Source of the DNA: Phytophthora quininea
Lineage: Eukaryota; Oomycota; Peronosporomycetes; Peronosporales; Peronosporaceae
NCBI GenBank assembly: GCA_011947345.1
Contig: JAAVTG010000075.1
Location: 248,001-312,000, forward strand
Length of the DNA stretch: 64,000 nt
Direction: 5' to 3'
The notes under the pieces were generated by a model. The model had not been told where the DNA came from. It was given only the letters and a program-made list of their open reading frames with translations, and searched no databases. Below are positions 1 to 64,000 of this stretch, one piece after another. Numbering within the stretch: the first letter of the stretch is position 1; each line of letters begins with the position of its first letter. A program made the position numbers and the translations under genes.

Positions 1-75
1 GTGCTGTGCAACGTTACGACGTAAGCGTGCATAGAGGCGTAATTAGTATCTGTTGCTCAAATACTGAATCACCTG

Positions 76-955
76 TTGCTCGGTCTCCCCGCGCACCTTC
101 ACGCCACGAGCAACACCACTTTGAGTAAAATGATCTGCAATTGGCGCGTACTCACGTGGAAGTCGTCGACAACGGTGGTGAGCTCGTTCAAAGTGTTCGT
201 GGCTGCCGGTGACCTCGGTGATACCCTACGAACGTTCAGCAGGCTCATCGCAGACCGCGGGCTCAACGACATGCCGATCGACGAGCCGTGGTACATCTAC
301 ACGCAGCGTGTACAGCGAAATCGACTTCCGTCGGCTTTGTGAGCGTCTGCGCGGCCACTACAGTCATCGAGGACAACGTGTTGGCCACCACTGGAGATGC
401 CAGCGCCGTGACGCTCGCTATTAACGAGGAGAGCTTGGTCTACGTGTCCGCCTCTGACGCAGATGTGAGTTGCTACGCCATACACGCCAAGGTGCTCAAC
501 TCGGCCAGTCTTCAACTCGATGTGACGAGTGTGGTGGTGAGTGACGAGGCCGATTTTGGCGCGAACACGTCGGGCAACAGCAAGCTCTTGTCACCGACAC
601 TGTCGGTAAATCAATTACCTGACCGTCTAAGCGCACAACGACGGCCAGATCTGCTTCAACTTGGACGAGATCGACTCTGACCATGTGAACGGCGGAGACA
701 GCACCAAAATCTCCTTCCCCAACTCCGCCACGAGCTTCAGCGCCGCCACTAGAGGCTTCTCGTGCACTCGCCACAGCGTTCCATCTCGCGCTCCAGGCTT
801 AGTCTCTAACAGATCCACTGATACATCGTCCAGTAGCTCTTCAACCTCCATGGTGTCCCCAGGAGTGCCAGCTACCGAAACGAGTGTGCACACTATGTAT
901 CGTCGCTGGTATCCGTCCTCGACCAGCGGCGATGCATATTTACAGTGTGATTACT
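76..955 (+). other. Possible decayed coding fragment
   Basis: Three overlapping plus-strand frames (76-342, 288-680 and 661-978) read in relay and give protein-like stretches, for example FKVFVAAGDLGDTLRTFSRL followed by ATTVIEDNVLATTGDASAVT. The relay needs at least two frameshifts. I do not recognise the product. The fragment lies immediately beyond the helicase end of the Helitron relic on the other strand, so it could be a captured gene piece, an old neighbour, or chance open frame. Confidence that it was ever coding is low. Confidence 0.2.
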
Positions 956-2489
956 TCACCTTGCTTGGAGAATCCTAACTGTTTCCAAACTAAGCTGTTC
1001 TAGTCGGGCTTCTTCGTCTATCGCAGCCTGAGACGGATGTGCCCACTGAATAACCTCGTCTGTCAGGGGGTAAGTGTAGCAAAGGCTGCTCGTGATGTCA
1101 CTCGCGACACTAACAAGTATGGCTGTTCCCTTTTGTTTGTCTTGGCACAAGTCGAACGCCACTCCGTCACTATCATACTGTCTAAGGTTTCTCCTTGGAC
1201 CTTGTATATGGTGGAGGCAACAGCACAAGTGAGTGGGAATTGCTGTATCTTCACCGAAAGTGAACGAGAAACGCCATCGACGAACCCTTGTAGAGGAATG
1301 CTGCACGAGCCATAAGCTTGTGTATCGAAAAACAGGGAAAGATATCTGCATCACTGCAACCCAGCATTGCTGTTGCTGATGGACCTCGATGAACGCGGAC
1401 AAGCACAACAGGAGGTGCTACACTGGGCACTTTCACCGTCATATCAGCCACCGTGTCGTGTACTAGTCGGAACGTCGTACCTGGATGGTATACAATCTCT
1501 TCTAAACGCCCTAACGTCCCATTCCCACCAGTTTTGCCGCACGAACGTTCTGGGTGACCTGGATAGGCATTCCAACAATGAGGTCGAGAAATGGGACCAT
1601 TCGACCAAATTTGGAGTCTGGAAGCGCCATGATAGTCCGCACTTCATCGCGACGTAAGGAAGACAATTTTCCTTTAAAATTAGCGACTACTCGAACAGGA
1701 AACTCATCGTGCGGTAGTAGCTTAGCCGCTTTAGAAATGAATAAATTGTTGATAGCTGTTCTGGTTGCGTTATCGGGAGTGACGCATGTGCTAACAGACT
1801 AACAAGCCACGGAACCGTCGAAGACGTTGTCTGCAGCCAAAACACGAGAGTTTATCAGACTCACGAATTCTGGAGTCCAAGTACCGCGACGTGCTTGTTG
1901 ACAACCACGCCCCACTCTGGGTCATTGGCAAAGCGAACATTTTCCGTCAAAATCACAACAGTATTAAATTCACGCTAAATTTGGAATCCTGCTAGCTCAT
2001 TAGCCGTCACATTAGCTTTAGAGGAAGGGTCCTTGTAAAGGGGTTCACCACCAACAGGTGGTAACTGCAAGAAACCCCCACTAACACGATATGAACACCT
2101 CCGAAAGCCACATCAGGCACCTCTTCGCGATTCGCAAGAGTTTATCCAGCTGTGATAGCTGGTATTTTCTCATCATTGATATTTCGTCGATAATGATCAA
2201 GCCAAGGTTGGTTACTTCATCAATTGCCCGCTTTTTCGAAGTTGCAGCAAAAACGCCGCCAGCGTTCTTCCCTCAATCAGTGTTGCAGCTTTGCCGGTTA
2301 GTGCCGTCTTAACAAGGCAGTCAGATCGACTCCAACTCTCGCAAAAGCCTGAACCGCGTCAACTATGCGGCTCTTACCAGTACTGCCTTCTCCTCCCAAA
2401 AACAAGAGCAGCTGCGTCTCGCGCAGAACCGAGCTGAGCGATACATCGTCTTCATTCAATGTTTCTGCGCGTATCCAACGCGGTAACAA
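956..2489 (-). pseudogene. Helitron PIF1-type helicase, broken
   Basis: A Walker A motif, FLGGEGSTGKSRIVDAVQAF, lies at 2298-2489. The block FGRMVPFLDLIVGMPIQVTQ can be read near 1520-1635. The C-terminal helicase motif FPLTCAVASTIYKVQGETLD is at 1063-1254, and the last residues ARLEQLSLETVRILQAR end at 956. The pieces lie in different frames, with large gaps between 1650 and 2300. This would have been the DNA helicase that unwinds the transposing strand. Confidence 0.75.
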
Positions 2490-3405
2490 GGCCCTTCCTA
2501 TTGCCTTGAAGGGGTAATGCTGTCGTTCATTGAGAGTGTTGGCTCAAGAGGTATCAAAAATACTTGCAAAATTCTTAGTTCACGTCGGCGAATGCTTCAA
2601 ACCCGCCGACGGCTATCACTGCATGCTAGGTTCTGCTAAACAACCATCAAGAAGTTCCACCACTGTTGTATCTCTAGCTGCGAACACCGTGGCAGGTATG
2701 GTCGGAGTCAACAAAGCGTTATCAGTACTTTCATCTTTCACGCACTTTTCATGAATTCTACTGACGGCAGATCGGAGGGGCAACAACCAAATGCATCACT
2801 GTCGAAATGCAATCGAGCAGCGTTATCCAGTATGTTACGTCGCCTAAAAGCATCCAGAATGTGAGCTATTGACTGATCTGGAGTTGCTGTTGTCGGGCAG
2901 GAAGCAGGGTCGAGCGTCGAGCTCTCCAAAATCGCGCTGTCGTCATCACCTTGCTCCCATACGTGGGGTAAAGCGCTATCTTCCCCACGCCGTCGTCGCT
3001 GTCTACGTCGGTGGCGTAGAATAGGTCATCGCCGTCATCGTCATCATCACCGCTGGTGCTGCCGTCTGAATCGGTGTTTGTCTTACTTAGAGCTGCTGCT
3101 GACGCGTCTTCCCTCGCGTTTTTGCGCGTTCTACTCCACTGTAAAAATCTTCCATATTATTCATGATATCTTCTACAAATTTGCTCCGCTGTAGTTTCCA
3201 TAGCTTAAAGCACGATATCCACGTTTCCACGTTTGCTCATTTGAGCAGTGTGATGCACCGATCAGGTCGTATAAGCATCGGAATGGCTTGAAGAGCACCA
3301 GCGCCAGCACAGCATATTTCCAGCGTTTTTCACTTGATGATCTTCCTTCGTTCTGGGGGAGCCGAAAGCTTTGGATAACAGAAGCGACCTCTTCGTATCT
3401 CCTTC

Positions 3406-4797
3406 CTAGACAGTGAGTTTTGTGTAGCGGATGGGAGTCACGAAAACGCAGTTGCGAGTTCGTCCTATTCTCGTGTTTTTTCTGAAGTACCAACTTGCAA
3501 ACTCATATAGATTTGTTTCCTCCAACGTCTTCGGGCGAAATATATAATCATCAAGATAAGACACCGCCCGGAACTCGCGCCTCCCAGAATCGCCACTAGT
3601 ATCAACCAAATTGCACGAATATTCATCCGATCGCATAAGCTGCCTAACCACCTCTCCGAGGGGCAATGACACACATCGAGTACTAGCATAACAACACGAA
3701 CCGTGATAAAGATAAAAAGCTGCTGGAGGACCAGCGATTTCGTGGTGATTGGTAAGGTTGTAGATCATCGAAGCCACGCGCTTTCGACTCATAGCTAACC
3801 GGTCACCTTCCGATCCTGTAGTCATAACTTCAGCAGCTTCACGTAGTTGCCGTCTTTTTAATGCTGCCACGGCGACTTGGGAATCGAATTGCTTTTGGGG
3901 CTTGGTGATGTACTTACAGCAGTAATGAATTCTCTCCGTGGCGTCAATGCCGCCAAGTAGGATCTGTATGTCCTGATTGCACTTAAAGGTGGCCACGAGT
4001 TCATAATTGAAGCCATTCATGAATTCGTGCCCCATGGTTCGCCATAATTCTACTCCGGATGATTCGAACGACGTCTGGTCCACACGAGGCCGGAGGAAAC
4101 GGTATCGCAGTAGGTGTCGTTTGGAGTAACTCCAGAGTGTTTGAAGCAGCTTGCTGTGTGGCACCATAGGTGCTGGTTCAGCAGCGTTGCCAAAACGGAT
4201 ACCATGTAGTCTTGACTTTGCTGGGACATTCTTGCATCAAACGTAGATGGGGGCGACACCTCCAGCAACCGCGTTAGACTGTCATTTCGAAATGGGTATC
4301 GTCTGCTTTGTACAGCAGCATTTGCCGTGTGTTCGCCCGACGTAACAACTGAGAAGTAAGCAATTCACTCTCGCGAATACACGTATCACTACAAAACCTC
4401 ACGTGGGCAGATTCTCGGTCGTTAATTACGTTCAATGCATGCTGCTTTGTGTCTCGGCAGATCTTCTCCGTGGTTGCCTGGACTTCGACTTCACAACTGG
4501 ACAGCGGTCTCTCCCAAACTGGCCAGTACTCTGGCCGTGCCCCTAGCAAAGCGCTGCGAATGAGATGCTGCGAGCTGAAACGGGTATTGCATCGGCTGCA
4601 TTCCACCAATGCGGGCTCTGAGGGCTTGCAGCAATATCTTGCATTTGAAGTAGCTCCCCCAACGGATCTTTTATCGCCTCCTCTGATATAGGTAGCCCCA
4701 CAAGCTCATGAAATCCAGCTCCGCAACCAGAGCATCGAAACTCATCTAACGAAATTGACAGGTCGTTTCGTACAATACTGTTGGCATATAATGTCAC
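3406..4797 (-). pseudogene. Helitron polyprotein, central region
   Basis: The 3406-4167 frame encodes 253 residues, including GHEFMNGFNYELVATFKCNQ, DATERIHYCCKYITKPQKQF and EIAGPPAAFYLYHGSCCYAS, all characteristic of the Helitron protein between Rep and helicase. The overlapping 4050-4268 frame supplies the preceding NQHLWCHTASCFKHSG block after a frameshift. The frames at 4274-4797 are Cys-rich (FRCSGCGAGFHELVG and CSRCNTRFSSQHL) and look like a damaged zinc-binding section of the same protein. Confidence 0.7.
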
Positions 4798-5104
4798 TTT
4801 TTCACGAAATATATCTCCCTCAGGAGATTCTAAAAGCTTCCTGACCGCAACTGAGTTAGTAGGACAGGTTTTAGCCAGATGAGCACGTGAATGTGCAAAT
4901 TACCTCGGCTCTGACTTTCTACCATTCCGAAGTAGGCCTTTACATCACCGAGCAACCCCGAAATGGCAACCTTTTTCTTGTCTGCGGATCCATGCCGAGT
5001 GCGTAGCGAATAAATGCATCCACGTGCCTCATCAATAGACGCTGACGCGCAGTCATTCTGACGATTGACTTCTCGTAGTTCAGACTTTGTGGTTAGGCGA
5101 GCTT

Positions 5105-5726
5105 CTAGTGAATCGAAAAGGTCTTCACGAACGAAACCCCAGTGTACTGCGCCAACACCTGTGAATTATCCGAATTTGGCGTTAAGGTCACGAACAATAC
5201 TGGTTGCCCGTACCTAGTCTGATATGAAAACGCCTTGTGGCGACATTGAGCCCTCTCGGCATTGCTGCCCCATACGGACCTCGATCCGATCTCAACCGAC
5301 TTCAGAAACTTTTGAGCGACAGAATTATCTGGCGGTCTCCACGGCAAACACCCTTGACGCCGCCGTTCGTTTTCAAGCAGAGCAATCCTAACTGCTCACT
5401 GGTGAGACTGTCGTATCCTTCAAAATGCTGCGGAAACCGTTGACAGCGAACGTGGTGTTAAATAAACGTATTTCTTAAAGAGATCCTGTCGAATGCAACC
5501 AACGCGAATAATTCATCCTCTGCGAATTGTCGCTTGCTGAGCATCGTGTAATACTTGATGCATTCTTGGACAGACACCTTGACGCGCCGATGCTCTCCCG
5601 GGTGGCCTCGTCTAAATGGAAATAGGTGCGGGAATACACGCGCAACCAACGTTCCTGAAATATCACTTGCAATGTAGTTGGATCTGCGAACCTCGAATTC
5701 ACGTTCACGCTATTCTCTAGTGGCAC
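5105..5726 (-). pseudogene. Helitron-like N domain and start of Rep segment
   Basis: The frame at 5458-5649 reads FPHLFPFRRGHPGEHRRV and then YYTMLSKRQFAEDELFALVA, which is the conserved Helitron-like N region. The frame at 5475-5726 supplies the preceding residues after a frameshift. The frame at 5105-5347 carries RYGQPVLFVTLTPNSDNSQV, the FVTLTPN signature at the start of the rolling-circle initiator region. Stops and frame changes between them show that no intact protein is made. Confidence 0.75.
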
Positions 5727-6031
5727 AGCAGAGTGGTCTCGTACGGAAGCTGGCGTTCCAGTATCAGGTAGTCCGATTCACCGCTCTAACACGCCGCATT
5801 CGTTGGCCTTACAGCAGACACGCCACGCATCCGATTCTCCACGAACGCTATCTTGCTGTCGATTCATTTCCGCATCCTGATGCCCTTCGGGGTCTGCAAC
5901 ACACTCTACAAAGGCATTCTCAACACGCCTGTCCGTATAATCGCTAGTGGTCACGGACTCGTCTTCGGTAACACTCGCGAAAAATGATTGTTGTCTTTGT
6001 AAAAGGAAAACACCGCTCGAATTTTGTTGCT

Positions 6032-7033
6032 TCAAATACGGTGCATTGTTCGAATCTGCTCTACTTGTGCTGTCGTGAACTCTCCTACTAACACCACGCG
6101 AAATGTTTGCACTGCCTCCAGAGAGCGAGGAAGCAAAGATACATGAGGACCAGGCGTGCAGTCGAACGCGAGGCAATGAGAGCGTATGCATCTATGTCGA
6201 CCACCTCGCATCACGCGAGTCATCGCTATAATGTTAGTAAGCTGGGTCATGAAACGCTCTGGAATCGTCAGCTTCTGAAGATGGCGCGGAAGGCGTCCGA
6301 TGAAGAAGCCATTGGCGATGGCAAACTTGGGGAGCAGTCCACGCTGAATCGATCAATCACATTCTTTGCATACGGAAAACCACGCACGTGAACATCCATT
6401 GTCATCAATGTAAGTCTTTATTCCACGAGGAGAAACCGTTAGTCCATCTAGAGCTGATTAGCAACTTGGACACCGATACTGGTCAACGAGATCGCTGGGT
6501 AGATCCGCTGTCGCAATATGAAGACTTTTTCCCATCATCTTGAGGTAGGCCAAGTCCACGCCCTCCACCCGCCGAGTCTCCTGGCAGAGAACCAGCCGAT
6601 CGCACACCGCACAAACACACTCGTCCAGACCTTCAGCTCCAAGTGCTCTCCGAAGACGGTCCAAGCTCTCTGCTCGTTCTTCGGAGCTGAGTTTGTTGTC
6701 GAAAAGCCTGTTTCCACTCTTGTCATCGCTTGCGTCTGCCTTCGCCCTGCAGTTTTGCTGCCGTAGTCGCTCTAGTTCTTGGTGTCGTTTATCGTCCAGA
6801 AATGCCAGCAAATCCTCACTGTCCGACACGTCGCTGGCAGAATCATCGTTCTTGACGGCCTTATCCTCGTTACCTGCATGAGTGGTGTCCTGAGTGGCCT
6901 TATTTTGAAGCTTGCGAGCTGGTGATTTACGTTTGAGCTGCTCGAGATAGTTGCTCCACAACGGCCAGAAAACTTGAGGGGCTGTCCTGTTGTCTGGCAG
7001 TGGCCTGTCGCCTTGATTGCACCCCGCACTCAC
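6032..7033 (-). pseudogene. Helitron polyprotein, N-terminal part
   Basis: The 6458-7033 frame encodes about 190 residues. It has a charged, Ser/Asp-rich stretch and then a CxxC-containing segment (CVCAVCDRLVLCQETRRV) that ends YRCPSC. Downstream, in other frames, come ALDGLTVSPRGIKTYIDDNG and KFAIANGFFIGRLP, both typical of oomycete Helitron proteins. At least two frame changes separate these blocks. The 6458-7033 frame opens at a GTG, not an ATG, so the true start is not resolved. Confidence 0.7.
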
Positions 7034-7902
7034 ACCTGGGACGGCGATGTCGGCGTTATCTCGACGCGCACTGCAGCGATCCTGATTCCAGCGATCGAGC
7101 GCCTGCTTGCGATCCGCGCCAGAGTGCTGCGAAAGATCTCAGTCATCGTCAGCATCCGCCCGCTCTCGTTTCTTGTCGCCCATCATCGACGTACGAGTGA
7201 GGCTGCAAACTCTGAAATGACCACACCACGCGGCTTGGGGCCCGGCAGCAGCAGCGACGGCTCATCTCGCCTGGTGTTCCCTATTAAAAAAAAGGAGACG
7301 GGCCATCCTCGTTATCACCTCGGTAGCGCAAGTGCTGCTGCAAATGGCTCACCTAGGCGGTTCGCTGGGGCACCTGCATACCTTGGCTTCTCCTGATGGA
7401 TGGGTGTGCTTCACGCCGGCGATGGCGCTGACAATGCCTCGGTCTTCAGTAGGATCGCAGTGAAGTTCGTCTGTCAGCTGCGGTCACCGTGGCCCAATAC
7501 GTCGCCCAGGCCTGCAGAGCGTGGACCAGAATCGTCGACGGAACAGCAGGCTGAGGCCGAGAGCGCGATGGCGGCGCAGCACCTCGGGTAACGCGCGCCG
7601 CAGTTGGTATCCGCCACGCCGCGAGGCCGACTGCTCTTGCGTCGCGATACCGGTGCGACCGCTCATGGTATAGAATAGATATACCGATATCGAGTACCGA
7701 TATCGTGGCCACCGCCATGTTTGTGTAATAAATGTATAATAAAAATACCGGTATTTTGTACCCATCGTGACACCAATCAACTACATAATACACAGTTCTA
7801 CAAACTGTGAATTTGCACCAAAATACGTTTTCTAAGAAAATCTCGTGAGGGTGTCATGATCAATCGCACGAAGCCCCGATTGGACCTCAAGACGCCGCCA
7901 CC
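7034..7902. other. Intergenic stretch with AT-rich palindromes
   Basis: I see no supported gene here; the open frames lack family motifs. Between 7678 and 7760 the sequence holds the repeated word ACCGATATCG and a 16-base palindrome, AAAATACCGGTATTTT. These could be the decayed end of the neighbouring Helitron or a small repeat. Confidence 0.4.
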
Positions 7903-9055
7903 ATGCGGCCCATGGACGCTCTGTCGACGGGAGTAAGCGTCGTTTGTCGCGAGCGGCCGCAAATGCAGGCGCTGGGCCACGTAACGAAGACGATCGATGA
8001 TATTGCAGATTTCTGCGACGTGTGGACGCTGCCGAAAGCTGTGAAGACTGGGAGCATTCGCCTGGTGACTCGATTGATGATTTTCGTGGGTGAGGGCGCG
8101 ACCAAAGTCGATGAAGAGAAACTTCGGTAATACTACAAAGCTTTGGACTATCCTGCTACGACGGGGATCTCCCCATGTTGCAGAAACTTCGTGAGTGGTC
8201 CTCGATTCCGTTGAGTCGTGCTGTCCCAATTTCAGCAGCACTGAATGGCCATTCACCTATGCTACAGTGGCTGAAAGACAAAGAGGCAGCTTCATTTTAA
8301 AGCAGAAACCTGTGGGCTGAGCAAGTGGCATTCGATGCTACTCCAGAGCGAGGCTGTTTGGAGACGGTTCACTGGCTCGTTACGGCGTTCCTGGGCGCGG
8401 TGTGGACGCTGGGCTCTGCTGCCCCTGGAGGACATCTTGAAATGGTCAAGTGGCTGCGAATTTAGGTGTTGAGGATCGTGCTGCTCCAACCGTGCTAGAG
8501 GGCTTTATGTTAGCTAGATGCAGAGATAACTATGAAGCGTGCAGCACAAGTCACGAAAAGGTATCTGAAGTCGTGGAAATGAGGTTTTACAACCGCAGCG
8601 AAGGATGCACTGCAAAAGCAATGGATCGCGCAGCATTGTACGACCATCTCGATGTTGTTCAATGGTTGCACGCCAATCGCACGGAAGGGTGCTCAGTGTC
8701 AGCAATGAACTGGGCTGCCAAGGAAGGACACTTGGATGTCGTCCAGTGGCTTCATGGCAATCGCTCGGAGGGATGTACGACAAATGCAATGGATTGGGCC
8801 GCCGAAAGAGGCCACCTCGATGTGGTGCAGTGGTTGCACACCAACCGAGAAGAAGGCTGTACGACTGCTGCCGTGGATATGGCAGCCGGTTACGGGCATT
8901 TGGAGGTGGTCAAGTGGCTACATGCCAATCGCACTGAAGGTGGCACGCTGATAGGAATCGATTTTGCAGAGCGAGGTGGACACCAGGATGTGCTGCAGTG
9001 GTTTGAAGAGCAGAATATCGACCTACCCATTCCCGGATGTGCAAGAAGACGATGA
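7903..9055 (+). pseudogene. Ankyrin-repeat protein gene, frameshifted
   Basis: An ATG at 7903 opens a 75-residue frame (MRPMDALSTG...). Its N-terminal block, QALGHVTKTIDDIADFCDVW, is paralogous to the one at 27.0 kb. After a stop near 8130 the protein continues in other frames: GDLPMLQKLREWSSIPLSRA around 8170, then AFDATPERGCLETVHWL around 8330. From 8450 to 9055 a single open frame carries about five ankyrin-type repeats of roughly 32 residues built on GHLDVVQWLHANRTEGC. Such repeats normally mediate protein binding. The 8450 frame begins at GTG with no good ATG, so it is not an independent gene. I read the whole as one damaged gene with two or three frameshifts. Confidence 0.75.
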
Positions 9056-9322
9056 TAATGAGGAGGAGGGAGCGTGAGCACTGTGTATGAAAAATAGGTG
9101 TTTGATGTCCACGGCTCCACAAAGGTTTGTATAAATTGTTCGTGGTCAAGTAACATTCATGTATTGCTCAATAGTTATATTCATGTCCGCAAAACTTCCG
9201 CTGCCTTCGAAAGTCTCGTCAGACCGAGTAAATGTACAAAGCAAGCAAATACACTGTGAACAACCTCGGTGTCCTCGACGGCAAGTCACCATTTGCAAAT
9301 TGGCCGACGTCCATCTGTCGAT

Positions 9323-9655
9323 CTATCTCTTGACGTTCTGGTTCTCCGCCTTGATGAACAGGTCGTCGAACTGGCGAGACTGATTGATCGGGTTGCGCTT
9401 GAGGTTCGCCATGCGGAAGCGGAACTGCCGCCACGAAGACCCGCGGTCCTCGCGCGGCTCCAGCGTGTGGTGCAGCTCGGCAAAGCGCTCCTCCTTGTTC
9501 ACGTACACATCGGGGTTCTGGAACAGGTAGCGCAGCGACATGCCGGTGGCGGCCACGGCGGCGAACGAGGCGCAGAAGACGACGGGGAACGTGGCCTTGT
9601 CGGTGAGCCAGAGGTTGATGAGCTTGTATCCCTGGCGCTTGGCGACACGAACCAT
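9323..9655 (-). CDS. B12D / complex I MLRQ-like small membrane protein, copy 1
   Basis: This 110-residue protein has a hydrophobic segment at about residues 23-43 (FPVVFCASFAAVAATGMSLR), then NPDVYVNKEERFAEL and a charged tail. The layout matches the B12D / NADH-ubiquinone reductase MLRQ-subunit family, small mitochondrial inner-membrane proteins. Start and stop are intact. A near-identical gene lies divergently at 11099-11431. About the first 297 coding bases are identical between the copies, and differences appear only in the last ten or so codons (FIKAENQNVKR here, FAKEENQNVKR there). The 5' flanks differ. Confidence 0.7.
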   Translation of the reverse strand: MVRVAKRQGYKLINLWLTDKATFPVVFCASFAAVAATGMSLRYLFQNPDVYVNKEERFAELHHTLEPREDRGSSWRQFRFRMANLKRNPINQSRQFDDLFIKAENQNVKR

Positions 9656-11098
9656 GGTGGCGTTGGAGGAAGTGTGGTGTGGTGGTGGGGTGGGGTGCTG
9701 GTTAGCTGTAGACGACCGGCGTGATCAGTCGAGGTGAAATTGGGGAATGAACTGCTGGTCGAGTGCCGGTGAGGCGGTTGTGCATGGGCTAGGTACACGT
9801 GCAAGCTGAAAGAAATGCAGCACACGCTCTACCGTTCACGTTCATGCGTCCGAACGTCACGCATGCGGCAACACCGCTGGCTTGTCGGCAGGTATGTTAT
9901 ATCGGGACATTATGTACAAAAAAGTTAAAATGCCCTTTTGGAAAGCTCTAGGAGTGCCCATTTTGATACTTGAAATCGAACTCGATCGATACTTGTTGGA
10001 CATCCAATGTGGACACCAACTGCGTGACGGTGTGTTCTAGCGTTGTTAACGCAATGTAAAGCCTACGACAAGAACGCAGAACGCATAATGAGTCCTAAAG
10101 AGGTTGCTCGCTGCTACTTGGTAGTATACGCTGCATATGCTGCCCATTTGTGCGGTATACACGTATACCAATACAACAGCAATTTGTATTGTGCCCTTTT
10201 GAAGATCTGAAATCGTGCCCTTTTTCCACTTATCCCATTGATTTTCAGAATGCCCCGATAGAGCATGCCTGCTTTCGGTGGTGACTCGAACCAAGTTGCC
10301 TTTGTGATGGCTGCTCGTTTTGCAAAGACACGGAAGATGTGGATGGGCGCAATAGTTTTCTCAGATGGTCAGTAATACCGGTATGAAACCGGTTCTTATC
10401 CACCGAAACGATTTGCAACCCTATTGGATCGACTGAGCGATTGCTTTCGGTCAGATCAATTCATTTGGGCCGGGAGCGTATTTTGCTGCTAGGCAAACGC
10501 AGACGCTGCCACGGGCCCTTGGTCCGGCATCTGCACCATTGCAAAGAGTTTCTCGGTGGTATCGACAATGGAGACCTTACAGGATACAGTACCAGCGATC
10601 AAACCGACGAGTTAACCTACTCGGAAAGCTCGACGCGGAGCCCAAGACGCGAGGAGTTTCCACCGGCCTCTTCGTGGTGGATGCCAGCTCGAAGCCGACT
10701 GCCATGAGGAGCCCCTGTTGCTTGCTGCGAGGTATACAGCATTCGAGGGCGATTTGCTTCTCCGCGCCAGTCCACTTTATCTATCGGATCCCGGTGGTGA
10801 TTGGGTGATCCTGCAGAAATACGCAGGTTGCGCGGCAGATACGCGAGTCGATGATAGTGCCCTTCAACATTTGTGTCCCGAGCTCATTCAATTCATTCTC
10901 ACCTCGGTATACTCACTCTCGCCAGTTGCGACCACATCTCCAGAATGCCCACGACCCTTCGGCAATGCGTATCTGCAGCACTTCAGCTCGTGTCTATGGA
11001 GATGGCACACCAACAGCACACAACGTGCGGCGCTAGCAGCATTGCGGCCGCCGTGCGAGTCATTTTCCAAGTTCCTGCGTACCGCCTAGTTCTTCACC
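9656..11098. other. Spacer between the two divergent B12D-like genes
   Basis: About 1.4 kb with no supported gene. Both B12D-like genes are transcribed outwards from it, so it must hold both promoters. Open frames at 10441-10808 and 10718-11089 show no motif I recognise and overlap in different frames. The word TGCCCTTTT recurs near 9930 and 10190. I see no inverted copy of the flanking sequence beyond the coding regions. Confidence 0.5.
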
Positions 11099-11431
11099 AT
11101 GGTTCGTGTCGCCAAGCGCCAGGGATACAAGCTCATCAACCTCTGGCTCACCGACAAGGCCACGTTCCCCGTCGTCTTCTGCGCCTCGTTCGCCGCCGTG
11201 GCCGCCACCGGCATGTCGCTGCGCTACCTGTTCCAGAACCCCGATGTGTACGTGAACAAGGAGGAGCGCTTTGCCGAGCTGCACCACACGCTGGAGCCGC
11301 GCGAGGACCGCGGGTCTTCGTGGCGGCAGTTCCGCTTCCGCATGGCGAACCTCAAGCGCAACCCGATCAATCAGTCTCGCCAGTTCGACGACCTGTTCGC
11401 CAAGGAGGAGAACCAGAATGTCAAGAGATAA
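11099..11431 (+). CDS. B12D / complex I MLRQ-like small membrane protein, copy 2
   Basis: This is the 110-residue partner of the gene at 9323-9655, in the opposite orientation. It has the same single hydrophobic segment and NPDV block. The ATG sits in a good context (TTCACCATGG). The codon sequence matches copy 1 exactly for about 297 bases, including third positions, but sequence upstream of the ATG and downstream of the stop is unrelated by eye. That pattern points to gene conversion or strong recent homogenisation rather than a simple fresh duplication of a larger block. The gene converges on 11540-12165. Confidence 0.7.
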   Translation: MVRVAKRQGYKLINLWLTDKATFPVVFCASFAAVAATGMSLRYLFQNPDVYVNKEERFAELHHTLEPREDRGSSWRQFRFRMANLKRNPINQSRQFDDLFAKEENQNVKR

Positions 11432-11539
11432 GTGATCGGAGCACTGACGACAGCATTTTGTTGCTTGAAAAGACATGCACAAAAAATAATATATAATGTG
11501 AAAGTCGTGGGAGCTGTGCTTTGCTGAAGTTGTCCAAGC

Positions 11540-12165
11540 CTACCGAGCACTGAAGCTGTCCCAGTTCTTGTCGCTGCGTGGGTACTCGAGTGTGGCACGT
11601 TGTGTCGGACGATGCATCGTGAGCTTCGAGTTGCCGCCGATCGTGTCAAACATGCCGGACACGACACCACGGTGGTGATACGACAGCTTGAGCGTTTTCG
11701 TATAGAAGCCTCGCTAGGGTAAAGCGCAGCGTCAGAAACAATGGATCCCCCTGAAAACACCCTCTTTCCTACCTTCGTAAGCAGCTTCCGCGTCCAGAGC
11801 TGGATGTACCTGCACGCTGCCAGCGTCTCCGCCTCTAGGAACTTTGTCTTGCAATAGTTCATTGCTGTACTGAGTAGTTGCACTGATCGATCGAAGAAGC
11901 CCAGTCGACATTCAAACGAGTCGATGCTCGGCTGATAGAACGGCGGGTGTAGCAACCCCCAGCCTTGCACGACCTCGTCTCGACAGAACAGCATCTGAGT
12001 GTGAATTGGCTCCAAATGCGAGAGCACCTGTCGTCGCCACTTCATGGGCACAACACGCGCGTGCACCCACAGGTTCATGCCGTTCATGGCAGTCTCCAGC
12101 TCCCATGCCTCAAACAAAAGCTTCTGCGTGCGATCGGCCATCGTCACGCACTTCTCGGACGCCAT
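11540..12165 (-). CDS. Unknown conserved-looking protein, two exons
   Basis: I do not recognise the family. Exon 1 runs from the ATG at 12165 to 11773 and exon 2 from 11713 to 11540. They are joined across a 59-bp intron with a GTAGGA donor and a CCCTAG acceptor, in phase 0, giving about 188 residues. The protein has aromatic-rich, predominantly helical stretches (FEAWELETAMNGMNLWVHAR, MNYCKTKFLEAETLAACRYI) and ends GNSKLTMHRPTQR...WDSFSAR. I see no membrane segment or signal. The frame stays open upstream to a TTG at 12222, and an ATG at 12392 opens another frame (MARRSSLAEG...), so a longer N-terminus after a frameshift or an extra exon is possible. It is divergent from the UPF0598 gene. 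Confidence 0.55.
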
Positions 12166-12480
12166 ACAACGGTCCAAGATGGGTCTTGAGTTGGATTTCT
12201 TGTGTGACCGCAACGACTGCAAGTGAGTTCCAGTGGGGTGCCGCCTTCCGAATTCCCTCGCCGTCGTAGATCCGCCGAGTTTCGAGCTCTCAAAGCCAAA
12301 CCTTTGCCATTATTATCGGCGGAGTTGGCATTGCCGGTGGAGATCCCGAGCGACTGCCACGTTCCTTCCGCGAGCGATGATCGTCTTGCCATCTTACTGC
12401 AGAGAAGTTGAAGTGGCGACCGTTACGAAGAAGAAGAAAAACTTTATTAAAAAACGTTTTTCTACGTACGAAAGCGAAAA

Positions 12481-13345
12481 ATGATGCTGCGAAGCTCGCA
12501 GACTCTGCTCAGAGCGTGGCAGCGCTGGCCGAGAGCTTCTGTCGGTCTGCGTGCGTTCTGCACTGCCGACGAAGACAAATACCTGGAGCTCAAGCAGCTG
12601 AAGGATATCAAGAGGTGCGAGAGGAAGGCTACAACACGGAATTGGCATGAGTCAAGCCACATGTATTTATTTGACTCGGTGTGTGCCATAGTGACGAGTT
12701 TTACGAGACCCAGAACCAACACCGAAGATACTTTTACTACATCGACTTGCAGGTATGGATTGTTTCACTGACTTATTCATAGCGTACTAAGCCTAATGAC
12801 AATGTAAACAGGGTCGTCTGTTCCTGGAAGACACTCGCCCAAAGAACATTGCGACGTCGTTGAAGAGCGCCAAGTTCCTTCGCTTCTTCTTCTCGCAAGT
12901 GCGGCCTAATACGATTGATCACTGCAAGTCTGTAGAAGAAGAAGAGTTTCTGGAGTACCCGTTCCGGTCTCCGTGTGGGAAGGAGATGAACTTCATCAAG
13001 TCTGCGGACCGTCCGTTCGTGTTCGAAGACCTGCGCAAGGACGACGACGACGAGTGGACGCTCGTGTTCGGCGGCGGGATGCTCGCAATGCCCTTCTTAC
13101 CAGACTCTCTGCGGATCTCTTTGTCCACTGGCCGACTGTACCACGACATCAAGACCAAACACGTCTCGCCAGGAACTCCGGAAGGCGTCGCACTCGTGAG
13201 GTCCCAACTCGCCGTCGAGCTCGGCAAGCACATTGACGTCCACGACTTCCCCGACGACGTCGATTCGCTAGAAAACATCAATTCGATCGTAATCGGCGAC
13301 TTTAGGTGGGAGAACGAGCACTTCGCCATCCACGCCATCGAGTAA
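12481..13345 (+). CDS. UPF0598 (C8orf82-like) protein, probably mitochondrial
   Basis: Three exons, 12481-12614, 12692-12752 and 12812-13345, join in frame through GT-AG introns of 77 and 59 bp to give about 242 residues. The first 27 residues are Arg/Ser/Leu-rich with no acidic residue (MLRSSQTLLRAWQRWPRASV), as expected for a mitochondrial presequence. The body carries UPF0598 signatures: RRYFYYIDLQGRLFLEDTRP, KFLRFFFSQVRPN, FRSPCGKEMNFIKSADRPFV, FGGGMLAMPF, GRLYH and EGVALVRSQLAVEL. The biochemical role of this family is not established to my knowledge. Its stop is 86 bp before the next gene's ATG on the same strand. Confidence 0.85.
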
Positions 13346-13431
13346 ATCCAACTATCCTGCACTTCAACTTGCCTATTTTTGTTTTACCCAATCGATTACC
13401 CAAATCAGTCCGCCATATTGAGACAGTCTCC

Positions 13432-14418
13432 ATGATGCCACCGACAAGCCCCGCCGTGTCCGCCGGCAACCGCGTGGCGCAGTTCATCGTGGTCACCGCC
13501 GTCTTCTGCGTGCTGTACCAGCTGTTCACGCGTCCAGCAGTCGCCGTGGCGCCGTCTCCAGTGCCGTCCCCATCCCCACACGGCGGCTACCGCAAGGGCG
13601 AAGACTCGCGTCGCTTCAGCTCGTCCGAAGTGACTGGCTTCCTGCTGTTCCTGGGACTGTTTGGGCTCCTGCAGCACAAGAAGAAGAAGGATAAGCAGAC
13701 AGAAGATGTTGCAGAGCAGAAGAAGACCGCCAGGATCATCCAGAGCCAGAGGAACAGCCTCCGAAGTGCAGCCTTTCGAGTCCAGGAGGCCTCGTTGATC
13801 CAATTGCCGCTGGACGTGCTGCACGAACTGCTGCTGTTCCTCCCACCCAAAGACCTGGCCGATTGTCCTTTGGTGTGTAAAGCTTGGGAGCTCCAGGTCG
13901 GAGACTCGGCTGAGACGCTCTGGAAAAGAGTGTTTGAACGAGACTTTGACGAGTCAGGCGAGAGGTTCGCACAAGTGTTCCCTGTGGAGTGCTACAAGCA
14001 CTTCTACTTCCGACATCACTTGTCCAGAGCTGTCGAGCTGGCGAGGTTGCTGGGGATCACAGAAGGGAAGAAGTGCGTCGCTATTGAGGGCCAAGTGTAC
14101 GACGTGACGGACTTCTTGGAGCTGCATCCAGGAGGGCCGCATGTCATTGGAGACGCGGTAGGAACCGACGCCACCGTCATTTGGGATCAGTTCCGACACT
14201 CTGATGAGGCCAAAGACAGCATGCAGCAGTTTTTGGTACACGACGAAGTGCTTGCTCGGCCAGAAAGTGGAAAACTTCAAGGCAACTTGGCAGTTGTGGT
14301 GGCTCGATGGCGCAAGATCTCGTGGACACTATCACACTTGCACTGCTTTGGAAGCATGGCTCCGAAGTTTGCCAATGCTGTATTCCGTTTCCACTCACGA
14401 GGAGTGGCGATGGAGTAA
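13432..14418 (+). CDS. Membrane-anchored F-box / cytochrome b5 fusion protein
   Basis: From the ATG at 13432 the protein is about 328 residues. Residues 8-30 form a hydrophobic segment (FIVVTAVFCVLYQLF), and a second hydrophobic stretch follows at about 65-78 (GFLLFLGLFGLLQH), ahead of a Lys-rich cluster. An F-box follows (LPLDVLHELLLFLPPKDLAD, then CPLVCKAWEL and ETLWKRVFERDF). The C-terminal third is cytochrome b5-like: GQVYDVTDFLELHPGGPHVI and FRHSDEAKDSMQQFLV. Both expected haem-ligand histidines, HPGG and the later HS, are present. F-boxes usually bind SKP1 in SCF ubiquitin ligases; cytochrome b5 domains bind haem or steroids. The last 35 residues look less constrained and may hide an unannotated intron. 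Confidence 0.75.
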   Translation: MMPPTSPAVSAGNRVAQFIVVTAVFCVLYQLFTRPAVAVAPSPVPSPSPHGGYRKGEDSRRFSSSEVTGFLLFLGLFGLLQHKKKKDKQTEDVAEQKKTARIIQSQRNSLRSAAFRVQEASLIQLPLDVLHELLLFLPPKDLADCPLVCKAWELQVGDSAETLWKRVFERDFDESGERFAQVFPVECYKHFYFRHHLSRAVELARLLGITEGKKCVAIEGQVYDVTDFLELHPGGPHVIGDAVGTDATVIWDQFRHSDEAKDSMQQFLVHDEVLARPESGKLQGNLAVVVARWRKISWTLSHLHCFGSMAPKFANAVFRFHSRGVAME

Positions 14419-14484
14419 GCTGCTGCTGTAGCTGGATCTGTATAACGTTTGAGTTAAAAGTAATATCTATGAGTTCCTCTGAAC

Positions 14485-15333
14485 CTAGTGGAAGCAGCGT
14501 AGCGTGACACTGAGTCTGGGCTCTCGACATTTGGCCATCTTCGGTACAGCGTGCTTGTGCGTCTTTGCGTGGTGCCGCCCATGATCAGCAAGTCTCCGTC
14601 TCCCATCTGCAGCTCCAGTCGACTCACAGCCTTTTCGTCTTTCGGAGCATTCTTGGGGTTTTCTTCGTGAATACAAAGCGGCGAGTAGCCCCCAGTGACA
14701 GCGCCACGATAGGAGACCCAGCGATCATATCTTGCTCGTCGTCGGCGTGAGGTCCGATGTAATGGTATCCGTTAGCGTACCAATTCACAAGTCCGCCAGT
14801 AAGTTTCGAGTTGTGCGTGTCTGGGTCTTCTACGATGTGCTTCATGTGCTCGACAGCGTGCTCCAGTCCCCGTGGGAACTTTGGCTGAGCTTCGTACGTC
14901 ATGCCAGAGAATCTGTAGCTGCCCATTTCCCACACAGCATCTGGAACCTTGGGATCTTGGTCGGCTTGCCAAACATCATGATGGACTCGTAGTGCTCTGG
15001 GTGGGCGTCCCAAGCTTCTTTGAACATGGCAGACCACGTTGGACGTTCTTCATCTTCTGACGGGCTATCGTGCTTGAAAACTTGCTGATACCAGTGAGGA
15101 ACATGGTAGACCCAGCTGGAGTGGTCCGTCGTTAGGTACGAAATGGTTGCGTCTTGATCGAAGAGCTGCTCCGCGGTGTCTGCTGGGAGATGGGCGTACT
15201 CAACGCCTGCCTTCTTCACACTACCCACTACACGATCGAGTGAGAAGTCCTCCACTGCGGTTGATGTCGTCTTAACACGCTTGACGGGGCTCTGATGAGG
15301 GTTTACTGAACGCTTTGTCTTCTTCGTGGCCAT
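14485..15333 (-). pseudogene. AlkB-like 2OG/Fe(II) dioxygenase, frameshifted
   Basis: This gene is AlkB-family (ALKBH2/3-like); such enzymes oxidatively remove alkyl groups from DNA or RNA bases. It starts at MATKKTKRSV (15333). The body carries IMMFGKPTKIPRFQMLCGK, YRFSGMTYEAQPKFPRG and NWYANGYHYIGPHADDEQDM, which holds the iron-binding HxD. It continues with IVALSLGATRRFVF, LELQMGDGDLLIMGGTTQ and HAVPKMAKCREPRLSVTLRC, which holds the distal His and the 2OG-binding Arg. All catalytic residues survive, but frame changes near 14930, 14650 and 14575 are needed to read it. No plausible intron explains them. It is either a very young pseudogene or an intact gene with assembly indels. It converges on the F-box gene, with 66 bp between stops. 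Confidence 0.75.
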
Positions 15334-15519
15334 TACTATTGATACGTTTGACTGCTGAACTGATGCAAATACCACTCATGAACTCACTCCCATTCTGACC
15401 CCTTTATCTCTCCAGCTATCAGTAGCTAGCGTCTATCAACAACACGTGCGCATGTACATACGACTCTTCTTCTTAAGTTTCCCCGCTCAATAAATACATC
15501 GATCCAGCAACGCCGTCGC

Positions 15520-17528
15520 TTATTCAATGGTGAACCCCGTGATGTCCATCTGCACGATGAGCTTGACATACTCCCCTAGCACCTCCTTCGAGTTGTAGAT
15601 CGGCAGGTCCAGGCGGTTGAAGCACGTGTGCGCCTTGGGGAACAAGAAGGACTGGTTCGTGCCAGCAAACGCGACGTTGAAGCGGCGAACGCGACCATCA
15701 CTGCTGATCAACCCCTTGAAACCTTGTGCAGGAACACGACTCGTGCCCGTGGCGAACTGCAGCAATCGGACACGATCTTCGTTCTTCATTTCCTCCACCA
15801 CCTCCCAGAACCACTCAATGTTGTTGAGCTCGAGCTCAGTCGGGAAGTTGTGCGTGAAGAACTTGAAGTCAGTGTGCTTCTTCCAGTCTTCCACATCGAT
15901 GGAAGGCACGCCGCACATAAGTAGCTCTAGCTCCTGGTAATCGAACAGCTTCAGCAGACCCTCCGGCACCACGTCATACAGCGCGGTTAGGAACGCTAGC
16001 AGCTGGTCGCTCACACTACCCAAGACATGGTATTTGAACAGCGCGTCCAAGTAGCGCATCCGATTCTCGCTCGTAACATCGATGTTGGCGCCGCCTTCGA
16101 CAAGCTCTACGACTTCCGGTTTGCCGTCCACGATACGCGTCGCTGTAAAGTCCAAACACAGAGGCTCAATGTCGTCAATCTTCTTCACCATCACTGCGCT
16201 ATTGTAAATTTCGTCGTCCAAGAATTGCAAATCCGAGAACGAGATCGGCACGCCGAGGATGTGCTTCAAGAAAGGCAGAGCCAAATGCACGGGCAGCAAG
16301 TGCTCTTCTAGAATCGCCTTGCCCACCAACCGTCCAGCGAACTCAAAGTACGCCAAGTGGTCCTCTTCTCCGAGCAGGGCGTCCGAACTGCCGTTAATCC
16401 AGTAGCTGCGCTCGTCGCCGACCGTGCTCACGAACATGCCAAAGTCCGGGTCGAACATTTCGGAAAAGAGAAGCGTGAACCACTCGCGCATCACTCCGCC
16501 AGCATCCAGCGCCGGTTCTCCATCAAACACCACGCGCCACCGCTGCCGTAATTGATAGGGCTTCATGTCCGCCACCAACTCGAACGAGTCCTGCAACAAG
16601 TGGTCTCTTCGCACCACCAATTCGGCATGTCCTGACTCCCACGGCAACCACAGTCGATGGATTTCGGTTGAAAACCACCGGATCTTATCCGGGAACGGCA
16701 AGTTGTGCACTCCTTCGAGGTTCATGATCAGCTCCGAGCTGCCGGCTCCGTCCAAAATGTTAATCCGGTAATGGAAATCCGTGGCCACCACGTCGCTCTC
16801 GTTCAGCACTAATTGTCCCAAAGAATCCCGTACGCGGATGTACCCCACCGATAAATTGCTGTCTCTCTCCGTCGAGTCCAAATACCTGCTGAGTGACATG
16901 CGTCCTCCCGGATCGCTCTCGAAGGACTCTCGGTTGGATCTGGAATACCTCTTGGACTCTTGTCGGACCCATCGATGCAATCCATCCGTAGTCGGCATTC
17001 GTTTCCATTGCTGTCGTCGGCTAGCTGCCAATTGCAACTTGCTGAGTTTGGGTGCAGCCTTCTTCTTCTTGGCTGCCTTGGACGGTCGTCTTGAAAACTC
17101 GAAGCTTGGTCTGCCAAAGGAGCCGCCAATGGCGTCGTCTGCATGGGACGACGAGAAGGCTTCGGTCTCTCAATACGACCCATTCGTTGGGCCGTACTGC
17201 TGCTGAGACTGCTCCGAGTGAAACTGTGGCGACCGCTCTTCTTACTGCCGGCGATCTCCCGGTCGGCGCCGCGCAGTGTCTGGCACAAGTCGCAGAGCTT
17301 GCGCTCCGGGTGGTTGAGGAATTTGCAGACGCCGCAACGCCACAGCGCCTGCTCCATGAAACTGTCGTTGAGCTCCTCGCGGTAGACATCGGCCGGCTCC
17401 TGGATGAACACGAGCGACTCGCGCTCGCGCTGCACTTGGATATGGCGGCAGAAGAAGAGCAGCAGCAGGATGGCGCCCACGAAGAGCAGCACGCTTATAG
17501 CCACGACCACCGCCAGGCCCGCGGTCAT
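15520..17528 (-). CDS. HECT E3 ubiquitin ligase with N-terminal membrane segment and RanBP2-type zinc finger
   Basis: The ATG at 17528 opens a protein with a strong membrane anchor (LAVVVAISVLLFVGAILLLL) at about residues 4-27 and a RanBP2-type finger (WRCGVCKFLNHPERKLCDLC). The second frame, 17037-15520, holds a full HECT domain: RQRWRVVFDGEPALDAGGVM, FEFAGRLVGKAILEEHLLPV, FTHNFPTELELNN and the active-site Cys in FPKAHTCFNRLDLP, ending GFTIE. Between about 17220 and 17050 the frames do not join: a missing base near 17225 plus an in-frame TGA, or an unresolved intron, must lie there. Expected product about 670 residues, acting at a membrane to attach ubiquitin. Confidence 0.8.
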
Positions 17529-17776
17529 CGCTTGCGAGAGGCGGAAGACTGCAGGAAGTGCGCGGTGCAGCTGGGATGTTCAGTTGTTTGGCAGGGAGAG
17601 GCACTCGTAGAGAGTCAGTTAAAATTCGAGCTAAATCATGAAGTATACTATTTGAGGGTCTCTGATATTTCTTATTTGTATGAAGTGTAACAAAATTATT
17701 TTTTTACGTGGAACGAATCAACACTTCAAAGGACACATCACTGGGCACATTTGACCACAACTGTGTAGACTAGCGA

Positions 17777-17784
17777 GTTATGTA
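17777..17784 (+). repeat. Target site duplication, left copy, MULE-A
   Basis: The 8 bases GTTATGTA directly before the left terminal inverted repeat are repeated exactly at 21298-21305, directly after the right one. This is the footprint of insertion expected for Mutator-like elements (usually 8-11 bp). Confidence 0.85.
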
Positions 17785-17839
17785 GGGACTGTCTAAGGAG
17801 GGCCATTTGCGGGCAAGGCCATTTCAAGAGAACGGACGA
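17785..17839 (+). repeat. Left terminal inverted repeat of MULE-A
   Basis: 55 bp, an exact reverse complement of 21243-21297. The word GGCCATTT occurs twice, spaced by 17 bases, and the same double word occurs in the ends of MULE-B. It is a candidate transposase binding site. Confidence 0.92.
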
Positions 17840-18089
17840 CAAAACACGATGTGGCACGCGACGTCTTCAACACTAAAGCGGGTCCGTCCCAAGATGCCGT
17901 TCCCGCTACAAAATGAAATAACAAATCTTGTTAGCTGGAGTACAAATTCTAGGATAAGCACAGTGGTGAAATGAATGGCGGGTGGTTAGCGGATTTAGCA
18001 GTACGGCACTACAGCTTTAGTTTTTATAGCTCACTCACGTTTCCAAGCCTCTCAGCGAAAACTTGCACCACCATCACCAGTCATCTAAC

Positions 18090-20163
18090 ATGGTAAACCT
18101 CAGCACCTCTCCTGACATCAACTTAACCATCAGCCCCGTTGAGATTTTTATTCTTCCTCCTCCGGAAAAAGTCTACCAGTCGGAAGCCAAGGCTTTTGCG
18201 GCTATTCACGAGTGGACAAGAGAGCACCATTACAACTTAACTAAGCGACGAGCATTTTACTCGGATGAAGCGAAGACTGCTGTGTGGAAACGAGGTCTTG
18301 ATTGTGACCGCTCAGGAGGGCCAAAGGAAACTCAACAACTCGCTTGTGAAGATCGTGTGCGCACTATGCGAGGCTCAAAGCGTATGGGGTGTAAAATGAA
18401 ACTAGTCGTCAGGGCTGTCAGCAAGGACGATCCGCATGGACCGTGGGAAATAGTTCACACACGCAATGGCAGTGGCATTCACAACCATCCTGCCTCAGAG
18501 GACGCTCACGTCCATGCGTGTCACCGACAACGCGCTGCCGTCGCTCTTACTTTTTCGACAACTGATTCTATTCAAAGGCTGGTTGAAGCTCAGACTGCTG
18601 CGGGTGTGTCTGTTGCGAGCATTCGTGCGACTCTGAACCAAGCCGATCCCGGCTCATTTGTGACACCAAAGGATATTGCGAACACGAAGAATGCATTTCG
18701 ACGCCAGGAAATGGCCACACAAACTGTGATGGAAGCCCTGTTCTCTAGCCTTGAAAACCAAGGATTTTTCTTTCGTCACGCTACCAACCCGGCTACACAA
18801 GAACTGCGGTACTTGTTCTGGGCGCATCCTGCAACTGCCGCGGTTTATCGCCGTCACAACGACGTCCTGGTAATGGATTGCACGTACAAGACTAACATAC
18901 AAGCTCCCGTTACTAAACAATATTGCTGTAACTAGATTCAATATTGCTCTGCCTGTTGCTCAGTGTTGGCTGCCTGGAGAGAAAGAAGAGGATTACGTGT
19001 GGGGTTTAAACATGCTGCGGATTTTCATGATTGAACTGGGTGTGGGCTTACCTAGTGTGATTCTTACCGATCGAGAGCCGGCGTGCATGAATGCAGCTGA
19101 TCGCGTTTTTCCTGGCGTCCCTGCCATGGTGTGCCGATGGCACATGATCAAGAACGTGGAGGCTATGGCTCGCAAAACACTTGGTCAAGTCTCCGTGGTA
19201 GATCCTGTCACTGGACTAAAACGAAAGGAGAATACGTGGGAGACTGACGCAATCATGGTTGTATTTTACAGCGCTGTGGAAGCTCTCACCGAAACAGAGT
19301 TCAGCAAACGATGTGATGAAATTAAGAAGAACAATTTGTACTTGTCAGCATACCTGGATACAAATTGGTGGAAGTACAAGGAGCGAATTGTTAAAGCGTG
19401 GACAAACAGCTATCAGCACTTTGGCGTTCGCGACATATCCATTGTTGAAGGTACACATGCAAAGTGTAAGACCTGGCTCCGTAGTAGTAGAGGTGATCTT
19501 TACACGGTATACAAGAGCCTGTTGCCGTGGTGGCAGGGTGCTGCTTCTGACACTCAGTTGCTTTCAGCACGCAATGCTGTTATTACGCCGTTTGTACTTC
19601 AACCAAGTCGGTATGCAGCAGTGGTCAGGGTCATCAGTGTGTATGCACTCACAGCAACGGAAAGTCTCTGGCAAGATGCATCCAAAATCGTGCACAATCA
19701 CGTTCAACAGTCTCTGTGCTCCGGCAGCTTTCGATCAGTTAACGGAAGGCCTTGCTTGCACGACCTCATCGCCATCATCAAGTCTAACGGACAGCTGCGA
19801 CTACAGCCTGCAGATTTTGCAAAGCACTGGTGGATCAACAGATATGTCAATCCGCAAATGTTTTCTAGAGTTCTCGAGCCAGCCAATGTCTCTACAGCCT
19901 CTCGGGCAATCACACGCAATACACCGCATCGCCTAAACGCTGGTGTTAATGGTACAAGACGGGAGCCTACCTTCAGTGAAAGGGTTAATCAAAACCATCC
20001 AGCGACGCCGCCATTGTCTTCGTGGAAGGGATATGCCGATGTAGTAGCGCTTCCAGCTACAGCCACTACGCGTTCGGCCGGTGTCTATCAAAACGTCGCA
20101 TTCGAGGAAGCGTTTGTTCCTCCTCGTTCATGGGGATATGCTGGTGAAAACGGATACGCATAG
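18090..20163 (+). CDS. MULE transposase with FAR1-like DNA-binding domain (one frameshift)
   Basis: The ATG is at 18090. The N-terminal part (MTKRRAF-type block, VWKRGLDCDRSGG, RMGCKMKLVVRA, NGSGIHNHPASEDAH) has the C...C...HxH pattern of FAR1/WRKY-GCM1 DNA-binding domains. The DDE catalytic core follows: first Asp in VLVMDCTYKTN, second Asp in PSVILTDREPACMNA, then MVCRWHMIKNVE, and the Glu in SIVEGTHAKCKTWLRSS. A frameshift near 18897 splits it: the first frame ends at 18934, and the second continues from TRFNIALPVAQCWLP. The paralogue at 45-46 kb shows the expected join (TYKTNKYTLPLL), so one or two bases are wrong there. The C-terminus (GYAGENGYA) is intact. About 690 residues if read through. 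Confidence 0.88.
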
Positions 20164-20221
20164 AATAAAACTAATAACAACTCCAACCTCTCAGCCTTTC
20201 AACCTTGTTATTGACTACGAG

Positions 20222-21067
20222 CTAATTAGTAACCCGAAGTTTCTTATGCGGTCGTGAAATGTGAGTTCGGTAGGAACTGGGCTTCTCGTCCGCTCGTCCG
20301 CAGACACAGCAAACCAGTTTTCCCATCGGCAGTGGGTCATTTTCACGCTTACGCTTTTCCTTGTTTTCCGCGCTGCGAGGGTTCTCGATGCAAAATCTGC
20401 GATGCTTCCTCATCTTGTTGCTCTCCACCATGCGAAGGCCACAATACTGGCAGTCAAACGTCTTCGGCAGCACACTGGAGACAATGTCTGGCTTTCAGCG
20501 CATTCCTTTAAACGCGAGATAGCAGTGGATACGGTAGTTGGTAGAGCTGTAGGAGGCACCGCAGTGGTTTAAATCCCCTCGGAAAATAACACAGAATCCT
20601 ACCGGGATATCAATTACACGCGCCTTGGAGTCGTCACGGACCGCAAAGCATCCTTCAAAGACTTTCAACTTCGTGTTCTCCTGAAAGGCGAATATCATGC
20701 TGGCAGGAATACGCCCTTTGCGGCGCTGAGCTTCAAGAACGCTTGGCGGGTAATCTTGATGCGGTTCCTGTTCGTTCCTGCCACGGAGCGAGCGTAAGTA
20801 GGAGAATTCCCGAGGTGTCCATGCCGAATTGATGCAACTGGCGCTGTCCAGGAGCCCACGCCGCAGCTCTGCAACGGCCCCCGACGACGTGACTCTCGAC
20901 TGGGCTCGAAACTCGTCGTCGCTCTCTCCACCTACATTCTCGAAGACAGACTCGTAGCTCCTAGCCTCGGCCTCACGCTGGAGAGAAGCGATAACGCTGT
21001 CCACGATGCCTAGATACACGACTTGATAGCCCCTCGGAGGGAGGCGGACTATCAGGCTGGGCGCCAT
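20222..21067 (-). CDS. MULE-borne 2OG/Fe(II) dioxygenase with C-terminal zinc fingers (nonsense codon)
   Basis: The likely start is MAPSLIVRLPP at 21067, aligned with the start of the MULE-B copy. After about 110 poorly conserved residues comes a compact dioxygenase core: NEQEPHQDYP (iron ligands HxD), RIPASMIFAF, RVIDIPVGFCVIFRGDLNHC (distal His) and STNYRIHCYLAFKG (Arg expected to bind 2-oxoglutarate). A TGA at about 20495 follows KGMR; in MULE-B the same position is Trp. Beyond it the frame stays open: DIVSSVLPKTFDCQYCG, MRKHRRFC, VCCVCGRADEKPSSYRTHIS, two C2H2-type fingers. Substrate unknown; fused fingers suggest nucleic acid binding. It could be a truncated but folded enzyme, or be read through. 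Confidence 0.8.
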
Positions 21068-21089
21068 TTCTGAACTGGTAGCGGGCACA

Positions 21090-21215
21090 CTTTGGTGGAA
21101 CGGGCACGTTTCCTTCTTATCTAGAGTTTTGTATGCCGCAATGAAGCGGGCACGGCTCGGTGGGACGGGCACGTTTGCCTCTTCTATAGAAGTTTGTATT
21201 GTGCGGTGAGCAACA
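21090..21215. repeat. Subterminal imperfect tandem repeat in MULE-A
   Basis: Two diverged units of about 60-70 bp lie between the cargo start and the right terminal repeat. Each contains ACGGGCACGTTT, then a TCT-rich word, then TTTTGTAT or TTTGTATTG and a GCGG/GCAATG word. The core CGGGCAC occurs four times. The same CGGGCAC core recurs just inside the right end of MULE-B (near 47050). Candidate promoter or protein-binding repeats. Confidence 0.55.
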
Positions 21216-21242
21216 TTTTTCTGTCAAGACGTTCAGAATCCA

Positions 21243-21297
21243 TCGTCCGTTCTCTTGAAATGGCCTTGCCCGCAAATGGCCCTCCTTAGACAGTCCC
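21243..21297 (-). repeat. Right terminal inverted repeat of MULE-A
   Basis: 55 bp, perfectly complementary to the left repeat and followed directly by the second target duplication copy. Confidence 0.92.
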
Positions 21298-21305
21298 GTT
21301 ATGTA
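21298..21305 (+). repeat. Target site duplication, right copy, MULE-A
   Basis: GTTATGTA, identical to 17777-17784. Confidence 0.85.
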
Positions 21306-21498
21306 CTGCTGTGGCTACTCCTGCTGGAACTCAGTCCGACAGTAGTAAATGAAATGTAGAAGTGAGATGTATCGGTATTGAGACCTTAGCTACAGTTGAC
21401 CACCTTTGTTTTCGGTGGGATGGGCCATATCCATTGTGCAGAGGTGCTAGAGTACAAACAAAGCCTCGTCAATGTTGAATGTATTGGTAGCTTTTATG

Positions 21499-22274
21499 TT
21501 AAGTTAGCAAAATTGCATATCCATCTTTGACAATATATTTGTGTGGCATCAGCAGTTCCGAATGGTTCGCTCGAAGACATAATTCCACGTTTCTGATAAT
21601 CGTGTCAAGGTCGTGTAAATATCGACAGGCGAATACGGTGGACCGCTGTAGAACATATCGAGCTCCGCATCTAACTTCTTGTTCTGGTGCTGATCTTTCA
21701 AAAACTTTATAATTCCTCGGCCCATCAGACATATTTGGTGGTAGCTTGTTGCGGGCATATCCCGGTGGACTCCGGTGCAATCTGCAGCCTGAGATCTCAT
21801 GGAAAAGGCCTTGTGCAACGAGCTGTCGCTGTCACAAGTCTGTATGGCGCTGTGCATCGAAGTTGGTGTTGCTATAAGGCTACGTAGGACACGCTGCGTC
21901 TTCCTTGGCCAAGGTAACACAGGTGCAATCGGTTTGACTATGGGCTTTTCATTTCAGTCAATCAATCACTCTACAATTTGCTCGCAAGGTGCAAAGTGTC
22001 GAATTTGTGAACGACCATCAACTAGAAGTGGTATTTTTCGTTACTCTTTACATATCCGCTCGTTTAGCTCGGCCAGCCACTCGCAGTACCTTACAGTATT
22101 CATCCAGGCTTTGACATTATTTTTGTATGTATCCGCGATTCCAATGTACGCGTTACGGTTCCATAGCGGACGCGGCGTTGTTGATCGTCCAATGAAGAGC
22201 GGTGGGAGGGGATCTGTGCCTTCGGTGTTGGTGGCCACGCACAGTGAGGTAGTTATCATCGCTGCCCCGAACAA
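21499..22274 (-). pseudogene. pogo/Tigger-type DDE transposase relic
   Basis: The frame at 22041-22274 reads TTSLCVATNTEGTDPLPPLF, then IGRSTTPRPL, NNVKAWMNT and CEWLAELNERI, as in CENP-B/pogo-like DDE transposases. The frame at 21499-21920 carries the downstream part (GRGIIKFLKDQHQNKKLDAE), matching the 'QPMDQGII' region of the family. A frame change and missing sequence lie between them, and the N-terminal DNA-binding domain is absent. Dead fragment. Confidence 0.7.
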
Positions 22275-24056
22275 ATAACGAAGCTAGGGGGCGTAGGAGT
22301 TGTTATACTAAACAGCTGAAGTCGGTGGGGAAAGAAATCGTAGTTTTATAGAAGACAGGAGTTGGGCAGAGTAAATTATAGAAAAAACGCTTTTCGTTTG
22401 GGCCGCGTTGGTGCTTGTTGACAGCATTCGTCACAGCCAATCATCAAGTTGAGTGGATGTGTTCCAGCGAAAACAAAATTGACTGTGCTTTATGGAACTC
22501 TATTGGTTTACCAAGGTCAATAGTAATGCCAATAATTTTACGAGTAGTCACTGTTACAGATGTTGAGCAGCTATAGCACTGGGTGGGTTAAGCCCTTAAG
22601 ATATATGTCATATAGAATATTTTACGCATCTTGTAGCTAGATTATATTAACCGCATTCGAGCGCGGGTCACCGGGAACGAAAACTCAACAGGTAATAGCA
22701 TAATAATCAATACACCTGCGGACTTTTATTTTGCCGTTTGTATACCTAACCCTATGAAAATAAAATAAAAATGCTCAATAGACTTTCCTTTTCTTCTTGG
22801 CAACTGGTACTCGACCTAGGAGGTCGATGCGCTACCACCAAGTATGTTACTGGTCATACTAAAATGTTCGCATAAAACACCAACATTTAGCTTTTTGCTC
22901 TGCATTTGCCGATGGGATGTGCCACTAGAGCCACCAGGGCTCGCTCCACGTGGACGAGCTAGATCTGTACCTAGACGAGGGAGACCCCGTGCGGCATCGG
23001 TAGCTGAGGGTGATCATTACTGGTAGGCTAACGTTGTTGCTTCTGCTTTTACCACATGACTCGATCAACCCAACCAGCGAAGTCAGCTTTAAGAAGAATG
23101 TCCTCGGGAAAGTGGGGCTCGTGCCCGCGAACTCGCTGCTGCTGAGAGCTGTGCAGATCCCAGCCACAATCTGCAGCAGATTTCAGTGGGGGTCTTGGTG
23201 TGTAGCTCATGGTCATGGAGGAAAATATGTGTGGTACCAACCGGTGATGCCGTCACGGCAGTCGGAACGGGCACCCTGCTGCGATCATCGGTGGCTGCAT
23301 GAAGAGCCATAGTGTCCCTGCTGACACAACATTTTCCACAGGATTAGGACGTTCGACTGCTTGATTCCGTAGCATCGGGCGCTCGTGAGGGATTTCGAGG
23401 AGAAGAACCCCAACGTCAAAGGCAAACCGGTAGGAGACTACTGTTGTTCCTCTTGCTGACAGCATCGAGTGCTTGCTGCACGTAGAATTAATGGGCTGAG
23501 AGCTTGAATGCTAAACGCTCGCAACAATAATGCTGTTTTCTTCTGACGAAACAAATGGCAACCAGTTAAATGCAAGCACGCAGTATTAATAAAGAATATT
23601 GTTTGCCAAGCTATGGTCTGCGATAATTGACAGCTTGTCGGCACATTTCCATTTTACCGCGGCTTGCGTGCTTGCTCTTCCAATTCAATCGCTCTTCGTG
23701 TTCTGCGTCCACGGCGAATCTGGGACGGTGTAGTTAAACCGTTGGTGGATTCGATACCTTCACGGTTGGAGTTGACTTGTAAGGCTTGCTATTCGACGCT
23801 TGGGGGAGGGGGAGGAGATAGGCCGCTACACGCTTTCACACTCGGTGTGTGATACGCAGTTTCTTGATATTGGTCATCGGCGATAGGGAGTGTGTTGCCC
23901 GGGTTTTCGACAGATCTACCTTCGAGGTCATCTGTGCAATCCGTCAATGAGGCCGTGGTTTGATTGTGGTCATCAGGGAGATCTCCATTCATCGGTGTGG
24001 ATGCCGTTACTCTGCTTGAGCGCTGCTGTCGGGGTCGTCGTGGGGCCGCTGGCGAG
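22275..24056. other. Gene-poor stretch
   Basis: I see no supported gene here. Minus-strand frames at 22925-23465 are short, overlap in different frames and carry no motif I can name; they may be retroelement debris. Confidence 0.5.
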
Positions 24057-24944
24057 TTAGTATAAATCGTCGCGGAGGTGGCGATCGTAATCCCGGTAGT
24101 GGCGATTCTCCTGCAACTGCTGCCGCGACGATGTGGGGCAGATTCCACGCTTCCCGTAATTAAAACATTCGCATGACATCCTGTCCAGATCTACCATCCA
24201 CCCAAGCGTAGGCATTGCGTCACAGCGCATACGGCAGCTATCAGAGGATTGGCTCGTATCGAGTTTCTTCTGAAGTTCGACCGATGTGCGAGGTAGACGG
24301 CTGTGCTGAACAAACGTAATTCTCAATGGCGCTTCGGCTGTCTGGACGCTGTGAAAGGCGGAGACAGCCATTCAAATAAAGATTGTTAAAAAGTTTCAGC
24401 AGACGATCTTGCACCTCTGGGTTGTTTTTTAAAACGTGTGTCCCCATGCTGAGCGCGAGTTGTCCAATGTTTATCAACTCAATAGCCTCAATAGGAGATG
24501 CTCGAGTGTTGCAGCAAAAACGTTTGAGGGTTCGATGGTATTGTTGAAGCGGAATGTTCGTCTTTGCACAGCCATGAGGTGAATGGAAAGCTTTCCATAT
24601 TCTAAATATTGCGTGGTTGAGCCGTGACGTATTCAGGTAATCAGCTATTTCTCGTTCCACACTACCTTCTACAAATTGATCCCATTCGAGTTGCACTCTT
24701 GCTTTAACCACTGGAGAGACAACTCTACTTGCATAGTGCTAGTCGTACATGTCCTTAAAGAATTGGCGAGAGCTTTTCGTAAATACTCCTCGGCTTCGGC
24801 ACTGCTTGTACAGATTGTCGGTAACGTGGAACTAACACATGAATTCCGTTCAAAACTCGGTCGTTTTGAAACGGAATACTGTAAATATAGTACGTTTCCC
24901 AAGAAATCAAACAATGTTATGGCGGTGCGCGCATTTAAAACCAT
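24057..24944 (-). pseudogene. Second type of MULE transposase relic with SWIM-like finger
   Basis: The frame at 24241-24711 holds IWKAFHSPHGCAKTNIPLQQ and YHRTLKRFCCNTRASPIEAI, then NPEVQDRLLKLFNNLYLNG, the C-terminal region of a large oomycete MULE transposase group. The next frame (24057-24371) has PTLGWMVDLDRMSCECFNYG, a SWIM-type CxC finger whose His ligands appear lost. The 24669-24944 frame may be the preceding part. It is a different family from MULE-A and MULE-B, and no terminal repeats are visible. Confidence 0.65.
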
Positions 24945-26764
24945 TCGTTCTTATTGGAAAATCATTGAACTAGATCAGAAAATTGACCTATCAGCTATGT
25001 TATAGGGGAACGCAACTCCACAAAGCGGCAGCGCAGAAACCCGTCAGCATTAAATCGAGCATCTGCCGGGCGGAGAGTATGTCCTTTTCTACTTCCTCCA
25101 CCGTGGTCTTTCTACGTTGCTCATGATGGCATTTGATTTGAATGCTACGTTGGATACTGACACCTGCAAGGCGTTTCTTTTCGACAACACAGCAATTGTT
25201 CAGGTATCTGTTGAGTAGGGGTATGCTAAACCCACGGAAAATTGCGTGTGTGGACCGGGGTATGGTGCTCAAAATTGAAGCGATGGCTGTTGAGGGATTT
25301 GCCTCCTTAGCAGTGTTCTTTATGAACCGCCTTACATGCCGTTGAAGGCGCAACCAGATGTCAGACTGAGTTTGATGAGACCCTCTCTACTAGATACGAG
25401 TGTGAGTGATTTATGAGAATGTTGAATCGGCAAACTACCAAAGACGTAGCGGGAAAGTTGTATAGCATCCCGGAAAGGACGTGGTTCATTTGACACGATG
25501 TGCTCGCTATGTTTAGAGGATAGTGGATGGATGGTGACGCGCAGCAAGTAGGAGGTCAGCAAACAAGAGCGTGGAGAGGATTCTTGCTACCGGTTCAACA
25601 GCAGACAAGGGATTGGACGCTGTGGAGTAGCGATGTGAACGGACTCCAATCGAAGAAAGCTAAGGTCGTTTTACTTTCTTAGAGGTAAGCCGTAGGATAG
25701 GCCCGACAGAATTGGCTTTACGTCCGTCAAGTTGACCTAATGTCAAAAAGGTGGGCAAAAGGGGCGTTCAACTGCTAGTGCCCTTACGTTGTATGTACGT
25801 GCTGTCAGGCCCGCCACAGGTAGGCAATACGCTATATTACGAGGAGCTTAGCCATCTAAGAGTGACTTGCATAGTATTCTAGGCAAAAACCTGATAATGT
25901 GTGGGTTGCTGTCCTCTCAGGTACTGGTGCGCGTGTTAGTCTTGGGTCTGGGCTAGACGTTAAACAAATAGACCCGCTCAGGCCCGAGTCCTAGGCCATT
26001 CAAAGAACAGAGGACAAAGAGAGTTTGTGTAGCGTATAACTTTAGTATTGGTTAAGTAGTCTTTGTGCCGAAGACTGCAATGTTCAAATCGACCGGTCAA
26101 GACACTCCCTGACGCAGGATCGGTACGCTCCCTGGAAGAAGTTGTCCCCCAGGGATCACCACGCTAGTACTTCGTCTGGCCACACACGCCTCGGACAACG
26201 TTTACTGAATTCGCAACGCCACACATTAGCAAGAGTAACAGTGGGCGAACAACCTGTTTTAGAGTTCACAAACCAACGGCTATGCGGCTCATGGGCCTTT
26301 GTGGTTTCCACAGCGCTATTGTCGAAACTAGAGCACTGTCGGCGCAAGATCTTTAAAGATGTGAGCGGAGGTAATATGGATCACCATCCAGAAACTCGCA
26401 AAGGCAGAGTTATAGATCAGTGACTACTGTCAGCTTTTGTCCAGTGTATTGTGAAGCTTTGCTAATAAGAATCCTCTTTCTTGAGTTTGCTCTCGATTGA
26501 ATGACCAAGACAGATTTTATCCATCCTTCTGGTCGATTGGTAGTGATATGGTAGGCCAAGACGGTAGGATTCCGGATCTCCAAATGCGATGGTACCCTCA
26601 TGAAAGGTGATCAATACAATGGAGTGTCGACGAAAGGTGCAGTCAGGCCGATTTCACTGATGAACATATAACTCAACAAGCACAAAATTCTCAAAACTAC
26701 GGGTGTTGTTTGGTGGAAATGCATAATTTCTTGATGCGGTGTTTTGTACACAATCGACCGTTAC
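24945..26764. other. Unassigned stretch with one 117-residue open frame
   Basis: A minus-strand frame at 25000-25353 reads smoothly (FIKNTAKEANPSTAIASILS, then SRQMLDLMLTG-like text) but I do not recognise it. A second minus frame at 25332-25562 overlaps its 5' end. Neither has a convincing neighbour or domain. The region 25560-26764 shows nothing supportable. Confidence 0.35.
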
Positions 26765-27211
26765 TTAGTCGTAGTGTTTGGTGGTATGTCCATAATTTTT
26801 GGTGCCGATGGAAAATGTGTTGGTAGTAAAAATTACTACTCTCGACCTAGTGCTTGTGCCGAAGAAGTACAGCAGCAGCATCTTCCACGACTCCCATCCT
26901 CTCACGTGGCGCAAGGCGCTCCCAATCTGTAGATTGTCGTTTTCGATCGAGTCTTCATTGGTTGCCAACACCCTCTCCACCAGTCTGAGGCTTCCAGTCT
27001 CCTCTGCTTTCGATAGAGGCCAGCTATCACAGCAGGCCGCAAAGGTGTCGATCGTCTTCGGTACGTGCTCCAACGCTCCCAGTCGAGGGTGCTGGCGACA
27101 AACCAAATTCACCCCCATCAGTAGCTTCTTTCCCTGCATCCCTGTGGCTTGTCTTGTTCTCTCAGTGAGGTGTTTTGACGCACCAACGAGACGAATTGAA
27201 AAGTGTTTCAT
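26765..27211 (-). pseudogene. N-terminal fragment of an ankyrin-family gene
   Basis: The ATG at 27211 opens a 148-residue frame with MGVNLVCRQHPRLGALEHVP, KTIDTFAACCDSWPLSKAEE and TGSLRLVERVLA. This matches the N-terminal block of the damaged ankyrin gene at 7903 (VVCRERPQMQALGHVTKTID and TGSIRLVTRL), so the two are paralogues. No ankyrin repeats follow: after SALRHVRGWESWK the sequence degenerates and stops at 26765. It is best read as a truncated copy. Confidence 0.6.
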
Positions 27212-27309
27212 TGTTCAGTGAGATAGCGCCTCTCTAGTCGCTACTGTTTGTTGCTACGCCATTTACAACGTCAAGGAGGGAACACTACAGCTGTGTTAGT
27301 ATGATGCAT

Positions 27310-29058
27310 CTAGTACATGGCGCAGTCCTTGTTGGAGGGGTTGGGCGTCGTGGAGTAAGAAGCATCACCCGCAACACTCGCGCTGCTGGTCGTGGTGGTC
27401 GGTGCAGGAGTTGTCGAGATGGTGTACTCGGAGACATCGCTACCGGCGACGGTTTGGCCCAGCCCTTGCTTCTGGGCGGCCTCTGTTGCGGCCGGCGTCT
27501 CGGTCGTTGGGGTTGCGGTCGTCGTAGCAGACCCAACAGAGTTGCTTGTGCTATCGTCGTTCGGGACGGCAGCATAAATGCCCCTCTTCGATGGAGTGGA
27601 CGTCGTTGGGGCCGCGGTTGTACTGGAAGGCGTCGAGGTGACCGAAGGCGTAGTAATCGCCACCGATGGAGATACGGTGGTGACCGACGGAGCTGCGGTC
27701 GTGGTCGACGGGGTAGCCGTGGTCGATGACGGAGCAGTGGTGGTCGCAGCAAGCGAGCTGCTGGAGTCGAACGTCGGCCAGGTAGCGTATAGCTCAACTC
27801 CACAGGCGCCATCACTGTCGCCAGAGTAGCGGCGCTCGACGCGAACGTATCCGTCCTCGCCCCAGGACGTTCCCCACTGGTTCTTGATGCGCCAGTAGAG
27901 CACTCCGTCGTCTGTCTCGCCATAGCCCACAGCCAGACCCGAGTGAGATCCAGTCTTATCGCAGTTCGCGCCTGTGAGGACACCACCAGAGTAATACTGG
28001 AAGGCGTTCGACCCGCTGTAGAGGAAGATCGACACGGGGTGTTCGCGTACCGCGTCCTCAAGGGCACCCGGATCTTCACGCACCGATTCGTAGCCGATTA
28101 CACCGATGTCAACCTCTGTGCAGCTGCTCACGGCGCAGCTCGGCACACTGCCGTCGTCCGAAGCGAACGGATACGAGTCGAGCGTGCACATCTTGCCCCC
28201 ACGGTCGTTGGCGATCCAGTCCATGGTGTAGGCAGCGTAGCCTCCACCGCAGCCGTTGCTCTCGCCTGAGTCGTCGCAGCTAATGAGCTCTTGGTCGGAC
28301 AAGCTCGGCAGCGAACCGCCCGACGCCACGCAGTAACCAGACTCCATTGCTGCCGTAGCGGAGAATGCCCAGCAGGCTCCACACTCGCCTTGGTCCTTGA
28401 CAGCGGTGACGCACCCAGCATCCTGCCAGTCCACGGTCTCACCTGAAGCTGCTGAAGCAGTCATGACACCACCATCTTGACTTGACGCAATGCTGCTGTT
28501 GGAGCTCTGCGCGTCCGTGGTGAACATTCCAGCCGTCGATGAAGTCGTCGCGCTTCCACTACTGCTAGCCTTGATCGGGCTCGAGTTCGGGTCCACCGCG
28601 TACCGGTTCACGTAGGCCAAGAACTCCTCGGATGTCAACAGCACAAACGGCGAGTTGACCGAGAAGTTGGCGTGCGGGTGAAGCTGCTGGAGCTGGGAGA
28701 TCGCGGCAAGAGCTTGGTCGAATCGGTCGAGCTCCTCCGTCTCCGAAATACTGGCGGACGACGACGACGAACCTGAAGATAGCGAGGATATGGTGATGGT
28801 TGCGTTCGAGTCGAGAGAACCCGCCGTTGAGTTATTGGAAGGGCTGGTGCTGTTGGAGACCCCGGTCTTGGTCGACTCCGAGTATGACCCGGTGGCAAAT
28901 CCATAGGTGACTGCAACTTTGACGGCCTCAGTGTAGTAGCTGGACTGCTTCCACTCAGTGTAGCTCTGCAGGGCGTCTTCACTGATCGCCGTCACAGGTG
29001 AGAGGATCTGCGCCGATAGCAGCAAAGCGCCCATTGACATCTTCGACACGGGGAACAT
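27310..29058 (-). CDS. Secreted papain-family cysteine protease with Thr/Ser-rich tail
   Basis: An intact 582-residue frame. A signal peptide is evident (MSMGALLLSAQILSPVTA). A Ser/Asn-rich pro-region follows to about residue 205, with ELDRFDQALAAISQLQQLHP and FLAYVNRYAV resembling an inhibitory propeptide. The mature C1 domain contains VDWQDAGCVTAVKDQGECGA and CWAFSATAAMESGYC (active-site Cys), SLSDQELISCDDSG, GSHSGLAVGYG (catalytic His) and WRIKNQWGTSWGEDGYVRV (catalytic Asn). About 130 C-terminal residues are low-complexity Thr/Ser/Ala/Pro, typical of O-glycosylated or wall-linked oomycete proteins. It probably acts outside the cell. No introns are needed. Confidence 0.92.
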   Translation of the reverse strand: MFPVSKMSMGALLLSAQILSPVTAISEDALQSYTEWKQSSYYTEAVKVAVTYGFATGSYSESTKTGVSNSTSPSNNSTAGSLDSNATITISSLSSGSSSSSASISETEELDRFDQALAAISQLQQLHPHANFSVNSPFVLLTSEEFLAYVNRYAVDPNSSPIKASSSGSATTSSTAGMFTTDAQSSNSSIASSQDGGVMTASAASGETVDWQDAGCVTAVKDQGECGACWAFSATAAMESGYCVASGGSLPSLSDQELISCDDSGESNGCGGGYAAYTMDWIANDRGGKMCTLDSYPFASDDGSVPSCAVSSCTEVDIGVIGYESVREDPGALEDAVREHPVSIFLYSGSNAFQYYSGGVLTGANCDKTGSHSGLAVGYGETDDGVLYWRIKNQWGTSWGEDGYVRVERRYSGDSDGACGVELYATWPTFDSSSSLAATTTAPSSTTATPSTTTAAPSVTTVSPSVAITTPSVTSTPSSTTAAPTTSTPSKRGIYAAVPNDDSTSNSVGSATTTATPTTETPAATEAAQKQGLGQTVAGSDVSEYTISTTPAPTTTTSSASVAGDASYSTTPNPSNKDCAMY

Positions 29059-29891
29059 GGTGTGCTGGAATGAATGAAAGACGAGCTGTGCTGGGCGGGG
29101 TGTTGGTGATCCCGGCCGAGAAAATTGAAATGTGAGAGGAGTGAGGAGCGGATTGACTGAAGCACTGCCGCGTTACTTGCTAGGCCGTGATCGCCTGCCA
29201 AAAAGCCGGATAGGTCACCACGATGGTATTCTACGTGGCCACCTCGACACCTCGAACAGGTAAAGAAGCCTCGCCGTCACGAAGGCGACGCCGTGGTTGG
29301 TGTCTTGATCTGCTGATGGAAAGCGGTCAATCGTTGGTAAAGGTCATCTGATACTTTGTTGAAGCAGGATCCATATTGCTTGAGCCGTTCGATGCATTGT
29401 AGCGATCCGTGAGTCAAGCATTGCTCGAACGTGTGACACGGTCCTCGTTATCGGAGCCGGATGTTTGACAAGGCAACACGAAAATGTATCTTTGCCCCGC
29501 AGAAGAGCGGCGGCAGCTGGTGGATGGAGCCAAGTGGAGACCGTCTTTCCTGAAGAGTTGGCGACTGTATTGGCGCTGCAACTGTTGTCGTTGTCACCAC
29601 GCAGCGGTAAAAGCAAAAGCCGACAGCGCTTCAACTTGTCTGCACCGAATTGCCTGCACATCGAACTTAGCGCAGCTACTGATGTGTTAGGACCAAGTAG
29701 AAATGCTACCAGGATCGACCACCTTGCTGTACAGCGACTAACCTGCCAGCTGAAAGATGCTGCCTGCAAACGAATAGCAGAGCCATAAAGGAGATCCAAC
29801 CACGCACGCAACAACCACACACGGTTCACATCGTCATTTGCACTGCTCGTGACGTTCGCTTCAGTGAAGACAAAGCAGCTGCATTCGCTCT
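29059..29891. other. Intergenic: protease promoter and Sec63 downstream region
   Basis: This stretch lies between the protease ATG (29058, minus strand) and the Sec63 stop (29892, minus strand). A 161-residue minus-strand frame at 29344-29829 has no recognisable domain and is opposed by equally long plus-strand frames, so I do not call it a gene. Confidence 0.5.
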
Positions 29892-31767
29892 CTATTTGTC
29901 CTTCTTGCTCTCGTCCTGCTCCTGGTTCAGGTCCTCATCCTCCTCTTCGCTATCACTCGAGTCGGCGGCGTTCATCACCTGCTCGAACAGCGTCGGTTCG
30001 TTATCTAACTCCAAATCCTCCGGGTGGGGCTGGTACACTGGGAGGGACGATGCGGGGGCAACGTTAAACTGCAGCGACGTCAAGAACAAGTTAGAAAATG
30101 CGAACTACGTGCAGCAGGCCAAGACCAAACACAAGCGAGCTTACCTTAGCGACAGCACGCAGGTCCATGCCAATGTACGAGTCGCTTTTGACGAAGATAT
30201 CCAGCTGGTATGTGCCAGCCTTGGGCGGTGCCTGCAGTTGCAGTTTCTGTTCAACTGTGCGCTCCTGCGATGTCATCTTTGCGAAAGCGTGCAGGTGGTT
30301 CATCTTCACGTCGCCCACGATGCAGTACCAGCGCTCCATCTTCGGGAACGGGAACCGCGGTGCATACACCAGGTCGCACGTGTCGCCCTCCTTGACGTTC
30401 TTGCGCGTGAGCTTGACAGTGACCGTCATAATGTCACCCTCAGCAATAAACTCCTCGTCGTCCACGCCAATTGAGATCTGCAGCTCCATGTGGGGCATCA
30501 TCTCTAGCACATTGTTCACTTCAGTGCGGTCGTCCTCGGACAAGCCACTCAAACCCTTGCGGTCCTCGGGATTTAGCGCAATGTACTGGTGCATGCTGCG
30601 CACAGCGTTCTTGCCCGTGACAATGTGCTTCACTTCGGCCTCAGTCACGTGCGGCAGCTGCAGGAACGGAGGGTCCTTGAACCACAGGCCCTGCGTCAGG
30701 AACTGCTGCAGCTCCATGAGGTTCAGCGTCGTCTGCAGCCACGACTTCATGACTGAGATCTCGAGCATGCCGTCCACCAGCTGAATCGCTTTCTTCAGCA
30801 TCAAGTTCAGGTCTCCCTGTAGCGTCGCGCTCAGTTTCTCGCGCAGGAAGTGCGCGTGTAGTAGCAAGTTAGCCTTGGCAATGGCCGGATGGTTGAATTT
30901 GGGCTTGGCAATCAGGTCCGCCTGTTTAAACTTCTTAAACAAGGCGCCAAGCTCGGCATCGTCCGATGCACGCCGCGGGATCTCGCGGAATTCGGCCGAG
31001 CCGGCCAGGATCTCCGGCAGCATGCGCGGGTGCGAGTGCTGCGACATGGCAAAGTTGTAGAAGCCGTACGTGTCGTACATGATCATCGAGTCGCCGTACT
31101 TCTTCGAGTGCGAGTACCAGAGCGCCACGCAGCTCGGGATGGCCACCACGAGGATGATCAGGTACAGGAACAGCACAATGTTGTGGTTGGCCGGGTCCAG
31201 CAGGAAGGTGGGCAGGCCGATCGAGAGCTGCAGCGCCTGACGACCGTCCGGGTTGCCGAACTTCTCGTAGTTGGCCTTGGCCACCTCGTCCGTGAGCGCC
31301 TCGTAGGCCTTAGCCACGAGCATGAACTTCTGCTCAGCCACAGCGTCGCCCTGGTTCTTGTCTGGGTGGTACAACAGACTCATCTTACGGTACGCGCGCT
31401 TGATCTCGCGCTCCGACGCGCCGGCTGCGATCCCGAGAATCGCGAACGGGTCGAACGACTTGATCTCCGAGTCGTCCTTGAGCAGCAGCGCCATGCGCAC
31501 GAGCGCGAACCAGACTGCGGCCAGCACCAGCAGGTTGAGCAGGAAGGGCAGCGAGAAGACGTTGCGAAGCGCCGTCTTCTCGGCCTGCAGCTGCTTAAGC
31601 TTCTTGAGCTCGCGCTCACAGCGCACGTGGCTCTTGTCCAGCAGGCGGTCCTTGAGGAAGACGCCGTAGAGGATGCGGCGCAGCGACAGGAAGGTGGCCG
31701 GCACGGCGTACAGCGCGCATAGCGACACCGAGAAGTAGTAGAAGGCCGAGTTGTCGTACTCCAGCAT
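29892..31767 (-). CDS. SEC63: Sec63-like ER translocation protein with J domain
   Basis: The ATG at 31767 (MLEYDNSAFYYFSV) precedes three hydrophobic segments at about residues 10-30, 70-95 and 190-212. Between the second and third lies a J domain: DPFAILGIAAGASEREIKRA, then KMSLLYHPDKNQGDA with the HPD motif needed to stimulate an Hsp70. This is the Sec63 layout, in which the J domain faces the ER lumen and recruits BiP to the Sec61 channel. The Sec63/Brl region follows. A 76-bp intron (donor at 30144, acceptor ending at 30069) joins exon 30145-31767 to exon 29892-30068, which encodes an acidic tail (SSDSEEEDEDLNQEQDESKK). Total 599 residues. The 160-bp upstream gap is shared with the divergent gene at 31928. 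Confidence 0.92.
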
Positions 31768-31927
31768 GGCTGTTGGGGGAATGGAGCGACCGGTAATGGA
31801 GATCAGCCGGACACGTGGAGCGCGAGGTCGCAATCTTTCGAATGTAATACACTTCCTTACACTAGGGACGAGAAACAATTGGAGTTAATTATGTCAACGT
31901 CGTGAAAAGACAGCAGCAATCTGACGT
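31768..31927. promoter_or_regulatory. Bidirectional promoter region, Sec63 / PAAT-like
   Basis: Only 160 bp separate the two divergent start codons, so both promoters must lie here. I did not identify a clear TATA or oomycete initiator. Confidence 0.5.
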
Positions 31928-32953
31928 ATGACAAGCAACGCCATGGCGGACTGGAGCGCGTCCTGGACGTCCTCGGACGCTGCGGCTGTGCAAGTGCAAG
32001 TGCAAACGCTGCCTGATGGCGGGGGCGGTGTGGCATCGTTGTGTCCCTCTCCACTACAGCTGACGCGCGCGGAAGGCTCCTCTGCTGCTTGTGAAGTGAC
32101 TCTACGATGGACTCCGCCCTTGAGTTGCTTGCAGTTCAAGCTCCAGGTCAAGTGCTCCGCCAGACACGTGGAGCTGTTCGCTGGCGGGATTCGAAACAAC
32201 ATGATTGGCGAGCAGGAGGCAGGAGAGGTCTATCTCGGCACCTTCCGAGGCACCAGAGAGGGCGGTGTCATGAAGTCTACAGACCCGCAGACTTTCGTCA
32301 TGACGCCGTCTTTTGCACACAACGACAAAGACTGTAGTGTGCTCCAGAACTTGCAGACGGTAAAGATCAAGTTTGTGTCGCTGACCGGAGATAAAAGCGT
32401 GCTAAAGTTGGACGAACTACAGTGTGTTTTCGTGCCCGTGGAGGTTGATGCCAGGTGAGGAGAATGATGTAGAATGGTGATTGTTTTATTTTTATTTATT
32501 TAATTCTTTTGTAGTGGTGTGGCAGGCATGACAACAACGTTGGATGGACTTGCCCTCGGTGCGGGGCCGTATGTACAGAAGATCTTGACGGGGTTTCAAC
32601 AGACACTGGAGCGTGAGATGGAGACGAAGATTGCTCGAGCAGTTGATGCGAAGTTGGCGTTGCTGTCCCAAAGGTTGGCCTTCTCGGAGCAGGCTCTGTT
32701 CCAACTACACAAGAAGATGGATGCTAAGGATGCCAATATGCAAGCCAATCTCGACAAGATTCAGCAGAAATTCGCTCAGTTGGAGCTGCAAATGACTCAA
32801 TTCTCAGCAGCACAAGGCGAGGTTAAGAACCCTGGCGTGGACACTGGTGATACAGATCCACAAGAATCCAAAACAATAACGGATGATAAGATTGCTGACA
32901 AAGTGGAGTCGCAGCTGACTAACGCAGATACGATTTCGATAGAAGACGAGTGA
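31928..32953 (+). CDS. Possible PAAT-like (C10orf88-like) protein
   Basis: Two exons, 31928-32454 and 32515-32953, join through a 60-bp intron (donor GTGAGG, acceptor TTGTAG) to give 321 residues. The N-terminal half is a beta-rich domain (CSARHVELFAGGIRNN, VYLGTFRGTREGGV, VKIKFVSLTGDKSVLKLDEL). The C-terminal half is helical and charged (LEREMETKIARAVDAKLALL, KDANMQANLDKIQQKFAQLE), probably a coiled coil. The 'membrane-protein-like name plus cargo loop plus conserved LDELQCV' pattern resembles animal PAAT, a protein associated with ABC transporters, but the match is from memory and weak. An alternative start is at 31943. The stop is only 11 bp from that of the convergent TTLL gene. Confidence 0.6.
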
Positions 32954-32964
32954 ATAAATGGGTT

Positions 32965-34710
32965 TCATCTCTTCCCCGTTAAAGGCCGTCGACGAGCTCC
33001 ATCCTGGTTCGTATGTTGCAGCCATCGCATGCAGAGAAGATTACGATAACGCATTGTGTCAAATAACGACGCGTACTTGTCGAATGAATCCGATGTGGGG
33101 AAAATCCGCTTGAAGTGTCCCTGACGATGGAGCTCTTCCTCCATTTCTTTGATGAGTTCGAGATCTTCGCCTTCGAGTTGGGGTACCAACGTGCTGCTTG
33201 TCGAGTTTTGCAGCAGGTCATCGAACGTACGTCGTCGCCTTTGCGTCTCTTTTCCCTTTTGCAACAGTGTGGAGCTGGTCGTTGCCGACAGTCGAAGTGG
33301 CTTGATACCGTGAAGACGATCCTGCTTGGCTTTGTCGAACTCTTGTGCAGCCTTGCGCGGATCTACAAACGGAATGCCGACTAACTGGAAGAGGTCGCTC
33401 ATCAGCACGGTTTTAATGCGCTTGTCCATCGGTGATGAGCTGCTCAGTGATGGGAAAACATTCACCTCCAGCAGCCGCGGCTTCATCATCTCTCCTTCTA
33501 GCAACACATCGAATCCATACAGCTCGAATCCGTTGCGCCGACTGGTACTTCCACTTGCAACGGGTGCAAGCTTGTCTTCAACAGCCACCAGTGTCTTCAC
33601 TATCAAGTCGTCAAGCGCTTGTTGGAAATGTTCGAGCTCACAGGTTTTACCTTGGCCACGAAGATATTTGAAGAGCATCTGAAGGCTCCATTTACTACTG
33701 GAAAACGCGTGAGCTTCGTCCGCTTGGGCATCATCTTGATTCTTTTCAAATGCTTCGACATTCTTCTTGTTGATGCTGTAGTTGGTAAGGTGGCTGAATG
33801 GGTTCTGCAGAGCACTTTTACGTGTGGAGTATTTCTCAGTGCAAAAGCGTACCAGTCCGTCATTAAAGAGATAAATTCGCAGCGGATCGTACGATGTGAC
33901 TGCCACATAGACTCGAAGGTCGAACTTGAGCCCGTTGATCAAGAATGGATTGACGACGTATCGCTGTATGCATTAATAGTAAGAAATGGCATTGACAAAG
34001 AGTGTGACACGACGAAATACCTGAGCGACGTATCCCTTCTTCTTGGAGAGCTTTGGTGTTGCATGGGAGCTTCCCGATACAAGTTTAATGCCTCGTCCGC
34101 AGGATAGATTTGGCGGCTTTAAGATCCAAACTACGTGGGGTTCTGCATGGAATCGGGAAAGGAATTGTTGTTTGTCGTAATCGTTGGCAGTGAGGTATGT
34201 CTCGGGATGATGTCGCCGTACACGGTTGGGTGTTTCTTTCTCATGCGAAGCAATTGCGCACACAATCGGTCTTTACGTCCTAGCTCAAAGCTCCCGGGAA
34301 AGTGGTTTACTCGCTGGAAAGGAAGCAATGCTGTGAACTCTTGTGCTTTAAGGTGCTCTCCCAATACACGTTCCAAGTGTTGCTGAATGTGGTTTTGCGA
34401 ACGTTGGTGGCTTTCAGCGCATTCCCGATGGCGTTGTACATGAATCGTTTCGTGGCTGAGAAGGACAAGCGCATATCGGACTCTTCTGCGGAGATTTCAT
34501 GGACTGAACGCAGAGAGTTAGGTATCATCAAGACTTTTGCAGTCGAAGGTATCAACTGTTTTGCTTACTTTCATATCCAGTGGGGCACGGTCGTTCAAGT
34601 TGCACCGATCTAGGATACGGGAAGAAAAGGACTGGTTGCGAGTTCGGGTCAACTTTGGAGACCAGCACGAAGATTGTGGACGAACGTTTGCTCTCAGGTT
34701 CCTGTTGCAT
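32965..34710 (-). CDS. Tubulin-tyrosine-ligase-like (TTLL4/5-type) polyglutamylase, two apparent frameshifts
   Basis: The ATG is at 34710 (MQQEPESKRSSTIF). Exon 1 is 34569-34710, exon 2 is 34021-34485 and exon 3 is 32965-33963. TTLL motifs appear in order: FQRVNHFPGSFELGRKDRL, HVVWILKPPNLSCGRGIKLV, NGLKFDLRVYVAVTSYDPLR, NPFSHLTNYSINK, GFELYGFDVLLEGE and PRLLEVNVFPSLSSSSPMD. The last block is typical of TTLL4/5-type glutamylases, which modify tubulin tails in flagella and cytoskeleton. One base seems missing near 34361 (GGG where GGGG is expected) and one near 34205. With both added, exons 1+2 come to 609 bases and phase is restored. About 535 residues. Confidence 0.85.
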
Positions 34711-34833
34711 GTTCGCCAATGCCCTCGTTGTGATAACCCAAGGAGAAGCTATTTTCGATGTCATTTCACGGACACACAAAAATGATGAACTCCTATTTGC
34801 GTCCTGCTGGTTTCGAGCACTTGAATCGGGGAC
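34711..34833. promoter_or_regulatory. Bidirectional promoter region, TTLL / large unknown protein
   Basis: The divergent ATGs at 34710 and 34834 leave 123 bp for both promoters. Confidence 0.45.
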
Positions 34834-37800
34834 ATGGCGCAGCAGCCATGGATGCAGCCGGCAGATCAGCGGGGTTCCTCCAAGAGGGTTTCCGGGTCAG
34901 ACAAGAGATTGAGTATTGTTCCAGGCGCAGTTCGAGGGTCAAGCAAGAATGATCTGCAAGGGTCAGGAACGGCTCTAGAGCAGGCGTTGTCAACACCGTT
35001 TGTGCAAGCAGCAGTACCGCAATCGGCTTCATGCGAACCCTTGAATCCAGCATCCCCACGACTTGGGCGTCGTGGGTCGATGCTTGCTTCGCTGAAGACG
35101 CACTACCGAAAGCTGCGAACTTTGAAAGGCACTGTTCGAGCGCTCATGTACCTTCGACGGACGCCATTTTCGTTGAACGGTGTTGTTAAAGCGGCTACAT
35201 CAGCACCGCCCGTTCTAACTGAAGAGCAACGAAGGTTGGAGCGAAACGGACTCAACCTGGTCATTCAAATGTGCTGACGATATTATTGTGTGCATGCAGT
35301 GCCTTGTCGAAAGTGCCCCGAATATCGACTACTGCTACCTCAACTGTCCAGAGCCAAGTCCATAACCTTGTAGCGAACGGGTAAGCACTTCAACCGTGAT
35401 GATCACCAAAGATATTTTAATGAGCCCGCGTCTTCCAGCCACGTTGTCGCTGAGATCGACTCGACATCGGGACAAGAGGTCACATATCGCCAGCAAGGCA
35501 ACCTCGACCACTACACTGAGGTATGCCAAGCTCAAGAAAACTCTCTGCTTCAAGCTTGGCTAAATAATTGGTGCTATTATTTGCGCAGGACAATCTAGCT
35601 AAGCGTGTCAGTCTACAGCAGCAGCCGCACATGATTGCGCTCACTCAACGTCTCTGGACCTGTGCGCTTGGAAACGGAGAGAAAAACTCCGCTTCCCTGA
35701 CTATGAAAGATATATGCTGTGTCTGCACCGCCTGATCCTGCCCGAGTTTGACATCGCTGCGTCCAAAGATTTAATCATGGATGACTGGAAGCGAGACAGC
35801 GGCGGCCAGGACTACTTGGATTATGCGTATTTCCACTTGTCAATGTTCGAGTTGGTTGGTACGGTGACGCTTCCTGCACTGTTATCGTTCTCATTTTTTA
35901 TGAACACTTTACTTAACTTTAATGTTTTGTGACGTCAAGACTTGTGGACCGATACGGTCGAGCCCGAAGATGTACGGTTCATTTTATACTTGCGGATTCA
36001 ATTTACTGATCTCTAAGTGATTTATTGATGTTCGCAGTACATTTCGCTGCTCTTCTGCATCATGCACTGCCTCACATTTTTCTCTAACGGCCACCACAAG
36101 CTTAGTGTTCTTGAAGGTTATCCCATTGATTGAGTTGTACTGTGCTTCATAGTTCCTACTTACTCCCACTTACTTGAATACCGTGCATGCAGATATCCAT
36201 ACCGTTGACATCTTGGAGGAATCGAAAGAGGTCGACCGGGAAGGAATTGAGCAAGACTTACAGCGCGAGATCAATAGTGAGTCGTTCGCGTACTATCAGC
36301 AGCAAGTAAAAGAAGCTGCGGAGGCGAATAAAAGACGTGCAAATAGTCCTCGCACTAGACAAGAAGAAAATGACAGAAGAAGATCGCAGTCTCGCGAGCG
36401 CAGACGTTCATTAAAATATGATCCAGCAGAAGGACTTGCATCAAGCCAAGGTACTCATTCTACCTCTGCAGCACCCCGCTATTGTCATTGTCAATTAACA
36501 GTACGATTGTTGTTTGCCTGTAGACTTGGATACAACAGCGCAAGGTCGACGTCAATCGAGGAGTGGCTCTAGTTCCTCCAGCCAAGGCCGACGGCTATCG
36601 AGCAGCTCTAGCTCTTACGACCAAAACGGAAGACGAGTATTCACTCAACAAGCCAGTACGCACACTTTCAACTTCGTTGCAGACTCATCAGGTGGGAATC
36701 TGATTGTCCTTTATTGGCGCCAGTAAACGTGGAAACTGTAGCGCTGTACTCATGTTAATGTGTTGGTATTGGTATGACTATCAACGCAGCACCTTTAATC
36801 ATCCAGAACAGGCCGAGTGAATCTGCGGGAGTATCTCCAAGGCGAGATCCTGTGGTCCAGCGAGCGACAACTCCCAACGTATTTACCCGTGGCGGTGGAG
36901 TCATTCTTAATGTCGGTATGGTGGATAGCTTATCCATCTCAAAGCCGCTTACTGACGGCAGGCCATCGGTTGCCGTGCCTACGTTGGGAATGCCAAGTTT
37001 TCCAAGACAGAGGTCCGGAAGTGCGTTCATCAACGGTCAAAATCGGCGAGATCATGCAGCAGCAACCAAAGCTGATGGTGCCCATGATTCTACAGTCAGT
37101 CAGATCGAATCGACAACCTCCGTACTGCGTACTGGCCTCGATGAATCTGCGACGTCAGGATACTTGCTACTTCCAAATGCGTCGACGAACAAAGCTCAAT
37201 TGCCTTTTACAGTGCGAGCGGCTGCTGTTGCTGAGGCAGCAGCTACGATGGCTGCGGCTGCTGGTCCTATCGGTGACTATCAATTACATATACAACTGCA
37301 GGCCATCGGTCTCGGAAATGAAGGATCAAGTATCACGAAGACTGGCGAAAATGCTGTCATGGACAATAGCAGTCTAACTGCGCCATTGATGACGATCGTT
37401 AGCAGTAAGCCACCAACTTCCTCGGACAGGACGTCATCCGTCGGCAAAGTCCTTCTGCAGCTCAAAGAGGGACAAGAGCCGAAGGTTTTAGAGCAGAACC
37501 CTCACCGGCCACACATTCCGTACGGTGGAGAGCTCCTGACTTCATCCTCGTTGGCATCACCGCGCGTTGGCCATGCACTGACCGCCCAAGTTGCAGCGGC
37601 CTTCCTTTCCGCACAGCAAATACCCCTTAAGCCATCAACATCTCCCCGACCAACCCTGGGTGCTATTCAGCGCTCAGACACTCCGAACACCGACCACCCG
37701 CAGCAACCAGTCCACGAAGGCCTCAAGCACAGCATGACGAATCACGTCTGCTCCCGCTCGGCGCCGTTAGTGGCTTAAGGGTCAGTGCTGCTGTGCCGCT

Positions 37801-38203
37801 AGCCATCAGCGGCAAGACCGCGACGCACGCCCACCTCGAAGTAGCAACTTCGCCTCGACAACCGACATTTCGCGGTCATCTATTGGAATCGTCATCGTTT
37901 TCTCCAGGGACGCCGGAGACCGTCACGACCATAAACCCACCCAAAGACGACCTGAAAGCTTTGCTGTCACCCCGCTACATCATCACGAACCCCATCGGTA
38001 GTGGCCACTCGCCGCATTCCCCGTCGAGTCCTCGACAGTCGGTCGTTCGAGCACAGGGGTCATCTCAGGCACTGGCTAACAGCCCAAGACTTCGACAACA
38101 GCCGTCACGGCTAATCACCGGCCCGGCAATGGCTCATTTGCAGCCGCACAGACAGCAGCGACCGTCGCAGCTCGGCCTTGCCATCACCCCCAGAAGGAGT
38201 TAA
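34834..38203 (+). CDS. Large multi-exon oomycete protein of unknown function
   Basis: From the ATG at 34834 (MAQQPWMQPADQRG), exons can be chained by GT-AG introns: 34834-35270, 35300-35380, a third ending ...NLDHYTE, a fourth containing RYMLCLHRLILPEFDIAASK and DWKRDSGGQDYLDYAYFHLS, then MFELVDLWTDTVEPED, YISLLFCIMHCLTFFSNGHH and DIHTVDILEESKEVDREGIE. Arg/Ser-rich and Ala/Ser/Pro-rich low-complexity exons then run to 38203. The tyrosine- and tryptophan-rich middle is the only conserved-looking domain; I do not know its name. Apparent single missing bases near 35690 (A5 run) and near 37765 interrupt the frame. Low-complexity sequence suggests a disordered C-terminal half. Confidence 0.6.
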
Positions 38204-38268
38204 AATAATATGTGGTTCGGGTTATGGACAAATAATTTATTTTTGATGCGTGTCAGTTTTCGAAGACG

Positions 38269-39940
38269 ATGAACTTTGAACACTTGGGGCTGCAGTGGTG
38301 GGACCAGGAGCTGCTGCAGGCGAGCGTGCCCTTCCGTGCTGCGTTCTTCCCCGCGCTACTAAGGGTCAGCGACTCGCGCACACTACCGGACGAGCTCTCT
38401 CGTGACGAGCTGCGTGTTTTGACGCAGTTTTGTCTGTCCCCTGATGCGCGGAAGAACGACAATGTTACCAGAGAAGAGGTTTGTTGGCAATGTTTGCTTT
38501 ATACCCATTGTATTGTATTTTTCAGCGATTTTATTATAACTGCAGTTTAGTAGGTTTATTGCTCGCTTCGGACCGCTCGAGGCAAGTCTTTCCAAGGTGA
38601 GAGAACGCGTTCGAAGTGTCTTTAGTGTAAACTAACTTTTTTAATAGTTGACTGCATGCTTTTGCGTGAATCGAGAGCTTGTGTCCTGGTTTCATGGTGA
38701 AATGGGACGACGAGAGGCGGAGCAAATGCTGTCAGCACGTGAGCGCAGTGATGGGGCCTTTTGGTGCGATTTTCCGAGTCACACCCAACCAAGTTCACGC
38801 TCTCGTACCTGAAGGTCCACACGGTGACTTCGAGCACTCCTGGTCGGCGGGAGTTGAAGAATTGTCTTGTTCACAACCTCGGCGAACCAGGGTACGCCCT
38901 GACAGAAGCGGTCCGTCGGAGTGGTGCGGTAGACAGCAGCACCAGACAGCGCACGTATTCGTCCATTGGAGCATTCATACAGGCTAGTTCCAACAGGCTC
39001 AAATATGGGGTACGTTTCCTTTTGTCATTTTAATGCTGGCAAGTTGCTGATGGTTGAATGATTGAGATCAGGTCGCGTCGGACTTTTCTTCGTCGTGCAA
39101 TAAAGAGCTGGCAGCAGTGAGAGCTTTGCAAGACCAGCAGAGCGATTCGTATTCAGCTTTCAGCACCGAGTCGTTCGGGAAGCCAGAGCCACCGCCAAAC
39201 GCCCAGGCCATGCTTTTTCTCGGTCTCCTCCTGGGTCTTCAAGCTTCGGTGTGTCGCCATTCCATGTGAACGAAAACGCTGACTACGGGAACTTTGCGGC
39301 CTTGGCAGATCTGTCGATTGGACCAAAATCTACGGCGGATGCCGCAGGATATGGATCATTCTCGAGTATTTCAGTGACCAAACCGGTCGCTGCATCGGAG
39401 ATGGGTGATTGTATTGCTCCACCACCACTTCCAACCACGGACGTGTATGGGTCTTTCGACCTCGCAACTACAACATTGAAGACGACGCCGACGACTTCAG
39501 CACTGGACGAACTGAACGTTGGCATGGATTTTTACAAGCAAAAGCGACTTGATGACGCATTGTTACGCTTCATGCTAGCGCAGGAAATGGCCCGTGCATC
39601 GGGTGACCAAGTCGTCGAAGCGCGTGCACTCGGCAACCTTGGTACCGTGTACTTGGACAAGAAGAACCCTCAACAAGCTGTGCGATGTTACCAACAGTGC
39701 TTGGACATCACACGAGCGATCGAAGACACAAAGCGCGAGCGCACCATCCTCAACAACCTCGTCCTCGCACTTGTAGCAAGCGAAGATTTTGAGCGAGCGC
39801 TTGCTTGTTGTCAGGTGCAGCTGGAGACCACCACAAACGCCATTAATCGGCGTAAGATTATATCGCGAATGAGTTTGATTCGCCAGCGTATTACCCGACA
39901 GCAAGAACTATCTCAGTCAGACGCGATATCAATCAAGTGA
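38269..39940 (+). CDS. SH2 - TPR protein (two apparent frameshifts)
   Basis: Exons 38269-38478, 38546-38596, 38648-39009 and 39072-39940 join in phase. The N-terminal 87 residues may be a calcium-binding-like helical region (DELRVLTQFCLS, FSRFIARFGPLEASLSK). An SH2 domain follows: WFHGEMGRREAEQMLSARER, then FLVR-type VRFSESHPTKFTLSYLK with the phosphotyrosine-binding Arg. A linker contains three related motifs (DYGNF, GYGSF, VYGSF). The C-terminus has TPR-like helices (LDDALLRFMLAQEMARASGD, ALGNLGTVYLDKKNPQQAVR). SH2 domains bind phosphotyrosine; TPRs bind partner proteins. A base seems missing at about 38760 (TTTT, expected TTTTT) and near 39205; adding both makes every exon a multiple of three. 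About 497 residues. Confidence 0.82.
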
Positions 39941-39989
39941 CCTCGATCGACTTCATCGTCAACGCAACCAACTGCATCATAAAATGTTG

Positions 39990-42533
39990 TCACAAGGCAA
40001 CTGAAGCCTGTGTCACTGTTCCTTCTGGGTCGTGGGGTGAAGGGGCCACAACAACTGCGGCAGGGAGTGGTGGGAGCGCCTCGAAGAAAAGTTGATCCAG
40101 CGTTAAATGCAAAGTATCCGCAGGACCGACCATTTTATCTCGGTCGTTTTGGACCTGAAGTTGCTCAAATTCATCAACTGCGATTTCCTGCTCTAGAAGC
40201 AGTCTCCAGTCGTCTGCGAAGGCTTCCCACTCGTCTTGTCCACAGATAAGTATTTCCGGGTCGCTCAATTGGGGAAAACCTGATAAAGACTCAGTAGGGC
40301 ATTGCATTTTCTTCAAACTGGAGGCAAAGCCGAGATGTAAAAGAAGCTCCACGTAATCCGGACGATCAATTGTCTGTGCAGCATGAGGAACAAAGCCAAT
40401 TCCACGAACCACTCGACGAACATCAGCACCTGCTAGCGAAATTGCGTACACGCGGCAACAGAGCGCGCATATTTCAGGATGCGATTCCGACACAAACGAA
40501 TAGAAAGACGACACATCCGAGTAATCGCTTGTCGTTTCCGCATCGAACGGGAACTGCCGCAGTTGATACATGTTGAGAATCTCCTCGACTTTGGTGCTGG
40601 AAATTGGCTCCAGTACCGAAGAGCTGGCACTCGAACTTTGGTTTTCTTGCGGATTGCAGAACCAGCGCCGGAAGTAATGTTGAAAGTATGACGCTATAGC
40701 CTTCCACTGAAGTGCTTGATTGCTTACATCAAGCCCCCGTATCTAAATGAAAGTCAAATACAAATGCCAGCACCATTACTGGCAGGTCATAGCGCTGCCA
40801 CATGAAATCAATCACATTATGTAGACTGTGCGCAACCACATTGATATCGGAGCTATCACTCCGACAAGATGCGACACCTAATTCAGCGGACTGGGCGAGC
40901 GCAGCGTACTGCTGGCTCATACGACCAAGCTGGTACATTACATGGGCGAGTGTGATCCCTTCATGCACGGCTGTCACGAATTGTTCTTGTTCATACCCCG
41001 GGTTTGGCTGGAAGAGCAGACTGTACGCTTCTCGCAACGGATCTAGAAGCTCAGCTAGCTCTCTTAATTTCTTCCAGAGTTGACCGTCGTTTTCAAGAAC
41101 ACGTTCGCGCAGTGCCAGTGGTGCCAGGGCTGGCCCTCCGTCTCCAGGACTCGAGCACATGGCAGTGACGACATCGCTGTAGTGGAGAGCTTTCGTAAGA
41201 CACGCTACAAACGAAAACCAGTGGTCTTTTGTCGGAAGTGGAATACTCGCATTGTCCTCACCACACATGGTGGACAAGGCTGACTGCAAGCGCTCATTGG
41301 TGAAGTATGACGCCAGCTCTACAAGTTTCCCCACCGAATCGTGAAATAGTTCATGGGTCAGTACGCTCCCGCTAGTGATGTTAGCAGCATCGAAATACAC
41401 GGAACAACCAACAGTGAGTGCCACCGTGCACTTCGACTCACCCTCTTTGCCGCATTCACCCCCACAGCTGAGTCAGCCACGACCCCCATGACGTAGATAC
41501 TCTTTGAACTCAACTCCAGTAGGACGCTTTCGATAGCATTTGAGAGTGGCAGCACCAACGCCGTTGACGATTCATTGTCGTTACCCTGTACAGATCGTTG
41601 CTGCTGGACGTGTCTACCAATGTCCTCCACATGAACACAAGCAACATCTCCATTCGCGTTAATTAGTGTGAATGCCGCCAATTCCTGCATGTCGAGCGTC
41701 CTCCAGCACGTCACACTCAGTGTGAGACCGCTCTTAATGGTCGAGTTGGACATGCCTTCTTTTACACGATCCAACTGCCTTGCCGCCAGCCTCGCCGCAG
41801 TTTCAACCACAAAATCTCGACACCCAATACTGCTAATCGTTCCAACATCTTTTACTGGTACAGGGCTCAACGCACGAAGCAGTTCCTGGAACTCTTTCTT
41901 CTGCAGTGTCGACAGTGGGATTCCCGCCACAACCAAAGCTTGCAGCACCTCCGTCTTCCACTTGTTCGCTGGGCCTACTTTCTCGCTACTTGTATTTCCA
42001 CTATCCGTTCGACTGCGTTTCGCAGGACCAGTTATAAATCCAGTAGTAGCATCTCCATCCAGCCGAGTAGCACTCAGTCTCTTGGTCATCTTCTTGTCCG
42101 CACCAGCAGTCTCCACGTCACTCTCAGTTCTTTTATCCATTATGTGCTGTGTTTCTGTGGTCATAACACTCATGGTTTCAGTCGAAGCAGTAACTGTGGC
42201 CTCCAGTAGCAGCACTTGCTCATCTAGTCGGGGGACGCCAAACTCTTCCAGATGCGCCTGTTTCTTGGCCTGCGCGATCCTCTCTCGCTGTCCGCAGATC
42301 TCCTTCAAAGTGTCCACAACTTTGCGTGGACAGTTGGGGCAACTCTCCAAGTGCCGCAGCATGTCGGAGGACACGCCGCGGGTGGGCGGCACCTGGCCCG
42401 CGCCTAGCTGAGTGATGCAGTACGAGCAGTAGGCGTGGTAGTGGTAGCGGTTGCGCTTCTCACCGCGGTGGAAGTGCGCCCATAGAGGATGTACAGGACG
42501 CCCTGTGCGCTTCAGAGCTGCATCGGCAGTCAT
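39990..42533 (-). CDS. BED-finger / hAT-transposase-derived protein (two apparent frameshifts)
   Basis: The ATG is at 42533 (MTADAALKRTGRPV). A BED-type finger follows (HPLWAHFHRGEKRNRYHYHA, CSYC, HLESCPNC). A DUF659/hAT-like core follows (KSGLTLSVTCWRTLDMQELA, VMGVVADSAVGVNAAKR, CTVALTVGCSVYFDAANI), and a divergent C-terminal dimerisation region comes last (SFVSESHPEICALCCRVYAI). The usual 'VGCSAHALNLLL' histidine and the catalytic acids are not evident, and no terminal repeats are seen, so this may be a domesticated transposase. Frame changes are required near 41441 and near 40733 (a GGGGG run). An acidic tail ends at 39990. About 835 residues if read through. The stop is 49 bp from the SH2-TPR stop. 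Confidence 0.65.
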
Positions 42534-43404
42534 CGTGGTTATATGATATTGTATGTACGCATTTATAGTATATATGAAATATTGTAAATGAAATAGATAA
42601 ATTCCCACAAAGTGAGTATTTTTAATATTTATTGCCTCTACCTTCTAAAAGATATCGAACACCTGCGTGAACTCATCCCTGCATCCAGTGGCAACGATGG
42701 CTCTATTCATAGCATTCATGTGACGCATTCGTGTTTTAGCATGACACGAATGGTCTGGTTGAATCTGCTTCAACTGCGTCATGCAGCAGGACGTTCCTGC
42801 GTCATAATTATCTTGAGATTAGCTGTAGAGAACCTAGGGCTCCAGTTAGTTCACTTCTCAATCTGCTATCGTGCAGGCAAGCAATAACCAAGACTATACA
42901 ATAAATTCGTTACAGTTCATGTTAACGAGTTTGTGCAATAAGTGATGCTGAATCTGATGTGCAAGCTCATGTCTCACGAAAGGTTGTAAGCAATCCCATT
43001 GAACAGCAGGTGCCATCAGAGATGATAGCTTCATACATTTCGATGCTTGCTAGAGCTGTCTGCGACTAATACTGTTGAGATATAATAGGTGGGGGTCGAA
43101 AAACTGTTTTCAAACGATTCTGAAATAATTTAAGTGTGTTACGACATATCTATTTAGAAATCAGAATTCAATCATCACCAAGCTCAAACTTCTCGCCTTC
43201 ACCAACATGCAATAGATACTTGATGTATGACTCACTGGGGTCGATTCGGGTTGATGACCCCTTACGATGTTCGTCGTCGATCTGGGTGATCCTGATGAAA
43301 GAGGGAGAGGGTGATATTGATCCACATTAAATATCACACCTTTTAAATCACCATGGAACACTCTGGATGATGTACCAACGTAGCTACATGCATGCGAGGG
43401 CTAC
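42534..43404. other. Intergenic AT-rich stretch
   Basis: Upstream of the hAT-derived gene and before MULE-B. Short open frames only; nothing supportable. Confidence 0.5.
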
Positions 43405-43475
43405 GGGCATTACTAAGGAGAGCCATTTCTGAGAAAGGCCATTTCCAGAAAAAGGCCGAACGACTGGGCTATGCA
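43405..43475 (+). repeat. Left terminal inverted repeat of MULE-B
   Basis: Begins GGGCATTACTAAGGAGAGCC. It pairs with 47104-47171 with a few mismatches and one gap in an A run. Confidence 0.8.
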
Positions 43476-43567
43476 CTAGATACAGTCCACACCTCTGGTG
43501 TACATCGCTCAGCATACTAAAGCCAAGTAAAGCGCGTTCAGTGTGTCCGTTGCATGTCAGTCCTGAA

Positions 43568-44415
43568 ATGACGCCCAAACCGAAAAGCGTGCTGCCGCCC
43601 TGCGGCTACATCGTTGCCGATCTAGGCTTCGTCCTGACGTACTGCGCGCGCTGCAGCTTCACGCGAATGAGCGCGAGTACATGCCGGCGCTCAAGGAAGT
43701 AGGAGGCGTACAAGACGACCCACATCGACTGCAGTCTCGAGTGAAAAGTCCATCGGGAGCGATCGCTAAAGTGCGGATCACTTTGCGCGCGCTATGCTCA
43801 TGTCTTGAGCCCGACTGAGTTCATGCGGTGTTCTCTTTTCTGCTATCACTGGAGGGCGGAGAAGAACAGGAGCCTCACCAGGATTATCCAGCCAAGGTGA
43901 TCGCGGATGCGAAGAGCCATTGCCAAGGACGGGTTCCAGCTAGTATGGTACTAGCGCTCGAGAAGGACACGCAACTGCGCGTGTCTGACGGGTGCTTTGA
44001 GGAGCGTGACGAAGCTACAAGTCGCGTTGTCGACATTCCAGTTGGCTTTTGCATCATATTCCGTGGCAATCTCATTCACAACGCAATAAGCTACGCAAGT
44101 GTGAACCGTCGACTGCATTGCTACCTGTCGTATCGAGGCTTGAAGTGGGAAACTGATATCGTTTCGAGTGTTCTTCCTGGGCACGGCACATGCCAACACT
44201 GCGGTATCAAGCTCGAAAGCTCCGAAGAAATTCGGGCGCATCGCCGATACTGTACTGACAATCCCGCCTCGAAGAAGAACCGGCAGACGCGACGTCGTAC
44301 TGACAACAAGACTGGGAGATGGAAGTGCGATGTTTGCGGGAAAGTTTACAAAAAGAGCGGATCGTACCGTTCTCATGTTTTTCGGGGACACACTAAGAAA
44401 CAAAAACCAATGTAG
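43568..44415 (+). CDS. MULE-borne 2OG/Fe(II) dioxygenase with C-terminal zinc fingers (N-terminal frameshifts)
   Basis: The ATG at 43568 (MTPKPKSVLPPCGYIVADLG) aligns with the start of the MULE-A copy, but two frame changes (near 43635 and 43810) break the N-terminal third. From 43828 an open frame of 195 codons holds the enzyme core: EEQEPHQDYP (HxD), VDIPVGFCIIFRGNLIHNAI (distal His), SVNRRLHCYLSYRG (2OG-binding Arg), then Trp where MULE-A has a stop. The fingers follow: GTCQHCGIKLESSEEIRAHR and WKCDVCGKVYKKSGSYRSHV, spaced by a basic linker (KKNRQTRRRTDNK). Core and fingers are undamaged although the element's transposase is dead. A shorter start at about 43828 (TTC-rich leader) is possible. 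Confidence 0.8.
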
Positions 44416-44759
44416 CTGACTAAAACAAAATAAAGGATGGGCGCCTTTATTCGGCAGATATGAAGCTTTATCGTTTTTTTGTACATTCAACTCCAGCTAG
44501 CATATCCCCAAAATCTAGGTGGGATGCTAGTCTCTAAAACCCAATGTTGTTGATCTGTGTTTGACGTGTCGATAAAGTAGTTGCTGTGTTGAACATCGAA
44601 TTCATGAGTCCATTCCCCAGAGGCGTAGCCGAGTGATTCCGATCAACCCTCTCGAAAAGAACAGGATCTCAGCGAGTGCTGTAAGGTGGCGGCCGAGATC
44701 GTCTTCTGGAGTATCGGCGGCGCCTTCTCCCAACTTGCTCGTTATAAATTAGCTCTTGA

Positions 44760-46890
44760 ATTCGAGTAGGAGCCGCTCGCGCGAGGTCTCTATTGATCCA
44801 CCAGTGTAAATCAAAATCTTGCGGAGTTAAATACCGTTACCCGTTTGATTCTGTTATTGTGATAAGTTCGTGAATACAAGGGCGACCGTGGACGATCCTG
44901 AACACACCAGAGCACACATCGCGATCCAAGCGATTGAAAACTATAGCCCGTGCCTCCCCACGAAGTGTGTTTGAATGAGATCCCAAACAGATATGATACG
45001 GGTCACTGTACCATACCGATTGCCTTGAAGTAGATAAGGGACTCGAACAGAACTCCGCTGCGCTAAGAGTCTTGTAGAAGATGCAGCAGCATTCCACCAG
45101 GGTAGTAAACAGTTGTAGACGGTGTATAAATCTCCACGGCTCCCGCGAAGCCAACTCTTGCATTTAGCATGCGTTCCCTCAACAAAACTAGTGTCTCGAA
45201 TACCGTGATGTTGATACCTGTCTGTCCACGCCCCAACAATTCGAGTCTTGTACTTCCACCAGTGCTGATCTAGATAATCTGATAATGTTGAGCTTAGAGA
45301 TCTTAACTCGGCGCGATTGTTTTCGAGCTCCTCTTCGGTACGAGAGTCGACAGTTGAGTAAAATTTAGCCATGAAAGTGTCGATCTGCCAGGTATTCTCG
45401 TATTTAGGCTGCCCGGGGATAGGATTTTGCACAGGTACTTGGCCCAGCACTTGTCGAGCCTTCGATAGAACATTTTTGTTCATGTGCCATCTGCATACAA
45501 GCGCAGGAACCCTAGGAAAACACAGTCACAGGCATTCATGGAGGCCAAATCTCTATCCGTGAGGATGACACCAGGTAGACCAACTTGCATCTCTATAAGG
45601 AAATTTTTCAACGTCGTCATACCCCATAGGTAGTCCTCCTCGCGCTCTGTAGGAAGCCAGCATTGTGCAACAGGAAGGACGGTGTTGAAACCAATGAGAG
45701 AAATGCTGCTCAGCAGCGGAAGTGTGTACTTATTTGTTTTGTAAGTAGAGCCCATAGCCAAGACCTCCGGATGGCGTCGAAACTGGCTGAGAGTCCCGGG
45801 ATGAGCCCAAAACAAGTGCAAAATCTGTTGTGTTTCCGGTTCCACTTCCCATCGAAAGTAAAATCCATCCGAACTCAGACGAGCAAATAATGCTTCCATC
45901 ACTGACATTTCCGATAAGTCACGCCGACGAACGTTATTCTTCATGTTTGCAATATCTTGAGGGATAACGAAGGAATTAGGATCCGCCTGAAGTTAACTCG
46001 CCCGAACACTTCCAGCTGAAATACCGACCGCTGTCTGTGCTACAATTAATTCTTGTAAGGACGCAGCTGGAGCAATCTCTGCTGCGGCAGCACCGCGGCG
46101 GTGGTGTCCAGGGTGAACACGAGCGTCTTCAGAAGGAGGATGATTATGAAGACGGCTTCCATTACGTGTGTTCACAATCTTCCACGGACCGTCAGGCTTC
46201 TTCTTGTCAACAGCTCGCAAGACCAATTTCATGCGGCACCCGATCCGCATTGAACCTCTCATAGGTCGCGTCCTTTCATTGTCCATAAAATGCTGAGTAC
46301 ATTTACGTTTTCCGGCACGGTCACAATTAAAACCGCGCTTCCACACACGCCTGGGTTCACTCCCAGTGTAGAAAGCTCGGCGTTTAGTCATGTCAAAACC
46401 GTGGTTCTTCGTCCATGCGTGTAAAGCAGCAATCGCTTTTTCTTCTGACTCGTATTGTTCTTGAGGCGGTGGCAATATTTCGTACATCGGCGTATCAGTA
46501 GCAGCAGACCTGTCTTGAGACCTGTCTTCACCAGGGCTGTCTGAGCCGGAGACCGCTGAACTAGAGCTGGATTCATATCTCGTGTTCTCAAACGCTAAGT
46601 GTGGATCGACACTCTCCAAAGCACCTTGCAACAATCTCATATCCAAGTACGGGGAGAGCTCTTCAATTTCCACAGACGTCGTACTTGGAGGCGAGATGGA
46701 ATCGCCCGACGATTTCGAATCCTCCAAGAGAGGAGACGAGGTGGAATCGCTTGGAGATTCCGAATCTTCCAAGAGAGGACGGAGATCGTGTAGAGAGTTG
46801 GCGAGATCGAGAGCCGAAAGAGTGCTTGAACGGTCTTGGCTTGCCGAAGACGGAGCGTCAGCATTGTGTAGTGCGGAAATATTCTTCTTT
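44760..46890 (-). pseudogene. MULE-B transposase, broken
   Basis: The order and wording match the MULE-A protein: RRAFYTGSEPRRVWKRGFNC, MRIGCRMKLVLRAVDKKK, NGSRLHNHPPSEDARVH, TYKTNKYTLPLLSSISL, PGVILTDRDLASMNA and TSFVEGTHAKCKSWLRGS. Damage includes a TAA near 45990 where a Leu is expected, a missing T near 45522 that breaks the CRWHM block, and further frame changes near 44940-45000. The first catalytic Asp (VMDCTYKT in MULE-A) reads AMGSTYKT here. The open frame extends upstream of 46772 (DAPSSASQDRSSTLSALDL) with no clear ATG. A TATATATA word near 47032 could be its promoter. Confidence 0.85.
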
Positions 46891-47103
46891 TTTTAGGTTG
46901 TTGTGAGTCTTGGAGGGTTGTGAAAACGGGTTCTTTTTTGGCGGAGGAGTTTTGGCAAATGAACCCGACGCCAACCTTCGAGCGGTATTTCCTCGCCACC
47001 AAAGGCCAAGTACGTCCTCCGTTCAGACCCGGTATATATAGGTCTTGCAACGGGCACATTCTACTGCAACGGACACACTCTTCGAATGTGACACACATGT
47101 CAA

Positions 47104-47171
47104 TGCATAGCCCAGTCGTGCGGCCTTTTCTGGAAATGGCCTTCCTCAGAAATGGCTGTGGCATAGTGCCG
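47104..47171 (-). repeat. Right terminal inverted repeat of MULE-B
   Basis: Partner of 43405-43475. The outermost 18 or so bases are the most diverged. Confidence 0.8.
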
Positions 47172-48180
47172 GGAGCTCCCGTGTCAGCCCCCGACTCGTC
47201 GGGGCCCGGACCAGGACGTACCTGGATCGGGGCCAGTGGTGTAAACCACATCCAAGGTACAAGTTGTCTAGTCTCGCGGTCCCGATCAAGACCTCCCCGG
47301 ACCATACTCAAGTCAAGTCAAGTCAGAAGAATCCACCGCGAGGTGACACTCTCTCCCTGAGATGTGCCGAAGTGCCCCCATCCGGACTATACTGGGTCCA
47401 GGTCAAGTGCGATGAACCATAGTATTCCCAAGTCAAGTCGATCAAGGTACGCACCTGGGCCGCGTCGGGACATCGTCAGAGGCAGCGGACCCGGACCGGG
47501 GTCCGGGTCCATAGTGAAATCAGGTATAGTTCATAGGAACGTAACTTGCCCCGGCGAAGGCTGGGGCGACCAATTCAGTCTACCCTTTTCCCTCGAGCGC
47601 GCAAGTGTTCTCTTCAGTGCGATCGTCTGGAACCAGGGCCACAGAGGACCCGAGCTGTGCTTAAGGCTATCCCGGTAATATCCCATTCTTTTTGCCTACA
47701 TTCCCCAGGGAGTTAGGCATTTCATATTTGTGTGTCCCGGCAGCGGTCTGGCCGACCCGGGTTTGCACATTTCATATTTCTAGGGCCATCACCCCGGAGT
47801 CTTCCGTCTGAAAGAACAGATTGTATATTGTATATTGTGTGTCGTGTTCCCGGACCTGGACGCAGGCAGTGTCCCGGACCGTTGTGTGTATAACTGCCGC
47901 CCGCAGTTCACCCGTACCAGGTCGGGATGTTCATTGAACAAATCGGTGACCGGTTCTTGATCAAAACAACCGTTTTCGAAAAGGGTACACAAGGTGAAGG
48001 TACTGACTGGCCCAGGCCCCTCCCCGTTCTCGGTCCCGAACAGGGTCCCGAAGGAATTTCCCAGTGGGGGATCCCCAGGTCACGGCCCCTGATAAATCCT
48101 TCGTCCGGGCGGAGCCGTCTGACTCACTTGGGAGTATCACGTGTACAACACCAGGAAGTGGTAAGAAACCCAAGCGCTAC
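47172..48180. repeat. GC-rich, palindrome-dense stretch
   Basis: Unlike its surroundings, this kilobase is rich in CCCGGACC-type words. It contains GGGAGCTCCC at 47171-47180 and a CCCCGA/TCGGGG hairpin near 47190. A perfect 11-base inverted repeat lies at 47487-47497 / 47500-47510 (GGACCCGGACC), and a TCAAG pentamer run lies at 47309-47325. CATTTCATATTT is repeated near 47718 and 47770. No gene is supported. It may be an uncharacterised non-coding element or solo repeat. Confidence 0.5.
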
Positions 48181-50548
48181 ATCACTCACAACATTTCGAC
48201 ACCTTCACAGTACTTCACCAATATGACACAAACGCGCGATTATGATAATTATCGTATCGTTAAGAAAGCATGAACGAATATTTATCACCGTTGTTGTCGA
48301 GATCCCCGCGCAGTCAACATCTCGAGGACCGTTTCCTGGTCTCTTTCGTTGAATTAACCCTTCCCTTCAACCTCATGGCTAAGCTTTCAGGACATCATTT
48401 AAAGGCTATAATTAGCAGTGAACGATTATCCTTATCGAGATTTGTCTTTGAAATTTGCGACGAGTTATAAGAATGACGATTTGCAACCTCACGACAACAA
48501 ACGATAAATGCGCCTTTCATACTTTGCCTGATTACTATATAATTTCCGTGTTAACTAAACTTACTAGAACCCCAGTTCTCCGTGCGAACTGTGACACGGA
48601 GAATGCGATATCACGTGACTCAGATGCTGAACAGTGCACAGGCTGCAGCGCAGTTCTGTGATTGGTGAGCCCAGATCAAGCATTGTAGTCTGGCTCGTAT
48701 GGCACTGGTGACGCCCGCTGACATGGTAGACGATGAGCTGGCGACAATGCTCCTTGAGATGCAGACAGGGTGGCGGAGGGCGAACAGAACTTGATGAAAA
48801 TACGAATCAGACCTTTTGATGGGCATGCTGCGTCGTGATTACGGCAAAAGAATTTAGCGGTGTCTGTTCATTCTTGAAGAATATTGTTCAGTCAGCGACG
48901 CCTTGCCATGCTGCTTCAAGCGCCCCTGGTCGGTTCTGCGAGTCATAGACTCAATTTGGCTGTTCAAGGTGCCTTGGCCACGCAAATGTAGGAATGAGGG
49001 TGCGTTTGTTAACCGTTCCACTCCAAGCGAGCGTGTTTTGCCGGACCTGTGAAGACCCATTTCATCAAGCAATTTTTGCGGAACGTGGAAGCTATGCGGG
49101 CGTTGTCGCGGTGTTCTCTGACGACGTTGATGTATCGTCGTCAAGACGGGTATGATAACAATTCGCTTGTTTTATAAAAATAATCCTTTTCAATTTGATC
49201 AGGTCGATTGCGTCAAATGCAAAAGCGATACCACCATGGAACTTTACAGCTGTGAAATCTGGTCGTATCTGATGACTCCAAGAAGGCCCGGATCGAACCA
49301 ATGCCAAAGATGAAGGACAAGTGAAAGACGAAAGAGCCAAAAACAGTCAAGAAGGCCGCGCCGACGGAGGGACGCATTCTGCGGTACAAGAGAGGGAACT
49401 GGCGTTCCCGACCATGTCCATGACCCCACCACCACCCTTACCATACTACAGGAAGACGCCGATGACACCGGGCAAGAATCTTTACGATGAAGTCGATCAA
49501 ATGGACTCGGTCGTCAACGCTGTGAATGTTGGTGATACGATGAGTGTTGACAAGTTACTAAGGCAATCCGACAGAGACGAGGACATGGAAGGGGGATCAC
49601 CAGCGGAAGCGAGCCAAAAGGAATTTGTGAGGCGACTGAACGTGTCGCCGGTATGCTGAAGGAATTCGATGATGAGATGCAAGCCGTCTATCCTTATTTA
49701 CTAAATGGTAGCACTTATCTAATTGGATCCTGGGTGTTGGAATAAGATGCGGCCAAGGTCTGGCCAACGAAGCAAAGCGCTCCATAACATGCAGCCTAAC
49801 AGACAGTGCATGCCCGAACGGCGTGATATCTGCTGAGATCAACCGAGCCCGGTCAATCATCGACACTACCATGTCTAGCGAGAAGTGCCATTTTTGCACG
49901 GATTGTTTTATAAGTTACGCTTGAGATGCCATAATGTACCACAGCCCGTCCACCCATTGGCACCTTGCGATCATCACCTTGCACGTCGTAAGTGAACATG
50001 TCGCAGGTGCCAATTCGGCAATCCTGTACATCTCCGGTGACACAAGGCCTAAGTTAAGCAATACACAGAGGTTGTGTCGGCCTTATTTTTAGCTGTGGTC
50101 ACCGATTAAGCCACAATGTATATCATACATTTTTTATTCCAAGACGTACCTGTCCCCTGCAAATGACTGCCGGCGACGTGCGCCCGGACTTCGCTGTAGG
50201 ACAGCAGTTTTCCACACGCTTCTCCGTTGTCACCGCATACCACTTTGTAGAAGCAGCCTCTCGTGGCAACGTAGTTAGATAGCATCCCTTTTTTCGTTGT
50301 TCCGCCGACCCCTCTCCGTGTCCTGGCCTCTGTAGCGCCGTTTGCTTCTGCTATGACGCACGATCTTGTTCTTCGAATGTGCGTCACCAATGGAAACAAT
50401 CGTAACAAGTGTTAATCAACGTGATGTTTAACATTGTGAAGCACAAACTGTTATTTGCTGTGAATAATATGCTATAGTGTGTCACATGTGGAAACGTGCT
50501 ATACAGTACCTATTTTGCAAGTGGCTCCGCACGCGTTCAGTGCCTTTT
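48181..50548. other. Gene-poor stretch
   Basis: Only short frames. A minus frame at 50106-50408 has one C...C...H...H group (CGDNGEACGKLLSYSEVRAH) that could be a zinc-finger scrap. The plus frame at 49321-49659 has no recognisable domain. Confidence 0.45.
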
Positions 50549-51066
50549 TCAGCCTACTTGCCTGCTCGCTGAAGGAAATCGCGCGGTCCTTGACCTTGCC
50601 ATCAATGAGCTGGAGATTATACCACTAGGAGCGGATGTGAACCTTGGGAAACCCCTCTCCGAGCATGTGGAATCGCAAAAACAAATACAGGGCAAAGGCG
50701 CCGACGAGACAGACAATAACGCCGCGATACTGGATGTACCCACCGTATTTAACTCTCCCAAGCTGGTTCATTTTCCCTTGGTCCATGATAGCAAGAGCAG
50801 CCACCTTGGCCGGACCTTGTTTTGGTAACTCCATCGAAAACAGGTCCGGCAGCTGCAGCTTCCTTTAGTCTCTCCTCAGGCCATAAGCGCCTGACCAAAA
50901 GAATGTCGATGCGATCACGAAGCCCTCGACCGGAGTTTTGCTTCATGAAGTACACGGAAACCTTGTGCAATTTTGCGATCGAGTTGGTGTTATGAACCGT
51001 CCCCTTGCCTCTGTCGCCAAATTCCTCTCGTTTGCACTTCGCTCTTTCGCGCTTGTGCGTCCTCAA
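50549..51066 (-). pseudogene. Tyrosine recombinase, C-terminal part
   Basis: The frame at 50749-51066 has THKRERAKCKREEFGDRGKG and GLRDRIDILLVRRLWPEERL; the frame at 50625-50834 has AALAIMDQGKMNQLGRVKYG and AFALYLFLRFHMLGEGFPKV. The final H-x-x-R...Y catalytic motifs are not visible before 50549. Non-functional. Confidence 0.6.
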
Positions 51067-51122
51067 GTATTCAAAAAGGGCCTTGCCGCGCGAATGAGGA
51101 GGATTCCAGCTCTTAGGGGCTG

Positions 51123-51476
51123 CTACGTGTTGTAGAGGTCTACAAGCGCCTTTACATATCCTCCGACGCTTTCTGCGGATAGAGGGACAACCTTACCATC
51201 TTTCGTCCGTCTCGGACCTCGTGGACGCACGATCTCCTCGGGAAATAGCAACACGTTGCCCTCCGTGACTACACTGCCGCCGACAAACTGTCTGTTGCTG
51301 CACCAGTTGATCCACTCCTCGTAGCTGCGCCTTGCGTTGTGGGCACGCAGCCGAAGACTCTCGATCACAATTTGCTCCATGGCACCTTGCACGCTGCGTT
51401 CTTTGCGATAGCTTGAAACGCGTTCTCTGCCATAAGCATTTTTTAATGAGTGGGTGTGGAGCCCTCCCTCCCCCAA
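51123..51476 (-). pseudogene. Tyrosine recombinase N-terminal domain
   Basis: An open frame of 117 residues with the helical core-binding fold signature AHNARRSYEEWINWC and an ESVGGYVKALVDLYNT end; the chain continues in another frame at 50749-51066. The start is not defined because the upstream part is fused, in another frame, to RT sequence. Confidence 0.6.
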
Positions 51477-53562
51477 TCCAGTGAACTGACTGACTCTCGA
51501 GCATCAGATGCCTGAAGTCCCCCTTCACGTCACCTTTGAGTACCATGATGCAAACGCCTGGATGCCGTCGAGAACAGTCATCGATACGACGTGCAATAGC
51601 AGCAACAGATCGGTACGTTGGGCCTGACAAACTTGTCTTATCGCACGCATCGTTTGTCGCCGCTCGTCTGTGTAAATGACAGGTCCTGGATTAACCTCAC
51701 CTCCACACGAGAATCCGCGTCTTTCTTAGACATTGCGCCTCGAGGGCTGACTTGAATGTTCTTCCATCCTGCTGCTACGTCTGCATAAAGCACCAAGTAC
51801 TGACCGGCGTTTTGACCACTCCGACCACGTGCTATTACTGTAGCAATATGTCTGTTTGCTAATTTATGATTGTGGCGTCGTCGTCCAGCAAAGTGAAATT
51901 TCAGTCTCCACAATTGACATAAAGAAGTTTGAAGCGCCGATACCCGTTGAGCAGCCACGCGAACCTTGTGGGCACAGCGCGTTGTTGGGTCTGACGTCTC
52001 TTGCTGTCTGGTCTCGTGTCAACTCAACCACTAGCACCAGTGCGTATCCGCAGGTTCAAATGAGCGTTAATAAGGATTGTTGCTCCCTCAAGTTGAACGA
52101 TCTTCGATGGGGATTAGTTGTTGTTCTCGAGATCGACGTCGACTAGACGCCGCGGGCTGTCAGTTCGTCTGGTACTAACTAGTCGCAATGACGTTCCTCC
52201 TACTGTAAGACGTCTTCAAGAGCCTTACTCACGGCTTCGGTGTCAGGTAGAACACCTGTCTGGGCTTCGCTTTTGCTTCATCTATACGTGGTTCGAGCTT
52301 GATTGTGGACGATTGCATTGACTTGCAGTCGACGTCTACCTTAGCCTGGGCCCGAGTATCACTAGTCAATTCTACGCTGCGCCCTTGTGCACCACCGATG
52401 ACGAACATCAGCGACAGCGATTGGTGGTCCTGCGGTCAGTTGCGTTGGTAGGTTGTGAGCCGTCCAGTTGACAGCCTCGCCACTGTTCAGTAGTTCACGG
52501 AGAGGACAAGAAATACTACAAACCCCTTCCGGACGCCATTCACCGGGAGATACAGAAGCAGCTCAACTGCAAGAAACCACCCGGCGCAAAAGCGTCACTA
52601 GCATAAGCACGGCCTCCAAAAATATCAGAACTCTATTAGTTAAAAATAACGTCAGTAGATGACCTCTTAAACATACAGAAGTACACAATGTGATACTACT
52701 GGCCGTCGTTCGGTTACCATGGCCTAAATGACTTCCCCTCCGGGTTCAAGTTTAGTCCATGCTCTGCATGGATTGCACAGCTCGGACGTTTTAATTTCCC
52801 ATTCGGGTGCATTCGAACGCCCCCAACTTGGAGTCAATGTACTCGCGAACCTTGTCGGGAATCTGCCCCGGTCAGTAGTGAGCTCTGTCCTTGAACGTGC
52901 ACACCAACGGCGGCCTCGAGTTGTAACCCAATCTGGACAAGTAATGGAGGCAGACTTTTTATTGCCTTTCTTTGGAATACACGCGAGGACGACGCTGGGC
53001 ATTTTGCGAACGGCAGACAATCGCCCTTGCTGGCCACGGCTTCGATGTTGCTCGTCTGCTCTCGCTTCAATGCTCGATCGTAGTCGCTCCCTCAATGTGG
53101 CGAGGACTAAACTTTGAAGCTCCGGATTCGACGTGGAGAACCAACCAGCTACCATGCGCCTTGTCGTCGCCCCATATACTGATGCAGATCATGCATTATT
53201 GCATTCCGGGACTTCGGCTCGTGATCGACCCACCACGTCACTATCGGCAGACCATCTTCCAAAACTTGCCACCAACCCCTAGAGTTCCGTTACAAAGTTG
53301 TCGAGCGCACTCGCTAGTTGCATTGTCGTCTCATCATTTCACTTGCATGTAAGCGAAAAAGCTGTGAATGGGGGCCTAACTCTCTCCATGTCTGTGGCAT
53401 TTTCGCCGGTGGTGGGGCCACAGAGAAGTCCGAGCTGAGGCTAGCAGTGGTGTTGGCGGCCTTATAACGCTCAAGGACGCCTATGCGCTGAAAGAAGTCA
53501 CTGAAAGACTTCTTGAACTGAATTGCAGGTCGTACTGCAGCGCCAATACGCCCAGGTGCCAA

Positions 53563-55066
53563 AGGAACTCATTCATTGCCAATACAAGCTCGACAAAGGC
53601 ATCACTAGACATACCTGTGAGAGACGACGACATCACTAGTTGATGTGTTCGCTCCTGCTCAGCTGAAGGCGAAAAGGAGACTCATCGACCTTGTGGCGAT
53701 CCCCTTAGCGACGTTTCAGAATGCTGTCGGAGTCTCCATTTCAGGTAAGGAAGTACTTCAGAAGCCGTGGTCGGTACCGGATGATGAGGTCAATTAACTC
53801 GATTTCCTGCTCGTCCCTCGTCGGAGAGCGGTTAGATTTTGAAAGATCACCGCTGCCAATAATCCGTGACGAGGTAACGGCGACCATTGCTGCGATGCTC
53901 GACCGTGGCAGCCAACCGTTGTGAGACGACGACCCAAGCTTTCGCGTAAGTTAGTTGTTAGGAATTTACCCCAACACGTTCACTCCAACTTAATCTTCCT
54001 ACCGTAAAAAGTAATTACCCACCCATACTCGTAAAAATAGTTGATTTCGCCAACGCTGTTCAAAAGCAAAAGCTTATCCCAGCCTTTACGAAGTTCTAGC
54101 TGAAACGTTTTGGTTTTTAAGCAGAGAATGGTTACTTCTTTCCCTGGAACAACATGAAGTAACCTTTTATTAGCCAATCAGAATCGAAATATTAAAACTA
54201 AAAAAATGGTTTTACACCACTGACGCACACACCACATAAATTAAAGGAAAATGGTGAAGGCCCCCAACCCGAGCAGCTGAAGGGGCGAACAAGCACGGCA
54301 AGATGTGCAAACCACATGCGAGGCGTACTACACAGGTGACACAAGCGAAAGAGCTAGAAAGTCCGCGCCGCCTACTCTACAAGGTGGAAAGAGGATGCTC
54401 CCGCCACACCAAAGACCCTCTTGGCATCAATGGTCACCCTCTTGAAAATATTAGCAGCAACGCCGCCTTGTGGAGTTCTTCTTCGGCAAGGTATGCATGC
54501 CGTGGCGATCCTACGGAGCAAGTATTAACACGTCTTGCTATCATAGGTGGCAGACAAGAAGATGCTGTCAGCGGAGTGGTTTAGAAAGCCCTACTTGGTG
54601 TTACATCCCGATAAACACTACACGATGCCATCGGAATTTCATGACCAACAAGCAAGGAAACCTCTTCTAGAAACGTAAACTATTTGGAGAGTATTAACAG
54701 CGCATGATGGTGGTTGATACTGACACGCGAGTTCAAGAATATGTCATTCTGATCTAGCACGATACCTACCTGACATCGGTGTTCCGGTGAGGGCGATCTA
54801 GTTGGGAGGAGGGATGCATTAAGGTCTGTGATTTGATTAATCTGCTGAGGACGTGATTAAAAGGCAAGATGGCTCGAATTGGACCCAAAGACACCACGGT
54901 GCAGACCCAGTTTCAGTCATTCTGTGAGTACGGTTTGGCCAAGTTGGATGAAGAACATGCGGTCACAACGGAGTAGATAGCCCTCCGTATTCAAGACGTG
55001 GTTCACTTTTCATGCGGTAAGCGATGAACTGGCTGACACATTCACACCTGAAGGTAAGGTAGTCGT
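53563..55066. other. Gene-poor stretch
   Basis: Only short open frames, none with a motif I recognise. Confidence 0.45.
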
Positions 55067-55195
55067 ACCAAAATGTACGAGTTCATACCTAATACAACAA
55101 ATAGTCATACAAATGTGGACGATATGTGATCGTACCTTCTTGTATGATTTTTTGGTATGAACTCGTCATTTCTTGTATTGCCACGTACTTTTGGT
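55067..55195. repeat. Hairpin-forming inverted repeat, possible MITE
   Basis: The outer arms ACCAAAATGTACG (55067-55079) and CGTACTTTTGGT (55184-55195) pair with one bulge. The inner arms ACGAGTTCATACC (55077-55089) and GGTATGAACTCGT (55154-55166) pair perfectly over 13 bases. The 129-bp unit could be a small MITE or part of a longer palindrome. No target duplication was recognised. Confidence 0.55.
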
Positions 55196-56750
55196 GTGAC
55201 TGCACTCGAAAAATTTCAATTTTTCTCTGTTGGTGAGTTTAAAAAAGTTTCAAAAATGAAATTCCTTTTAGGTGCTAAGCTCTAATTGGCCAAATAACAG
55301 CAGAATGTAGCAGCAGCATAGCACGGAATCCGATGAACCAGGTACGAATGAACTTTTTCCTGGTAGTGCAACGGTTACGTAGTACGGCAGTCCTTTTGGG
55401 ATTAATTCAGTAGTATGTGGCGCACACCAAAAGTTAGCACTGAGCCCATACAAATTTCAAGTGGTCAACGTTAATAAATCTTCTATTTTGCATAATTTCT
55501 ACAGTTTTATTGTTTATTCACAGGTCATTCAAAATATAAGGCGCTAAAAGCTGAATTTATTTACATTTGAGATTTGTGCCGACCAAAAAGGTTTTTCGGC
55601 TGAGCAGATGGATGTTGACCTTGAAGCATCGAGGAAATGGCAGACATAACGAAGTATCCAAGGCCAACCACAATTGAATGCACAGCTTGTGTAGGAAGTA
55701 GCAGTCAAGGCTTCTTTCCAGAGCTGGCAAATAGACGACTGCAGTGTACGGACCGCTCGGCATGGTCGATAATCCGCGAAGTTTGGCTGTCGACGCTGGA
55801 GCTGCAGCTGTTGCAGTGCGTGAATACTGCATAACGAGCCGATAATTCACGCTTTGCAGGCGCGCATTAGTGGGTACGAAATGCGTTGAGGTTGATATGA
55901 AGGAGACGAGGTTGACTACTAGAACGACACATGGAGTCGCCTGAAGGCACGCCAAGTTGGGCAGGAAATGCCCTACCAGCCCAATCCTCTAGTTCTTACG
56001 TTGTTGAAAAATTGATTTTAATGTGACTATGTGTGCCAGAACTTGAGCCTTCTGCTCGCATTCTCACGGAACTAGACCCGCAAATGGCAGTTGATGGGGT
56101 AGGGAGTTGTGTCGTGCTTGATGTTGAGTGGAATTTGAAAATGTCGACTTGGCAAACAACGTTGTTCCCGAATTTACCACCCGTATGAGCGCCGTTGATC
56201 ACGGATGCTCCGTCATTGGTGTCAAGAGTGATCACAAAAGCTACAGTAGCGCTGTTGCCTAATGGTAAGCGGACTTTATGTGCGATAAGTTGTGTAGGGA
56301 ATTGAAGGTTTGGAATGTGTACAGTCGTTTCAGGGCTTACAATGAAGGAAGTGCTAGCCAACGAGCAAAACCTCAACATGGCCACCTGCGAACTACAGCC
56401 GATTATCGAGGAACTGAAGAGTACGTCGTAGCGCGTTATTCACAAGCGACTGCAGGACGTATCAGAAATGGTGGCTCATTTGCTCGGGAAGTGGCATCAA
56501 GTTACGTAAACGAACACGACCAAGCGTAGTGTTATTTCTCTCGTAACTAGAACTTCTTTGTGGTGTCGATCGAATTGCAGAAGAGAATACGCGGTTGCAT
56601 GGTACTTAGAAGAGCACCTTCTAGCGTTTAAAGCTTTCGCCGAGATGATGAAATTCGCCTGTTGTAAAGCATGTCCAGTACGATTTAGTAAAAAAATGGT
56701 CCCTAACCCTAGACATCTTGTACGTCAGCCAGTTCGTTCAAATCGTCGCC
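55196..56750. other. Gene-poor stretch
   Basis: The minus frames at 55557-55955 and 55996-56385 open at non-ATG codons and have no recognisable domain. Nothing supportable. Confidence 0.45.
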
Positions 56751-57042
56751 ATGGAGAACGCCGCCCAGCCTCCGTCTTGCTCCGTGTCGGGCTCGCAGCG
56801 ACGCAATCGAGCTGTCGATACTCCCGACTCAGGCGCACAGAACGCCCCGGACGCGCAGCAGCAGGCCGAGCACGACATCTTTGGCGGTGGGTGCTGACTC
56901 TACTACACTGCAAGCATCGACGAAAGGTTTTTAACCTGTAATTTGTGCCCCTTACTTAGACTGGAACCTCAACTCGCTCTTCATGTTCCTGCTGCTGCTG
57001 CACTTCATGCAGTACGCCATGCGCCAGCCGTGCGGCTGTTAG
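56751..57042 (+). CDS. Small tail-anchored membrane protein, two exons
   Basis: The ATG at 56751 opens MENAAQPPSCSVSGSQRRNR. Exon 1 (56751-56886) joins exon 2 (56960-57042) through a 73-bp intron (donor GTGGGT, acceptor TTACTTAG) to give 72 residues. The N-terminal 45 residues are polar and probably disordered. Residues about 50-64 (LNSLFMFLLLLHFMQYAM) form one membrane segment close to the C-terminus, and the protein ends QPCGC. That layout is typical of a tail-anchored protein. The family is unknown to me. Support comes from the clean splice phase and the sensible membrane tail rather than from homology. Confidence 0.55.
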
Positions 57043-57209
57043 AGGGTTACGACCAGAGAAACTTCAGACTTTCCCTCGCCCTTCAGCTCCAAGTTGTAGT
57101 TCCATGTTTCAGTTTTTGGCCTTCTTCTACTGCCTCCAACCATCGAAAAAATAAATGTTCACGGCAGTTCCTCGTTTATTTGTCTTGTCCTAGTAGCTGC
57201 TAGCTCAGC

Positions 57210-58391
57210 TTAGAAGCATTTGCGGTCGAGGATAGCTTCGTGGTATTCCTCCCACTCTTGTTTGGTGATGTGAATATCCCGAAAGGTGTCGAGAGAGGCG
57301 AACATGGAGCCTCCGACCCAAGCAGCAATTCTTCTGTGCGAGTTGTAGCCGCGTTCACGGATGACCGGGTCGGGGATGACGCTGGCAGTGCTCGAGACTC
57401 CGTTCTGCTTCAACACAGCGAGAAGTTCCTCCTGGAATCGCTTGGAAAAGCCAGGCAGCATGGTCGTTCCTCCAGCTAGCACGACAGCGTTCAGCAAGTC
57501 GGCCTGAAGGTCCCTGTCGCACATGGCGATACTCGCTGCAGCGCATTCGTGGAGTCCTTGATTCGGCTTAAGAGGGTGGTCGTCGCCTAGTTCTTGCGGT
57601 GTGAACAAAACTTCAGCTGGAGCGGTCTGCGTGTTCCGATCCACTTGTAGAATTGTGCCGTCGGGGAGTTCGAAAGGTTTGCTAGCCTCATCCGCTTGGT
57701 TTTGTTGGTTGCTATTCGCCATTGCACAAGTAGCCTCCTTGATCTCGTCAACAGTGTGCAATGGGAACGAGTGGAATGAAACGCCGCATTTGGACAGCAA
57801 GAAATGGAGACGCTGGCTGATATCCATACCACCAGCGTTGTAGCTCAATGCTGCGTGGGGAAGTGCGTAGCCTTCAAAGATCGGGATGCAGTGACTGGAG
57901 CCGTGCCCCACTTCCACCACAAGTCCGCGCGTTCGTCCCGAGGCGAACAGCGACAGCACGCACTCCTGCATGAAGTAGAAGCCACTCACTTTCTGCGACT
58001 CGAACATGATCTGAGCCATGCGCTCCTGCTGCTTCTTGGAGCCTGCTGGAGAACTGATGCACAGCACCGGAAGAGCCGCGGTCTCTGGGTCCACACGCAT
58101 TTCCTGCGTGAATACGAACTCCCACATGCGTTCGAGAGCGTCCCAATCCTCCACCACCCCGCGATTCAACGGGTAGGACACCTCCAGAAAGTCTCGATAG
58201 AGTTGACACTCGGAACCGACGAACATCTCGCGGTCACGAAGCTCCGCCTTCCAGTTGGGCGCCTGCGACGCAAACCACTCCGGATTCTTCACTCGGCCGG
58301 TACACGCTGGGAAGGTCGTCCGTGGCGAGTCTTCTCCAGAGAATCCTGCCTTAAAGCAGCCAGAGCCATTGTCCAGCACGATCGCCTCCAT
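57210..58391 (-). CDS. Divergent actin-like / actin-related protein
   Basis: An intact frame of 393 residues from the ATG at 58391. Actin-fold nucleotide-binding elements are present: VLDNGSGCFKAGFSGEDSPR (phosphate loop 1), LVVEVGHGSSHCIPIFEGYA (phosphate loop 2, with Glu for the usual Asp), NAVVLAGGTTMLPGFSKRFQ (adenosine loop), and the C-terminal IAAWVGGSMFASLDTF and HEAILDRKCF. The length is near actin's 375, but residues across the middle (NSNQQNQADEASKPFELPDG) are diverged, so it is an actin-related protein rather than conventional actin. I cannot assign the subfamily. Its ATG is 108 bp from the divergent PrimPol-region ATG. Confidence 0.85.
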   Translation of the reverse strand: MEAIVLDNGSGCFKAGFSGEDSPRTTFPACTGRVKNPEWFASQAPNWKAELRDREMFVGSECQLYRDFLEVSYPLNRGVVEDWDALERMWEFVFTQEMRVDPETAALPVLCISSPAGSKKQQERMAQIMFESQKVSGFYFMQECVLSLFASGRTRGLVVEVGHGSSHCIPIFEGYALPHAALSYNAGGMDISQRLHFLLSKCGVSFHSFPLHTVDEIKEATCAMANSNQQNQADEASKPFELPDGTILQVDRNTQTAPAEVLFTPQELGDDHPLKPNQGLHECAAASIAMCDRDLQADLLNAVVLAGGTTMLPGFSKRFQEELLAVLKQNGVSSTASVIPDPVIRERGYNSHRRIAAWVGGSMFASLDTFRDIHITKQEWEEYHEAILDRKCF

Positions 58392-58499
58392 GGTCTTCAA
58401 GATAGCGAGGTATCACAAATGTAGCCATCTTGTTCGCGTCTCTTCGGTCCGAGCGATTGGATTGGTCCGATATTCGTGGTTAAACCAGTACAACGAATA
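58392..58499. promoter_or_regulatory. Bidirectional promoter region, actin-like / PrimPol
   Basis: 108 bp between divergent ATGs at 58391 and 58500. No named element recognised. Confidence 0.45.
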
Positions 58500-60867
58500 A
58501 TGGCGGAGGTGTTCGAGAGCGACGCATGTCGAGTCTGGACGGGAGTGTTGGGGGCGCCTCTGCATGCGATTGAAGACGCGGATCAAGCTCAGCTGGACTT
58601 GACTCCCTGTAGTCTGCAGATCTGGATAAATACCAGCCCCAAGCTGCAGGGAATCCACTTAGTAAACTCTGCAGACCAATCACTACCTCGTCCTTCCGTT
58701 TTATTACCTGGTGGGAAGCTTTCTTGCTTGTCCATCTACAGGTGATACTTTTAAATATCGTTTAAAAACGATATTACATTTTATTAATCTATATCGCTGA
58801 CATAATTTTGTTGTCGGTTCTCGTCAGTCCGTCCCCGTTCGCGTCAAGTGTGGTGGTGGTGGTGGATATCGACGACACATTCCAACAAGGCTATTTCTTC
58901 GATCGAATCCGGCGAGTTGCAACAACGTCAAGCTTAGAAAACATTGTGGAGAATCAGCCTGATGGAATCTTTGAGGCGGGAATGGCGGAAGAGCTGTTGG
59001 CGGCGCTCCATTCAGCGTTTCCCAAGGTCCCGCTCTCGAACGCAGCAAAAGCATGTCTCGCCAAACGATCTGTAAGTCAAACTACGTCAGGAGCAAGGCT
59101 GGGGAAGCGAAGGAAAACGTTATCGGCTGAAGCATTCTACGGGAAGAAAACTCTAAAACCGTCACCAACCAGCGACTCCAGCGTTAGCTCAAGTGCTTGG
59201 AATTCGTTTTATGAAAAGCTGCAATTTCGAGTATCGCACTCACTCCTGTGCCAACTTGAAGGAACAGCTCCGATTTTGTCCTCCTTCCCTCGTCAGCAAG
59301 AAGCGTTTGAATTTGCAGACCAATTGGCGGCTTTCCGACGGCGCTTACAATCTAATCACGGAGGCAATATTTCTAGCGGGGTTCGCGCATACGACGTGCC
59401 TCGGGTTTTCTCGTTTGAAAATGCTGGGGACGGGAAACGACGATTCCTGGTGGCAAGGTTCGCGGAGTTTTGGAAGAATTATAAGAACACTCGCGCAGAT
59501 CAACGTCATGTGTACGAGATCATTCGCGAAGGCGTGCCATGCAGACTCTACTTCGATCTTGAGTTCAAACGAAGTATCAATCCACACGTAGATGGTGACG
59601 CTCTTGTGGCCCGACTCATATCATTGCTCCAGCTTCAGTTATATGTAAGTGTGCACATTGCACAGCATTTCTTGAAATTGTTCGTTTTAAAACAAGACTG
59701 TAGCGTAGGTATCGGCTCTTCATTCGGCATCAAGATATATATCAACTGGAATCAACCACACCAGCTAAATTCAGCCGTCATCTCATTGTACGTGTATCAC
59801 ATGCGTTGCTGCTGCAGTGAGGCTCACGTAATTTTACAGTTCCATTTCCCACCAGGATATCTCTTCGCAGATAATATTCATGCTGGCGCGGTATGTTACA
59901 ATATTTGTTGCCCTGGTTGTCATCGGCTAAACTTGTTTTGTTCGTCCAACATGCAGTTCGTGCGTGAGTTTATTAGCGATCTCGTGATCTCAAGCGACCA
60001 AAATGTTGAGACTTCTGAAGAGCTCGACAATTACACGCCATTTCTTGTCAACACAGAAAGTGTAGACGACCCGGAAGACAAGAAGCAGCTCTTCATCGAC
60101 ACAGGAGTATACACAAGAAACCGCATGTTTCGCGTCATGGGATCTTCTAAGCACAAGAAGCAAGCAATTTTGCGTCCGACCAGCACTTCGACTTCTACGC
60201 TGGCCGAGCTTGACCAAGAACTGTTTATCAATACGCTAGTGTGCCCATATCCCAGTTTGGGAGCGCTGAACCAGTACCATCAGCTTCGGCAATGTCGCCT
60301 CCTTCGCTGTGAGCTGTCGCCTACAGCAATAAACCGCAGTCGGCGGTTTACAAGTGTAGTCCATGGCTCCAAAAGCCTCACCACTTCGTCCGTTGAATGC
60401 AGAAGCTCAATGTTCCCTAAGCTAGATGCCTACATTCGCGGACAAGCAACTACCGGTGGAGTGCAAGGAGAAATTAGATCAATTCAGATGCTGATGACGA
60501 ACGCGTCTGCGTCTGCAGCGGTGCTGCCAGGCCAAGCAGATGGTCATACAGAGGAGGTATATGCCAAGAAACCTCCCCACCCATGGATGATCATTTATCA
60601 CATAGCACGGAATCGTTGGTGTGCGAATATTAGAAGGCCCCACAAGAGCAACAACGTCATGTTTATCGTGGACATCGATCAGCGAGTGTTCTACCAGAAA
60701 TGCCACGACCCGAGATGCCAAGCGATTGACTTCAGGTACGTGTGTTGTATGCGTCTGACACAGATGAGTAAGAACTTACTTGCTCTTGCAGGTCGCCTCC
60801 GAAACCTCTCCCTACACACATTAAGTTGGACAACGAGGCTTCAGACGCATCGAACCCAGTCGAATAG
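58500..60867 (+). CDS. PrimPol-type primase-polymerase
   Basis: Exon 1 (58500-58741) splices in phase to exon 2 at 58828. The archaeo-eukaryotic primase core begins around 59280: RRFLVARFAEFWKNYKNTRA, then CRLYFDLEFKRS with the catalytic DxE. Introns retained in the long frame must be removed around 59644-59665, 59783-59840 and 59890-59955. The third-acid/substrate block reads ESTTPAKFSRHLI in a shifted frame near 59745, so a small indel lies there. Then come FHFPPGYLFADNIHAG, LFIDTGVYTRNRMFRVMGSS and the zinc-binding tail NRWCANIRRPHKSNNVMFIV / YQKCHDPRCQAIDFR. The last exon, 60792-60867, ends SNPVE. It restarts stalled DNA replication. The first 170 residues are not in animal PrimPol and might be a separate gene. 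Confidence 0.88.
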
Positions 60868-60940
60868 CAACCTGTTCGTCAGATCTCAGGTAACAATATC
60901 CACTGCTCGCGATTATTATTTTTCATCGTGGTTTTTAACG

Positions 60941-62599
60941 CTACGCCATTATTTGCATGCCAGCCAAGATGATACAAGAAGCGATGCCAATCAATCCAAC
61001 AGCAACGCTTAGAGCGGGAAAAAGCCTCATGACAAGCCAACCCCCTCGATCTTCGTCATTGTCTCCGACAGTCAATTTCAAGTGACAAGCTGCAGGGAGA
61101 ATGAAGAGTGATGCAAGGCCACCAGCAGTCCCAGCAATGGTCATTGTCGTTGCTGCCGTATATCGTGTCAAGATTGCAATTTGGGCAACTGCCAGCACCG
61201 CAACTGCTGTGATCAAGTTGCTCTTCCATTTCAAGCCCGTCCTTGTGGACGCGTGATGTCCAGGCTCTAGCGCGGTTGTGATACCTCGAGAGGTGGTCTG
61301 CGACCAAAAGAGAAGGTCGTCTTTGTCTTTTCGCTGGGAGTGGCGCGCTTGGAAAAGAATCGGAGCGTATGTCGAGAAACTGCAACCTACATAACCAACA
61401 TCGCCACCATCAGTGAAATCGGCTGCTGCTTGAGATTTCCAGTAGCTTACCTCGAGAGCGATGCAGACGACGGCACAGAACGGAATCATGATCCAGTACG
61501 GCCAAATAATATTCATCGACGGCGTGTCAGCTTCAGCTTCAAGATAGTTTTGCAGGACGTCAGCTCGCGTGTCCGAAAGAAACGATAAATAGCCGCCGAC
61601 ACCAAACCCAAGCGCCCAGAAGATCGATATCACCGTGGAACCGATCGACACGAGAGCGAAAAGCCCGATGGACCGGTCTCGTAGTGCGTAGAACGTGTGG
61701 AAAATGTGGTGTGGACCAGCAAACGATGTCGACAATATCCCGATCGAATGGAGGGCTGCTACGTGCATCTCGAGGTAGTCCTCTGTAACCCCTTTGCGAA
61801 CAACGGAACGTCTCGCTTATGAAGTACCGGCGTGTTGACTAGCACGAAGAAACACGACACGAATAATGAGATCGCTACAACCACACAAGCTACCTTCAAC
61901 TTGGAATGGGAGGACCACATCCAGCAAAACGGAACTACTGCTCCAGCGGTCTAACACACAATAGTCAACAGTGTCAAAATATGCATGACGTAAGGCTTGT
62001 CAAGCGAACTCATAACGAACCAGAAGTTCTGCAAACCGGATGCGGTCATCGAGGATCCAGGAAAGCACGGGGCTCTTGGTACGGTTGACTTCTGCAAATG
62101 ACAGGCCGAATGCCTCCTCCAGCAACAGGGGCAAGTCCCTGAACAGTATCACGAAATATGTCGCGATGAGTCCAATGGAGACTGTGAGCTGGAGAACCCC
62201 AGATACGATTGCTCCTTTCAAGCCGAACGCCTGCGTCGCTAGACCATGGAACGAGTAAATCCCTTGCGAAATACCAAGCTGGACAAGTCGAAGTCTCAAC
62301 GCACAGGCCACGAACGCGTAGATGGGCACAAGTACCAAGATTGGCAGCAGCCCACCAAGCAAGAAGGCGTATGGAAGTACTAGAGCCGTCGGGCCCACGC
62401 AAGCAGCAGCTTGGATAATGGCGACATTTAGAGGCGAGCACTCTCCTGCCGTGAGATCGCTCAGCTCGAGGAATGTGTTGGGCGTCTCAAACAAGTCGTC
62501 CTCATCAATTCCGTGCTGATCATCAATGGTGTAAGCGGACGCCTTCGGTCGGGTGGTGCGAGTTGTTACCTTGCGCGTCACTTTCACGGATCTCCCCAT
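60941..62599 (-). CDS. Amino acid transporter, AAAP/SLC38-like (one frameshift, one stop)
   Basis: The ATG at 62599 opens a soluble N-terminus and then membrane helices: GECSPLNVAIIQAAACVGPT, LVLPYAFLLGGLLPILVLV, and YSFHGLATQAFGLKGAIVSG. After a frame change near 62045 the chain continues NFWFVMSSLDKPYVMHILTL. A TAG near 61955 follows, then AGAVVPFCWMWSSHSKLKVA and the 60941-61768 frame with SFAGPHHIFHTFYALRDRSI, WPYWIMIPFCAVVCIALEV and final helices. The G-P and Pro-rich helix 1 and the eleven or so hydrophobic segments fit proton- or sodium-coupled amino acid transporters. It could be a young pseudogene or carry assembly errors. It converges on PrimPol, 73 bp apart. Confidence 0.75.
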
Positions 62600-62757
62600 T
62601 CAAGAAAGCTCAACGCCAAAGCCTCCGATATGATCAATAGCCGCCATGATCTCGCGGTGACGACTCTTGAGTAGTGTCTTGCGATCTTCTGCGCTATCCG
62701 TCCATTTTGGTTTTCGCGACCTCTTGAATGCGTCGTTGAATACGAGGTGGTGGACAA

Positions 62758-63292
62758 ATGCGACGAACACGGAGCATGGCGAGATCGAATGCATTGGTAG
62801 CAACGCTACTGCTTAGTCTCCTGTCAGCAACGGATCAGATCGCCGAGATCGATGCCTTTAAGCACGCAGAAGCGTTTGAAAATTCTCCAGCCAAGAACGC
62901 GTCGGAAGTGTCAGACGAGATCGTCGTGCCTGCGATGCTAGAAAGTGAGCAGGCAAACATGTCGGAGGAACCAGAGCCGCGAGTGCTACAGCCAATGGAA
63001 ATTTCTTCAACTACGTCGCAGGACGCACTTCCATATGGCGGAGCGTTGGTTGCTGTGGAAGCTACTGCGCTACTTGTCGGTGGCGCTACGATCGTCGTAG
63101 CGATCGGTGCCAAGATCAAAGCTCGCGCTTCGCTGGCCCAATATGAAGAAAGTAAGTGGTCGGTCTACTCTGGTGAATTCGTAACACACAGCGACTGAGG
63201 AGTTTTCTTTGACTTCCCAATGTGCAGCTGAGGAAGTGGACCCGATGCTGCAGTCGCTTTTGTACAGCGACATGGACTACGCTGCCATTTAA
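62758..63292 (+). CDS. Small secreted or type I membrane protein of unknown function
   Basis: The ATG at 62758 (or 62776, MARSNALVATLLLSLLSATD) starts a signal peptide. Exon 1 ends at 63151, and a 76-bp intron (GTAAGT donor, TGTGCAG acceptor) joins exon 2, 63228-63292; total 152 residues. After an acidic Ser/Glu region comes one membrane segment (GGALVAVEATALLVGGATIV), a short basic stretch and an acidic tail (EVDPMLQSLLYSDMDYAAI). No RxLR-EER or LxLFLAK motif is present, so I do not call it a known effector class. It is divergent from the transporter, with 158 bp between ATGs. Confidence 0.65.
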
Positions 63293-63347
63293 GTCGAGAA
63301 GGTGATGATATCGACCAGCTCGTATTTGCTTCCGATACGTACTTTAA

Positions 63348-64000
63348 CTAGTTCTCGAGCGCGAAAGCTGCTTTGGAGTTCTGCAATACAGCAGCTGCGA
63401 GTTCTTCAGTCTCGACCCCACGGATTTGCGCCGCACTCACGAGTGCAAGATACACCATCGCAGGTTCGTTTACCCCAGCAGTTCCCTCTTGCAAGAGTAG
63501 CGGCAAGCCAGCAGACTCCTTCAACTCTTCAGTAAACAGTTCCTCCACATATTCAACAGCGGGGGCTTGATCAGGGGCGTCCGTCTCTAGCAGCAGAGTA
63601 TTAATCGGCAGAGCAGTACAGCAAGCTGCCGCCCTACGCATCCTCGGGTCCGACAACTGCTTCGCGTTCATAGAGAAGTAGAATCTCGTCCCTTGCAGCG
63701 CCATGAACGACCGCACCATCTCTGGAGCTCCGCTGTACGAGTGCAAAACAATAGCAGGTGGCAATCTACACCCCTCTGCACTTGACCTTGCAATATGTCC
63801 AGCAGCTTGCCATAGTATCCAACGCAGTGCACCACACACGTCCGCTCCAACTCCGCTGCCAGCTCTAGTTGCTCTCGAAATGCTGCTTCTTGCACGTCCA
63901 ATGGTACGCATCGTCCTCGAGCGCTTTTGCATAGCCCAATCTCGCCAACCTGCAGGAAGTCAAAGCATGGTAAAGGCAACTTCAACTTGCAAGATAATAC
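63348..64000 (-). CDS. TatD-family DNase, partial (runs off window; one frameshift)
   Basis: The gene enters from beyond 64000. The frame at 63668-63985 has LQVGEIGLCKSARGRCVPLD and RTCVVHCVG; the frame at 63348-63932 continues AIVLHSYSGAPEMVRSFMAL, YFSMNAKQLSDPR, NTLLLETDAPDQAPAVEYVE and LQNSKAAFALEN. The metal-binding Glu, two His and one Asp of the TatD hydrolase fold are present, so this is a metal-dependent DNA nuclease. A frame change near 63775 splits it. The usual EIGLD reads EIGLCKS, a slight departure. The N-terminal third is outside the window. Confidence 0.8.

What the first reader, a model, noticed from the sequence alone, without database searches (positions are those of the whole stretch)
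17785..21297. A Mutator-like transposon that carries its own 2OG/Fe(II) dioxygenase fused to zinc fingers
The sequence shows a complete MULE (55-bp perfect inverted repeats, 8-bp target duplication) with a transposase and, convergent to it, a second gene encoding HxD...H...R plus two C2H2-type fingers. Established knowledge: 2OG/Fe(II) enzymes of the AlkB and TET/JBP groups oxidise nucleic-acid bases, TET/JBP genes ride on KDZ transposons in fungi, and plant VANDAL MULEs encode an anti-silencing protein. Inference: the element may encode an enzyme that removes silencing marks (for example N6-methyladenine, the main DNA methylation reported in Phytophthora) at sites chosen by the fingers. I am not aware of a described oomycete MULE of this kind.
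Basis: partly seen in the sequence, partly recalled or inferred. Interest (0 to 1): 0.92.

Follow-up and report, generated by a model that had tools for sequence, protein, structure and literature searches.

The report
Oomycete transposons carrying a finger-tagged dioxygenase
A jumping gene in an oomycete genome (most likely Phytophthora) carries, besides its transposase, an iron-dependent oxygenase joined to zinc fingers, with a repeated DNA tag beside the oxygenase gene, which suggests an enzyme that the jumping gene aims at itself, perhaps to escape silencing.

Summary
Window 17785-21297 is a Mutator-like element (MULE): perfect 55-bp inverted repeats, 8-bp target duplication, MULE transposase, and a convergent second gene encoding a 2OG/Fe(II) oxygenase fold (AlphaFold pLDDT 93) followed by a C2HC and a C2H2 finger. 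In this copy an in-frame TGA separates enzyme from fingers and the transposase frame is broken; two of six copies keep the second gene open. All six copies with these ends carry it. Relatives sit on three MULE transposase lineages that BLAST does not align with one another. By sequence it is PhyH-like; AlkB and TET/JBP profiles do not match.

New here: the gene travels with a tandem motif (about GTKYCCGYTNCA, period 18-19 bp) just upstream. One pair pattern has 26 places in 87 Mb, all beside this gene or at the other end of its element (control 1); a second has 7, all just upstream of the gene in another MULE lineage (control 0). The third lineage has a different 20-bp array there. So the motif follows the oxygenase gene rather than the transposase.

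Best reading: an element-encoded, sequence-addressed anti-silencing enzyme, working like plant VANC and fungal transposon TETs. Motif binding, substrate and anti-silencing are inferred, not shown.

The parts
17777..17784 (.). target site duplication GTTATGTA, left
17785..17839 (+). terminal inverted repeat, transposase side
   Evidence: 6 copies in the genome
17880..17910 (+). motif pair, 19-bp spacing, 3 mismatches of 22 scored positions
   Evidence: 0 of 1000 shuffles as good
18090..20163 (+). MULE transposase in two ORFs (18090-18935, 19012-20163); frame broken in this copy
20222..20494 (-). C2HC and C2H2 fingers, same frame as the enzyme but after an in-frame TGA (20495-20497)
   Evidence: zf-C2H2 E 0.027, under cut-off; in the copy at 43945-44415 E 1.8e-6, over cut-off
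20495..21067 (-). PhyH-like 2OG/Fe(II) oxygenase domain, 190 aa
21077..21107 (-). motif pair next to the oxygenase start codon
21142..21172 (-). second motif pair, a 65-bp direct duplication of the first
   Evidence: (D1)
21243..21297 (-). terminal inverted repeat, oxygenase side
21298..21305 (.). target site duplication, right
43421..43475 (+). inverted repeat of a second, older copy, oxygenase side
   Evidence: two arms, 96-97%
43543..43554 (+). single motif site GTGTCCGTTGCA; no pair at this end
   Evidence: 192 of 1000 shuffles as good for a pair
43636..44415 (+). second oxygenase-finger gene, broken (1 TGA in the match); ORF 43945-44415
44837..46640 (-). transposase of the second copy, broken into several ORFs
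47046..47076 (-). motif pair, 0 mismatches, transposase side of the second copy
47104..47157 (-). inverted repeat of the second copy, transposase side

Best explanation
The second gene is a selfish accessory gene of MULEs: a PhyH-like 2OG/Fe(II) oxygenase brought by its own fingers to tandem motifs just upstream of its gene (and, in TIR-bearing elements, also at the transposase end), where it oxidises a repressive mark or a repressor and so keeps the element's promoters open, much as VANC does for plant VANDAL MULEs. Shown: fold, catalytic residues, fingers, retention in several element families, sharing between transposase lineages, motif arrays that follow the gene. Inferred: that the fingers bind the motif, that the enzyme is active, its substrate (N6-methyladenine in DNA is one candidate, a protein or RNA another), and the anti-silencing outcome.
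Against: No binding, activity, expression or methylation data. The PhyH enzymes with known substrates that I recall act on small molecules. The motif could be a promoter element. Lineage B has no such motif and the older window copy lacks a pair at its oxygenase end. Window and C981 copies share the TGA before the fingers, so copies without an intact fusion have moved, which needs help in trans or shows that the gene is not needed in cis. Within the family the copies differ mostly by nonsynonymous changes (window against C558: 0 synonymous, 11 nonsynonymous), i.e. decay after insertion. Half of the listed relatives of the transposase (17 of the 34 best of 102 matches) have no listed oxygenase within 3 kb.
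Confidence: 0.45

Rival explanations
1. The motif is a promoter or initiator element bound by a host factor; the gene and its promoter move together as a cassette, and the fingers bind elsewhere.
For: The motif lies 21-240 bp upstream of the oxygenase start region, in its orientation; in lineage C the array was found only there and not upstream of the transposase.
Against: Pairs and arrays of the motif are almost confined to these elements in 87 Mb, whereas a host promoter element would be expected at host genes too. I did not search single sites genome-wide.
Confidence: 0.3
2. The motif is the binding site of the transposase, as in other MULE ends.
For: In the window's lineage it sits near both ends, inside the inverted repeat in some subfamilies.
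Against: Lineage C has a transposase that BLAST does not align with A (E 0.37) yet has the motif beside the oxygenase only. A sister clade with a 48% identical transposase and no oxygenase lacks the pair in 8 of 8 loci, 7 of them with inverted repeats in hand.
Confidence: 0.1
3. The enzyme acts on a protein or RNA (for example the transposase, a histone, a repressor, or methylated RNA) rather than on DNA bases.
For: Prolyl hydroxylases rank beside PhyH-type enzymes by fold; some finger matches are to double-stranded-RNA type fingers (zf-C2H2_jaz); two MT-A70 genes are present.
Against: Nothing tested separates these substrates; the motif argues for DNA addressing, not for a DNA substrate.
Confidence: 0.35
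4. A captured host gene carried along without function (Pack-MULE style).
For: Copies decay; MULEs often capture genes (PMC6446971, abstract listing).
Against: Kept in 6 of 6 copies and in several divergent subfamilies with catalytic residues conserved, low pN against pS between subfamilies, present in three transposase lineages.
Confidence: 0.05

Closest known systems
TET/JBP-carrying DNA transposons of fungi (Kojima 2025, PMC12730594; abstract and passages seen)
   Same: A 2OG/Fe(II) dioxygenase gene beside a transposase, shared between unrelated transposase lineages, proposed to counter silencing.
   Different: Fungi, not oomycetes; TET/JBP enzymes, whereas this one is PhyH-like with no Tet_JBP match; that abstract lists no Mutator lineage ('MULE' 0 occurrences) and 'C2H2' and 'zinc finger' do not occur in the text.
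VANC anti-silencing proteins of VANDAL MULEs (PMC5735166; passages seen)
   Same: Second protein of a MULE; a short motif specific to the element family, tandem and in one orientation in non-coding parts.
   Different: VANC binding and loss of methylation were shown by experiment; here nothing is. Homology of the proteins was not tested; VANC is not described there as a 2OG oxygenase in the passages I saw.
MULEs of Phytophthora with a SET gene, and MULEs with a second antisense or C2H2 ORF (PMC6446971; passages and section 6 seen)
   Same: Oomycete MULEs with accessory genes; Mutyl has an antisense second ORF, Spectre a C2H2 ORF.
   Different: No oxygenase accessory gene is listed; 'oxygenase' has 0 occurrences in the main text.
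Phytanoyl-CoA dioxygenase (PhyH) superfamily, incl. DhiD, AndA, SptF (family names of these recalled; matches)
   Same: Sequence-profile match (DhiD E 9.9e-5, AndA 3.3e-4, SptF 1.3e-3) and fold.
   Different: Fused to fingers and carried by transposons; free-standing environmental relatives lack the fingers (3 of 28 outside P0001-P0059 have one, all three from Phytophthora by name).

Membership tests
Mutator-like elements (MULE) | long terminal inverted repeats | tested here: met
   55 bp, 100%; 12 end matches of 6 copies
Mutator-like elements (MULE) | 8-11 bp target duplication | tested here: met
   8 bp window, 9 bp C981, 8 bp C558; the other 3 of 6 copies not resolved
Mutator-like elements (MULE) | MULE transposase domain | tested here: met
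   PF10551 E 1.2e-6, 29.3 bits against cut-off 27.6
2OG/Fe(II) oxygenase fold | HxD...H facial triad and 2OG-binding Arg | tested here: met
   H103, D105, H168, R179
2OG/Fe(II) oxygenase fold | double-stranded beta-helix | tested here: met
2OG/Fe(II) oxygenase fold | 2OG-dependent oxidation | not testable with these tools
   needs purified protein
PhyH (PF05721) | window protein over the Pfam cut-off | tested here: not met
   no family at E <= 10; hence called PhyH-like, not filed as a PF05721 member
PhyH (PF05721) | sequence link through relatives | tested here: met
   PhyH in 13 of 20 relatives, best E 0.003; over or at cut-off in P0034, P0071, P0089, P0173; PDB profile hits DhiD, AndA, SptF
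AlkB (PF13532) | match to the family profile | tested here: not met
   own-genome search: 9 matches, none at an oxygenase-finger locus
TET/JBP (PF12851) | match to the family profile | tested here: not met
   not at E <= 10 for the window protein, not among the 25 families shown for 20 relatives
TET/JBP (PF12851) | presence elsewhere in this genome | tested here: inconclusive
   0 matches but no control genome rang either
AlkB / TET by fold | ranking among solved folds | tested here: inconclusive
   not among the 50 rows shown; tool warns that unlisted is not excluded
VANC-type anti-silencing | element-specific tandem motif | tested here: met
VANC-type anti-silencing | protein binds the motif and removes marks | not testable with these tools
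   needs binding and methylation assays
VANC-type anti-silencing | homology to VANC proteins | not tested
   no VANC sequence compared
fungal TET transposons | same dioxygenase on unrelated transposase lineages | tested here: met
   lineages A, B, C, all still MULE by Pfam

The most novel reading that the evidence does not exclude
A new class of element-encoded eraser: a PhyH-fold DNA N6-methyladenine demethylase in a lineage without detectable 5mC, addressed by its own fingers to a tandem tag that moves with the gene as a cassette between MULE lineages, each lineage evolving its own tag (lineage B's 20-bp array).
Probability: 0.15. Interest if true: 0.95.

Novelty: new variant of a known kind. 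Interest (0 to 1): 0.74.

Why it matters
If the reading is right, three kingdoms-level groups (plants with VANC, fungi with TET transposons, oomycetes here) have separately armed DNA transposons against silencing, and the oomycete case uses a different oxygenase family and comes with a predicted address. It makes a long-standing question, what removes or overrides silencing marks in organisms with 6mA but no detectable 5mC, directly testable with one recombinant protein and two short DNA probes. Even if the substrate is a protein or small molecule, a mobile oxygenase-finger gene with its own tandem cis array shared by several MULE lineages is, as far as my searches reach, undescribed.

Tried and rejected
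AlkB/TET kinship: rejected on sequence profiles; neither appears in the 50 rows shown of the fold comparisons, which does not exclude them. Viral origin: the scan of viral contigs with the environmental relatives (A4) found 66 pattern stretches, none a relative by tblastn, although BFVD lists many viral 2OG folds. PHROGs and NCBIfam gave nothing useful. The first PDB sequence search returned only finger proteins among the 60 of 179 shown. Inverted repeats of lineage C: none found; lineage B only a weak 44-bp, 75% pair at E 0.20, its boundary resting on one diverging copy (L038). Predicting the DNA site from the finger code: considered, not done, too unreliable for two fingers. Transposase tree rooting (is the oxygenase-free clade an outgroup or a loss?): not resolved. 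Single-site statistics upstream of degraded copies are weak: L029 41, L030 2, L031 19 of 200 shuffles had as many hits; L034, L037, L033, L038, L055, L057 had none within 2 mismatches.

Data limits: only 30 of 94 oxygenase matches became loci; the pairing table used the 34 best of 94 and the 34 best of 102. For C967 and C950 only the oxygenase half of lineage C was in hand. Literature: 10 searches of the held PMC library; Repbase Reports are not held, so a description there cannot be excluded.

Full report
What is there. The element at 17785-21297 has 55-bp perfect inverted repeats and an 8-bp duplication GTTATGTA. On + it encodes a MULE transposase in two ORFs (PF10551 E 1.2e-6), on - a convergent second gene of 281 codons. 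Each gene starts near one inverted repeat (ATG 305 and 230 bp in). The genome (87 Mb, 993 contigs, unnamed) holds six copies with these ends (12 end matches), all six with the second gene. Target duplications were read in three of the six: window 8 bp, C981 9 bp, C558 8 bp. The host is probably a Phytophthora: the closest protein is from P. megakarya (92% identity) and the hits with an organism name are from Phytophthora (11 species names).

State of the copies. In the window copy an in-frame TGA (20495-20497) separates oxygenase and fingers; C981 has the same stop; C558 and C3 are open over both parts; C75 and C170 are broken otherwise. C558 also has a long open transposase frame (667 codons). 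Within the family differences are mostly nonsynonymous (0 synonymous and 11 nonsynonymous, window against C558; 8 and 14, window against C75), as expected of decaying copies. Between subfamilies pS is 0.77-0.90 and pN 0.27-0.37: dS is saturated, so this is a sign of past constraint, not a formal test.

How widely the gene rides. The oxygenase query matches 94 places. Of the 30 that became loci, 18 have the window's type of transposase within about 1.5 kb; the 16 best all have it convergent at 337-930 bp. Four (L033, L035, L036, L038) belong to a second element, lineage B, whose transposase (MULE E 9.1e-8) is again convergent with an oxygenase-finger gene. Four (L025-L028) belong to lineage C, where a 473-codon MULE transposase (E 2.7e-9) lies on the same strand as the oxygenase in C966, shared with C610 at 92% over 4.8 kb; for C967 and C950 only the oxygenase half was in hand. 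Four loci (L031, L032, L034, L037) are unassigned. A, B and C transposases align with one another only at E >= 0.2, while A and C oxygenases are as close as A subfamilies are (49% against 51-59%). The gene has therefore passed between MULE lineages, as TET genes have between fungal transposons (PMC12730594, abstract and passages). Not every relative has it: of the 34 best transposase matches 17 have a listed oxygenase within 3 kb, and a sister clade (transposase 48% identical) has instead a short ORF with one weak C2H2 match.

The motif. Subterminal regions of A subfamilies share little except GTGYCCGYTNCA in pairs exactly 19 bp apart. Against 1000 shuffles each, 7 of 8 ends have a pair better than any shuffle; the oxygenase end of the older window copy does not (192 of 1000). 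Genome-wide the pair GTGYCCGY-N11-GTGYCCGY occurs 26 times, control 1: 20 within 161 bp of the 5' side of an oxygenase match, 6 about 2.9 kb away at the other end of the same element; for one of the 26 (C979) no transposase match was listed. The oxygenase-free sister clade has no pair in 8 of 8 loci. Lineage C, with its different transposase, has an 18-bp tandem array of GTTYCCGCTTCA-like units in the oxygenase orientation 112-240 bp upstream of the aligned start and not upstream of its transposase. The pattern taken from it has 7 places, control 0, all upstream of a lineage C oxygenase, one of them in a copy (C543) whose oxygenase is split by an insertion of about 3.8 kb. That pattern was drawn from lineage C itself, so the independent test is the A-derived consensus: 3-4 hits per 60 bp in C610, C966 and C543, never 3 in 215,760 background windows. 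Lineage B has no such motif but its own 20-bp array at the same place. In the window copy a 65-bp duplication has doubled the pair (D1), the tandem growth described for VANC targets (PMC5735166, passages).

Mechanism. The most economical reading is an enzyme that reads its element's own tag through its fingers and oxidises something there that keeps the element silent. In P. infestans and P. sojae 5mC was not detected, 6mA is present, and DNA elements are more active when a 6mA methyltransferase is removed (PMC6211444, passages); this genome has genes of that methyltransferase type and two MT-A70 genes. This makes 6mA a candidate substrate, no more: no PhyH enzyme acting on a nucleobase is known to me (recall), and prolyl-hydroxylase-like protein oxidation is equally compatible with the fold. 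The rival that the motif is simply the cassette's promoter is serious and listed.

Novelty. In the searches listed under Tried and rejected I found no description of an oomycete transposon with a 2OG oxygenase; the MULE survey PMC6446971 has no 'oxygenase' in its main text and lists SET for Phytophthora MULEs. The kind (transposon-encoded anti-silencing enzyme) is known; the enzyme family, host group, finger fusion and travelling tandem array are new in combination.

Noticed in passing
window 14627-15037 (-): A host-type AlkB-like 2OG oxygenase (PF13532 E 1.5e-12, over cut-off), a separate gene, not part of the element.
   Followed up: partly
window 15523-17037 (-): HECT ubiquitin ligase domain (PF00632 E 1.3e-81); the MULE lies less than 1 kb from this ORF.
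   Followed up: partly
L055 2722-3606, L056 2309-3154, L058 2517-3173: Relatives with a finger but lost catalytic residues (RRDF for HQDY, Y for the second H); 282-295-codon frames recur in the genome list; L055 and L056 lie near a gene with a weak DUF6818/Myb-like match.
   Followed up: partly
L046 507-824 (+): Sister MULE clade without the oxygenase has a short convergent ORF with one weak C2H2 match.
   Followed up: partly
L049 2179-2252: Lineage B: 20-bp tandem array CAGACCGCACTGCACTCGCC upstream of its oxygenase, and CACAGA repeats about 21 bp apart near both ends.
   Followed up: partly
L071 about 1653-5479: A lineage C oxygenase split by an insertion of about 3.8 kb with its own ORFs.
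   Followed up: no
L001/L007 (C981): This copy is inserted in sequence matching the inverted repeat of the oxygenase-free sister MULE (TSD CTCGATCTC; repeat of L046).
   Followed up: no
L054 1978-2685 (+): Lineage C carries a further ORF between oxygenase and transposase with no Pfam match.
   Followed up: no
P0080, P0060, P0076 (database proteins): Environmental relatives with other N-terminal parts: a SET domain in P0080 (PF00856 E 9.8e-10), a cysteine cluster in P0060 (read by eye), a weak HTH_Tnp_1 match in P0076 (E 0.13).
   Followed up: no
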